Below, one piece after another: positions 1 through 64,000 of a DNA stretch of 64,000 bases. Position numbers and translations under genes: made by a program. Numbering within the stretch: the first letter of the stretch is position 1; each line of letters starts with the position of its first letter. Source of the stretch: Buxus sempervirens (lineage: Eukaryota; Streptophyta; Magnoliopsida; Buxales; Buxaceae); NCBI GenBank assembly GCA_947561395.2, contig OX387186.1, forward strand, positions 7,491,888-7,555,887, written 5' to 3'. The notes beneath the pieces were generated by a model. The model made no database searches. It was not told the DNA's origin and was given only the letters and a program-made list of their open reading frames with translations.

Positions 1-40
<40 letters not shown>
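1..40. repeat. (AT)n microsatellite at the window edge
   Basis: A pure AT dinucleotide run opens the window. A shorter AT run (about 4822-4837) sits at the other end of the foldback element. The element therefore probably lies in an AT-rich target, which hides any target-site duplication. Confidence 0.9.
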
Positions 41-42
<2 letters not shown>

Positions 43-419
43 ATATTTTGGTTGACTAAGGCTTTGAGAAGAAGCCTTGTCTCATGCTGAGCTTGAGCTT
101 AATAATTAATTAAACTTGCAAGTGGAGTCTCATTTTTCATTTTTTTTTAAAAACTCATTTCCTTATCCTGATTGTTCGGAATTTGAGGGGACTGGACTTG
201 GTTATTTTATTCTAGATAATATATATAATTGCACATTTTTGTAGTAAAAAAATAATGCCAATTGTTTTTTTTTTATAAAAAACATTATCATTAACAAGTT
301 TTTTTTTATTTCCTTTTAATTAAGTTCATATATGCAATTATTTTAATCAACTTTGTAAATTTATAATTGCCCCAGTTAAATAAGCACAAAAAGGCAAATT
401 TTTAGTAAGCCGGACAAGA

Positions 420-544
420 TCTAGTAACAGGGCTTGTGAGGACTTGTAACAGGGGTTGTGAGGACTTGTAACAGGGCTTGTGAGGACTTGTAACAAGGGC
501 TGTGAGGACTTGTAACAGGGGTTGTGAGGACTTGTAACAGTAGT
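420..544. repeat. 22-bp minisatellite, left part
   Basis: Five to six units built on GAGGACTTGTAAC plus a variable AGGGGTTGT-like half. The array is interrupted at 545 by the solo LTR and resumes at 2976 in the same orientation. Confidence 0.9.
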
Positions 545-1286
545 TGTGCGCACCTAAACCTGGCCTAGATCGCACACCGGGCGCACCTTCGGTGCGTGCC
601 TCGGAACTTTCGGAGTCGCCACTGCCTGAGAGTGCAGGCAGACACGGTTTTGCCCTAATCGGGTCTAAGTCTGGTCTGCGGCTTATTAGAGATCTAGCTA
701 AGTTCTCGGTTACGTCCGGGGAAGCCTTAAGACACCCCGGCCCGCCCCGTCGGTTTGACGGGTCCCTCGGGTCTCCCTGGTTTTTGAGTCAATTTCACCC
801 TTTTCCTAGACCAGCATGCTGACTTGTAAGGTCTGGCGGGGCCCGCTGGAGGTGTGGGTCCCTTTTTATTTGATTTTATCTTTTTATTTATTTAAGTGAT
901 GTGGGTCGGACCCGGGTCCCGTTGGAAGACCCGTGGGTTGCCATGGTTGGGCTTTAGGCCCAGTAGGGTTATTGGGTAACCCTTTTTTGGTTATTTATTA
1001 AATTAAACCATTTACACATGCAATGGGCTTAGTGGGCTTGGATTTGGCCCATTAGCCAAAGGTCAAGTGGCCCGGGCCTGTTTATTGAAAACAGGCTTGG
1101 TATGGGCTAGTCTAAGATGGACCCCACAAGTGGGCCCAGGGTGGTCTTGGTGGGCCCATCTGGGCCCATGGTCCAAAAGTGGGCTAAAGATAGCCCAAAT
1201 TGTTAAAGGAGTGATTCAGGCCGGTTTAGGCCGGAATTGATCCAACCAGGCCGAGAAATTACATTTTTTAAGTTATATTCACATTG

Positions 1287-1390
1287 GCCCGTATTTGCTA
1301 TACGGTCCACCGTCGCCCGTGAATGGAACCCGGTTGGCCTTGCCCGTGAAGTAAACACGGTCCACTGCGGACCGTTCTGAGTTTACGGGC
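1287..1390. repeat. GCCCGT-type 21-bp dyads, cluster 1 (solo LTR)
   Basis: Four imperfect two-fold symmetric motifs of the form GCCCGT-N9-ACGGKC, at 1287-1307, 1315-1335, 1342-1362 and 1370-1390. Half-sites are partly degenerate; the last begins GACCGT. Confidence 0.75.
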
Positions 1391-2174
1391 GTGGCCTATT
1401 CTGCATGTTTGCTACCGAATTTTGCTTGAGATCCATTCCGGTGTGTTTCTTGGATGTTCTGGCGACCTCTGTGATGGTCCTGGTGCTTTCTGTCACAGCA
1501 TATTTGATCCACTTGCTTCCTCAAGTCCTCCTTTAGGGGTGTTCTAGAATGGAATTAAATTCCATTCCTTTTAGACCATGGCATCTTCTAGTAATGCAGG
1601 AAAAGAAGTGGTAATTCGGGGGGGATTACATGGAAGGATTCAAAGAGGACAACTCATTCTTTGAATATAAGCAAAATCCACTTTATGCCATTTTGGATGT
1701 TTTCTATGTCTTTTATGGAATTACTCTTCTTCCCATGGATTCCCACCTTATGTGAGAACTCTCAAGACATGCCAAAACACAATAAACAAGTTAGACATAC
1801 AACTAGCATATGAGAAGGGAAACAAAAAAGATTAGAAGAAATTCCCAAAATTAGCTTATTTGAACATAATATAACTAGAATACTTACAGTGTCACTTTTT
1901 ACTTACTTTGATGATTTCAGCAGCGCTTCCGCGTCCTCCAAGGTTTGCTGGGACGAAATGGGAAGAGCTTGGTTAAGGTGGATGGATTTAAAAAAAATTG
2001 AAGGGGATTTGGGCATGGTTTTGGGGTAGTTTAGGAGTATAGGGGTAATTTGGGCATTAAAACGATTTATGGTGGAGTGGTGGCATGACGGCAAGGTTTG
2101 GTCGAGGCTAGCAGGAGAGGGAGAGGGAGGAGAGGCCAGGGAGAAAGCTTGTCCAAATGAGGGGGGTGGCCTCT

Positions 2175-2183
2175 CTATTTATA
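2175..2183 (-). promoter_or_regulatory. TATA box of the solo LTR
   Basis: TATAAATAG on the minus strand, followed by GAGAGGCC. The complete Tat-like LTRs carry the same TATAAATAGAG core (5830-5838; 19944-19952). In LTR orientation the dyad cluster at 2198-2412 lies immediately upstream. Confidence 0.6.
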
Positions 2184-2197
2184 GGCAAAATTTTCGT

Positions 2198-2412
2198 GCC
2201 CGTATTTGAAGTACGGGCGTGCCTTGCCCGTACTTCAAGTACGGGCGTGCCTTGCCCGTAATTCAAATACGGGCGAAAAACGAATATTTGCAATTATCGC
2301 AGATTCTTCCGTACGGGACGCGTGTCCCGCCGTACAGCGACGCGTGTTTCCTTCTAGAAGCGTGCCCGTATTTCAAATACGGGCATACCCTGCCCGTAAT
2401 ACAAATACGGTC
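2198..2412. repeat. GCCCGT-type 21-bp dyads, cluster 2 (solo LTR promoter)
   Basis: Five dyads GCCCGT-N9-ACGGGC at 2198-2218, 2226-2246, 2254-2274, 2364-2384 and 2392-2412; the last half-site ends ACGGTC. A further palindromic stretch rich in CGTACGGG/CCCGCCGTAC lies at about 2309-2334. Spacing of adjacent dyads is 28 bp, close to 2.7 helical turns. Confidence 0.85.
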
Positions 2413-2980
2413 CAGCACATTTAAAAAATATTTGGATTTCAAACCTTTATTCAATTTGATTTATTGCAAGATTCTTATCCGATTTTTCCGATTATTTTAT
2501 TAAAAAGCGAGATTCTCTTTATTAAAAAATTATTAAACACTTTTATCTTATTTATTTTACTGGTTTAGCCCATTTTTGCTGCCTTTTTGCCACATGGGCA
2601 GTTTTTTATGAAACTTCAACTGCTTATAACTTCTTCGTCTGGTGTCCGATTTCAGCAAACTTAGTGTCGTTGGAATCAGCTTGGAACCACCTATCCATTG
2701 GGATTAAGTTTGGTAGTCGAATTGGGGTCGAGCAAAAAGTAAACTTTTTGCTCCCCAAAAGTTTGACCAGCTCATATCTTTTTCATCTGGACTCCGATTC
2801 CAGCAAACTCAATTGCGTTGGAATCGTGTCGAAATGCTCTTTTTAATGAGATGAAGTTTGATGGCCAAATTCTCTTAAATTAAAAAGTCAATTTTTGACC
2901 CCCTCAGGGTTTGACTGAAAGTTTGACTTTTCATTTTCTTTGCCATTTTAGGGGTGCAAAAATCAGGTGTCTACAGTAGT

Positions 2981-3630
2981 TGTGAGGACTTGTAACTTGG
3001 CTTGTGAGGACTTGTAACAGGGGTTGTGAGGACTTGTAACAGGGGTTGTGAGGACTTGTAACTTGGCTTGTGAGGACTTGTAACAGGGGTTGTGAGGACT
3101 TGTAACTTGGGTTGTGTGGACTTGTAACTGGGGTTGTGAGGACTTGTAACTTGGCTTGTGAGGACTTGTAACAGGGCTTGTGAGGACTTGTAACAGGCTT
3201 GTGAGGACTTGTAACTGGGGTTGTGACGACTTGTAACCGGGCTTGAGAGGACTTGTAACAGGGGTTGTGAGGACTTGTAACTGGGGTTGTGAGGACTTGT
3301 AACAGTAGTTGTGAGGAATTGTAACTTGGCTTGTGAGGACTTGTAACAGGGGTTCTGAGGACTTGTAACTTGGATTGTGTGGACTTGTAACAGGGGTTGT
3401 GAGGACTTGTAACAGTAGTTGTGAGGACTTGTAACTTGGCTTGTGAGGACTTGTAACAGGGGTTGTGAGGACTTGTAATAGGGGTTGTGAGGACTTGTAA
3501 CTTGGGTTGTGTGGACTTGTAACTGGGGTTGTGAGGACTTGTAACTTGGCTTGTGAGGACTTGTAACAGGGGTTGTGAGGACTTGTAACTGGGGTTGTGA
3601 GGACTTGTAACAGGGGTTGTGAGGACTTAT
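2981..3630. repeat. 22-bp minisatellite, left arm inner part
   Basis: About 30 units of 22 bp (GAGGACTTGTAAC then AGGGGTTGT, TTGGCTTGT, TGGGGTTGT or AGTAGTTGT). The variants alternate rather than forming homogeneous blocks. Confidence 0.92.
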
Positions 3631-3649
3631 ACATCTATTGCATTGTTAC

Positions 3650-4440
3650 AAGTCCTCACAACCACTGTTACAAGTCCTCACAACCCCAGTTACAAGTCCA
3701 CACAACCCAAGTTACAAGTCCTCACAACCCCTGTTACAAGTCCTCACAAGCCAAGTTACAAGTCCTCACAACTACTGTTACAAGTCCTTACAACCCCAGT
3801 TACAAGTCCTCACAACCCCTGTTACAAGTCCTCACAACCCCTGTTACAAGTCCTCTCAAGCCCGGTTACAAGTCTTCACAACCCCAGTTACAAGTCCTCA
3901 CAAGCCTGTTACAAGTCCTCACAAGCCCTGTTACAAGTCCTCACAAGCCAAGTTACAAGTCCTCACAACCACTGTTACAAGTCCTCACAACCCCAGTTAC
4001 AAGTGCACACAACCCAAGTTACAAGTCCTCACAACCCCTGTTACAGGTCCTCACAAGCCAAGTTACTAGTCCTCACAACTACTGTTACAAGTCCTCACAA
4101 CCCCTGTTACAAGTCCTCACAACCCCTGTTACAAGTCCTCTCAAGCCCGGTTACAAGTCCTCACAACCCCAGTTACAAGTCCTCACAACCCCTGTTACAA
4201 GTCCTCTCAAGCCCAGTTACAAGTCCTCACAACCCCAGTTACAAGTCCTCACAACCCCTGTTACAAGTCCTCACAACCCCTGTTACAAGTCCTCTCAAGC
4301 CAAGTTACAAGTCCTCACAACCCCAGTTACAAGTCCACACAACCCAAGTTACAAGTCCTCACAACCCCTGTTACAAGTCCTCACAACCACTGTTACAAGT
4401 CCTCACTACCCCTGTTACAAGTCCTCACAACCCCTGTTAC
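3650..4440. repeat. 22-bp minisatellite, right arm (inverted)
   Basis: About 36 units of the same 22-bp repeat in reverse orientation (GTTACAAGTCCTCACAACCC). Since 22 is not a multiple of three, all three frames stay open over long distances and encode a 22-residue repeat. These long ORFs follow from the repeat and are not evidence of a protein. Confidence 0.92.
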
Positions 4441-4821
4441 TAGATCTTGTCCTGCTTACTAAAAATTTGCCTTTTTGTGCTTATTTAATTGGGGCAATGA
4501 TAAATTTACAAAGTTGATTAAAATAATTGCATATATGAACTTAATTAAAAGGAAATAAAAAAAAAACTTGTTAATGATAATGTTTTTTATAAAAAAAACA
4601 ATTGGCATTATTTTTTTACTACAAAAATGTGCAATTATAAATATTATCTAGAATAAAATAACCAAGTCCAGTCCCCTCAAATTCCGAACAATCAGGATAA
4701 GGAAATGAGTTTTAAAAAAAAAATGAAAAATGAGACTCCACTTGCAAGTTTAATTAATTATTAAGCTCAAGCTCAGCATGAGACAAGGCTTCTTCTCAAA
4801 GCCTTAGTCAACCAAAATATA

Positions 4822-5203
4822 GATATATATATATATACAATTCTAAGTGATTAAACAGCTTGAAACACCTCTTTCCTACACGTCTACAAAAGTGAAATCT
4901 ATAGAGTAGGAGCCAACATGGGAGCCCATGAACACAAGGATTGTAAGTTGATGGAAAGTACGCAGATCGGATGGCCGAGATCGTTTGACTTTAGAACCTA
5001 AGCATGAACACAACGTTCTACTTGTGTTTAATTAACTTGTGTTTAATTGGCTGGCTCAAAAACAGGAGCCAGCCAATTTCCTGTGAGCTGAAGAGGGCTG
5101 ATATGAGGAGTGGGACCAGGTGGGACGCGTGTCGTCACCCGGCGCTCCCAAGAGGAATCGAAAGAGGATTTCCTTGTAGAGGAAATCGACTGAATTTTGA
5201 ATG
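4822..5203. other. Intergenic stretch with a short perfect hairpin
   Basis: No gene is recognised. An 11-bp perfect stem with an 8-base loop lies at 5048-5077 (TTGGCTGGCTC paired with GAGCCAGCCAA). The stretch ends with TTTTGAATG (5195-5203), the left target duplication of the MULE. Confidence 0.6.
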
Positions 5204-5361
5204 GGGCTGACATCGTCGACCGCTCCTTTCTACAGCTGAGACTACCGCTGTAGACACCCCAAATTGCACCCCAATATAAGAGATTAACTAAGAAGGGCTC
5301 CAAAGGTCTTATTTGAGCCTTGAAATGTGTCAAACTTTCAAAAACAATCAAAATCAGTGCC

Positions 5362-5628
5362 AACCGCACTGTGTATGCGGTTTTTATAATCTCGGTTTCA
5401 ACCGCTCTGTATGTGCGGTTGCAACCGCACACACAGCACGGTTCACATCAAGGCTTGTTGCGCTGGCGGCCACGTGGCTTCGCGAAGCTTCGGCCGTTAA
5501 GCCGCGTGGACAGCACTCAATTAAAGCATAACTGAATTGAACTGCCCTGTATATGCGGTTTGGTCAAATTTGTACATAAACCGCACTTTAAGCGACGGTT
5601 GTGTAGAAACCGCACTGTGTATACGGTT
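5362..5628. repeat. AACCG-N11-CGGTT dyads in the left LTR (six copies)
   Basis: Copies at 5362-5382, 5400-5420, 5423-5443, 5540-5560 (first half AACTG), 5579-5600 (one base longer) and 5608-5628. The ten outer bases are conserved while the 11-base core varies. All lie 200-470 bp upstream of the TATA box. Confidence 0.88.
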
Positions 5629-5829
5629 TTGGCTGTTTCGAGGCTTTGCGAAATGGCTCGATCTCTGAGCCTTATTTACGCATATTACCTCTCTCTCAAG
5701 GACCTAAACTCCCTATTTCACCCTCCGAAACTTGCTGAATTACTCCAATTCAAGCCTTAGAGGAGAATTGGAATAATCTAGAAGGCCTTTTTGGCCTACC
5801 CTTGGGACTCTTCTACCCTTGACTTGGCC

Positions 5830-5838
5830 TATAAATAG
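5830..5838 (+). promoter_or_regulatory. TATA box of the left LTR
   Basis: TATAAATAG in the context GGCCTATAAATAGAGGGG, a strong plant TATA match repeated in the right LTR at 19944-19952. It is the probable sense promoter of the retrotransposon, so R would start about 30 bp downstream. Confidence 0.7.
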
Positions 5839-7672
5839 AGGGGTCCTCCTCTTGCAAATGGCTGACAATCTGAAGCTTAGAAGCTCTGCAAGAAGAAGGA
5901 GAACCTCTGCTGGATTGGCTACTCAACTGCTCAAGCTACTAAGGTAAGGACTATTTGAGTTATTGCTTCCTCTTTACATTCTAGCAAATCTCTCATCTTC
6001 TACCTTTCTGTAGTGTAAGGCCTTTGTGTATTTTTGCAACCCCAAACCCCTTCTAAAGTACCTGGGAATCCTCTCTAGCCGTAAAACGTGAAGAGAGAGC
6101 CTGGGGAAAAGGAAGGTGGAATGGATCCTCTAGGTTTAGAACCCTCAGATGATGTGCAAGCATGCTCTATGGTTATTTTGAGCCCTTGAATGCTTCTCTG
6201 ATCATTTTTGTATTTGGAGAAGATGTGAATCCATGCTCTCAATAGCCATGGATTCCAACTTTCTCATAGAAATGTGATTTTCCACATCTTTGCACCCACT
6301 TTCCACTTTTTTTTTTATCAAAATAGGCTAGATCTTGGATTTCCATGTAAATATGGAAAATCTGAGATCATTGGCCTTAGAATGAGTTTTTAGAAGTTCA
6401 TGAGTTGTTTTTCATGATTTTAAATGGTTTTGGTCGAATCCACTTGCACACATACACTAATTTTGGCTTCTCATTCAAAGTTCTTCAAAAACAGGACAGA
6501 TCTGTAGCCTGTCTTGGAATGCTCATAACTTCATCCTCCAGATGAATTTTTGAGTGATTCCAAAGACATGTGATAGATTGGAAGGTCTATTTAATATCTG
6601 GAAATTTTCGTCCACTTCCATGTAGCCAATTTTTGACACCATCTCTTCAAAGTTTGTAAGACAGTTCAGCCCAGATTGCTGAACTTGCCGCTTTGATGGT
6701 GCACTATTTGCTCAGTTTTAATCCGTTTCCTATGATTCCAGTTTCTGAGTTTTCTTTGAGAAGTCTATTTTCATTTCCAATTGGTTTCAGCAGATTTCAA
6801 TCTGTTTTGTGCCTTGGGTGTTCAATTGACTCAGAGGTGCTCGCTGGCATAGTCCAGAGCTCATCTGTGGTCTTTTAGGCCTGTTCAAGAGAGCACACAA
6901 GTCACATCCGGATAGAGATTGGTGTGAGGTTTTTTTTCTTTGGAAAGATGGCACTACATACTTCCTCCATACCAATTTTCATGTTTTTTTATTGAGCCAA
7001 ACTCCACGAATAGAGCTTTGAAAATGCCTACTTAACACTTTTTCTGAGTTATAACAGCAGATTTCATATGTGGATTTCTCTCTCGTTTTGGATCGGATTG
7101 AGCTGAATTTTCTACTGTATACTCTACTACTATACCAGTTTTCCAATGGCTTTGGTTTCATTTGATTTGGATTTGAATTGGGAAAGTTATGGTTTATCAA
7201 AGTTTTCAAGTTCTTTTGACCTATTTTCTCCAGATTTGCCTTAGCTGGATTTTCTTCATTTTTTACCTTGATTTCACTTCACTCATGAGGTTTTAGAAGT
7301 GATGAATCCACAAAGAGAGCCTAAGTTCATTAGACTTCTCATGTGGAATGATCACATACATGGTGCTTGTGGTAAGCATCCTTTTGCCCATTTTGTTAGA
7401 AAAATGATTCTAAAGTATAAGCAAGCATGTGGTAACCGTCTTAGACGGATGAGTGGGGGTGCCTAACACCTTCCTCCGCTCATAAATAATTCCCCGTACC
7501 CAATCTCTGGATTTTCCTTGTATTAGAGCTACTTTGGCTCTATTTGACATCTATGAACCCTTTGGTGTCCATTCACACCTTAAAATGGATGGTGGCGACT
7601 CTTTACATTTCATCGATCCCCGCGTGACGGTAATCGGAAGTCATCCGAGATGACGAATCCATGTCTCACAAC

Positions 7673-7690
7673 TGGCGACTCTGCTGGGGA
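7673..7690 (+). other. Primer-binding site
   Basis: TGGCGACTCTGCTGGGGA begins two bases after the left LTR. It starts with TGG, complementary to a tRNA CCA end. PBS sequences of this kind (reported as tRNA-Arg-like) are typical of Tat/Ogre retrotransposons; the tRNA match was not tested here. Confidence 0.75.
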
Positions 7691-9280
7691 TACTAGGAAT
7701 TGAGCCATGTCTTTGGCTTGCTTATTCTTTGTTTGATTTGATTGATTGTTTGTTGATTGGAGTGATTGTAATAAGCATGCTGATTTGAATGCTTCTATAG
7801 TTAGAGAATGTGAGACCTTAGGAAATAGGGCATGAGATGTGTGGTGCTTTGTTTATGCTCAAAGCCATGTTAGGAGACCTAGCTAGTTTTACCATGCTAG
7901 GCTACCATGTTTATATGACGAGCATGTTTTGATTAGGATTCTAATGTCATTGAGCATGTGATCAGGATTTTTAGGGAGATATTTTGAATATGTCAAAAGC
8001 ATGCTCACCATAATTGAATACTATTTGTTGTATGATATGATAACATGCCTCCATGTTTGCATGATTGTGTGAATGCATATTTAGATGGAGCATGCTAGGC
8101 TTTCTTTTATTTAATTGAATGTTCCCATGTTTATTAGCTTCAAAATGATCTCTATATCATGCCTTGGTGTGTATGGCTTGCATGGCTGCGAAAAAAGAGT
8201 GGCAAGGGTGGGACGTTGTGTTGAATGTGACCAACTTTTTCAAATGCACTTGTGCACCTTTTTTCTTTTTTACACAGCCTACCTATCACCTATAGGAAGT
8301 TGAACAAGAATGTGGGTAGCTTGGCGCACCGAGGTCGTTACTTCGGAAAGCGAAAGTGAAAACATTCACCTTAGAGACTTTGAGCCAATGATGTGATGAC
8401 ATGGTGGATCTAGAATTCTGGTCATACACTAGGCTTGAGCTCTAAGTTGCCAATAAGCCAAAACCCAAAACCCCTACGCGAAGGTGGAGAAACACAATTT
8501 TGGCCAAAATAAACCAAATGCGATGGGGAAGGGTTTGTAATGAGGGAAGGCCGTCTTGCATGGCTCAGGTGACCCAAGGTATGATATGGATACCATCTTG
8601 AAGATAAACATGGGGTAACAAGGTATTTTCAAAATTTTCCCTTGTAATAACCTCCATACTTTATAAGAAGCAAGGTTATAGTGTCCATTTGTTGGGATTT
8701 TGTTTTTCCCAGAAAATTACTGTTAGCCTAAGATTGGTGTAGCCCTTAGAGAGAGTTTTTACTCTTCTTAGGTGTCATTCTACCCAAATGCCCATAGGAG
8801 GCACCCAAAAGTCCCAAAATCCATGCATTAGGTGTCCATTTTTAGGAGGGAGCCTAGGCCCTCCTTTGTATGAATATGGCTAATCCTCTTTCTTGCAGGG
8901 AATTTGTGTGTGAAGGCCATCCAAGAGCTGCTGGTGCAAGGAGCCTCTTCTTTTTTCTTTTGTGTAGAAATTTTCATTCTCTAGCCCAAGGAGGCTAAAA
9001 TTGTCATTTTTATTTTGATTCATGCCCTTGAAGGCCAATTTGTATTGTAACATGTTTCTTTTATTATAAGAGATCTGTTTGTGCGCATTTATGGTCTCCG
9101 CATGCACCTTCATGAAATTCATGGTCTAAAGCGGGCTTTTAATGCCATTTGATGCGTCAAATGCCCAATTTGGGGCAGTCTGGGAGCCACCCAATGGTGA
9201 ACAATGTGTTTGGGCATTTAACTAAGATAATAAAACCAATTGGAAAAATGAACAAATCGAAAATCTCATTTTCGGCTGGA
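7691..9280 (+). other. Leader region of the Tat-like element, no gene seen
   Basis: About 1.6 kb after the PBS with only short ORFs and no protein I recognise. Tat/Ogre elements often have a long leader or an extra ORF before gag; no such ORF is intact here. Confidence 0.5.
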
Positions 9281-9367
9281 AACCGTCCTGAGCATGCGGT
9301 TGTCTGCATTTTCGCTGCAACCGCATGTATCATACGGTTTGAGCCAAACCGTCCTGAGTGTGCGGTT
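9281..9367. repeat. AACCG-type dyads, internal cluster (three copies)
   Basis: 21-bp dyads at 9281-9301, 9319-9339 and 9347-9367, two with AACCGTCCTGAG as left half. No TATA box is evident nearby, unlike the LTR cluster. Confidence 0.85.
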
Positions 9368-10090
9368 TTAAGCCGAAATCCCATTCTGGCCATGCTAATT
9401 AAACATTTCTGGGTCCTTTCATCCCTAAGTTATATAAGCAAGTGTGCAGTGACTCCAAATAAGATAAATGGCATTTAAACCATTCCAAATCCACCCGGAT
9501 CAAGAGATTAAGGTCATTTTGAACATATTCACCTAAATTGAGCAAATTAATCCAACTCAAAGGTGAAAATGATGAAATAAAAGTTGGCTCAAACCAAAAA
9601 TCAGGTCAAGCACCAAATTTTGGGGTTTAAGCTCATGTTAGGCTCTTTTTACCTAATTTGAACACCTAACCCATCTTAATTGAAGTAAATGATTAAAAGA
9701 AAATTGGTTCAAATAACCAACCGAATCATACTTCAACCTCAAGAATTAAACTTGGAAATCACAATAAGCTTCCAAAGCATCTTTTAAGCCTAAAGTGGGA
9801 TCTGAACCAAGAGTAAAAGGAAAAGAAGCTCAACTCTTTTAAAATGGAGCAAATTCCAACCAAAAATAAGAAATCTTTAATCATAAAGTATTCAAACTTT
9901 TAAGATTTCAACTCATGGGGTCACTGAGAAACCTCTGAATTCCAAGCAAGTGATCAATTAAGGATTCAATGAAAAAAAATTTTCAAATAAATCACCACCT
10001 TAAAGATAAATTGAGTCTCTTTTTAACTCAAAATACCTAAGGCTGGAAATCAAAAAATTTTTTAGGCATCTGAAAGCCTTGGAATTTCAG
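9368..10090. other. Internal spacer of the Tat-like element
   Basis: A-rich sequence without a recognisable gene or repeat, between the dyad cluster and the 78-bp tandem array. Confidence 0.4.
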
Positions 10091-10099
10091 AAAATCAAT

Positions 10100-10815
10100 T
10101 CATAGGACTCCTGGAAGCCTGAAATTCCAGACTTTTTTAAAATCTTCATAGGCCTTCTAAAGCCTGAATTTAGAAACTCATAGGACTCCTGGAAGCCTGA
10201 AATTCCAGACTTTTTTAAAATCTTTATAGGCCTTCTAAAGCCTGAATTTAGAAACTCATAGGACTCCTGGAAGCCTGAAATTCCAGACTTTTTTAAAATC
10301 TTCATAGGCCTTCTAAAGCCTGAATTTAGAAACTCATAGGACTCCTGGAAGCCTGAAATTCCAGACTTTTTTTAAAATCTTCATAGGCCTTCTAAAGCCT
10401 GAATTTAGAAACTCATAGGACTCCTGGAAGCCTGAAATTCCAGACTTTTTTAAAATCTTCATAGGCCTTCTAAAGCCTGAATTTAGAAACTCATAGGACT
10501 CCTGGAAGCCTGAAATTCCAGAATTTGTCAAAATCTTCATAGGCCTTCTAAAGCCTGAATTTAGAAACTCATAGGACTCCTGGAAGCCTGAAATTCCAGA
10601 CTTTTTCAAAATCTTCATAGGCCTTCTAAAGCCTGAATTTAGAAACTCATAGGACTCCTGGAAGCCTGAAATTCCAGACTTTTTCAAAATCTGCATAGGC
10701 CTTCTAAAGCCTGAATTTAGAAACTCATAGAACCCTGGGAGCCTGAAATTCCAGAATTTGTCAAAATCTTCATAGGCCTTCTAAAGCCTGAATTTAGAAA
10801 ATCATAGGCCCCTGA
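10100..10815. repeat. 78-bp tandem array (about nine copies)
   Basis: A 78-bp unit (one copy 79) repeats about nine times. Each unit consists of two related ~39-bp halves, one with CATAGGACTCCTGGAAGCCT and one with CATAGGCCTTCTAAAGCCT. Since 78 is a multiple of three, one minus-strand frame stays open with a 26-residue repeat; this is probably incidental. Internal tandem arrays are common in Tat/Ogre elements. Confidence 0.92.
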
Positions 10816-11384
10816 AAGCCTGCGTAATTTCGGGAGGTTGTGGAAGCCTTAATTCCAAAGCATAAGCCCTTGGAAGCTTGCGTAATTCCAAGTCTCGAGT
10901 TTGTCTAAGGATTTTTACTTTGGACATCTCATTTGTGTGGGATGTGTTGGAAGCCCTAGAATTTTCCAATATTGGTGGGTCTTTTTCGCACCAACCAATT
11001 CGTAAGCCCTTGGAAGCTTGTGTAATTCCAATGCTTGATTTGACTATGGGCTTTTACCATAGCCATATCATTTCTGTGGGACATGTTGGAGGCCCTAGAA
11101 TACTCCAACAAAATTTCTGAGGTTTGATCTTTTTTTCGTATCAATCACCTCGTCTTAATAAGGTTATTTTAACCATAAATACAAAAAATCAAAAAAAAAT
11201 ATGGATACAAAGAAAACCCCAAACTTATGTTCACCAAGCTTACACGCATGCATGCATAGGTGTGTAAAATTGATTCAAGGGGATACTAATATTTTTCTCT
11301 TGTGTCTTTTTCTTTTACCAAGGTACTAAGTTCCTACTGCAACCATTGCTCCCCGACGTTCTCAGAGATTAAAAGCTGCTACCA

Positions 11385-11534
11385 TGAACCCGGCTGAAGA
11401 ACAATCCACTGTTTCGGCTGAGGCCTTTGCTCAACTGCAAGAGCAAGTGGCAGGGATGACCAAACTATTGGAGAATTTGCTGGCCAACCAAGCCGCTCAG
11501 GCTCAGGTACAGTCGCGACTGGGGCAGGGTTAAT
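11385..11534 (+). pseudogene. Remnant of the gag N-terminus
   Basis: A sense ORF begins ATGAACCCGGCTGAAGAA and encodes about 49 residues before TAA. It includes AFAQLQEQVAGMTKLLENLL, a heptad-like coiled coil followed by ANQAAQAQ. Plant Ty3/gypsy gag proteins commonly begin with such a segment. It lies on the sense strand where gag is expected, but no capsid, zinc knuckle or pol follows and the next ~900 bp to the antisense genes lack a long sense ORF. I read it as the stump of a deleted gag-pol. The alternative is a chance coiled-coil ORF. Confidence 0.5.
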
Positions 11535-11916
11535 AGAAAAACAAAAAGGGAAATAGCAAAGAAAGGCCAAAAGAAAAAAAAGAAGAAGACCAATATTGGG
11601 AATGGGGGGTCGCATCCATTATGACTGTAAGCCCAGTTATCCCATTTTAAAGATGTTAAAATTTTGAGCCTATAATAACCTTTTTTTTCATAAACTCAAC
11701 CCAGCCCTCATTTCGTCCTATCGATCAAGTCCTCGGTGATCTGGGTGTATTCCTTCAAGCTCGGGAGGTTGAAAGGGCAATGACGGAATAAATAAGCCGG
11801 TCCTAGTGAAAACCGTAACAGGCACTAGGGGCAATATTGGCAGAAAGAAGGCGAAAGAAAAAAAAAAAAGAAGAAGAAAGAATGAAAGAAAAGAAAGAAA
11901 CAAGGAAAAGGTCACC

Positions 11917-12032
11917 AACCGCACTTGGGATACAGTTTGAACTAAACCGCCCTTTTTCTACGGTTTTGGCAGAAGGGCTATGCAACCGCATATTGAAGAC
12001 GGTTTTGGCTAAACCGTTCTGAATGCGCGGTT
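11917..12032. repeat. AACCG-type dyads, internal cluster (four copies)
   Basis: Dyads at 11917-11937 (second half CAGTT), 11945-11965, 11983-12003 and 12012-12032. They lie between the gag remnant and the 3' end of the two-exon antisense gene. Confidence 0.85.
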
Positions 12033-12473
12033 TTATGCAGCAGAATTGAATTGAGCAGATTTTCTGCACAGGACTGAACCAGTAGGCTGGGGCAGGCCCC
12101 CTGGAAGTGGGAAAGAAACTTGGGGATGAGTCTAAGGGTTCCAAGGGGGACGGATTGGCTTCCTCCTCATTAACTGAAATACCCTTTTTTTGCCCAACTT
12201 ACTTCAATTCATCCAACTATATGGGATTAAAGCATTATGGACCAATTTACAATAAAAACACACAAAAATGAAAATTATATTTTGGCCAATGATGAGAAAT
12301 CAGTGACTTTTCATTAAAACTGTCAGTTTTTACAAGCATATGAGAGTTCTGAGGCCAATATTATAAAAACCTATTTTGTATTCTCTATCTTTCCGCTAGT
12401 GGAGTTTCTCTTTGTACAGGGGTGTAAAAAAAAAAAAGAAAAAAAAATATATATATATATACAATAAAAGGGG

Positions 12474-14128
12474 CTAATCTCTATCCCCTAGCCTTTCCTC
12501 AAGCTCTCTGATCCGAGCCGCCTGAACCGCCACAAGCCTTTCAGCCCCCTCTGCATCTGGGTCACTGAGGAATGAGATGACGTCATCTGAGAGGGTCTGC
12601 CTAGTCTTCATATCTCGGAGCCTGGCCATGGTCTCGTCATGCCTGCGCCATGCAGCTCTCACCTCGAAGCGACGGGCCTGTATCTGCTCAGATAATCGCC
12701 GCTCCAGATCTTCCTTCTCCAATCTCAAGGTTCGGGCCTCCTCCACCCATATGAGCTGAAGCCGCCTATGAGAAGCCCGCTCGGTCTCCAAGAGGTCCTC
12801 ATAGGTAGGACACGGGATAGCAGGAGGATCCGCCGGTATGGAAGCGCAGCTCTGCACCTGCTCTCTAATCCAGAAGATATAGTCCTTCTCATGCAATTTG
12901 GAGAAGACAGAACCTCTCAAGAAGCAGGCCTGCGACCATTCCTTCAATAGGCGGAAGCAGAGGCCCATGGTGGCTGGTGTGAGGGGACCAATGAGTTCTT
13001 CATATCCATGAGGTACCAAAATCCCTTGAGACTCCTCTCCAAACTGCCGGATGACTCTCAAAGGCAAGTAGAGCAAGGCAGACTTCAAGCCCATGAGCAC
13101 AGCGAAGTTTTGGTCAGAGAAGCTGATCACTGTCTCGACGGAGGGCTGGTAAGCACCAGGCCATCTCACCTGGTCGTCCTGAAGAGTCCCCAAGAAAGCA
13201 AACCATCCCTGTTTGCCGCCATGTATATTGGGACACCCCCTGTTGCTCATCAAAACAGGAACGTCCAATCTGGGGAAGAAGCGCCGGGTTATCTCTTCAA
13301 CCTGACTCAGGTGGTCAAGTAACCAGAGCTGCACAAAACAGGGAAGCATTTCCAACCTTAGAAAATTTCAACTTGGCAATAAAGATTACAATTCAAAGAA
13401 AGAGGTTCAGATTTTACCTGAAGTATAGGGGCGCAGGCAAGGAAACTTTTCTGCTTCCTGTGATAGCAGTCAGTCAAGGCCTGGTATATTTCAGCCAGGA
13501 TCATAGGGGCAAGCCTTTCGCACTCCCTAACTTGACAGATGACTGAAATGAGGGATAAATCAACCTCGCTATTACCTCGGGGGAATAAAAGTTGATTGAC
13601 CACTATCAAGGTCAGAGCATTGAACCGGGCCGACTGGTTGGAGCTATTTAACAGCTTCTCAGTCAAGAATGACTTGGATAGGGTCAATAGGGCGTCGGCT
13701 TCCCCTAACTCTTTTTTGTTAATCCCTAAAAAGGTGGAGGCTTCCTTTTTAAAGCTCGGTTTGAGAGGTGGGTTAACTACTTTCTTGGAAAAGCTAAGGT
13801 TGAGGATGGTTTCAACCTCCTCGACTGTAGGGGTCATCTCTTTTTCCCCAAACCTGAAGAGGTTCAATTGAGGCTCCCAATGCCCAATTAGTGCCTCTAT
13901 GATTTCCCATTTTAGAGGAACCTTCGGGATTGAGAGGAGGTGGCCTAGATTGGCAGAGGCCCAATCCATCTCATCTTGAGGGGTCATTGAGGAGACCCAC
14001 CTCTCATAAAATGTATCCACAATGGCATACCTAGTCAAATTAGGAGGTTTGGACCTAATTTTTGGTCTAGGTGCTGGTATTTCAGGTACGGAAGATGAAG
14101 GAGGCACAGAAGCTGAACCAGAAGCCAT
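12474..14128 (-). CDS. Antisense gene A of the Tat-like element: two-exon plant-mobile-domain-like protein
   Basis: Exon 1 is 14128-13418 (237 codons) and exon 2 is 13328-12474 (284 codons plus stop), giving 521 aa. The 89-bp intron is phase 0, with GTAAAATC at the donor and TGTGCAG at the acceptor. Residues ~1-25 are Ser/Pro-rich. A globular part follows with FRFGEKEMTPTVEEVETIL, resembling the 'F.FG..E.TPT.EE' signature of plant-mobile-domain/DUF7745-like proteins found in many plant transposons. From about residue 430 a charged coiled coil runs to the end. No stop or frameshift interrupts it. Dyads at 14260-14377 lie just upstream of its ATG. Function is unknown: it is transposon-borne, and it could be a captured host gene or an accessory element protein. 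Confidence 0.72.
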
Positions 14129-14259
14129 TAATGGGCAAAAGTGGATTAAAGGCAGCTAGGAGAGAGAAAATCGCCGAAAAAGGGGGTTTCTGACCTAAGC
14201 AATACGTCAAAATGACGTCCTGCCCGCAATTCGCGGTTTTAAAATAACCTAAGGGCGAA

Positions 14260-14377
14260 AACCGCATACACAGAACGGTTGTGCCTGAACCGCACTTAAT
14301 ATGCGGTTACATTCCCGCAAAGTTTAAAAACCTCGGGATAAGTGCGGTTCTTGTACAACCGCCTTGAATGTACGGTT
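14260..14377. repeat. AACCG-type dyads upstream of gene A (three copies)
   Basis: Dyads at 14260-14280, 14288-14308 and 14357-14377, plus an extra GTGCGGTT half-site at 14342. They lie 130-250 bp upstream of the gene A start codon and about 230 bp downstream of the gene B stop, so they occupy the presumed gene A promoter. I saw no clear TATA box here. Confidence 0.85.
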
Positions 14378-14607
14378 TTTGCACAAAAAGGGGTTTTAAT
14401 TCTTTCTTTTAATAAGTCATGTTCCCCAGAAAATCTGTTATCTGTATAACAATCGTAACATGACAAACATACAAAAATAAACAAAAAAAATCTACAAAAA
14501 AGAAACAAAACCAAAAAATCTTCTCTTTTCATATAAACTGCCAATGAATACATCAAGTTTATATACAAATGTCAGATAAATCCTAATCTAGACCTATCTC
14601 TAACAGG

Positions 14608-17472
14608 TCAATCCCTATCGCCTCTACCTCGCCGTCGCTGCCGGATGAAAAAGTGATCTGAGAAGCGCTGGCCAGCGGGAGAAGAAGGCTCACTAAGCAA
14701 GGATGGACCAACAGGAGGCACCGGGTCTGCAGGAGGCGCAGGATCGGTAGAAGAGGCTGAGGCCGGAGCTGGATCCTCCTGGGTCAGGTCCATGAAGCAG
14801 GAAACTGAAGTGTCCGTCGCCAAAGGGACCAGCTCTAGAACCCGAGAGTCCTCCGCAGAAGGAGATGGATCTACGGTACCAGCTACGCCGGGAATATCCT
14901 CCTCTCTCGTAGGCTCGGCCGCCTCTGGCTCAGCTACACCAGGAACATCCTCCTCTCTCGCAGGCTCGACCGCCTCATGAACCGCGGGAACCTCCAAGTC
15001 ACCCTCCGCTGGCTCAGGAGCAGTCTCTAGCTCGGATGCAGGAGCGGTCTCAGATACAGGTGCAGCCTCAGGCATCTCGGCTGACTCAGGAACTACACCA
15101 ACAGAGGTAGCCTCGGCCGCCACCTCAGTCTCTCTCTCAGGAATCTCCACAGCTCCTAAAGAGAAGGACCAAGTGCGGGAACTGGATGGTGAAGCCGCCG
15201 CATCCTCCTGGAAGACAAAGACAGACTGATCAGAAACAGGAAAGATAAAGAAAAAAAATATATATACAAGAAACTGAAGAAGACAGACCTGAGCTCCTGA
15301 AGGCCCCGCCTGGCCCTGGGCACTGGCCAACTGGGCCCGCAAGTCGGCAATGAGAGCGGCTTGCCCAGTGATGATGACATCGCTCTCAGCAATGGCGGCG
15401 TCTCTCTCAGCCAGCTGGCGCTCCAGATCCGCATATCGAGCCCGGACCTCCTCTAGCTGTGCCTCCTGAAATAAGATAAGAAGAGAAAAGATATCAGTAA
15501 ATAAGAAAGAAAGACTAGAAGAATTTACAAGAAAGGGAGATTCATACCGTGGTGTCAAAGAGGCGGATCACTACCCCTCCTATCTCAGTAACTCCGCCTC
15601 GAACGGGCATGGGCTGCATCAGACAACCCACTGAGACCTGCCCGAACCAGGTATCATAGTCACCATCGACTAAAAGGCCATCTCCTGCCTCCCACTCGCC
15701 GAAGTGGGCAGGGTCGAATGGACCAGGAGGGATGAAAGGTGCTGTAGCTGGAGGAGCCACTGGGATCCGGGGCTCGCCAGTATGCTGGAAGAAGAAGCGC
15801 TCCCCGAGGTACCATATACTGCCCAACTGCCCGATAAAGAATGGGTACCTCGGGCGTCGCTGATCCAGGGCGAAAGCGGCATCCACAAAAGGCTGAAAAG
15901 CCAACTCGTCATGAAGGCCGTCCAGACGGGGAACAGATAGCTGAGGGTAAACAAAGAAGAATATCAGAATCTGATAAAAAGGAGAAAAGGAAATGAAGAA
16001 AAGAGAGACGGGGAAAGTGCTTACCTCTCTCCTGAAGGTCCTGTCCAGGTGAGCCCTGGCCGACCTAGGGCGACTCTTCTCTGAGTCACGCCTAATCTGA
16101 TGCCACCGACGGGCCAAGGGAAATGTCCCCTCAGACAAGGTGGAGGTAGGGCGAAAGTGGGCCACATAGACCCGAGCAAAGAACTGAAAAAAAAAAAAAG
16201 AAGAGAAGAAAAAAAAAAAAAGAAGAACAAAAGAAAAAAGAAAAAAGAGGTTAAGCAGAAAAAAGAAGAGAGAAAAAGAAAAAAGAAGAGAGAAAAAGAA
16301 AAAAAAAAGAGAGAAAAGAAAGGAAAGGAAGAAGAAAAGAATTTATACCTGCAGAAAGGGCCAGAAAAATCTGCAACCCACTCCGGCTCCCCTGGAAGAG
16401 GACAGGCTGGAAACTACCCGCCGAAGCCCCGCTAGCAAGGTGCCATAAACCAACTGGCCCCAGGCATAGTCCCTCGCTCGGTGCAGATCACGGAGAAGAC
16501 TCAAGAAATGAGGGCTGACTGAAGTAGTATCCTCCAAGCAGAAGCAGGAGCCCATCATCAGAAGAAAAAGAAATCTGAAAGCTATTGGGAAACTGGGATG
16601 CTCCGCTGCTAAGGTACTGAATCCCCTCTCTATAAATGCCTCCCTCAACCATGTCCGGGAAATACGAGTGATCCTGCTCCGATCCCACGCCTCCACGGGC
16701 ATCTCGTCATATCCCAACAGCTCGGCAATCTCCAAGTCTGCTGGCCGATCCATCTCAGTGATGACATCTCCAGTCATCCTGATCCCGGTAATGAGAGCGA
16801 AGTCGGAAGGACGAATACCGATCTCCACATCAGGCAGATGGAAGCTCAGGGTCTCCGGGAAAAAGCGCTCCAACAAAGCTAAGATCAAGGGCCGATCCTG
16901 ACGGACGCCGGTGATGGTAATGAAGGGGCCAAATCCAAAACGGCCCATCTCTCGGCGCAGAGAGGACGAGCAAGCCCCTACTACATCAGCAAAAAGGGCC
17001 CAACTCCCTCGGAAATGGGAAGAAGGATATCTAAGAGGGATGTCTGCCCTAACGCCTGCCGAAGGATGCGTCGTCAAACTGTGAAGAAGAGAGGTGTCCC
17101 GGATCTGATCTGCTATCTCTGCAGGAATGGCGACACGAGTCGCCCGGGCCCCTGCCCTACCTCTACGACGGGCTCCCCTACGCTCACGAACCTCACCAGC
17201 AGGCTAGAAAGGCGAATAAAAAGGGTTTAAGTTGAATGTGATAAAAGAAAGGCCGGATATTAAAAAGGGAAAGGGAATACCTCTGGGATCGACTCCAGCG
17301 AATCCCCAGACGCCCCAGAATCTGAATCTGAAAGCTCCAGACCACTGGGAGAAGAAGGCTCAGGGTCCGGCTCGGCCCTAGAAGAAGATGCCACATCGGC
17401 CGGATCCCTCCGAACCCTCGAAGAGGAAGGCTCATCCGCGGGACCCCGAGAAGCGCGACGTGTACGGGCCAT
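14608..17472 (-). CDS. Antisense gene B of the Tat-like element: six-exon plant-mobile-domain protein
   Basis: Exons on the minus strand are 17472-17281, 17203-16349, 16183-16025, 15940-15548, 15465-15289 and 15207-14608. All have GT-AG borders and all exon lengths are multiples of three, so every intron is phase 0. They join to 791 aa without a stop. Residues 1-64 are a basic, Ser/Pro-rich start. Exon 2 holds a plant mobile domain with LILALLERFFPETLSFHLPD followed by a DFALITGIRMTG-like segment, the PMD hallmark. Exon 5 is a short coiled coil (EAQLEEVRARYADLERQLAE). Exon 6 is Ala/Glu/Pro-rich and disordered. A minus-strand TATA box with three dyads lies about 1.4 kb upstream. Cellular function is unknown; PMD proteins occur both as host genes and as transposon passengers. 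Confidence 0.78.
16190..16345 (-). other. Extreme pyrimidine tract in gene B intron 2
   Basis: The minus strand of this intron is almost only T and C for about 150 bases up to the acceptor TTTTTTCAG at 16184. It may act as a very long polypyrimidine tract. The plus-strand lysine/glutamate-rich ORF across it is a composition artefact. Confidence 0.7.
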
Positions 17473-18900
17473 CTACAGGGACAATTACAGGGAGAAATTT
17501 ATTATGTTTCATTGGAAGTTATTTTATTTGCTTTTCACGTTTCAGTTGATTTTACTATTCTTTAGATTAATCAATTCTACGTGGATTGCAGAAAAAGAAA
17601 ATCGGAAGAGACACTCCAGAAAGTGCCCGGCTGAACCAGGATCTGATTCTTTTTAGCCTCTATCAATTTCTTTATTATTTCTGTTATACATAAGAATTAT
17701 ATATAAGAAACAAAATTTCCTATATATCCTTCTTATAAACAAAAAAGGAGAAAGAAAGAAAGATTTTTGAAACAAGCTATCCAAAATTTTCAATTTTTCT
17801 GATAAGTTTAAATGGCTGTTCTAAAATCCCTAAAGTGTCCAACTTTATTCTACTTTCAGGCTTACTCAAAGCAGGATCACCATAGCAGGAGCTGTCTATA
17901 CCTATACATACTAGAGATGTTGGATGAAGTTTTAAAGCACAAGAACAAATGCTCAAATTTAGTACAGTTGAACACAACGGTTCGACATAACTAAGGCAAG
18001 CCTACAGGTTTTCAATCCAAGAAAAAATCAGGCATTGATTTGCATTGACTACAGATCGGAATAGGCCTAGAAGCATGAATAAGGGTAAATTGCATGCTAA
18101 ATGAGATCGAGTCGGCTAAGAGTTGTTTCAGGCATACAAAAGCATGTTCTTCGTAACAGGGTAAGCATGTCAAGTGTTATGTTGCTGCAGAAAAGAGGTC
18201 CTCAGGTTGATGAAAAGCGAATATTCAACAAAAGGGTAATACTCAAAATTGAACAAACAGAAGTATAGCAATCAAGAAAGAAACAAGCATGGGGAAATAA
18301 GGTTTCAGTTAAAGACAAAGCAGCACAAGCCAAGTTCTAATACAAACTGATTCAAGAAATGGGCAAGTATAAGGTTTGGGGATTTTGTTCGGTCAGAAGC
18401 AAATCTGAAATCAAGAGTTCAGTTCAATCAATAACCAGAGTCAAAATCATGCTGGGAACAAACTCTTTCAAGTAGCAAACACATGCACAGATTTTTGGAT
18501 CAAATATTCTCAAATGTGTTTGGCCACTTACTTGTTCAGGTCGACAAGAGAAGATTGGACAATGTTTGTCTCACCAGAGCTTCGAAAGCAAATAAAATTG
18601 CCACCAACGAGGATGGAAGGAGATCTGAGTGTGGCAGAAATGTGAAAGCGAAGAATCACAGGCGGCAATGAGTGAGCTTTGGATGGAAGACGCCCGTTGC
18701 AACAGTTCGCCGGAGAAAACAGAGTTCACCGGAAAGGGCAGAAACCGCCGGAGAGCAGAGAGTCTTGCCGGAGGAGGTGTCTTCGTCGGAGAAGAAGAGG
18801 GAAGAAGACCGGAGGGAAACCACGGTCGCCAAAGAGAACGCAAGAGTTCGGGGAGTCAAGGGTTTTGCGAGCAAAGTGAAGCCAGTCGCGGTCGCAGTCG
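17473..18900. other. Presumed 5' leader of gene B, no coding sequence
   Basis: This 1.4-kb stretch lies between the gene B start codon and the antisense TATA box. It contains no recognised coding exon. At 18,590-18,900 it is GC-richer with minus-strand CT-rich blocks resembling a plant 5' UTR, so one or more leader introns are plausible. Confidence 0.35.
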
Positions 18901-18902
18901 CG

Positions 18903-18909
18903 TTTATAT
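18903..18909 (-). promoter_or_regulatory. Putative antisense TATA box (gene B promoter)
   Basis: ATATAAA on the minus strand, in GCATATAAACGCG, with GC- and CT-rich leader-like sequence after it. Three dyads (18921-19019) sit directly upstream in the antisense direction, as in the LTR promoters. Confidence 0.5.
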
Positions 18910-18920
18910 GCAACCTAGAA

Positions 18921-19019
18921 AACCGCACACACAGAGCGGTTGATATTAACATTGTTGAAAACCGCACATACAGCACGGTTAAAATTGAAAATGCTAAAAA
19001 CCGCATGTTCAGTACGGTT
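18921..19019. repeat. AACCG-type dyads upstream of the antisense TATA box (three copies)
   Basis: Dyads at 18921-18941, 18960-18980 and 18999-19019, spaced exactly 39 bp apart. The first is only 12 bp from the putative antisense TATA box. Confidence 0.9.
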
Positions 19020-19347
19020 GGCACCCAAAAATGAATTTTCAAAACTTTTTTCAATCTCTCTCAAAGGATCTGTGTCCAGGGCAGTTGTGAATTGCAAGGA
19101 ACACCACCCTATCAACTTTTGCTTTTAAAATTTGCTCAAATCTCACTTCATAGCCACGAGTGCTCTGTGAGAGGCGAGGAGAGGATTTGACCCTTAAGGT
19201 TAGGGACTTTTCATCAAATCCTTTAAACAAATTCTTTTTCAAAAAACCATATTGGAGTTCTTGCAGCTCATAATCGAATGGACATGATCCTGAGGGGTGC
19301 AATTTGCGGGTCTTTTGCTCTCCGCTGTCAATTGATTCCAATCCCAG

Positions 19348-19358
19348 CGAAGAGGGGG
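19348..19358 (+). other. Polypurine tract
   Basis: CGAAGAGGGGG lies a few bases before the right LTR (starts 19363), the expected place for the plus-strand primer of reverse transcription. Confidence 0.7.
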
Positions 19359-19362
19359 CAGT

Positions 19363-21784
19363 TGTAGACACCCCAAATTGCACCCCAATATAAGAGATTA
19401 ACTAAGAAGGGCTCCAAAGGTCTTATTTGAGCCTTGACATGTGTCAAACTTTCAAAAACAATCAAAATCAGTGCCAACCGCACTGTGTATGCAGTCTTTA
19501 TAATCTCGGTTTCAACCGCTCTGTATGTGCGGTTGCAACCGCACACACAGCACGGTTCACATCAAGGCTTGTTGCGCTGGCGGCCACGTGGCTTCGCGAA
19601 GCTTCGGCCGTTAAGCCGCGTGGACAGCACTCAATTAAAGCATAACTGAATTGAACCGCCCTGTATATGCGGTTTGGTCAAATTTGTACATAAACCGCAC
19701 TTTAAGCGACGGTTGTGTAGAAACCGCACTGTGTATACGGTTTTGGCTGTTTCGAGGCTTTGCGAAATGGCTCGATCTCTGAGCCTTATTTACGCATATT
19801 ACCTCTCTCTCAAGGACCTAAACTCCCTATTTCACCCTCCGAAACTTGCTGAATTACTCCAATTCAAGCCTTGGAGGAGAATTGGAATAATCTAGAAGGC
19901 CTTTTTGGCCTACCCTTGGGACTCTTCTACCCTTGACTTGGCCTATAAATAGAGGGGTCCTCCTCTTGCAAATGACTGACAATCTGAAGCTTAGAAGCTC
20001 TGTAAGAAGAAGGAGAACCTCTGCTGGATTGGCTACTCAACTGCTCAAGCTACTAAGGTAAGGACTATTTGAGTTATTGCTTCCTCTTTACATTCTAGCA
20101 AATCTCTCATCTTCTACCTTTCTGTAGTGTAAGGCCTTTGTGTATTTTTGCAACCCCAAACCCCTTCTAAAGTACCTGGGAATCCTCTCTAGCCGTAAAA
20201 CGTGAAGAGAGAGCCTGGGGAAAAGGAAGGTGGAATGGATCCTCTAGGTTTAGAACCCTCAGATGATGTGCAAGCATGCTCTATGGTTATTTTGAGCCCT
20301 TGAATGCTTATCTGATCATTTTTGTATTTGGAGAAGATGTGAATCCATGCTCTCAATAGCCATGGATTCCAACTTTCTCATAGAAATGTGATTTTCCACA
20401 TCTTTGCACCCACTTTCCACTTTTTTTTTTTATCAAAATAGGCTAGATCTTGGATTTCCATGTAAATATGGAAAATCTGAGATCATTGGCCTTAGAATGA
20501 GTTTTTAGAAGTTCATGAGTTGTTTTTCATGATTTTAAATGGTTTTGGTCGAATCCACTTGCACACATACACTAATTTTGGCTTCTCATTCAAAGTTCTT
20601 CAAAAACAGGACAGATCTGTAGCCTGTCTTGGAATGCTCATAACTTCATCCTCCAGATGAATTTTTGAGTGATTTCAAAGACATGTGATAGATTGGAAGG
20701 TCTATTTAATATCTGGAAATTTTCGTCCACTTCCATGTAGCCAATTTTTGACACCATCTCTTCAAAGTTTGTAAGACAGTTCAGCCCAGATTGCTGAACT
20801 TGCCACTTTGATGGTGCACTATTTGCTCAGTTTTAATCCGTTTCCTATGATTCCAGTTTTTGAGTTTTCTTTGAGAAGTCTATTTTCATTTCCAATTGGT
20901 TTCAGCAGATTTCAATCTGTTTTGTGCCTTGGGTGTTCAATTGACTCAGAGGTGCTCGCTAGCATAGTCCAGAGCTCATCTGTGGTCTTTTAGGCCTGTT
21001 CAAGAGAGCACACAAGTCACATCCGGATAGAGATTGGTGTGAGGTTTTTTTTCTTTGGAAAGATGGCACTACATACTTCCTCCATACCAATTTTCATGTT
21101 TTTTTATTGAGCCAAACTCCACGAATAGAGCTTTGAAAATGCCTACTTAACACTTTTTCTGAGTTATAACAGCAGATTTCATATGTGGATTTCTCTCTCG
21201 TTTTGGATCGGATTGAGCTGAATTTTCTACTGTATACTCTACTATATACCAGTTTTCCAATGGCTTTGGTTTCATTTGATTTGGATTTGAATTGGGAAAG
21301 TTATGGTTTATCAAAGTTTTCAAGTTCTTTTGACCTATTTTCTCCAGATTTGCCTTAGCTGGATTTTCTTCATTTTTTACCTTGATTTCACTTCACTCAT
21401 GAGGTTTTAGAAGTGATGAATCCACAAAGAGAGCCTAAGTTCATTAGACTTCTCATGTGGAATGATCACATACATGGTGCTTGTGGTAAGCATCCTTTTG
21501 CCCATTTTGTTAGAAAAATGATTCTAAAGTATAAGCAAGCATGTGGTAACCGTCTTAGACGGATGAGTGGGGGTGCCTAACACCTTCCTCCGCTCATAAA
21601 TAATTCCCCGTACCCAATCTCTGGATTTTCCTTGTATTAGAGCTACTTTGGCTCTATTTGACATCTATGAACCCTTTGGTGTCCATTCACACCTTAAAAT
21701 GGATGGTGGCGACTCTTTACATTTCATCGATCCCCGCGTGACGATAATCGGAAGTCATCCGAGATGACGAATCCATGTCTCACA
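19363..21784 (+). repeat. Right (3') LTR of the Tat-like element
   Basis: A 2,422-bp copy of the left LTR with the same six dyads and TATA box (19944-19952). It is followed by ACCGC, the target duplication. A scan by eye finds about 14 differences from the left LTR, mostly transitions. Confidence 0.93.
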
Positions 21785-21803
21785 ACCGCTCGTATGAAAA
21801 GTC

Positions 21804-22020
21804 GCCACACGTCATTGGAATGGAACTAATTCCTCCGTTAATACCTTCGGGGTTAAATTCAAATTAGCCCCCCTCCCGCCACGCGTCATTGGAATGGAAC
21901 TAATTCCTCCGTTAACACCTTCGGGGTTAAATTCAAATTAGCCCCCCTCCCGCCACGCGTCATTGGAATGGAACTAATTCCTCCGTTAACACCTTCGGGG
22001 TTAAATTCAAATTAGCACCC
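21804..22020. repeat. 74-bp tandem triplicate in the MULE
   Basis: Three nearly identical units with CATTGGAATGGAACTAATTC at 21813, 21887 and 21961, each ending in a C-rich block. It follows the damaged left TIR of the MULE, so it is probably subterminal sequence. Confidence 0.9.
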
Positions 22021-23068
22021 CCCCCCCTCGCAGGTCTCTCTCTTGGTTTTTTGGTAATTTAGTAGCCCCTCTTTCTCTCTTTCTTTCTCTCTCACAATTC
22101 TCCAGTCATTTCTCTCGCCGGAATCTGCATCAACTCTCTCCTTTGAAGTTTGAAGTGGCGTTAACACCATTCTCCTTCGCAGGAATCTGCGGAGCATACG
22201 ACCACGTCATCGAAACGGCGTTAACCTCTCATTTGATGTCAGGTTCTCTCTCCTTGGAAATGAATCCATTGGAAGGAGGTTGGAACAACTGTAGAGAGAT
22301 TTAGAAAGTTGGAGGAGATTGAAAAATGGAAATTTCGAATTGAAGAACAAAAATTTCAGGTTGTTTGGGAAAAAAATTTTGGAAGGATATTGAAAAACTC
22401 TCTAAAAATGGGCTTAGATCCAAATAAAAAGGAGAGATTTTTCAAATTAAGGGGCGTTAGTTCGTGCTTGATTGCAACAGAAGATAGCTCCTCTGAATTT
22501 TTTTTTGCTTCGCTGATTCTCGCTCTCTCTCAGTCCTTCCCTCCTTCTCGTGGTTTCTCTCTCAGTTCATGACCGAAACAAGGACGGCTGGTACTCTCTC
22601 TTTCCCCTGTGTTTGAGCATTCTCTCGAACGACCATCTCTGCTTTATCTCTTTGTGTTTCTTTATACACAGCTTTTTGAATCTCCATTAGTTGGAAAACA
22701 AAAGGAAAATTGTTTTCATTCTCTCTCTTCCGCCAAGGGAGCACAAAACCCATCTCTGTGAACGAAAGGAAGGTAGAAATATTACCCTTGCTGGTTTACA
22801 AGTTTTTGACTTTGTTGTTTTTTTTTTGCTTGCTATATGGAGCTCATACCAGAAAACATACGCATTTTGGAGATAAAAGAAGATATCTGGAGTTCTATTT
22901 CTGCAGATCCTTTTTTTTTTTTGATTTTTTAAGAAAGAGAGAAACGACGAAAATGGCCCCCGCTCATTCGATTTTAACAGAACGAAGCTGAGGAGCGTTA
23001 AGTTGCCGCTGTCATACGCTCCACGCGGCAGTATCTGATTCGAGCGGCAGTTTCAGCGGCAACTTCTT
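22021..23068. other. MULE interior, no recognised gene
   Basis: CT-rich and T-rich sequence that looks like 5' UTR or intron DNA (TTCTCTCTTTCTTTCTCTCTC near 22070). ORFs are at most 93 codons and resemble no family I know. This could be captured host DNA, as in Pack-MULEs, but the donor is unidentified. Confidence 0.4.
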
Positions 23069-23100
23069 GCGGTCGACGATGTCAGCCCTTTTGAATGCAC

Positions 23101-23740
23101 GGCTGTGTTTGGAGCCTTGGATTTGGGGAGAAAAGAAAAGAAAAAAGCTAAAAAGGAAAATAAAAGAAGAGAAAAGAAAAGAAAAATACTAATTTTCTCT
23201 TTTTTCCGATGTTTGGATAAGATGAGAAATGAGAATAAAAGAAAAACATATTTTTATAAGATAATGGGTTGGGCTGGTGGGCGACTGAGAGTGAACGGGT
23301 GCTGGTAGGGTTGGTGGGGTGGCAGCGACGGAGGCAGCAATGATGATGGTGGTGGGCGGTAGTGCTGGGTGGCGGCTAGTGGTGTTGGCTTGCCGGATGG
23401 TGGGCGATGGTGGCGACTGGTGGTGGGTGGTAGTGGTCGGTGGTGGTGGCAGGTGATAGTGGGTGGTGGTGATGATGGGTGGTGGGTTATTGTGGTGGTG
23501 GATGGTGCTAGTGGTGGGATGGGTGGATGATGTGAATAGTGATAAGTGATAGTGAATTTTCTTTTCTTTCAAAATTCCTATCTTTTTGGAGAAAAAATTT
23601 TTCACATAGGAGAGAAAGAGGGAAAGAAAATTTGGAAAAAAAAAATCTCATTTTCTTTCATTTAAACTAAACAAGAGAAGAAAATTTTAACATTTTCCTT
23701 TTTTTTTTTCCTCCCCAAATCCAAGGTTCCAAACACACCC
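23101..23740. mobile_element. TIR element, family 'GGCTGTGTTTGGA', copy 1
   Basis: The left end GGCTGTGTTTGGAGCCTTGG matches the inverted right end GGGTGTGTTTGGAACCTTGG, and similarity continues through GATTTGGGGAGAAAAG. It is about 640 bp and non-coding. A clear target duplication is not visible. Related ends occur at 36855, 48173 and 60337. The ends and the 3-bp duplication of the better copies are closest to PIF/Harbinger-like MITEs, but classification is tentative. Confidence 0.65.
23300..23540 (+). repeat. GGT/GGTGG-rich degenerate minisatellite
   Basis: The plus strand is nearly all G, T and A, with many GGTGG, GGTGGTGGG and GATGG blocks. A related block lies at 37030-37200. The strand could form G-quadruplexes. 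Confidence 0.75.
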
Positions 23741-24088
23741 TTAAGAATTTGATTAGAAAATAATGTTTGTTCTCATTAACTCTTTTTCAGAATTTTATTT
23801 AAATACATCCTGCTGAGTGCAACAGCTCTCCTACTTACATGAAACATCTTACAACCACCTGTAAGAATCGCAGTTCTTAAGATAACTATCACAGCCAACT
23901 CCTTACAATATTAGGACCCTTGGAAACTAAAAGAGATAGTTACATATATATTTTTTTTGGTAAAAGAGATAGTTACATATATACCATAATAAAATACTAC
24001 TCATATGATAACTCTACGTCCTGAATCGTGGGTACCACGTCATGAGTCATGGTTACACATCAATCAGAATGTTTAATGGTTCTGAATT

Positions 24089-24700
24089 TTAAAGACTCCG
24101 CCAACCACCTTTTCGGTGGTCATTACCAAAAAACAACCACCTTTTCGGTGGAGGTATGTTGGATCAAACCTATGATAAGTTCAGTAAAGATAAATTTTGA
24201 TGGTGCACTTAGAAAGTCGTCTGGTCTTGCTGCTGTTGGTTGAGTTGCTCGTGATGCTTGCGGGAATTTTATGGCCTGTTTTGCTTCTAGCATTGATGCT
24301 TTATCCAGCTTGCAAGCGGAGGCTCTTGTGGCTTTGGAAGCTGTCTCCCTAGCCTCGGCGTTGCAGTTAAACTCTGTTATTATTGAAGGTGACTCCCAAG
24401 TCCTCATCAAGATTTTATCCTCTGAGTCTTTGGTCATTCCTTGGAGCATTCGAGCTGTTGTTTTAAGTATTTGGCAGAGGTGTTCTCAGATTCCTAGCGT
24501 TGTGTTCTCCCACGTGTCCCGGGAAGCTAACAAACCGGCGGATGCCCTTGCCAATTTTGCGTTGGATAGGTATAGCTGCCTTTGTGCCCTGGTCCCCACT
24601 CCTTTTCTGGTTAATTGTCTATTTGATGAAAGAAGGGAAGTGGTGTATATTCGATATCGGTAATAAATTCTCTTTTTCCCATAAAAAAAAAAAAAAAAAC
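24089..24700 (+). pseudogene. 5'-truncated LINE 3' end with RNase H domain and poly(A)
   Basis: The reading frame gives KINFDGALRKSSGLAAVG, then a TGA, then RDACGNFMACFASSID, AEALVALEAVSLASALQL, VIIEGDSQVLIKIL and HVSREANKPADALANFAL. These are the RNase H motifs (D, E, D and H..N..AD) at the C-terminus of plant LINE-type polyproteins. The in-frame TGA near 24241 and loss of everything 5' make it dead. A run of about 17 A ends it near 24699. AACCACCT-like sequence on both sides fits a target duplication. It sits just upstream of GDSL copy 1. Confidence 0.75.
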
Positions 24701-24783
24701 CACCTGTTAATGATGTGAACATTGTCATATATGTGAAGCATCATTTGCTACCACATTCTCGTTTCTCTTCTGTGTCTGTGTCC

Positions 24784-27011
24784 ATGGCTGCATGTCGTGC
24801 TCCTCTCTTGAGGAAAATCCTCTGTATGCCACTTTTTCTTCTACTTGCTCATGGTGATGGAGTTTTAGGATGCTACACATACATCTTCAGCTTCGGTGAT
24901 TCACTTGCCGACACCGGAAACTTGCTCCATGATCATCCTGGTAAGGACTTGAAGTTCGCCCGACTTCCTTATGGAGAGACATATTTCCATAGACCCACAG
25001 GTCGGGCCTCTGATGGCCGCTTGGTAATCGATTTCATTGGTATGAATTAGTTTCTTTTCTGTGCTTGTGATCCTTTGCACATAAAGAAATAAGGAGGTTT
25101 TTTTGGTTTGAGAATTGAGAGAATTTCATGCAGCTCAATCTCTGGGGCTTTCCTTGGTGCCTCCATACCTTGGATGTAAAAATTGTGGCCGAAAGAATTT
25201 CAGGGAAGGAGTTAATTTTGCAGTGGCGGGAGCTACAGCACTTGATGCCACCTTCTTTCAGGAGAGAGGGATCATAAATCCCGCTACAAATTACTCTCTG
25301 GGAATTCAACTGGAGCTGTTTAAGAAACTTCTGCCTTCTCTTTGCGACTCCCCCTTGCGTAAGCACAAAGCCAACTTAGCAATGTTCTAAAATAATCTTT
25401 ATGGATCATATCGTCTAGTAGGTGGTAGGATTAGTATGAACTTCTGCCCAGTTTTTGATGACTCTTCTTGCTGACGACCCAATCTCGATTAGGTTACAAG
25501 AAAAATTCAAAACAGATGACCCTTACCAAACCCATTGCCTTTCCTTTCTGAATTTGTTAATGGAAGTGTGGACCCTCACAATGCAATATTTCTTTAAGGT
25601 GGGATCCCAATTTCATGTAAGGGCATAGTTGGGGTATGGAACTTTTCTCAAAGTCACCAAGTGTAGTTAGAATTTTCCAAGAAGTGGCCCAAAATTGTCA
25701 TCTACTCAACAAACAGTTGCAGAGGTCATGTTTGATCCTTTTTTGCCAATGGTGCAACTGTTATTTTTCTCTTTCTTAATTTTTTTTCCTTCGTAATCTC
25801 AATCCCATATTGATTCACAGATTGCCATGAGCTTATGAGGACTTCTCTCTTTCTTGTTGGGGAGATTGGTGGAAATGATTACGATTATGCCCTCTTCCAA
25901 GGAAGAAGTTTTAAGGAGATTGAGGCTTTTGTACCTCCGGTTATTCAAAAAATTGCCTCAGCGATCAATGTAAGAATACCCATTACTGACTTTCTGTATT
26001 ATTCCAAGTGATATTTTGTTCTACTTGTCTTTTTCACCATTAATTATCAGGAGAAGAAAAGCCCATTCTTCTAAAGATCTTTCTAATTATCTCTGACATA
26101 GATGTTGATCGAGCATGGAGTAGTGACACTCATGGTCCCAGGGAATCTACCCATTGGATGCTCTGCTTCCTATCTTACTTCGTTTATGAGTCCAAATAAA
26201 GAAGATTATGATCCTACTACTGGCTGTCTGAACTGGCTGAACAAGTTCTCTGAGTACCACAATTATCTGCTTCAGATGGAACTGGATCGAATCCGAGAAC
26301 TGTACCCTCATGCAAATATCATCTACGCCGATTATTACCACGCAGCCATGCGCTTCTACCTCTCTCCCCACCAATTTGGTATGTACTACATCTACTGTAT
26401 AACATATCCAACAATTGCTTCCTCCAATATGGTTTAGAATAAAGGAAAATGATCTGAATTGCCAAATCCAACTGTTTGTTATAAGACTCTGAATATGGTT
26501 TATATTTTATCAGAAGGCAGGGCATGTGATTTAATATTAAAAAGGAGGAACTTTTAGACAAAATCTGAAATAGGAAGTGCCTTGTATTTCATAATTTTGA
26601 AGGAATTTGAATTGGGACAAAAATTCAGACCCAAGCGTAAATTAATGATTTACAGTTGAATATTGGTTCTTGATCTTTTATATTATATATTCATTAAAAA
26701 TTTCTCCGAGTTCCTTTTCTTTTACTAGGTAACTAAATTCTTGAAAGAGATCTCATGTAATTGCAGGATTTAGTACTGGAGGAGCTCTCACTGCATGTTG
26801 TGGAGGGGAAGGTCCATACAATTTCAACGAATCAGTTACATGTGGCAATCGGGGTGCAAATGTTTGTGATGATCCCTCATTGTATGTGAGCTGGGATGGC
26901 TGGCATCTCACAGAAGCCGCATACAGATTGATCGCTTCTGCTTTGCTACAAGGACCATACACCTTTCCTCACTTCGATACCTCATGTCTATCAATGGCAG
27001 TGAATGCTTAG
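24784..27011 (+). CDS. GDSL esterase/lipase, copy 1 (complete, 383 aa)
   Basis: Exons are 24784-25039, 25134-25358, 25821-25969, 26102-26378 and 26767-27011; they join in frame to 383 aa with GT-AG introns. The start is the ATG after TCTGTGTCC, giving a hydrophobic signal peptide ([17 protein letters not shown]), so secretion or vacuolar delivery is likely. SGNH-hydrolase blocks are present: [12 protein letters not shown] (nucleophile Ser), the GATA-type oxyanion Gly region (AVAGATALD), GEIGGNDYD (block III Asn), and [13 protein letters not shown] (block V Asp and His). The 360-390 aa size and five-exon layout match the plant family that includes acetylajmalan esterase and the Arabidopsis At1g28570-28670 cluster. 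The substrate is not predictable. Intact. Confidence 0.93.
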
Positions 27012-27925
27012 AGTTGAAGACATTGAGGGTCCTTATACAGCTTCTCTTCTGAGAGGTAATTTCATATCTGTTGGAAGCCCAATCATGAACTATGCCATTG
27101 GTGAAGGATCATGTTTTTTATTTATTCCTGATATAAACTGGCAAACTTCATGGAGCATGTTTCTGCCTGGAGTTTAGCGGCCTCCATTCTTCTTAAATTT
27201 CAGGTCTCCTTACCAGAAGGGGGAGGGCAGGAAAAATAAAGAAATAGAAGAAGAAGAGTTGGATTGGTTTCAAATATGTATAGCAAACTAGCTAGGTGAA
27301 GGATACTCTAATCCATGAAGTGGCCAGAGGTTTGGTTCTTATTGGGGTGAATTTCTTTTGGTTTTCTGGACTGCAGATGTTCTTTGCTTTCAGTTCTATT
27401 TTTGTTCCATGTAATTATATATTTTGATGTTCTGATGATACCATATATGTATAGACTTAATTATATTGTTTAGCTTTGTAATCCTCTTTGATATTGACCT
27501 CCTACTTTCACCTAGCTAGGGCTGTCACTGGTTCAAAATTTGATTTGCCATTAAAGTAAAATTAAATTCATCCAACCAAATGGTATAAACAGTTCAAATT
27601 ATCATGGGACTTAGAGAACATGGACCAGCATTCTCTTAGTCCCATATTGACTGAGAACAGAGAGATCTCATGGAGTGTGCCGAAAATAATGTCCCGAAAC
27701 AACTTTACAATACACCATTTAAAAATAATTTTAAAGGACAATTTAGTTTCTTCATGTTTTTGGTTTGAAAAAGCTTTCTTTTCTGGAGTTTAATTGCTAC
27801 TCATGATCTTCTGTAAGAGTCCCAATAGGTGTAATTTACAAAGGGACATTCAACCTTCATCATTTCAATTCCTATATTTTAGGATTTCTAACACACCACT
27901 TTAAGCAACTCACTTATTTTTATGG
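27012..27925. other. 3' flank of GDSL copy 1 with the empty copia site
   Basis: No gene is seen; this is 3' UTR and downstream sequence. It is repeated after GDSL copy 3 (47153 onward) and copy 4 (59309 onward). CAAACTTCATGGAGCATG (27144) is the uninterrupted site where those copies carry a copia element. Confidence 0.7.
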
Positions 27926-28130
27926 AATGAGATCCTCTACGGTTGAGCCCGTAAATGGGCTCAACCGTAGTCAATGCTTGCTTGCCAAGTACCTTCTCTC
28001 CTCTCTCTTTTACATGAGGAAATGAAAAAGTGGTTTTCACTTTTTCAGGAGATGCTTGCTTGCTTACTTGGCAAGCAAGCATTGGCTACGGTTGAGCCCA
28101 TTTACGGGCTCAACCGTAGAGGATCTCATT
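27926..28130. mobile_element. MITE with nested palindromes
   Basis: A 205-bp element with inverted ends AATGAGATCCTCTACGGTTG. Each arm itself contains a palindrome (CTACGGTTGAGCCC, spacer, GGGCTCAACCGTAG), and GCTTGCTTGCCAAGTA is inverted as well. It is absent from the equivalent places downstream of copies 3 and 4 (about 47925 and 60085), which proves insertion or loss. Confidence 0.82.
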
Positions 28131-28132
28131 TC

Positions 28133-28175
<43 letters not shown>

Positions 28176-28176
28176 T
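28131..28176. repeat. (ATT)n microsatellite
   Basis: About 15 trinucleotide repeats; the sister units have only 4-6 at the corresponding site. Confidence 0.9.
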
Positions 28177-29673
28177 ACGTAATTTTGCATTATTTGCACG
28201 TCGAACAAAAATTAGGGCTGTTCACTAGGGCGGGCTTGGACCAGGCTAGACCCTGTATATACGAGGCTTATATGGTCAATGTCCAAGCCCAGTCGGCTTG
28301 AAGATCGGGCTTTTGTATCGTTATTAAGCTCGCCAACCTATAAATAATAAAAAAAAAAATACTCTAAAGCCCAAGCCCTCTCAGTCCAGCCCGCTTTAAT
28401 TGAAAACTTAGTCTTTTTTCCTAATTATAAAACATTTTCATTATAATTAGAAGAAAAATATAGAAATAAAAGGCTCCTCACCCAATCGACATCTATACTA
28501 TTATTTCTTCTGCAATGTGTAAAAATGGAAAGGAGCTCAACTTTTTATCAAAATTTGTGTTTTGTATTAGCGAGAACGAATGAACTCATGGGAAAGCAAT
28601 TTTCTAAAAAAGAGCTTTATTGCTTTCAAAGTTTTCTTCAAAAAATAAAAGGAAAATAAATATATTTTCTTTTCCATTGCCTTCCACCTAACCAAACATA
28701 GCCAGTAAAATTATTCTAATTAATATTAAACTAGAGGAATACACGTGCTATGCGCAGTTAGTTATAAAAATACACATGGCATTATCAAATCTGGGTGTTG
28801 GATTAAATTTGAAAAAAATAGGAGAGCGTTTTCGGTATAGAATGTGAGGCAGAAACAAGGATATGCTTTACATAATAGCGTAGAATAAACAAGCTGGGTT
28901 AAAACCTTTGGTTATCACTTGATTAAAGGATAATAAATGTTCCTATCAAAAAATCTAAAGAACATTGGAAGTTACTTTTAGGAGGCAAAGTAAGGTATTC
29001 ATAATTTTATGAATCATGAAGAAAGGTCTGTGATTTACCCCAACAAAAAAATGGAAAAAACTCAGAATGGAAAAATGCTCCAGAAAAGGCCATGTCTGGT
29101 CGTCAATCGTGATTAAAAAGTTGGTCGTCGCCGTCCCGGACGAAGGCACTGACCCACCACCAACTACTGAAAGGGAAATTCAGATAGTTTAACAATTCTG
29201 AATTTATTCTGAATTTTAACGAGGACTCCACGATAAGAGCCTTTGAATGGGAAGATGTTACAGGCCCCGAAACTGAAAGGAACATGGATCAACCTTGCAA
29301 TGTCCACCTATATTTTTCGTATCATAGATTCATAGGGTACTTCGAGGGACCCTCGGCCTCCTTTGGTAGGGAATTCGAGTTTCCCTGGGACTCCAAAATT
29401 CTCCGCAAACCCAGATAAGCATAAAGCCATAAAAAACATGATTAGATAAAATATTTAATAGCATCCTACCAGTACCCAACTACTTATTCAACCAAAAGAA
29501 ATATTGACAGACTCTTGCTGTACTATTTTTTTATTGAACTAAAAGACTTCCTAAAGCAATCCAAAATTAGTTGGAAAGTATCACTACACCAACCCGTTAA
29601 TGATGTGAACATTGTGATATATGTACAGCATCATTTGCCACCACATTCTCGTTTCTCTTCCGTGTCTCTGTCC
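28177..29673. other. Duplicated spacer between GDSL copies 1 and 2
   Basis: No gene is recognised. It corresponds to 47960-50487 plus 54374-54712 (less the inserted elements) and to 60110-62965. CTTCGAGGGACCCTCGG at about 29341 is the empty site of the CACTA element found at 50488. Confidence 0.75.
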
Positions 29674-29876
29674 ATGGCTGCAGGAAGTGCTCCTCTCTTG
29701 AGGAAAATCCTCTGTATCCCACTTTTTCTTCTACTTGCTCATGGTGATGGAGTTTTGGGATGCTACACATACATCTTCAGCTTCGGTGCTTCACTTGCCG
29801 ACACCGGCAACTTGCTCCATGATCATCCTGGTAAGGACTTGTAAGGACATGGTTGGGGTTTGGAACTTTTCTCAAA
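29674..29876 (+). pseudogene. GDSL copy 2, truncated
   Basis: It starts like the other copies ([16 protein letters not shown]...) but stops after 57 codons at GKDL-TAA. Sequence then jumps straight into intron-2-like DNA (GGACATGGTTGGGGTTTGG), so the rest of exon 1, intron 1, exon 2 and much of intron 2 are deleted. Both sides of the junction have TAAGGAC, so a microhomology deletion is likely. The GDSL motif reads FGAS instead of FGDS (GAT to GCT). After about 29876 the sequence is malate dehydrogenase. Non-functional. Confidence 0.88.
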
Positions 29877-30185
29877 GTCACGGAGGGACAGAAGTTGTTG
29901 AAGCAAAGGCTGGGAAAGGCTCAGCAACATTATCAATGGCGTAAGTCCACTTGCTTTGGCTGTTATTTGTTCTTTTGATTGGAAGCTAGTGAGTATTTTC
30001 CAATTTAACTTATTTATTATGTGGATGTGGAATAGTTCGGTTTTGAGTGAGTTGAATCTGATATTGATTCTTCTGACTCGAATTTTTTTTTCCATGTTTG
30101 AATGATCATTTTAGTTTTGAGATACAATTTAGAGAAAGAAGAAAGATTGACTTGTGCATGGGCCTTTCATGATATCCCTTAAAAA

Positions 30186-31833
30186 CACTACAAAAAAGGA
30201 GTTTTTTACCGGCGGTAGCGCGCCGGTGAATACAACTTTACTGCTGCTAAAACCATCACTGGCGGTAGCTTCTCTTGCCGAAAAAGATGCCGTCACTAAA
30301 GGTTATAGCGGCGGTACAAATTCTATTGCCGCTATTACTCACTCATTAGCGGCTGTATGTCCCCGCCGGTATTGATGCATTATTACCGGCGGTAGGTTAC
30401 CGCCGCTAGATATTTAGTGGCAGTGAGTCCCACAGCTAACAATTGTATTTAAAAAATAAAAAAAATGTGGTCATGATTTTTTAGCAGCGGGACCTACTGC
30501 CGCTAAAAGTAATATTAAAAAATAAAAAAAAATTGCTGCGGTCCTTCGGCACGATACCGAGAGAGAGAGATTGAGAGAGAGGGAGAGAGAGAGAGGAAGA
30601 GAGAGAGAGGGAGAGAGATGGCGAGAGAGAGACCCAGAGATGGAGAGAGGAAGAGAGAAAGAGAGAAAAAGAGAGGGAGAGAGAGACGAAGGAGAAAAAA
30701 AATAAAAAGTTAGAAGACATACCTTGAGGAGAAGAGGAGGCTCGGCGGTATTTATAGAGTGGACTTTTACCGGCGGTAACTATGTTACCGCCCCTAAAAG
30801 GCGCTATTTACCGCACACAGTAAAATTTGAAAATGGCGCTTTTTCTTTTAGCGGCGGTAACTACCGCCCCTAAAAGATTTTTCTTTTAGCGGCGGTAGTT
30901 ACCGCCCCTAAAAGACTAGTCAAAATTCACCCCTTACAAGCGCGCCGAAACTTCCCGCTCTCATTTCACCGTAAGGCTTTTAGCGGTGGTAACATACTTA
31001 CCACCGCTAAAAGTGTCATTACCGGCAGGCCTTTACTTTTAGCGGCGATAATGTACCGCCCCTAAAAGTCAAAATAAATTTGAAAATCACGCTTTACTTT
31101 TAGCGGCGGTAGGCTACCGCCCCTAAAAGTACTTTTTAGTTTTTTAATAAATGGCTTTTAGGGGCGATAATGGGTTTATGGCCCCTAAAAGTCCCTTTTA
31201 GGGGTGGTAATTAAGTTACCGCCCCTAAAAGCCATTTTGATTTTTAAAGAAATGGTCTTTTAGGGGCGGTAAGAAGCTTACCGCCACTAAAAGTAATTTT
31301 TCGTTTTTTTTAGTAAATGGCTTTTAGGGGCGGTAATGGGTTACGACCGTTTTATGGGCGGTAATGGACTTACGGCCCCTAAAAGTCATTTTGATTTTTT
31401 AAAGAAATGGTCTTTTAGGGGCGGTAAGGAACTTACTGCCGCTAAAAGTCCTTTTATTTTTTAATAAATAGCTTTTAGGGGCGGTAAATATCTCATCGCC
31501 CCTGAAAGTCCCCTTTTAGGGGTGGTAACGTGTTTACCGCTGACGCCCTCTTACCACAGGAAATAAGTTTTTATTTGGTGGGAGCTTCCCGCCAACTTGT
31601 TGCCGGCGGTAGATATGTTACCGCCGGTAAAACTTAATGTAGCGGCGGTACCTACAGCCGCTAAAGGGTATTTCGCGCTAAAAAAATTCGCACCATAAAT
31701 TTTTTGAGCGAAAAATGGTATATTAATTTTTAGGGGCGGAAAGTGCTTTTACTACCGGTAATAGTGCTTTTAGTGATGGGATTTTGCTTACAGCCGCTAA
31801 AAGGCGCCGCTAATTCTCCTCGTTTTTGTAGTG
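30186..31833. mobile_element. Non-autonomous CACTA (En/Spm) element in the MDH intron
   Basis: Ends are CACTACAAAAAA and TTTTTGTAGTG, flanked by a 3-bp AAA duplication (30183-30185; 31834-31836); 3 bp is the CACTA size. Length is 1,648 bp. The interior is packed with direct and inverted copies of a subterminal motif (TTTTAGGGGCGGTAA and TTACCGCCCCTAAAAG). A GA-rich tract is at 30555-30690. No transposase ORF is present. Confidence 0.92.
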
Positions 31834-33016
31834 AAAACGAAGTTCTTATGCATGGCTTCTTTTCTTCTAATATCACTAAAATTTTCAAGGTATTCTTCTC
31901 TTTAGATTTAAAGCATAGATCTATTAGGTGAAAGAATCGTAGGAAGGAGTATGTGATTAATAATTGATTTATCATCTTTTTGAACTTTGGCCTGAAAATA
32001 TATTGATTCTGTCATAGCTGTCACAAAGGATTTTTCCTAGCCTAGTTTCACAATTATTAATATTGAAGTTTGATTGTGCGCCCAATTAAATTTATAGAGG
32101 GGAAAGCTGGTTGCTAATTGTTTATGTCTAGAAAAGCTAAGCATTTTCCTTCCAAAAATTCGAGGAATTGATAAAATCACTTTGTGGCATAGTTATATAT
32201 TGTTATATCATTAAATGAATGTGATCCTGTGGCGGGAAAGTTGGTCCATCTGCAATCATGCTCCTGGTTCAGATTCATTACATTGGATCTTTCTAATTTG
32301 TTCTTGTATTAGTTCATACACTTAATAAAGATGTTTTTCTTCCACAAAAGTATAAATAAATTACTGCTTATTTTTTTGCTCTTGCCATTTGATCTCTCCT
32401 GCTTTGCTTATTGAAGTTTTCATGATTAAAGTTTTTGACCAACAACTCTGACATCTTTTGCTAGTGACAAAGAATTTGAAGTTTGCTATCGGCACTGTAT
32501 GTTTATTAAGGTCAGTTCAATTTGGTCCGGATTGACATCAACCCAAGACCAAACCGAGGTTTGTGACTGTTAAAGCAAAACAGAACCAAACCAAATTGAG
32601 AACCAATCATTTAAACCTGAAAACTGAACCAAACATATATGCATATACAAGTTCGGTTCAGTTTAGTAAAGGATAATTTTTAGTCAGGTTTTTTTTTCCG
32701 GCTTGTTTTGATTTTATCAAAATGTCAACCGATAACTGAACCAAAATTATTTTGGTTTACATTTAACAAAACCAACCCACAGAGACCCAAAGTCGGTTTG
32801 GGTCAGTTGGTTCTTCCAAATGTTTTACATCAGTTTACACTCATTAACAGGTATTGTTGTGTGCCTTAATCTTTCTGCTGTCTTATAGACATAACTTATG
32901 CTATTCATGTTTGTTTGATTTTGTCTTTTACATCTAGAATCATATTGCTAGTAATAGTCACGACACTCTAGGATTTAAAATTTCGGATTTTGACTAAGCT
33001 TTCATGTTTCTTGCAG
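31834..33016. other. Remaining MDH intron sequence
   Basis: Intron DNA with no coding exon. At about 32520-32830 a stretch rich in GGTTTGGTTC/GAACCAAAC-like words suggests an old MITE, but no ends could be fixed. Confidence 0.45.
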
Positions 33017-34519
33017 CTATCTGGCGCAGTTTTTGCAGATGCTTGCTTGAAGGGACTTAATGGTGTCCCAGATGTTGTGGAATGTACTTTCGTGCAATCA
33101 AGCATCACTGAACTACCTTTCTTTGCTTCTAAGGTGATTGAAATTGCAATTGAGAATTTTTCTTTGCGGTTATGTCTGACTTGTTTGTGTTGATTTCAGT
33201 ATCATTAAGGAAAATATCATGTTGACAATGAATTTTTGATTTATTTATCTGGCTTTTCTGTTACTTTGCGTCTGTCAAATTAACTGAATATGAATGTTAC
33301 CATACTGCTTCCGGTGTTAGAACCATGGTTTAAAATACCAGTACCGGTCTCAGTCTTAGTCTACTGTGACTGATACATGCTGGTAAGTACCAGCTGATAC
33401 TGACTGATACAAAGAAGTTTGAATTAGCACTATGATTTCACTTCTTTAGCATGCTTACAGTGTATTCAATCCAAATGTTTCAATCTTGCTTCAATTCTAT
33501 TATGTTGGTTTTCGAACTTCATAGTTTTTAACAGCCGAAAGAATTTTATTTGTGAATTTTTAGCCCTTTAAGATTTGAACATAGACCCATGCTAGTGACT
33601 GAACTGTGGTGGTCCATTTTGATGAATTCAGGGATGGCAACGTGATGGGTTAATTGGGTAACTTTCCTGATCTGCTCCTAAGGGTTAGGGCTTGATAAAC
33701 CTTGAACCGAGTCAGGGTTTAGCCAAACTTAATTAACCTGAACCCGACCACAATATATTAAAAATCTAATTTTTTTCACATTATTATATGTAGAAATATA
33801 TATTTTATAATACAGCTCGATCAGCCTGATCCTCCCTGTTACAAGCCTAAAAGGGGTGCTTTAATAAGTCAAAAGGGAAAAATAAGCACTTAATAAAGCA
33901 GTGCCAAATGCAGCCTCATGTTATTTGTAGATAGAAATAGTAGCATTTATGCTGATCTCTTGTCTGTAGATTTCTTAAACAGCATACCCATTTGGCCTTG
34001 ACGTTGCTTTGGGTAACATTTTCAGACTGTAAAAACTTGTCTTGCTGTGGTTGTTGCCTCAGCTTTGATAGTGTTGGAAATAGGAAGAAATCTGGAATAA
34101 ATAAACTTGCATGTTATGTAGGAAAGAATGATGGTATTATTTTGGTCTCTGAGGTTTAATAGTTGTAGCATTGGTTATATATTCTAATTTGATCGATGCG
34201 TATGAACATACAGGTAAGGCTTGGGAAGAATGGTGTGGAGGAAGTTCTTGGGTTGGGTCCTCTCTCTGATTTCGAGAAAGAAGGCCTTGAAGCCCTCAAG
34301 CCAGAGCTAAAAGCCTCCATTGAGAAGGGAATCAAGTTTGCCCATCAGAATTAGTCAAATAAAATTATACTGTTTGTGGGGTTAGAAGACCATTCTATTA
34401 CACACGACCACAGTTTTGCTTCTTTTAGTGGAATGATCATCTATGCTTCAAGCGTTTTATGTTGCATTGGCTATTGCCACGGATAAAGCTGGAAGAGATA
34501 TTGTTAATTGAAAAACAGG

Positions 34520-35710
34520 GTTTTGATTCTAAATACACCTAGAGGGTGGTGAATAGGTGTAGCACAGCGGAATAAAATTCTACTAATTAAAAACAAGTTC
34601 TTAATTAATAGGCATACACAAGTCTTGGCCAATTAATAACCAATCACACAAAATTGCAAATAAAGTAAAGAGACAACACAAGCAATTTTGGTAACGAAGG
34701 GAAAACTCTATGAGAACTCTCACTAGAGAAAAACCCTCCGGGCTATGCAGGAGCCACCTAAAAGATCTAATATGAAAAGAAGACTTACAACCTGTAGTTC
34801 AGACGACTCAACATCCCTATGCTAGACTCTGCAACTCACAGACTTGAAAGTATCTGAGGAACTCCTCAGATTTGCTCCACAGCAACACTTCAGAACTCTA
34901 AAGATCTTCTCACACGATCAACCAAACGAACTCGCCTGATATCCGTAGGAACTCCCACGATCAATCTCCCCAACCCGGAACTCCAAGGTAGAGGAAGGAG
35001 GAAGAAAAGAAAGGTTTTATGGCTCAAAAAACCTAGAAGAAGGGTTTTTAGAAGAGAAAGGATATTTAGGGCTTCTAAAATGTAGCTCTCTTAGGTTTAG
35101 AAGGTCCCTAATCTTATTTAAAGGTTCCCCAAAAAGTTTGAAGTCAATCCGAATTGAAACGAGTAAGTTATGTAATTATTCATAACTTTTCGGAAATTTT
35201 GCTGTTTGAACGTTCGAACGCTCAGCAAACGCTCAGCAAATGCCACCCTTTAAAAATTGAATGTTCGAACGGCCAGAGAACGTTGGTCAAACGCTAGCCT
35301 TGGGTTTCTCTGCAAAACATGAACGTTCGAACGGTCAGAGATCGTTGGTCAAACGCCACTCTCCAGAAATTGAACGTTCGAACGGCCAGAGAATGTTGAT
35401 CAAACGTTGGGCATAACTTCTTCAATTTGACTCCGATTTTGACGCCGTTTGAACTATGTCTTCTTGGACTCAAACTAAACATTCTAAACACACTTAAACA
35501 CTTTCTTTTTGACACTGAATTAAGCCAAACTAAAATATTAAACCTAACATTAATAAATTTCAGCAAGCCATTTTGGGTTGATGGTGGAGAATAAACTAAG
35601 GTTTTGTCAGCTGAACCTCCTTTCTGCAAGGGTTCCAAGGATTCATTTATCAGTAATTCGGATAAAATCTTCTGCAATTTTGGGACAAGACCACACAAAC
35701 TGCCGTTAAG
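34520..35710. repeat. Probable solo LTR or retrotransposon fragment
   Basis: It begins near TAAATACACCTAGAGGGTGG, a phrase common at plant LTR edges, in sequence with no coding potential. It includes the GAACGTTCGAACG repeats. Exact ends and a duplication could not be determined (TTTGATT occurs near both sides). Confidence 0.4.
35208..35410. repeat. Palindromic GAACGTTCGAACG repeats
   Basis: Four copies of GAACGTTCGAACG (one GAATGTTCGAACG) at 35208, 35259, 35321 and 35372. Most are followed by a GGCCAGAGAACGTTGGTCAA-like tail; spacing is 51, 62 and 51 bp. Confidence 0.8.
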
Positions 35711-36850
35711 GTTTGATTAGTAAAATTATGGACATTTCCTTTCAAGTTTTTGAAATAAAGTATATCTTAGGATTTGGTTAGTTGTAACCCCCCTATCAAA
35801 TGACAAAATAGGATTTATTGACATTGTTGGGACTTTAATTTTTTTTTAAATTTTGTGTTATTTTCACTTTCAAGTTATAATTGAGGTAACTTATTATATT
35901 CTATCGTTGCTAAAACATTTTGAATTTCCTACCCTGGTATTATGAAGTTGAACTATTATTGCCCCCTCTGAAATTTTCACCTTATAACTAGATACCTAAC
36001 AGTTTTTTACAAGGTTCAAAAAGACATTTCTTTCGGGAATGTTCGTTTGATGGAATTTATGGAAAAGGAAAGGAAAATAAACTTTTGATTAAAATTTATG
36101 TGTTGGAATAACGAGAAATTATGGGTTCTCAAAGTTTTCCTCACAAATTAGAAGGAAAATAATAATACTTTCCCTTTCCAGTGCTTTTCACTGAACAAAA
36201 CACAGGCAATAAAAATGTTGTAATCGTAATATTAAATTAAACAAGTTGTGTTGAAACCCTTGGTTATCACTTGATTGGAGGATAATAAACGTTCCCATAA
36301 ACAAAATATAAAGAACGTTGAAAATTTTTACAAGTCAAAGGAAGGTATTCATAATTTTGCGAAACATGAAGAAAGGTCTGCAATTAACCCCAACAAAACA
36401 CTCAAAATGTTAAGGAATATATCAAATATATAAAGTTCATCCCTTAATATTAGTTTAAGCTTTTAGTAGGAACGGTGTTTTATATAGTATCGGAGCCTTA
36501 GGCAAATGCCAGGTCTTGGGTTCAAACATCTACTCCACCCGTTGAAAAAAATGATATTCCACGTGTAGGGCCTCCCTAAAAATGGGTTTGAGTCTAGCCT
36601 ATACATGAGGGGGAGTGTCAAGGAATATATTAAATATATAAAGTTCACTTCTTATTATTAGCTTAAGCTTTTAGTAGGAACGATGTTCTATACAAAAAAA
36701 ATAAAAAAGGAAAAATCGGGAAGAAAAAGCGCTATTGAAAAGGCCATGTCTGGTCGTCACTCGTGATTAAAAACTGGGTGTCCAGTGCCACGGACACCCA
36801 CCACCAACTACTGAAAGGGTCCTAGTTCTTTTCTTAACAATTTTGAATGC
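35711..36850. other. Diverged spacer of GDSL unit 2 with a 75-bp direct repeat
   Basis: From about 36050 it resembles 28540-29180 and is therefore the 3' spacer of the truncated GDSL unit. A roughly 75-bp direct repeat (AAGGAATATAT...TTTTAGTAGGAACG) is at 36410-36473 and 36618-36683, bordering a small insertion. No gene is seen. Confidence 0.55.
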
Positions 36851-36854
36851 GTGG

Positions 36855-37400
36855 CTATGTTTGGAGCCTTGGATTTGAAGAGAAAAGGAAAGAAAAGAAG
36901 AGAAAATAAAAGGAAAATACTAATTTTCTTTTTTTTTTTCCGATGTTTGGATAACATGAGAAATGACAAGAAAAAAAATTATTTTAATAAGATGATGGGT
37001 TGGACTGATGCGAAACTAAGAGTGGGCAGCGACGGAGGCGGCAATGATGGTGGTAGTGGGCGGTGGTGGTGGCCTATGGTGCCAGGTGGTGGGCGGTGGT
37101 GGCAACTGGTGGTAGTGAGCGATGGTGGGTAGTAGTGGTCGACGGTGGTGGCGGGTGATGGTGGGTGGTAGTGGTGGATGATGCTAGTGGTGGGGTGGGT
37201 GGATGGTTTGAATAGTGATAAGTGATTGTGAGTTTTCTTTTCTTTCAAAATTCCTACTTTTTCGGAGAGAAATTTTTTTACATTGGAGATAAAGATGGAG
37301 AGAAAATTTGGAAAGAAAATCTCATTTTCCTTCATCTAAACCAAACAAGAAAAAAAGAAAATTTTAACATTTTTTTTTCTCTTTTTCTTCCCAAATCCAG
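36855..37400. mobile_element. TIR element, family 'GGCTGTGTTTGGA', copy 2 (right end lost)
   Basis: It starts GGCTATGTTTGGAGCCTTGG and is colinear with copy 1 (23101-23740), including the GGT-rich block. It ends at CCCAAATCCAGAG, where about 15 bp of the terminal repeat are missing. Confidence 0.65.
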
Positions 37401-37945
37401 AGTTTCATAATGTTTGTTGTCATTAATTTTTTTGAGAATTTTAAATACGTCCTGCTAAGTGCAACAGCTCTCCTACTTGCATGCAACATCTTACAACTAC
37501 ATGTAAGAATCGAAATTCTTAAGATAACTATCACACCCAAGACCCTATAATATTACCATCACACCAAGAGTTGAAAATGGTTAGGACTCTTATAAACTAA
37601 AAGAGATAGTTACATTAACATACTACTCATATGATAAGTCCACGTCATGAGTCGTAGGTAGCACGTCATGAATCGTGGGAACACATCAATCAGGCTGTTT
37701 AATGATTCCGCCTAACGTGAGCATTTCTTCTGAAACCAAACTCCGGCGGTTCAGTGGAACCACCGGGTAGGATGATTTTGATCGAGGGTGTGAGCCCACT
37801 ATTAAAAAGGGTCATCATCCCCACGTTTCGCGCTGGAACCACTAAACGATTTACCCGCCAACAACCTGTTGATGATGGGAACATTGTGATATATGTACAG
37901 CATCATTTGCCACCACATTCTCGTTTCTCTTCTCTGTCTGTGTCC
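37401..37945. other. 5' flank of GDSL copy 3
   Basis: Homologous to about 23760-24090 upstream of copy 1, but without the LINE. I saw no clear TATA box; ATGTGATATATGTACAGC-type sequence about 50-60 bp before the ATG is conserved in all copies. Confidence 0.5.
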
Positions 37946-40728
37946 ATGGCTGCAGGTCGTGCTCCTCTCTTGAGGAAAATCCTCTGTATCCCACTTTTTC
38001 TTCTACTTGCTCATGGTGATGGAGTTTTGGGATGCTACACATACATCTTCAGCTTCGGTGATTCACTTGCCGACACCGGTAACTTGCTCCATGATTATGG
38101 TAAGGACTTGATGTACGCCCGACTTCCTTATGGAGAGACATACTTCCATAGACCCACAGGTCGGGCATCTGATGGCCGCTTGGTCATCGATTTCATTGGT
38201 ATGAATAAGTTTCTTTTCTGTGCTTGTGATCCTTTGTACATAAAGAAATAGGGAGGTTTTTTTGGTTTGAGAATTGAGATAATTTCATGCAGCTCAATCT
38301 CTGGGGCTTCCCTTGGTGCCTCCATACCTTGGATGTAAAAATTGTGGCCGAAAGAATTTCAGGGAAGGAGTTAATTTTGCAGTGGCCGGAGCTACAGCAC
38401 TTGATGCCACCTTCTTTCAAGAGAGAGGGATCATAAATGCTGTTGCAAATTACTCTCTGGGAAATCAACTGGAGTGGTTTAAGAAACTCCTGCCTGCTCT
38501 TTGCGACTCCCCCTTGCGTAAGCACAAAGCCAACTTAGTAATGTTTTAAAATAATCTTTATGGATCATATCGTCTAGTAGGTGGTAGGATTAGTATGAAC
38601 TTCTGCCCAGTTTCTGATGACTCTTCTTGTTGATGACCCAATTTCGATTAGGTTACAAGCAAAATTCAAAACAGATTACCCTTACCAAACCCATTGTGAT
38701 GCAAGGAAGATGGAAGAACAGATCAGATATCGTTCTGATTGACGAGTTGGTCTAGATATCGTTCTAGAAGACGAGAAAAGTTCAAGAACAAAACAAACTC
38801 TGGGGTTCAAATAAAAATATTCATTAAAAAAAAACGAACTCTCTTGAAAAGCTTTTATATAGGCGTTACAAGAAAACCCTAAACTCAGAAAACCCAAAAC
38901 TTACTAAAAGTAGAAAAAAACGAATTTTACTAAAAATAGTAAAATTCGAGAAAGACTCAAATTCCTAAAATACATCCGAAAATAAGGGTTTCCCCAAAAG
39001 AAACGGACTTTCCTTGACCCTAAACAGAAACAATCAACTCGTTTCCTAAAATAGTAAAATTGCTTATTTGAAGGTCTAACCAATGGAATATGTCTAAAAT
39101 CACGAGACCTCACCGCCCCGAGACTAACTTTTCGGGTCGTTTCCAATCAGACTACCAATTTTCAGCCCATTCTGACAATGTGCCTAAAATTTACCAAAAT
39201 ACCCCTGACACGGAAAACAATGTATGACCACATAAGCCTCAGGACTCGTCCTACATCACATTGCCTTTCCTTTCTGAATTTGTTAATGGAAGTGTGGACC
39301 CTCATAATGCAATATTTCTTTAAGGTGGGATCCCAATTTCATGTAAGGGCATAGTTGGGGTTTGGAACTTTTATCAAAGTCACTAAGTGTAGGTAGAATT
39401 TTCCAAGAAGTGGCCCAAAATTGTCGTCTACTCAACAAACAGTTGCAGAGGTCATGTTTGATCCTTTTTTGCCAATGGTGCAACTGCTATTTTTATCTTC
39501 TTAATTTTTTTTCTTTCTTAATCTCAATCCCATATTGATTCACAGATTGCCATGAGCTTATGAGGACTTCTCTCTTTCTTGTTGGGGAGATTGGTGGAAA
39601 TGATTACGATTATCCCCTCGTCCAAGGAAGAAGTTTTAAGGAGATTGAGGCTTTTGTACCTCCGGTTATTCAAAAAATTGCCTCAGCGATCAATGTAAGA
39701 ATACCCATTACTGACTTTCTGTATTATCCCAAGTGATAATTTGTTCTACTTGTCTTTTTCACCATTAATTATCAGGAAAAGCCCATTCTTATAAAGATCT
39801 TTCTAACTATCTCTGACATAGATGTTGATCGAGCATGGAGCAGTGACACTCATGGTCCCAGGGAATCTACCCATTGGATGCTTTCCTTCCTATCTTACTT
39901 TGTTTATGAGTCCAAATAAAGAAGATTATGATCCTACTACTGGCTGTCTGAACTGGCTGAACAAGTTCTCTGAGTACCACAATTATCGTCTTCAGATAGA
40001 ACTGGATCGAATCCGAGAACTGTACCCTCATGCAAATATCATCTACGCCGATTATTACCACGCAGCCATGCGCTTCTACCTCTCTCCCCACCAATTTGGT
40101 ATGTACTCCATCTACTGTATAACATATCCAACAATTGCTTCCTCCAATATGGTTTAGAATAAAGGAAAATGATCTTAATTGCCAAATCCAACTATTTGTT
40201 ATAAGACTCTGAATATGGTTTATATTTGATCAGAAGGCAGGGCATGTGATTTAATATTAAAAAGGAGGAACTTTTAGACAAAATCTGAAATAGGAAGTGC
40301 CTTGTATTTCATAATTTTGAAGGAATTTGAATTGGGACAAAAATTCAGACCCAAGCGTAAATTAATGATTTACAGTTGAATATTGGTTCTTGATCTTTTA
40401 TATTATATATTCATTAAAAATTTCTCCGAGTTCCTTTTCTTTTAGTAGGTCACTAAATTCTTGAAAGAGATCTCATGTAATTGCAGGATTTACTGGAGGA
40501 GCTCTCACTGCATGTTGTGGAGGGGAAGGTCCATACAATTGGAAGAAATCAATAGAATGTGGCGATCCGGGTGCAAATGTTTGTGATGATCCATCATTGT
40601 ATGTGAGCTGGGACGGCGAGCATCTCACAGAAGCCGCGTACAGATTAATCGCTTCTGGTTTGCTACAAGGACCTTACACCGTTTCTCACATCAATACCTC
40701 ATGTCCATCAATGGCAATGAATGCTTAG
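37946..40728 (+). CDS. GDSL esterase/lipase, copy 3 (complete, 381 aa)
   Basis: Exons are 37946-38198, 38293-38517, 39546-39694, 39822-40098 and 40487-40728, giving 381 aa in frame. It is two codons shorter than copy 1 (HDYGKD for HDHPGKD and GFTGGAL for GFSTGGAL). The signal peptide, [21 protein letters not shown] and [13 protein letters not shown] blocks are intact, so it should be a secreted SGNH hydrolase. Block V has Glu between catalytic Asp and His, where copy 1 has Trp and copy 4 Leu. Intron 2 carries a 562-bp solo LTR and a Ty1/copia element begins 137 bp after the stop codon. It is colinear with and very similar to copy 4. Confidence 0.93.
38697..39258 (-). mobile_element. Solo LTR in intron 2 of GDSL copy 3
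   Basis: It runs TGATGCAAGG to TCCTACATCA, flanked by the 5-bp duplication CATTG (38692-38696; 39259-39263). Copies 1 and 5 have the uninterrupted ACCCATTGCCTTTCC. TATATAGGCG lies near 38858. Strand is tentative. Confidence 0.82.
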
Positions 40729-40865
40729 GGTTGAAGATATTGAGGGTCCTTGTACAACTTCTCTTTTGAGAGGTAATTTTATATCTGTTGGAAGCCTAAT
40801 CATGAACTATGCCATTGGTGAAGGATCATGTTTTTTATTTATTCCTGATATAAATTGGTAAACTT

Positions 40866-41729
40866 TGTTGGTAAATACGGAGATATACTATTCTGAATAT
40901 CAAGTAGGTAGCAGAATACGAATGAGATAGGGTAAACAATAAAACAGTAGTAGGTAACAGATGCACGAATTCTAGGAAAATAATCAAGACAGAAAAGAAT
41001 AACAGATGCAATCAGACGGGTTTATCAGAAACAAAATGTAAACAGGATTGGAATAAACTTATCAGATTAATTAAAGGTCGAGGCGAGATTCAATAATCTC
41101 TGTACTTAAAGCCTTAAGCGCCCCCATTAGAACGATTCTTCAGTGCGACGGGTTGCTTGACGTCGTGGCTTCCAGCATTCAACGACCAAAGGCCTCTTCC
41201 AATAATCCGCACAAAAATATTGGACTATCAGGGAAACCTTTTAGCAGTGTCACTCCTTTTTGTTTTAGAAGAGATAAGGAGAAGAAGATCCAGACGTATT
41301 AGATAATGTATCCCCAAAACCCTAATCCTCCCTTTTATAATAGGGAGAGAAATTGAACGTTTGTGTCCCTTGAGAGGCACACGTTCACACGATTAAAACG
41401 TTAATTAATATTAATTAACGTTTTAATCCAACGGTTAGAAAACCCAACAGATAGCAACGGTTACAAAACGTTTTAGAAAACAAAAATAAAACGATTAAGA
41501 TTCAGCAAAAATAAAAAATAAAAAAATAGGATGCAAAGAAACCCCGAAAACAAGGAACAATGTCTCACTTTAGGGGTTGCACCCCTTTAGTTCCCACTAT
41601 TCAATATAAAATCTTGGAAGTTTTTATAAACTTCCAATGTGGGACTATTCCTCCCACAAGAGACAAAGCACTAAAGGACAAACACAAAAAGGAAAATTTG
41701 AGCCCTTAACAAACCAATAAAATACAACA
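40866..41729 (-). repeat. 3' LTR of the copia element
   Basis: An 864-bp LTR, left in the window and downstream for the element. It is also matched by the two LTR copies at 57639-59308. Confidence 0.93.
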
Positions 41730-41899
41730 AGTCCCCCCACAGGGCCCAAAATTAAAAGAAAAGATAGAGTGACCAAAATTCTAATGTGCATTAATGCCGG
41801 TGCCTTTTTGGACTTGAACCGACACTTAGAACTTGTAGAATAGACTTCACAGAGATCCGGTGGAATAAATTCTTAAACCTGATCTCTTTAATGTGAATC

Positions 41900-43738
41900 A
41901 ACTACCTCTGCAGTCCACACACTAGAATACCTGCTTTTGGGTTCTAATCGGGTTGGCGCCTATACGGCCATGCGCCTGCTGGTCTCGTGAGCGCTCTAGA
42001 GAATTCGCCATAATTCTCAACAGAGGTGGCTCCACCTCTACACTCATATAGGTAATTTCCATCAAGTGTGTAAATCGCAACTAAAACACACCATCTATAA
42101 AGAATATGGAAATTATTAAGAGTTCAATGATTCAACCTCACATACATTGCAGTTTTGCACTACTCATATCATAGGGATAGATTTCTCACAAAGTAAATAA
42201 ATTGTAGTGCTTAACAAACAACTTAGGTGACTTGTTCTTCCCATTGAACCTAATTCATGGGATCCCCATTCACGTAGGTTGGGTTTCCATCACGGGTTGT
42301 TTATTTCCATGGGCTTTAGACTGATCCCCCTCGATGTGCAAATAACGAGCTTCTTGCTCAGAGGCTTTGTCAGTGGATCTGCTAGATTTCCAATTGACCT
42401 CACAAATGTCAATGTAATTACCCCATCACTGAGTAATTGTCTAATAATATTATGCCTTAATCTGATATGTCTCTTTTTACCATTATAAATTTTATTCTAG
42501 GCTTTAGCTATTGCTGTATGGCTATCACATACAATGGTAATAGGAGGTGCTAGTTTCGTCCATAGAGGGATATCACGCAAAAGGTTTCTCAACCACTTTG
42601 CCTCTCTACCAGCTAGCTCTAAAGCTACAAACTCAGATTCCATGGTGGATTTAGCATTACATGACTGTTTACATGATTTTCATGAAACAGCCCCACCTCC
42701 TAAGGTAAAAACATAGCCACTTGTAGAGTTAGACTCATCATGCCCAGTTACCCAGTTGGCATCACAATAGCCCTCCAACATATTAGGATACCCAGAATAA
42801 TACAGCCCATAATGAATTGTACCCTTTAGGTACCTCAACACCTTAACTAATGCAATCCAGTGCTTATAGTTGGGACAATGGGTGTATTTACTCGGTCTCC
42901 CTACAGCATATGCAATATCAGGTCTGGTGCAGTTCATTAAGTACATTAAAGAACCAATCACTCTAGCATACTCAATTTGCGAAACACTCTCACCAGTGTG
43001 TTTCTTTAAATGTATGCTAGCATCATAAGGTGAGGACAAAGGATCAGAATCAAAGTGTTCAAACTTCCTTAAGATTTTCTCTAGATAATGTGACTGGGTT
43101 AATGTAATGCTGCCCAACTCCTTAATTATTTTAATGCCTAAAATTACATCAGCTTCTCCTAAATCTTTCATATCAAATTTAGAAGATAAGAATTTCTTAG
43201 TATGAGTTACTACTTCTAAATTAGTGCCCATAATAAGAATATCATCTACATACAAACAAATAATCACACCAACATTATTATTAAATTTATGATACACACA
43301 TCTATCAGAATCATTTATATGATATCCATTCTCAACAAGTATGTTATCAAATTTCTCATGCCACTGCTGAGGAGCTTGTTTTAAACCATACAAGGATTTA
43401 ACTAGCCTACATACTTTATTTTCTTTACCTGGTGCTATAAATCCTTCTGGTTGTTTCATATAAATTTCTTCTTCTAATTCACCATTTAAAAATGCTGTTT
43501 TTACACCCATTTGGTGAATTATTAAATTATTAATTGAAGCTAATGCAATTAAAATTCTGATAGTTGTTATTCTAGCAACTGGAGAATAAGTATCAAAATA
43601 ATCAATTTCCTTTTGTTGACTAAACCCTTTAGCCACTAATCTTGCTTTATATTTGTCTATTGAACCATCAGTTTTAAGTTTTCTTTTAAAGCTCCACTTG
43701 CAACCTATGGGTTTATTCCCATGAGGCAAATCAACCAA
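41900..43738 (-). pseudogene. Copia reverse transcriptase-RNase H
   Basis: Continuous coding from 43738 to 42680 starts at CKWSFKRKLKTDGSIDKYKA and passes YSPVARITTIRILIALA, GLKQAPQQWHEKFD and the catalytic LYVDDILI (YVDD), then GEADVILGIKI and the RNase H start GYCDANWV. It meets a stop after GGGAVS. RNase H-like sequence (ESEFVALELAGREAKWL, then AIAKA-stop) continues towards 42,250 with stops. A stop also separates it from the upstream linker ORF at 43742-44101. RT active-site residues look intact but the polyprotein is broken. Confidence 0.88.
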
Positions 43739-43741
43739 CTC

Positions 43742-45287
43742 CTAGGTATGATTAGCCAAAATGGAATCCAACTCACTGATTATGGCTTCTCTCCAAAATA
43801 TTGCATCTGGAGAGGACATAGCCTCCTCATAGGTCAATGGATCACCATCTACCATAAAGGTATAAAAATCATCACCTAATTTAGTTGCTTTTCTAGCTCT
43901 TTTACTTCTTGGTTCAATTTTAGGTTGAGGACTACGTTCAGGAATAGGTTCAAGAACAGCTTCAGGAACATGTTCAAGAACACCATCTATAGGTTGGCTT
44001 GAAGAAGCCTCATCTGAACCTCTCACAGACTTTGGTCTAAGTGGGAAAGTAGACTCAAAAAAGTTTGCATCTCTAGACTCTATTATAGAATTAGCTGACA
44101 CTATATTATCATCCGCAGTTCTTAAAACAAGAAATTTGTAGGCAGTACTGTGTTCAGCATAACCTATAAATGCACAGTCTATGGTCTTAGGACCTATCCT
44201 CTTCCTTTTAATTTCTGGAAGACCTACCTTAGCTAAGCAACCCCATACCTTAACATAACTAAGGTTGGGAATGTGCCCTCTCCAAAGCTCATAAGGGGTC
44301 TTACCAGTTTTCTTGTGGGGTATTCTATTTTAAATAAAACAAGCAGATAGAATTGTTTCCCCCTACAAGTTTGAGGGTGAACCAGAACCAATCAACATGG
44401 AGTTCATCATCTCCTTAAAAGTTCTGTTCTTCCTCTTAGCTACTCCATTTGATTCTGGGGAGTATGGAGCAGTAACCTCATGAATAATTCCATTTCCTTC
44501 ATAGAATTCTTTGAAGGAGTTTGATTCATACTCTCCACCTCTATCAGTTCTCAATCTTTTAATTTTCTTATCAAGCTGATTTTCTATCTCAATTTTATAT
44601 TTTATAAATGCTTGTTCAGCTTCATGTTTACTTTTAGTAGATAAACCTTTGTATATCTACTAAAATCGTCTATGAAAGTAATAAAATATTTATTTCCTCT
44701 TCTAGATATGGTAATTTTCATATCTGCTAAATCACTGTGAATTAAGCTTAAAAGTTCTGTTTCTCTAGTTACAGACTTATGAGATTTATTTGTAAACTTT
44801 GCTTCTGAACAGCATTCACATTTATCAAAATTATTATTTGATATATTTTAAATTAAGCCTACACTATGCATTCTCTTAACATAGGATATATTTGCATGTC
44901 CTAATCTAGCATGCCACAAAGAAAGAGAATCAATATAAGCAGAAGAAGAAATCTCATTTATTTCATCAGAAATATTCAGAACAAACAGACCATGATTACA
45001 ATATCCTTTCCCAGGAAAACCCCATTCTTAGATAAGACTAACTTAATTCCAGCTTTGTTCAACGGGTAGCTAGACACTAAATTTCTCCTAACTTCTGGAA
45101 TATGTAGTACATCAATCAAGGCTAACTGCTTCCCAGAAGTGAGCTTCATCTGCACCTTTCCCTTTCCAGCAACTAGAGAAGTACGAGAGTCAGCCAGGTA
45201 CACCTGCTTGCCCTCTCCCACAGACTGGTAGGTCGTGAACAAGGCACGGTCTCCACATATGTGCTTGGTGGCCCCAGTTTTCACCAC
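43742..45287 (-). pseudogene. Copia protease-integrase region, broken
   Basis: At 45287 the protease start reads VKTGATKHICGDRALFTT; other copia proteases have Asp before TGA/SGA, so the catalytic Asp seems replaced by Lys. A frameshift near 45000 separates this from GLFVLNISDE and the GAG-pre-integrase motif LWHARLGHANISY (about 44,900). The integrase core MRTDRGGEYESNSF and APYSPESNGVAKRKN is at 44554-44363 and ends in a stop. A linker (43742-44101) carries DPLTYEEAMSSPDAIFW. At least four disruptions exist. Confidence 0.85.
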
Positions 45288-46256
45288 TCACTCCTTAGGG
45301 TTGCTGATCAGATTAACTTCTGAAATCACAGCCATAATCACATCAGACTCAGTTAGATTCACATGGGTCTTGTCTCTGCTCTTCCTATGCCTGCACTGAG
45401 CAGCATGATGGCCTGGTTTGCCACAGACAAAACAATTCCCTTTCTTCTTTGAGTCTTTCTTAAATTCTGGTTTTCTATGTTTCTGAAAATCCCACCTTTT
45501 CTTCTTCCTAGAACCATCCTCAATCATGTTGGCTTTGCTGACTGGAATTAAGGCACTGGCTTTCTGGGCCTTCTCTCTGACCTGGGCTTGTTCTTCTATC
45601 CTGATATGGACTATCAGTTCTTCCAGGGACATATCTTTCATCTTATGTCTCAGGTTGGTTTTGTAAACTTTCCAAGAGGGAGGCAGTTTCTCAATAAGAG
45701 TTCTTGCCACAAACAGCTCAGGTAGGATAATTCCCTCATTAGTCAGGTCTTTCACAGTCTTTTGGAGGTCATTAATTTGATCAGAAATAGACTTCCCATA
45801 AACCATGACAAATTCCAGAAATTTTCCTATGGCAAATTTCTTCACTCCGGCATCCTCAGTCACAAATTTCTTATGCAAAGCATCCCACACATCTTTAGCA
45901 GACTCATATCCACAATATAAATCAAAAAAGTCATTAGATAAAGAATTTAGCAAATAATGTTTGCAAATTCGGTTTACTTTTACCCAAGCATTGAGTTCTG
46001 CAGGTTCAGACCCATCACTAGGAGCCTCGGGTTTAGGAGTAGATAGCACAAAGAATAATTCAAGGGTTTCAAACAAATATGAGATCTTCTGTTTCCATCT
46101 CTTGAAGTTTTCACCAATTAATGGTTCAACCTTCGTAAGATCAATAGAAGGGGATACATCAGGGTTTAATGGTTTGACAATATCCATCACAAACAGATTG
46201 AACAGAATTCGGATGGTGATGGGCAAACACGAAAAACATAGAACAGATGAAAGCAA
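45288..46256 (-). CDS. Copia gag
   Basis: An open frame of 322 codons. It contains GENFKRWKQKISYLFETL, the gag region around AKDVWDALHKKFVTEDAG, then ISDQINDLQKTVKDLTNEGI and the zinc knuckle CFVCGKPGHHAAQC (CX2CX4HX4C). The true start is probably the internal ATG of MDIVKPLNPD, about 20 residues in, as the first residues look like leader. It ends in TGA where the pol fusion normally reads Trp (TGG), so gag is cut off from protease by a nonsense change. Confidence 0.85.
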   Translation of the reverse strand: MLSSVLCFSCLPITIRILFNLFVMDIVKPLNPDVSPSIDLTKVEPLIGENFKRWKQKISYLFETLELFFVLSTPKPEAPSDGSEPAELNAWVKVNRICKHYLLNSLSNDFFDLYCGYESAKDVWDALHKKFVTEDAGVKKFAIGKFLEFVMVYGKSISDQINDLQKTVKDLTNEGIILPELFVARTLIEKLPPSWKVYKTNLRHKMKDMSLEELIVHIRIEEQAQVREKAQKASALIPVSKANMIEDGSRKKKRWDFQKHRKPEFKKDSKKKGNCFVCGKPGHHAAQCRHRKSRDKTHVNLTESDVIMAVISEVNLISNPKE

Positions 46257-46289
46257 ACATATAGAACAGTATAATTAAGGCTTTAAGAT

Positions 46290-47152
46290 TGTTGGTAAAT
46301 ACGGAGATATACTATTCTGAATATCAAATAGATAGTAGAATAGGAATGAGATAGGGTAAACAATAAAACAGTAGTAGGTAACAGATGCACGAAATTCTAG
46401 GAAAATAATCAAGACAGAAAAGAATAACAAATGCAATCAGACGAGTTTATCAGAAACAAAATGTAAACAGGATTGGAATAAACTTATCGGATTAATTAAA
46501 GGTCGAGGTGAGATTCAATAATCTCTGTACTTAAAGCCTTAAGCGCCCCCTTTAGAACGATTCTTCAGTGCGACAGGTTGCTTGACGCCGTGGCTTCCAG
46601 CATTCAACGACCAAAGGCCTCTTCCAGTAATCCGCACAGAAATACTGGACTATCAGGGAACCCTTTTAGCAGTGTCACTTGTTTTTGTTTCAAAAGAGAG
46701 AAGGAGAAGAAGAACCAGACGTATCAGATAATGTATCCCCAATACCCTAATCCTCCCTTTTATAATAGGGAGAGAAATTGAACGTTTGTGTCCCTTGAGA
46801 GGCACACGTTCACACGATTAAAACTTTAATTAATATTAATTAACTTTTTAATCCAACGGTTAGAAAACCCAATAGATAGCAACGGTTAGAAAACGTTTTA
46901 GAAAAAAAAAATAAAACGATTAAGATTCAGCAAAAATTAAATATAAAAAGATAGGATGTAAAGAAACCCCGACAACAAGGAAAATTGTCTCACTTTAGGG
47001 GCTGCACCCCTTTAGAACCCACTATTCAATATAAACTCTTGGAAGTTCTCATAAACTTCCAATGTAGGACTATTCCTCCCACAAGAGACAAAGCACTAAA
47101 GGACACACAAAAAGGAAATTTTGAGCCCTTAACAAACCAATAAAATACAACA
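46290..47152 (-). repeat. 5' LTR of the copia element
   Basis: An 863-bp LTR, right in the window. AACTT follows, and then CACGGAGCATG, the continuation of the GDSL 3' flank. Confidence 0.93.
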
Positions 47153-48172
47153 AACTTCACGGAGCATGTTTCTGCCTGGAGTTTATCTGCCTCCATTCTT
47201 CTTAAATTTCAAGTCTCCTTACCAGAAGGGGAGGGCAGGAAAAATAAAGAAATAGAAGAAGAAGAGTTGGATTGGCATAAAATATTTATAGCAAACTAGC
47301 TAGGTGAAGGATACTCTAATCCATGAAGTGGCCAGAGGTTTGCTTCTTATTGGGGTGAATTTCTTTTGGTTTTCTGGACTGCAGATGTTCTTTGCTTTCA
47401 GTTCTATTTTTGTTCCATGTAATTATATATTTTGATGTTCTGATGATACCATGTATGTATAGACTTAATTATATTGTTTAGCTTTGTAATCCTCTTGGAT
47501 ATTGACCACCTACTTTCACCTGGCTAGGGCTGTCACTGGTTCAAAATTTGATTTGCCATTAAAGTAAAATTAAATTCATCCAACCAAATGGTATAAATAG
47601 TTCAAATTATCATGGGAATTAGAGAATATGAACCAGCATTCTCTTAGTCCCATATTGACTGAGAACAAAGAGATCTCATGGATTGTGCCGAAAATAATGT
47701 CCCAAAACAACTTTACAATACACCATTTCAAAAAGAATTTTAAAGGATAACTTAGTTTCTTCATGTTTTTCGTTTGGAAAAGCTTTCTTTTTTGGAGTTT
47801 AAATGCTACTCATGATCCTCTGTAAGAGTCCCAATAGGTGTAATTTACAAAGGGACATTCAACCTTCATCATTTCAATTCCTATATTTTAGGATTTCTAA
47901 CACAACACTTTAAGCAACTCACTTAGTTATAACCCTATTATTATTATTATTTACGTAATTTTGCATATTTGCACGTCGAACAAAATTAGGGCTGTTCACT
48001 AGGGCGGGCTTGGACCAGGCTAGACCATGTATATACAAGGCTTATGGTCAATGTCCAAGGCCAGTCAGCTTGAAGATCGGGCTTTTGTGCATGATTAACC
48101 TTGCCAACCTAAAAAAAATACTCTAAAAGCCCAAGCCCTCCCAGCCCAGCCCGCTTTAATTGAAAACTTATA
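47153..48172. other. 3' flank of GDSL copy 3
   Basis: Matches 27144-28400 (copy 1) and 59309-60336 (copy 4), without the MITE of copy 1. No gene is seen. Confidence 0.75.
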
Positions 48173-49563
48173 GGCTGTGTTTGGAACCTTAGATTTGGGG
48201 AGAAAAGAAAAGAAAAGAAACCCCCAAAAAAAATGAAAAGAAGAGAAGAAATGAAAAGAAGGAATTTTCTCTTGTTTGGTTTGCTAGAGAAAGCAAAGAA
48301 GAAATTTTTTAAGAAATCACTTTCTTTTGTTTGGTTATTTTCAAAGAAAATTGAAAAGAAACCAAGCAACTAACCCAAACTTGTAGCTACTTTGAAAATT
48401 TTGTAATCATACGATATCAAGTAAATCGGTGCATATATCTTGTAGAGATGATCAAAATTCATATCTTACATGTTCCAACATATATCTAGTATAAACAGAA
48501 GAGCCATAATTGGTGGAGCTGCATATCCAAGTCCTTCCAAGATGGCATTTAGTGTCGGATTAAATCCCCCAAGGCAATCAATTCCTGTTATTGAGCATAT
48601 CAATCTTCCAACTAGAGCCATTGCACCATAAATGCCTGAATTTTTCCAAAACCAGCAGAAACCAACAGTTTAGCAGAGAGTATTCATAAGCTTTTGGTGT
48701 TTTCAAATAGAAGAAATATTATATACAATTATTCTCTTCAAACCCAAATTAAAATGAATCAAAACCACCAATAAAATCCTAAAATCGAATTACCAGATAA
48801 ACATTCAATCTCAACTCAAATCAAATACTTTCACTCAAATCCACAATAGAAAAAAAAAAGAAAAGAAAGGAAAAAGAAAAATGGTCCAAAAATACACTCA
48901 CCAATTCCATAGGTAAGCCTTACGACAGCTCCCAATTTCTCCCACATAGGAAACTCCGTATCATTGAATCCCTGATTGAAGGTGGTGACCTCCATGGCCG
49001 AACCTCCAAAAGCTCTCCCCTCCCCTTCTCGTCCTCTTCCATCAACACTTTCCCTACTCTGTCCTGCTGAAGCCCTAATACGCAGAACAGAAACCCTAAA
49101 TCCATTAAAGCTGCTCCTCCTCTTTCCTGTCTGTACGTCAAAGAACTTCAAACCCAAGCTAGTGGCAGCCGCTCTACCAGCATAACAAGAAATAGTTACC
49201 ACAGAGGCCGAGTTCCGAGCTCCAGAAACCAACGGTAACTCCAAAGCTCACCCTGATGGTGAGAAGGGAGGAAGCCCCAAGGATTGCTTCGTTGAACTCC
49301 AGAGCTCACTCTTGACGTTGAGAAGAATGAGCACAAGACACATTTCCTTCGTGAGTTTTCGACGGAGGCTCGTGTTTTTGTTTCTCTCCAAATCCCTACG
49401 TTTTTGGAGAGAAATTTTTGTACCGAGGGAAAGAAAAATTTTGAGCTAATTTTCTTTCCCTTTCTCCTTAAATTGGGTTTCCTTCCTTTAACCAAACAGA
49501 GGAAAAGAATTTTTGGTCATTTTCTTTTCTTTTCTTCCCAAATCCAAACATCCAAACGCAGCC
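48173..49563. mobile_element. TIR element carrying a host gene fragment, copy A
   Basis: Ends are GGCTGTGTTTGGAACC and, inverted, GGCTGCGTTTGGATG, each followed by GATTTGGG and an AAAAG-rich part. A 3-bp ATA repeat flanks it (48170-48172; 49564-49566). Length is 1,391 bp. The unit 1 spacer (about 28405) lacks the element. The interior is a captured gene piece (see the pseudogene entry), so it is a Pack-type element, probably PIF/Harbinger-like. Confidence 0.75.
48489..49244 (-). pseudogene. Captured first exons of a plastid membrane-protease-like gene, copy A
   Basis: Minus-strand exon 1 (from 49244, MELPLVSGARNSASVV...) has a transit-peptide-like start and continues as AMEVTTFNQGFNDTEFPMWE and KLGAVVRLTYGIG to a donor near 48,900. 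Exon 2 (about 48635-48490) reads GIYGAMALVGRLICSITGID then GGFNPTLNAILEGLGYAAPP, a hydrophobic segment. The pair resembles the N-terminal part of a plant CAAX-protease-like (CPBP family) plastid protein. I recall that likeness only loosely. No catalytic Glu-Glu motif is included, so the fragment cannot be a working protease. Confidence 0.5.
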
Positions 49564-49566
49564 ATA

Positions 49567-50487
49567 GCATTTTTTTTACTAATTATTATAAAACATGTTT
49601 CATTATAATTAGAAGAAAAATATAGAAATAAAAGGCTCCTCACACAATTGATATCTATACTATTATTCCTTTTGCAATGTGTAAAAATGGAAAGGAACTA
49701 AACTTTATATCAAAATTTTTGTGTTGGATTAACGAGAACGAATGAACTCATGGGAAAGCAGTTTTCTAAAAAAAGAGCTTTATTGCTTTCAAAGTTTTCT
49801 TCAAAAAATAAAAGGAAAATAAATATATTTTCTTTTCCATTGCCTTCCACCTAACCAAACATAGCCAGTAAAATTATTCTAATTAATATTAAACTAGAGG
49901 AATGCACGTGCTATGCGTAGTTAGTTATAAAAATACACATGGCATTAACAAACCTGGGTGTTGGATTAAATTTGAAAAAAATAGGAGAGTGTTTTCGGTA
50001 TAGATTGTGAGGCAGAAGCAAGGATATGCTTTGCATAATAGTGTAGAATAAACAAGCTGGGTTAAAACCTTTGGTTATCACTTGATTAAAGGATAATAAA
50101 CGTTCCTATCAAAAAATCTAAAGAACATTGGAAGTTACTTTTAGGAGGCAAAGTAAGGTATTCATAATTTTATGAATCATGAAGAAAGGTCTGTAATTTA
50201 CCCCAACAAAAAAAATGGAAAAAATCGGAATGGAAAAATGCTCCAGAAAAGGCCATGTCTGGTCGTCAATCGTGATTAAAAAGTTGGTGGTCGCCGTCCC
50301 GGACAAAGGCACTGACCCACCACCAACTACTGAAAGGGAAATTCAGATAGTTTAACAATTCTGAATTTTAACGAGGACTCCACGATATGATCCTTTGAAT
50401 GGGAAGATGTTACAGGCCCCGAAACTGAAAGGAACATGGATCAACCTTGCAATGTCCACCTATTTTCGTATCATAGGATACTTCGAG
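49567..50487. other. Spacer between units 3 and 4, left part
   Basis: Matches 28405-29340 of unit 1 and 61722-62630 of unit 4. No gene is seen. Confidence 0.7.
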
Positions 50488-51547
50488 TACTACAAAAAAA
50501 GTCTTTTTATTACGGCACTTTTGAAGTGCCCTTATAATATGAAAAAATGCCATTATATTTTGATAGAGTGCCGTTTTAAGTGGTGTTGCATTATGTTATA
50601 GCGACAACTTATAACAACCCTTTGGAATATGCCGCTATAACGATTGACGACATTCCCCTCCTTGTCGACCAAAAACTTGGAGAAGTTCCATTTGATGCTG
50701 CTTCCAAATATTCCACCTTTGCTCGACTTCAAGAACTTGTAGATTGGTGCAGCATTGTCCCCATTTACATTAACCTATTGTAATAACAACATGATAATTT
50801 GGTTTATTATGGAAGGCGTTTACTCTTTTTTTTATCACAAACAGAAACAAAAGACAATGAACACATGTCATCTTCATCCTCCTACACTCCTAGGACTGTG
50901 GCAAATTAAGAATAATGCACCAAGATGAAATTAATCAAGTAATTAGTCACATCAGAGAGTGAAATCAGTTTTTAACTCCAAATAAGCATGAAATGTTGCA
51001 TATGGTGCTAAAGATTAAGGCATTCTAATCAAGCTAACACTTGAACTGGATTTCTCCCATCTTCTGGCATCACTCCTGTATTGTAAGAATCTTAATACAG
51101 TATTCCCAGAGGGATGAGACAAATGAAAGATGAAATATAGAATACACTTCAAAATGAGTGAGGAATTAACCAAATTTGAGGCAGCTAAGCACATCACAGG
51201 CATTCCATTGTTGAGCTTCTCGTTTATCGTTTATTGGGAAAGTTTCTTCTGATTTGTCAGGAAAGGAGCAACATCAAACGTGTAATCACTGGTTTACCCT
51301 CCAATTTGTTCTAGTAACATAATAGTGAGGATGATGTCAAGTTTGCCCAACGTAGAAAGTTAAGGTAAGCTCAGCAGGACTTTTAAGATGTTCATCAGTA
51401 TACACAAATTGAGGAAAAAAAAACAAAGAAAAAACAGCATCTCCTTTTCATTTTTGTGCTTTGGACTAGTTTTGCTGTGATATATAAAAATATAAAAGAA
51501 CAACTTCACAACTGGCTTATGTTGATGATAATGATTTTCAGATTTAC

Positions 51548-51947
51548 CTTGTCAAAAATGGGAAACTCTGCTTTGAAGCGAGTGCAAGCAAACTCTTGGA
51601 TCTGATCATTATTTCCTGGCTCCTATGCCCCAAACTGATTGCATGGAAAAGCCAGAATTTCTAGTCTTGCAAAAGACACCAAAACAAAGGAGTGGGATTG
51701 AGGGTGTTGAAGAAGTCAATTGATTAATCTGAATAAAAATCCAGAACTACCGAATTAGATAATTAGGCTGGAGTCATATAAATGCAGTCCCAAACCTTGA
51801 TTTTTATACTTCTCATACAACTGACCCAGCTCCTTGTAGTTTGAGTTGGTCAGGCCATTGTTAACAGAAGTTGAGAAACAGGTGAAATTTACAAAAATGA
51901 AACTTAAATATAGACTCCAAGGAGGATGTTTTACAATCAAGGCAAAT

Positions 51948-52033
<86 letters not shown>

Positions 52034-52860
52034 GCGCAATCAGTCGAATGTAGAATGAAACTTAAAATTGATTTCAGGCTCTGAAAATTGAAGCTTCAAC
52101 CCTTAAATGAGAAGTTAACTTCAGGGGAAAGCAAGCTATGCAGGACTAAAAGATGAAAAGGACGTACCACTGGGATGCAACATTGACAATTAACACGACT
52201 TTCCCCTTGTACTGGCTAAGATCCACATCATATCCTTTAGCATCCTGAAAATGAAAGTGACCCCAATCAAGGAATAGAATCAAATGAAAAAAGAAGAAGG
52301 ATTTAGTGATTGTAGAGAGAGAGAGAGAGAGAGAAGTTTTGGAATCCAGCATATCTCTATGACAAGAATGAGGACTACCAAATCAATTGATTTGATAGCA
52401 GAAGACTACAAACTAGAGCTCGTAATTTTTAACCATTGCTTCCTTATTATGTTAAATATTTTGTCCTTTAAAAATCAATGTTCCAGAATAAAATTTCAAA
52501 AAAGTAACCAGAAACCTAAACTCTCCAGCCCACCTTTTCTGTTTTTTCAATTAGGGCAAACCAACTAAAAATCCAGTTAAATAGGAGATAAAAACAATTT
52601 GAGAACCACAAATCCCAGTTGAACCTGCTAATTTTGCCAAGAGAAAGATACAAGCGGACGAATCTATAAGATGAATATGCAGCCGCACCCAAATGCCAGA
52701 AGATAATAATATCTCAGAAACTTTCCACTTGATTCTCGATTACAATTACCAAGTGCTTTAGGAGACTTGAGAAAAAGAAAAGCAAATCGCAGAAATCACA
52801 ATTCACAACCTAACAGATTCCCAAACTTGTTTAGCGAAAGAAACTAACCTTGACAGTGAA
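51548..52860 (-). pseudogene. Captured glutathione peroxidase fragment
   Basis: Minus-strand exons match plant phospholipid-hydroperoxide GPX. One ends at 52849 with TSVHDFTVK. Next come 52244-52168 ([20 protein letters not shown] to VASQ-C), 51857-51796 (GLTNSNYKELGQLYEKYKNQ) and 51665-51548 (LEILAFPCNQFGA-stop-EPGNND to FPIFDK). Exon sizes 77, 62 and 118 are near those of real GPX genes and introns are kept, so the capture was genomic. The catalytic Cys codon spans the 52168/51857 junction. Defects are TAG in place of Gln in the NQFG.QEPG motif and an acceptor reading AA before 51857. The C-terminal exons after FDK are missing. Non-functional. Confidence 0.85.
51949..52030. repeat. (GA)n microsatellite
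   Basis: About 40 uninterrupted GA units inside a GPX intron. A second short run is at 52315-52334. Confidence 0.95.
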
Positions 52861-53754
52861 ATCATGGACTGAAGTTTTTCTAAACCGACAACATCCAATT
52901 GTGGAATTCTAAGAAACAGGAATCAAAACATCAACATCAAATAATGTAAGAAATTACGCTATTCAACAAAATGATTTACCATATGACAAATTAGAGGCCA
53001 ATTAATTCCATAGATTAAAAAAAAGTCTTTGAGTATCAGAGATTGCAATTGCAAAAGCGGATTTTCCAATTCGAGCATCAGATATTGCAATCACAATCAG
53101 TAGCACAGAAGAGTAAAGAAAACTCTGATTTGAGTTAGGTTTTGATCCTGACCTGAAATGAAACGAGCGCCAAGGAGTCAAGGTGCCGATTAACGAAATG
53201 CAGAAAAATATTAGGTGAAGAAAATACACAGATCACCTGTTGCAGATGGAGCGGAGGTGAACACTGTTGGTTTTACCATTAAATCGGAAGAAAAAAAGAG
53301 AGAGGAAGAACACAGACCTTCAACAGCGGATCGAATAGAGCTGTTCAGGCTAGCGATTCACGAGCTTTTCTAGGGTTTTGAAAGATGCGCGAACCCTAGA
53401 CCCTATCGTGATTAATATGCTATCTCACTCTTTTTTAACCTCTTTAAACCATTTTTCCCAAGCCGAGGATGGATGATTTCATGAGAAATGGAGGAAACTC
53501 CGGAAAGAAGCTTTTCCTCTTCCAAGCTTGGAAATGGTGGCGAGCTTTCTGGAAATGTGGATGGAGCGTCGGTGAAATTTTAGTGATGCTTTCTGGAAAT
53601 AATTACTTTACAATCACTATGTCACTTCTTTATTATTATGCTCAACAAGTATCACTATTTTTAAATAGTTAGTGGGGAGGTGCGCTCAACCACATTATTA
53701 TGCTTCGTGCATTGTGAACCAAAGTTGAGCAATCTAAACGAGTATTAAATTTTT

Positions 53755-54340
53755 CTGTGTTTAACTTTTATAATAGCATTTTCTAATAAAGTGCCATAAT
53801 AAATATTTTATAACTTATTGTATTGCGGCATCTTATAGAAAAGTGCCGTGATAATTTGTTTTATAGAGGCATTTTCTTATAAAATGCTGTAATAATTTTT
53901 TTTATAATGGCATTTCTTAGAATATGCCATAACAAATTGTTTTATAGGGGCATTTAATTGGAAAATGCCGTAGTAAATTATTTTATAGCGGCATTCTCTA
54001 GGAAAATGCAGTAATAAATCGTTTTATAGTGGTATTTTTTTAGGAAATGTCGTAATAATTTGCTTTATAATGGCATTTCTTAGAAAATGCAGTAACAAAT
54101 TGTTTTATAGGGGCATTTAATTGGAAAATGCAGTAGTAAATTATTTTATAGCAGCATTCTCTAGGAAAATGCAATAATAAATCGTTTTATAGTGGCATTT
54201 TTCTAGGAAATGTCGTAATAAATTATTTTATAGTGGCATTTTAAGAAAAGTGCCGTAATAAATTGTTTTGTAACGGCATCTGCATATGAAATGCCGTATT
54301 AAGGCACATATAACAGCACTTTTGTATAAGTGACCCTCTA
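53755..54340. repeat. Subterminal repeats of the CACTA element
   Basis: Roughly a dozen degenerate 40-45-bp units with TTTTATAGNGGCATTT and AAAATGCCGTAATAAA. One block of about 120 bp near 53,900-54,020 is repeated at 54,060-54,180. Confidence 0.8.
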
Positions 54341-54712
54341 CTAATGTCGTTACATCACCTTTTTTTTGTAGTGGAGGGACCCTCGGCCTCCTTTGGTAGG
54401 GAATTCGAGTTTCCCTGGGACTCCAAAATTATCCGCAAACCCAGATAAGCATAAAGCCATAACAAACTAAAAAACATGATTAGATAAAATATTTAATAGC
54501 ATCCTACCAGTACCCAACTACTTACTCAACCAAAAGAAATATTGACAGACTCTTGCCGCACTAGTTTTTTCATTGAACTAAAAGACTTCCTAAAGCAATC
54601 CAAAATTACTTGGAAAGTATCACTCCACCAACCTGTTAATGATGTGAACATTGTCATATATGTACAGCATCATTTGCCACCACATTCTCGTTTCTCTTCC
54701 GTGTCTCTGTCC

Positions 54713-57501
54713 ATGGCTGCAGGAAGTGCTCCTCTCTTGAGGAAAATCCTCTGTATCCCACTTTTTCTTCTACTTGCTCATGGTGATGGAGTTTTGGGAT
54801 GCTACACATACATCTTCAGCTTCGGTGATTCACTTGCCGACACCGGTAACTTGCTCCATGATTATGGTAAGGACTTGATGTACGCCCGACTTCCTTATGG
54901 AGAGACATACTTCCATAGACCCACAGGTCGGGCATCTGATGGCCGCTTGGTCATCGATTTCATTGGTATGAATTAGTTTCTTTTCTGCGCTTGTGATCTT
55001 TTGCACATAAAGAAATAGGGAGGTTTTTTTGATTTGAGAATTGAGAAAATTTCATGCAGCTCAATCTCTGGGGCTTTCCTTGGTGCCTCCATACCTTGGA
55101 GGTAAAATTTGTGGCCGAAAGAATTTCAGGGAAGGAGTTAATTTTGCAGTGGCTGGAGCTACAGCACTTGATGCCACCTTCTTTCAAGAGAGAGGGATCA
55201 TAAATGCTGCTGCAAATTACTCTCTGGGAATTCAACTGGAGTGGTTTAAGAAACTCCTGCCTTCTCTTTGCGACTCCCCCTTGCGTAAGCACAAAGCCAA
55301 CTTAGCAATGTTTTAAAATAATCTTTATGGATCATATCGTCTAGTAGGTGGTAGGATTAGTATGAACTTCTGCCCAGTTTCTGATGATTCTTCTTGCTGA
55401 TGACCCAATTTCGATTAGGTTACAAGCAAAATTCAAAACAGATGACCCTTACCAAACCCATTGTGACGCAGGGAAGATGGAAGAACAGATCAGATATCGT
55501 TTTGATTGACGAGTTGGTCTAGATATCGTTCTAGAAGACGAGAAAAGTTCAAAAACAAGAAAAACTTTGGGGTTCAAATAAAAATATTCATTAAAAAAAA
55601 CGAACTCTCTTTAAAAGCCTTTATATAGGCGTTACAAGAAAACCCTAAACTCAGAAAACCCAAAACTTACTAAAAGTAGAAAAAAACGAATTTTACTAAA
55701 AATAGTAAAATTCGAGAAAGACTCAAATTCCTAAAATACATCCGAAAATAAGGGTTTCCCCAAAAGAATGACTCAAAATGGACTTTCCTTGACCCTAAAC
55801 GGAAACAATCAACTCGTTTCCTAAAATAGTAAAATTGCTTATTTGAAGGTCTAAACAATGGAATATGTCTAAAATCACGAGACCTCACCGCCCCGAGTCC
55901 AACTTTCGGGTCGTTTCCAATTAGACTACCAATTTTCCGCTATTCTGACAACGTGACTAAAATTTACCAAAATACCCCTGACACGAAAAACAATGTATGA
56001 CCACATAAGCCTCAGGACTCGTCCTACTTCACATTGCCTTTCCTTTCTGAATTTGTTAATGGAACTGTGGACCCTCATAATGCATTATTTCTTTAGGGTG
56101 GGATCCCAATTTCATGTAAGGGCAGTGTGGGGTTTGGAACTTTTATCAAAGTCACTAAGTGTAGGTAGAATTTTCCAAGAAGTGGCCCAAAATTGTCGTC
56201 TACTCAACAAACAGTTGCAGAGGTCATGTTTGATCCTTTTTTGCCAACGGTGCAACTGCTATTTTTATCTTTCTTAATTTTTTTTCCTTCTTAATCTCAA
56301 TCCCATATTGATTCACAGATTGCCATGAGCTTATGAGGACTTCTCTCTTTCTTGTTGGGGAGATTGGTGGAAATGATTACGATTATCCCCTCGTCCAAGG
56401 AAGAAGTTTTAAGGAGATTGAGGCTTTTGTACCTCCGGTTATTCAAAAAATTGCCTCAGCGATCAATGTAAGAATACCCATTACTGACTTTCTGTATTAT
56501 CCCAAGTGATAATTTGTTCTACTTGTCTTTTTCACCATTAATTATCAGGAAAAGCCCATTCTTATAAAGATCTTTCTAACTATCTCTGACATAGATGTTG
56601 ATCGAGCATGGAGCAGTGATACTCATGGTCCCAGGGAATCTACCCATTGGATGCTTTCCTTCCTATCTTACTTTGTTTATGAGTCCAAATAAAGAAGATT
56701 ATGATCCTACTACTGGCTGTCTGAACTGGCTGAACAAGTTCTCTGAGTACCACAATTATCGTCTTCAGATAGAACTGGATCGAATCCGAGAACTGTACCC
56801 TCATGCAAATATCATCTACGCCGATTATTACCACGCAGCCATGCGCTTCTACCTCTCTCCCCACCAATTTGGTATGTACTCCATCTACTGTATAACATAT
56901 CCAACAATTGCTTCCTCCAATATGGTTTAGAATAAAGGAAAATGATCTGAATTGCCAAATCCAACTATTTGTTATAAGACTCTGAATATGGTTTATATTT
57001 GATCAGAAGGCAGGGCATGTGATTTAATATTAAAAAGGAGGAACTTTTAGACAAAATCTGAAATAGGAAGTGCCTTGTATTTCATAATTTTGAAGGAATT
57101 TGAATTGGGACAAAAATTCAGACCCAAGCGTAAATTAATGATTTACAGTTGAAAATTGGTTCTTGATCTTTTATATTATATATTCATTAAAAATTTCTCC
57201 AAGTTCCTTTTCTTTTAGTAGGTCACTAAATTCTTGAAAGAGATCTCATGTAATTGCAGGATTTACTGGAGGAGATCTCACTGCATGTTGTGGAGGGGAA
57301 GGTCCATACAATTGGAAGAAATCAATAGAATGTGGCGATCCGGGTGCAAATGTTTGTGATGATCCATCATTGTATGTGAGCTGGGACGGCTTACATCTCA
57401 CAGAAGCCGCGTACAGATTGATCGCTTCTGGTTTGCTACAAGGACCTTACACCGTTTCTCACATCAATACCTCATGTCCATCAATGGCAATGAATGCTTA
57501 G
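54713..57501 (+). CDS. GDSL esterase/lipase, copy 4 (complete, 381 aa)
   Basis: Exons are 54713-54965, 55060-55284, 56319-56467, 56595-56871 and 57260-57501, giving 381 aa in frame with the same introns as copies 1 and 3. Catalytic blocks [21 protein letters not shown] and [13 protein letters not shown] are intact and the signal peptide is present ([17 protein letters not shown]). It differs from copy 3 at few places (GGKICG for [14 protein letters not shown] for GGALTACC, Leu in block V). Exons 1 and 2 with intron 1 are almost identical to copy 5. Intron 2 holds a solo LTR, and a collapsed copia insertion begins 138 bp after the stop. Probably functional; substrate unknown. Confidence 0.93.
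55464..56031 (-). mobile_element. Solo LTR in intron 2 of GDSL copy 4
   Basis: A 568-bp sister of the LTR at 38697, with the same CATTG duplication (55459-55463; 56032-56036) at the same intron position. It was inherited by segmental duplication and did not insert independently. Confidence 0.82.
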
Positions 57502-57638
57502 GGTTGAAGATATTGAGGGTCCTTGTACAGCTTCTCTTTTGAGAGGTAATTTTATATCTGTTGGAAGCCTAATCATGAACTATGCCATTGGTGAAGGATC
57601 ATGTTTTTTATTTATTCCTGATATAAATTATTAAACTT

Positions 57639-59308
57639 TGTTGGTAAATACGGAGATATACAGTTCTGAATATCAAGTAGGTAGTAGAATACGAATGAGA
57701 TAGGGTAAACAATAAAACAGTAGTAGGTAACAGATGCACGAATTCTAGGAAAATAATCAAGACAGAAAAGAATAATAGATGCAATCAGATGGGTTTATCA
57801 AAAACAAAATGTAAACAGGATTGGAATAAACTTATCAGATTAATTAAAGGTCGAGGCGAGATTCAATAATCTCTGTACTTAAAGCCTTAAGCACCCCCTT
57901 TAGAACGATTCTTCAATGCGACGGGTTGCTTGACGCCGTGGCTTCCAGCATTCAACGACCAAAGGCCTCTTCCAGTAATCCACACAAAAATACTGGACTA
58001 TCAGGGAACCCCAAAACCCTAATCCTCCCTTTTATAATAGGGAGAGAAATTGAACGTTTGTGTCCCTTGAGAGGCACACGTTCACACAATTAAAACGTTA
58101 ATTAATATTAATTAACTTTTTATTCCAACGGTTAGAAAACCCAATAGATAGCAACGGTTACAAAACGTTTTAAAAAACAAAAATAAAACGATTAAGATTC
58201 AGCAAAAATTAAATATAAAAATATAGGATACAAAGAAACCCCGACAACAAGGAACAATGTCTCACTTTAGGGGCTGCACCCCTTTAGTTCCCACTATTCA
58301 ATATAAACTCTTGGAAGTTCTCATAAACTTCCAATGTGGGACTATTCCTCCCACAAGAGACAAAGCACTAAAGGACAAACACAAAAAAGAAATTTTGAGC
58401 CCTTAACAAACCAATAAAATACAACAATTCCCCCACAGGGCCCAAAATTAAAATAAAAGACAGAGTGACCAAAATTCTAATGTGCATTAATGCTGGTGTC
58501 CTTTGGACTTGAACCGACACTTAGAACTTGCAGAATAGACTTCATAGAGATCCGATGGAATAAATTCTTAAAAAAGAATAACAGATGCAATCAGACGAGT
58601 TTATTAGAAACAAAATGTAAACAGGATTGGAATAAACTTAACGGATTAATTAAAGGTCGAGGCGAGATTCAATAATCTCTGTACTTAAAGCCTTAAGCGC
58701 CCCCTTTAGAACGATTCTTCAGTGCGACGGGTTGCTTGACGCCGTGGCTTCCAGCATTCAACGACCAAAGGCCTCTTCCAGTAATCCGCACAAAAATACT
58801 GGACTATCAGGGAACCCTTTTAGCAGTGTCATTTGTTTTTGTTTCAAAAGAGAGAAGGAGAAGAAGATCCAGACGTATCAGATAATGTATCCCCAAAACC
58901 CTAATCCTCCCTTTTATAATAGGGAGAGAAATTGAACGTTTGTGTCCCTTGAGAGGCACACGTTCACACAATTAAAACGTTAATTAATATTAATTAACTT
59001 TTTAATCCAACGGTTAGAAAACCCAATAGATAGCAACGGTTACAAAACGTTTTAAAAAACAAAAATAAAACGATTAAGATTCAGCAAAAATTAAATATAA
59101 AAAGATAGGATACAAAGAAACCCCGACAACAAGGAACAGTGTCTCACTTTAGGGGCTGCACCCCTTTAGTTCCCACTATTCAATATAAACTCTTGGAAGT
59201 TCTCATAAACTTCCAATGTGGGACTATTCCTCCCACAAGAGACAAAGCACTAAAGGACAAACACAAAAAGGAAATTTTGAGCACTTAACAAACCAATAAA
59301 ATACAACA
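57639..59308 (-). mobile_element. Collapsed copia insertion (two LTR parts)
   Basis: It has the same site and AACTT duplication (57634-57638; 59309-59313) as the copia element at 40866. A first LTR (57639 to about 58427, with an internal deletion near 58010) is followed by about 145 bp of internal sequence matching 41730-41876. It then jumps at about 58573 into a second, 5'-truncated LTR (58573-59308). The whole coding region is deleted. Confidence 0.9.
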
Positions 59309-60336
59309 AACTTCACGGAGCATGTTTCTGCCTGGAGTTTATCTCCCTCCATTCTTCTCAAATTTCAGGTCTCCTTACCAGAAGGGGAGGGCAGGAAAAA
59401 TAAAGAAATAGAAGAAGAAGAGTTGGATTGGTTTAAAATATTTATAGCAAACTAGCTAGGTGAAGGATACTCTAATCCATGATGTGGCTAGAGGTTTGGT
59501 TCTTATTGGGGTGAATTTCTTTTGGTTTTCTGGACTGCAGATGTTCTTTGCTTTCAGTTCTATTTTTGTTCCATGTAATTATATATTTTGATGTTCTGAT
59601 GATACCATGTATGTATAGACTTAATTATATTGTTTAGCTTTGTAATCCTCTTGGATATTGACCTCCTACTTTCACCTGGCTAGGGCTGTCACTGGTTCAA
59701 AATTTGATTTGCCATTAAAGTAAAATTAAATTGATCCAACCAAATGGTATAAATAGTTCAAATTATCATGGGAATTAGAGAATATGAACCAGCATTCTCT
59801 TAGTCCCATATTGACTGAGAACAGAGAGATCTCATGGATTGTGCCGAAAATAATGTCCCAAAACAACTTTACAATACACCATTTCAAAAAGAATTTTAAA
59901 GGATAACTTAGTTTCTTCATGTTTTTCGTTTGGAAAAGCTTTCTTTTTTGGAGTTTAATTGCTACTCATGATCATCTTTAAGAGTCCCAATAGGTGTAAT
60001 TTACAAAGGGACATTCAACCTTCATCATTTCAATTCCTATATTTTAGGATTTCTAACACACGACTTTAAGCAACACACTTATTTATAACCCTATTATTAT
60101 TATTAGTATTATTTACGTAATTTCGCATTATTTGCACGTCGAACAAAAATTAGGGCTGTTCACTAGGGCGGGCTTGGACCAGGTTAGACCATGTATATAC
60201 AAGGCTTATGGTCAATGTCCAAGCCCAGTCAGCTTGAAGATTGGGCTTTTGTGCATGATTAACCTTGCCAACCTAAAAAAAATACTCTAAAAGCCCAAGC
60301 CCTCCCAGCCCAGCCCGCTTTAATTGAAAACTTATA
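59309..60336. other. 3' flank of GDSL copy 4
   Basis: Same spacer as 47153-48172. No gene is seen. Confidence 0.75.
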
Positions 60337-61721
60337 GGCTGTGTTTGGAACCTTAGATTTGGGGAGAAAAGAAAAGAAACCCCCAAAAAAAATGAAAAGA
60401 AGAGAAAAAAAATGAAAAGAAGGAATTTTCTCTTGTTTGGTTTGCTAGAGAAAACAAAGAAGAAATTTTTTAAGAAATCACTTTCTTTTGTTTGGTTATT
60501 TGCAAAGAAAATTGAAAAGAAACCAAGCAACTAACCCAAACTTGTAGCTACTTTGAAAATTTTGTAATCATATGATATCAAGTAAATCGGTGCATATATC
60601 TGGTAGAGATGATCAAAATTCATATCTTACATGTTCCAACATATATCTAGTATAAACAGAAGAGCCATAATTGGTGGAGCTGCATATCCAAGTCCTTCCA
60701 AGATGGCATTTAGTGTCGGATTAAATCCCCCAAGGCAATCAATTCCTGTTATTGAGTATATCAATCTTCCAACTAGAGCCATTGCACCATAAATGCCTGA
60801 ATTTTTCCAAAACCAGCAGAAACCAACAGTTTAGCAGAGAGTATTCATAAGCTTCTGGTGTTTTCAAATAGAAGAAATATTATATACAACTATTCTCTTC
60901 AAACCCAAATTAAAATGAATCAAAACCACCAATAAAATCCTAAAATCGAATTACCAGATAAACATTCAATCTCAACTCAAATCAAATACTTTCACTCAAA
61001 TCCACAATAGAAAAAAAGAAAAGAAAGGAAAAAGAAAAATGGTCCAAAAATACACTCACCAATTCCATAGGTAAGCCTTACGACAGCTCCCAATTTCTCC
61101 CACATAGGAAACTTTGCATCACTGAATCCCTGATTGAAGGTGGTGACCTCCATGGCCGAACCTCCAAAAGCTCTCCCCTCCCCTTCTCGTCCTCTTCCAT
61201 CAACACTTTCCCTACTCTGTCCTGCTGAAGCCCTAATACGCAGAACAGAAACCGTAAATCCATTAAAGCTGCTCCTCCTCTTTCCTGTCTGTATGTCAAA
61301 GAACTTCAAACCCAAGCTAGTGGCAGCCGCTCTACCAGCATAACAAGAAATAGTTACCACAGAGGTTGGGTTCCGAGCTCCAGAGACCAACGGTAACTCC
61401 AAAGCTCACCCTGATGGTGAGAAGGGAGGAAGCCCCAAGGATTGCTTCGTTGAACTCCAAAGCTCACTCTTGACGTTGAGAAGAATGAGCACAAGACACA
61501 TTTCCTTCGTGAGTTTTCGACGGAGGCTCGTGTTTTTGTTTCTCTCCAAATCCCTACGTTTTTGGAGAGAAAGTTTTGTACCGAGGGAAAGAAAAATTTT
61601 GAGCTAATTTTCTTTCCCTTTCTCCTTAAATTGGGTTTCCTTCCTTTAACCAAATAGAGGAAAAGAATTTTTGGTCATTTTCTTTTCTTTTCTTCCCAAA
61701 TCCAAACATCCAAACGCAGCC
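60337..61721. mobile_element. TIR element carrying a host gene fragment, copy B
   Basis: A 1,385-bp sister of 48173-49563 with the same ends, flanked by ATA (60334-60336; 61722-61724). It shares the site with copy A, so it was duplicated with the unit. Confidence 0.75.
60648..61402 (-). pseudogene. Captured plastid membrane-protease-like exons, copy B
   Basis: Same structure as 48489-49244: exon 1 from 61402 (MELPLVSGARNPTSVV... AMEVTTFNQGFSDAKF), exon 2 about 60795-60650. A handful of amino-acid changes separate A and B (NDTEFP versus SDAKFP) without gaining or losing a frame, as expected for neutral drift after duplication. Confidence 0.5.
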
Positions 61722-62965
61722 ATAGCTTTTTTTTACTAATTATTATAAAACATGTTTCATTATAATTAGAAGAAAAATATAGAAATAAAAGGCTCCTCAC
61801 ACAATTGATATCTATACTATTATTTCTTTTGCAATGTGTAAAAATGGAAAGGAACTAAACTTTAAATCAAAATTTCTGTGTTGGATTAACGAGAACGAAT
61901 GAACTCATGGGAAAGCAATTTTCTAAAAAAAGAGCTTTATTGCTTTCAAAGTTTTCTTCAAAAAATAAAAGGAAAATAAATATATTTTCTTTTCCATTGC
62001 CTTCCACCTAACCAAACATAGCCAGTAAAATTATTCTAATTAATATTAAACTAGAGGAATGCACGTGCTATGCGCAGTTAGTTATAAAAATACACATGGC
62101 ATTAACAAACCTGGGTGTTGGATTAAATTTGAAAAAAAAGGAGAGCGTTTTCGGTATAGAACGTGAGGCAGAAGCAAGGATATGCTTTACATAATAGCGT
62201 AGAATAAACAAGCTGGGTTAAAACCTTTGGTTATCACTTGATTAAAGGATAATAAATGTTCCTATCAAAAAATCTAAAGAACATTGGAAGTTACTTTTAG
62301 GAGGCAAAGTAAGGTATTCATAATTTTATGAATCATGAAGAAAGGTCTGTAATTTACCCCAACAAAAAAATGGAAAAATGCTCCAGAAAAGGCCATGTCT
62401 AGTCTTCAATCGTGATTAAAAAGTTGGTGGTCGCCGTCCCGGACAAAGGCACTGACCCACCACCAACTACTGAAAGGGAAATTCAGATAGTTTAACAATT
62501 CTGAATTTTAACGAGGACTCCACGATATGAGCCTTTGAATGGGAAGATGTTACAGGCCCCGAAACTGAAAGGAACATGGATCAACCTTGCAATGTCCACC
62601 TATATTTTTCGTATCATCGGGTACTTCGAGGGACCCTCGGCCTCCTTTGGTAGGGAATACGAGTTTCCCTGGGACTCCAAAATTATCCGCAAACCCAGAT
62701 AAGCATAAAGCCATAACAAACTAAAAAACATGATTAGAGAAAATATTTAATAGCATCTACCAGTACCCAACAACTTACTCAACCAAAAGAAATATTGGCA
62801 GACTCTTGCCGCACTAGTTTTTTCATTGAACTAAAAGACTTCCTAAAGCAATCCAAAATTATTTGGAAAGTATCACTCCACCAACCTGTTAATGATGTGA
62901 ACATTGTCATATATGTACAGCATCATTTGCCACCACATTCTCGTTTCTCTTCCGTGTCTCTGTCC
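61722..62965. other. Spacer between units 4 and 5
   Basis: Matches 49567-50487 plus 54374-54712. The CACTA target at about 62627 is empty here. No gene is seen. Confidence 0.75.
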
Positions 62966-64000
62966 ATGGCTGCAGGAAGTGCTCCTCTCTTGAGGAAAAT
63001 CCTCTGTATCCCACTTTTTCTTCTACTTGCTCATGGTGATGGAGTTTTGGGATGCTACACATACATCTTCAGCTTCGGTGATTCACTTGCCGACACCGGT
63101 AACTTGCTCCATGATTATGGTAAGGACTTGATGTACGCCCGACTTCCTTATGGAGAGACATACTTCCATAGACCCACAGGTCGGGCATCTGATGGCCGCT
63201 TGGTCATCGATTTCATTGGTATGAATTAGTTTCTTTTCTGCGCTTGTGATCTTTTGCACATAAAGAAATAGGGAGGTTTTTTTGATTTGAGAATTGAGAA
63301 AATTTCATGCAGCTCAATCTCTGGGGCTTTCCTTGGTGCCTCCATACCTTGGAGGTAAAATTTGTGGCCGAAAGAATTTCAGGGAAGGAGTTAATTTTGC
63401 AGTGGCTGGAGCTACAGCACTTGATGCCACCTTCTTTCAAGAGAGAGGGATCATAAATGCTGCTGCAAATTACTCTCTGGGAATTCAACTGGAGTGGTTT
63501 AAGAAACTCCTGCCTTCTCTTTGCGACTCCCCCTTGCGTAAGCACAAAGCCAACTTAGCAATGTGTTAAAATAATCTTTATGGATCATATCGTCTAGTAG
63601 GTGGTAGGATTAGTATGAACTTCTGCCCAGTTTCTGATGATTCTTCTTCCTGATGACCCAATTTCGATTGGGTTACAAGCAAATTTCAAAACAGATGACC
63701 CTTACCAAACCCATTGCCTTTCCTTTCTGAATTTGTTAATGGAAGTGTGGACCCTCACAATGCAATATTTGTTTAAGGTGGGGTCCCAACTCCATGTAAG
63801 GACATGGTTGGGGTTTGGAACTTTTCTCAAAGTCATAAAGTGTGGGTAGAATTCTGAGAAGTGGCCCAAAATTGTTATCTACTCGAGCAGTTGCAGTGGT
63901 CCTGTTTGATCCTCTTTTGCCAATGCCCCATGGTGTTGAAAGGAATCCGACCTGATTCTTATAGATCACTAGGAACAATAATGAAGAAAAACACACAGAT
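62966..64000 (+). CDS. GDSL esterase/lipase, copy 5 (partial, cut by window end)
   Basis: Exon 1 (62966-63218) and exon 2 (63313-63537) are intact, encoding the signal peptide, [12 protein letters not shown] and the AVAGATALD block. They are almost identical to copy 4 (one visible difference lies just past the exon 2 donor). Intron 2 is still open at the window end. It lacks the solo LTR and from about 63705 follows the copy 1/2 version (GGACATGGTTGGGG). From about 63925 it departs from all other copies, possibly the start of another insertion. Whether exons 3-5 follow cannot be seen. Confidence 0.8.

Follow-up and report, generated by a model that had tools for sequence, protein, structure and literature searches.

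The AACCG-N11-CGGTT dyads of an LTR retrotransposon from Buxus sempervirens form real, selected and largely promoter-placed arrays of two-half-site elements, and they are one of several sister versions present in related LTR families. Because the dyad clusters lie near promoters in an element that carries two PMD genes of predicted VANC-like fold, the element probably encodes its own matched regulator together with the DNA target. We assign a probability of roughly 0.55 to the reading that PMD proteins encoded by the element bind the dyads as a dimer and would thereby activate or de-silence the element.

The window (the whole stretch of DNA that was analysed, 64,000 nucleotides) contains a complete LTR element of 16.5 kb at positions 5249-21784. 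Its two plus-strand LTRs (5' LTR at 5249-7670, beginning TGTAGACACC; 3' LTR at 19363-21784) are each 2,422 bp long and differ by 13 substitutions in 2,421 aligned bases (K2P 0.0054). The element is flanked by the target-site duplication (TSD) ACCGC (5244-5248 and 21785-21789) and has a primer-binding site (PBS), ACTGGCGACTCTGCTGGGGA, at 7671-7690 on the plus strand. The PBS at 7671 is putatively of the Tat/Ogre type, and the PBS and 5-bp TSD are presumably markers of the Ogre/Tat lineage. No pol was found in the internal region, where the longest plus-strand stop-to-stop frame spans 139 aa. Of the 22 internal plus-strand frames of ≥70 aa, the 10 longest gave no Pfam match, a result compatible with short remnants. 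As no Tat-lineage reverse transcriptase, RNase H or integrase was found, the element is at most a non-autonomous Ogre/Tat relative. The internal region also holds a tandem repeat of ~78 bp (10019-10845) and, judged by eye, a possible remnant of a gag N-terminus (11338-11534).

Both PMD genes are on the minus strand and have GT/AG intron borders. PMD gene 1 (PF10536; 14608-17472) comprises six exons encoding 791 aa, and PMD gene 2 (DUF7745/PMD; 12474-14128) comprises two (14128-13418 and 13328-12474) encoding 521 aa. Compared with L023, a second copy of the element that is ~80% identical and retains both genes, dN/dS is 0.18 for PMD gene 1 and 0.13 for PMD gene 2. Both genes are open and under selection.

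An initial annotation of this DNA had proposed a 21-bp dyad dispersed through one retrotransposon, and the counts bear this out. The window contains 20 exact AACCG-N11-CGGTT sites, all within 5362-19742, whereas 100 dinucleotide shuffles gave a mean of 0.00 and a largest count of 0. The range first given for the dyads, 5362-19019, stops short of those in the 3' LTR, which extend to 19742. When gaps of 0-30 between AACCG and CGGTT were scanned across the window, only gaps of 11 (20 sites), 12 (2) and 26 (2) occurred. The gap-12 (N12) sites, at 5579 and 19693, are one per LTR, and the gap-26 pairings at 5362 and 19476 borrow their half-sites from other dyads. Allowing up to two mismatches, we found 41 matches in the window, compared with a mean of 12.2 and a maximum of 23 in shuffled sequence; 25 matches fall inside the element. 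Of these 25, 24 were kept (the 20 exact sites plus 5540, 11917, 14329 and 19476); the match at 18807 is isolated and likely due to chance, and was left out. Adding the two N12 sites gives 26 dyads, six per LTR and 14 internal (3 + 4 + 4 + 3), in agreement with the earlier estimate of about 26 copies, six per LTR and 13-14 internal.

Most arrays lie next to promoters or candidate promoters. The plus-strand 5' U3 array (5362-5628) has dyads at 5362, 5400, 5423, 5540 (one mismatch), 5579 (N12) and 5608, and is followed ~200 bp downstream by the LTR TATA box GCCTATAAATAG (5830-5836, plus strand). Its counterpart in the 3' U3 (19476-19742, plus strand) has dyads at 19476 (two mismatches), 19514, 19537, 19654, 19693 (N12) and 19722. 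A plus-strand leader array of three dyads (9281-9367, steps of 38 and 28 bp) has a TATATAA downstream at 9431. On the minus strand, four dyads at 14260-14377 (steps of 28, 41 and 28 bp) precede the start codon of PMD gene 2 by 132 bp, beside an AT-rich TATTTTAAAA (~14246-14237, minus strand), and three dyads at 18921-19019 (steps of 39 and 39 bp) precede a putative promoter of PMD gene 1. There, 12 bp downstream of the array, TATAAAC (18902-18908, minus strand) is the putative TATA box of PMD gene 1; as the ATG is 1.4 kb beyond it, we infer rather than observe its use as a promoter. The remaining array, four plus-strand dyads at 11917-12032 (steps of 28, 39 and 28 bp), has no TATA box within 120 bp on either side. 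None of the 19 unique dyad sites falls in a PMD exon, and this short motif is thus dense in non-coding parts of the element.

The dyad has a directional core. We oriented these 19 unique copies by EM (the 3' LTR duplicates and the N12 site were excluded, and 19654 replaced its mutated partner 5540) and obtained the consensus AACCG-Y-N-CTG-W-R-Y-R-T-R-CGGTT, used in both orientations (11 plus, 8 minus). The 11 core positions hold 10.7 bits, compared with 2.9 ± 0.29 (largest 3.8) in 200 core shuffles oriented in the same way. This rules out a random core: the outer ten bases are conserved, as first described, but the core does not vary freely. Part of the core information could stem from descent of the copies from one another.

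We extended the counts to the source assembly (676.5 Mb, 247 contigs). At gap 11 there are 19,195 AACCG-N11-CGGTT sites against 1,691 for a reversed-pattern control, far from the shuffled-like frequency that would have spoken against the dyad. Gaps 0-10 pooled have 4,773 sites (~434 per gap) against a control of 8,862, and are thus below control. Dyads also recur in other copies of the family. For these comparisons 20 regions of ~10 kb were taken around the first listed sites, a motif-selected and hence biased sample. In L023 the four-dyad array upstream of PMD gene 2 has identical steps (28, 41 and 28 bp), and one whole 39-bp unit is missing upstream of PMD gene 1. Across the U3 of ten LTR copies, with the window element represented by one of its two LTRs, identity averages 91.5% in half-site columns, 75.1% in the core and 73.8% in the flanks. 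All 182 shifted masks stay below 91.5%; the highest, displaced by one base, gives 90.6%. The arrays upstream of the PMD genes show a weaker contrast than the U3 when the window is compared with L023 (half-sites 56/60, core 53/66, flank 295/345). Retention of CpG in the U3 (102/119 in half-sites, 75/100 elsewhere) is too weak a signal to use.

Arrays with other letters share the geometry. Blind and skeleton scans of the loci recovered TATCCGG-N9-CCGGATA in four copies with steps of 38-39 bp, and (A/C)CCGT-N9-ACGG(T/G) in runs of two to four with steps of 27-28 bp; in the blind clustered-dyad scan, two block shuffles per locus gave 0-1 matches and plain tandem repeats were set aside. Both types have CCG-N11-CGG in common with the AACCG dyad. 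In the window and the loci numbered L005 and higher, we counted 216 occurrences of CCG-Nx-CGG for x = 11, compared with 9-58 for each other x from 3 to 25, and 87 of the 126 neighbouring CCG-N11-CGG pairs 17-130 bp apart are spaced at 28 (37), 38 (9) or 39 bp (41), with 23 bp seen six times; many of these loci copy the same families, and the gap and step tallies therefore do not count independent events. Genome-wide, CCG-N11-CGG-N11-CCG has 28,546 forward and 28,631 reverse matches, against 2,450 and 2,651 for the reversed pattern. In the loci and window together, 19 of 20 LTR starts of the TGTAGACACC type have at least two sites within the 900 bp that follow, in a set that was chosen by motif except for L031 and the window and in which, at a few loci, the sites belong to a nested second LTR. 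In three families the U3 array is followed by the box GCCTATAAATAG. The fixed gap, the half-sites kept in diverged copies and the skeleton shared by related families together uphold the initial description of a selected two-half-site element.

One sister family is represented in the window itself by a minus-strand solo LTR (545-2975) that starts with TGTAGACACCTGA at 2975 and has the TSD GTAGT (540-544 and 2976-2980). Its U3 array (2200-2410, minus strand), just upstream of GCCTATAAATAG, has one run of three and one of two CCCGT-N9-ACGG(G/T) dyads, five in all, with 28-bp steps, and a second minus-strand array (1289-1388) has four CCG-N11-CGG sites with steps of 28, 27 and 28 bp. These two arrays hold 9 of the 11 skeleton sites of the window outside the element. 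A 22-bp tandem array (2973-4440) flanks this solo LTR, which appears to be inserted in it. At two loci, different LTR starts of the TGTAGACACCCCAAATTGCAC type lie close together (L011, 981 and 1249; L013, 545 and 1322), one with CCCGT-type dyads at 27-28 bp and the other with TATCCGG dyads at 39 bp, which looks like nesting. At C14:24515123-24515240 (L041), a second array of the TATCCGG family lies ~3.7 kb past the LTR start and upstream of a gag ORF, and recalls the leader array at 9281. Five GGTGC-N9-GCACC dyads with 30-33-bp steps (L008, 2424-2549) have a different skeleton.

Structure prediction offers a candidate link to VANC proteins: the PMD protein model matches the fold of VANC21, and a VANC-like PMD fold is therefore predicted. 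Searching the PDB by sequence with a PMD alignment gave two chains at E 0.34, neither a PMD relative. Three protein searches returned 2, 1 and 116 relatives (the 116 count both queries), mostly from Nicotiana and Solanum; the search yielding two used a PMD gene 2 query with an earlier exon border (530 aa). According to the available text of PMC5735166, the non-coding parts of VANDAL21 contain YAGTATTAY arrays to which VANC21 binds, and the VANC6 motif differs (AGTTGTCC/AGTTGTAC). The likeness lies in a transposon-encoded protein paired with short, family-specific motifs that crowd the non-coding sequence of the family it comes from, as far as described in the portions of PMC5735166 and PMC10398659 at hand, and tentatively in the predicted fold. 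Unlike VANDAL, the window element is an LTR retrotransposon with LTRs, PBS, 5-bp TSD and PMD genes, and does not belong to the MULE/Mutator superfamily; the same-orientation arrays of VANC modules are also not found here, as the dyads face both ways.

If PMD proteins do bind the dyads, those at the U3 clusters would switch on the LTR promoter or keep it unsilenced, and those at the clusters upstream of the PMD genes would do the same for their own genes. A trans-acting PMD protein and a cis-array would then form a self-contained module, as VANC proteins and VANDAL motifs do. Each half-site would contribute a CCG/CGG triplet, and the 11-bp gap would set the geometry of the dimer. The main steps are 28, 38 and 39 bp, which on a helix of 10.5 bp per turn correspond to 240, 223 and 257 degrees, and such similar angles of neighbouring dyads would suit cooperative loading; the rarer steps of 23 and 41 bp do not fit this pattern. 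The presence of two PMD genes and the directionality of the core would be consistent with a heterodimer. The binding, the service of the TATA box at 18908 to PMD gene 1 and the activating or anti-silencing effect are all proposed here from the arrangement of genes and motifs.

The main rival is a host transcription factor, possibly a host PMD complex of the MAIN/MAIL1/PP7L type, in which case the element would have taken over an enhancer grammar from the host, and the PMD proteins that it encodes would act elsewhere. We regard this as credible though unlikely. The arrays occupy the usual enhancer place in the U3, the skeleton is common to several LTR families, as expected of a shared host factor, some PMD families have no arrays nearby and one half-site resembles the host DOWN motif. 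Against this, the family-specific flanks (AACCG, TATCCGG, CCCGT) at one U3 position look like the divergence of cognate pairs, and the element has kept two PMD genes under selection. In Arabidopsis, MAIN, MAIL1 and PP7L, which include PMD proteins, are needed to express genes with the short promoter DOWN motif (available sections of PMC7156037 and PMC9899485), a motif that the former reports in 12.46% of all genes, with no enrichment in pp7l-2 alone. The sequence CATGCAGTTT, given for MORC1 in the part of PMC9899485 at hand, agrees with the half-site consensus in 8 of 10 letters and with copy 18999 in 9 of 10, and 1-4 of the 10 places differ per copy in the right half. Scored on motif positions 13-22 it reaches 11.1 bits, a score also attained by 51 of 20,000 shuffles and 23 of 20,000 10-mers of the window. 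That system differs in acting on host genes, and the accessible portions of PMC7156037 and PMC9899485 leave direct binding open and make no mention of dyad arrays. MAIN, MAIL1 and PP7L act in transposon silencing as well, so the dyad effect could have either sign.

The dyads might instead be recognized by a protein that serves the life cycle at a stage other than transcription (integration targeting, nuclear import, insulation or nucleosome exclusion). This is improbable: no obvious promoter adjoins the 11917 array or the solo LTR's second array, but TATA-like boxes follow the U3 arrays, the 9281 array and both arrays upstream of the PMD genes. Small-RNA targets or 21-nt RNA stem-loops, the former among the three binders or targets first proposed, have a length of 21 in their favour, and PMD genes give 21-nt phasiRNAs in tea (available text of PMC10673657). 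However, positions 6 and 16 pair as T-G in nine copies, C-G in six and C-A in four and never as T-A, so that the pair is broken in 4 of 19 copies without compensatory change and an RNA stem is not what is conserved. Mixed orientation and this uncompensated break speak against an RNA-level signal, and sister families retain CCG-N11-CGG and the 28/39-bp steps while other letters change; we consider such a signal very improbable. MYB proteins, favoured at first by analogy with Tto1, have the core CNGTTR, whose first five letters CGGTT fits. The purine required next follows in 14 of the 38 half-sites, and where CGGTT would stand, sister arrays read CGGATA or CGGGCA. To our knowledge, MYB sites need no 11-bp palindromic gap. 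MYB binding is unlikely and receives the least weight of all. Among the three candidates first put forward, MYB is thus weakened and the element-encoded PMD protein gains most.

PMD genes are known from related retrotransposons. The available part of PMC6317226 reports PMD domains in 57% of Ogre elements, and extra ORFs and large non-coding regions in most OTA elements; PMD-A1/A2 clades are encoded by Gypsy only (PMC5418596, in the text at hand). The window element resembles Ogre/Tat in its PMD extra ORFs and presumably in its PBS and 5-bp TSD, and differs in having no pol and in its dyad arrays, which the same portion of PMC6317226 does not mention for Ogre. A 2021 review (PMC8616336, accessible sections) treats the function of the PMD as unknown and considers that transposon-made PMD proteins might act against silencing. 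Our finding offers a concrete candidate target sequence, a predicted fold relative with known DNA binding and family-specific target variants, which make that idea testable at once. If true, protein-plus-motif anti-silencing would no longer be confined to DNA transposons but would include LTR retrotransposons, and an origin of the host MAIN/MAIL1 pathway would be suggested. A preprint by Jarry and others reportedly deals with PMD protein-DNA motif modules and bears on priority. We found no such dyad in the literature searched; the letters AACCG and CGGTT were sought in the available text of PMC7156037 alone (0 each). A wider generalization, to which we give slightly less than even odds, is that PMD proteins are VANC-fold, sequence-specific DNA binders which PMD retrotransposons pair with family-specific CCG-N11-CGG arrays as self-activating or anti-silencing modules. 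Flanks would diverge in lock-and-key fashion, and the host MAIN/MAIL1-DOWN system would be a domesticated descendant.

PMD genes are not always accompanied by this skeleton nearby. The AACCG dyad is absent from 16 further loci (L025-L040) that cover other PMD ORFs or their upstream sequence, taken from among the best Pfam scorers (117 scored of 8,447 candidates), in stretches of 3.5-7 kb, so short that LTRs may sit outside them. Only one of these loci, L031, has a skeleton array. It was considered as a PMD gene with its own TATCCGG array promoter, but comparison with L032 puts the array in the LTR element beside it, and the link was dropped. Many PMD ORFs in the source genome form pairs ~3.4 kb apart (for example, C14:24506346-24510840 and C3:45640023-45644521); this family is large, and the dyad is absent from the upstream stretches examined. 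On contig 1, a degenerate DUF7745/PMD gene lies between two sets of 28-bp arrays ~7 kb apart (L005) and may mark a third family that encodes a PMD protein.
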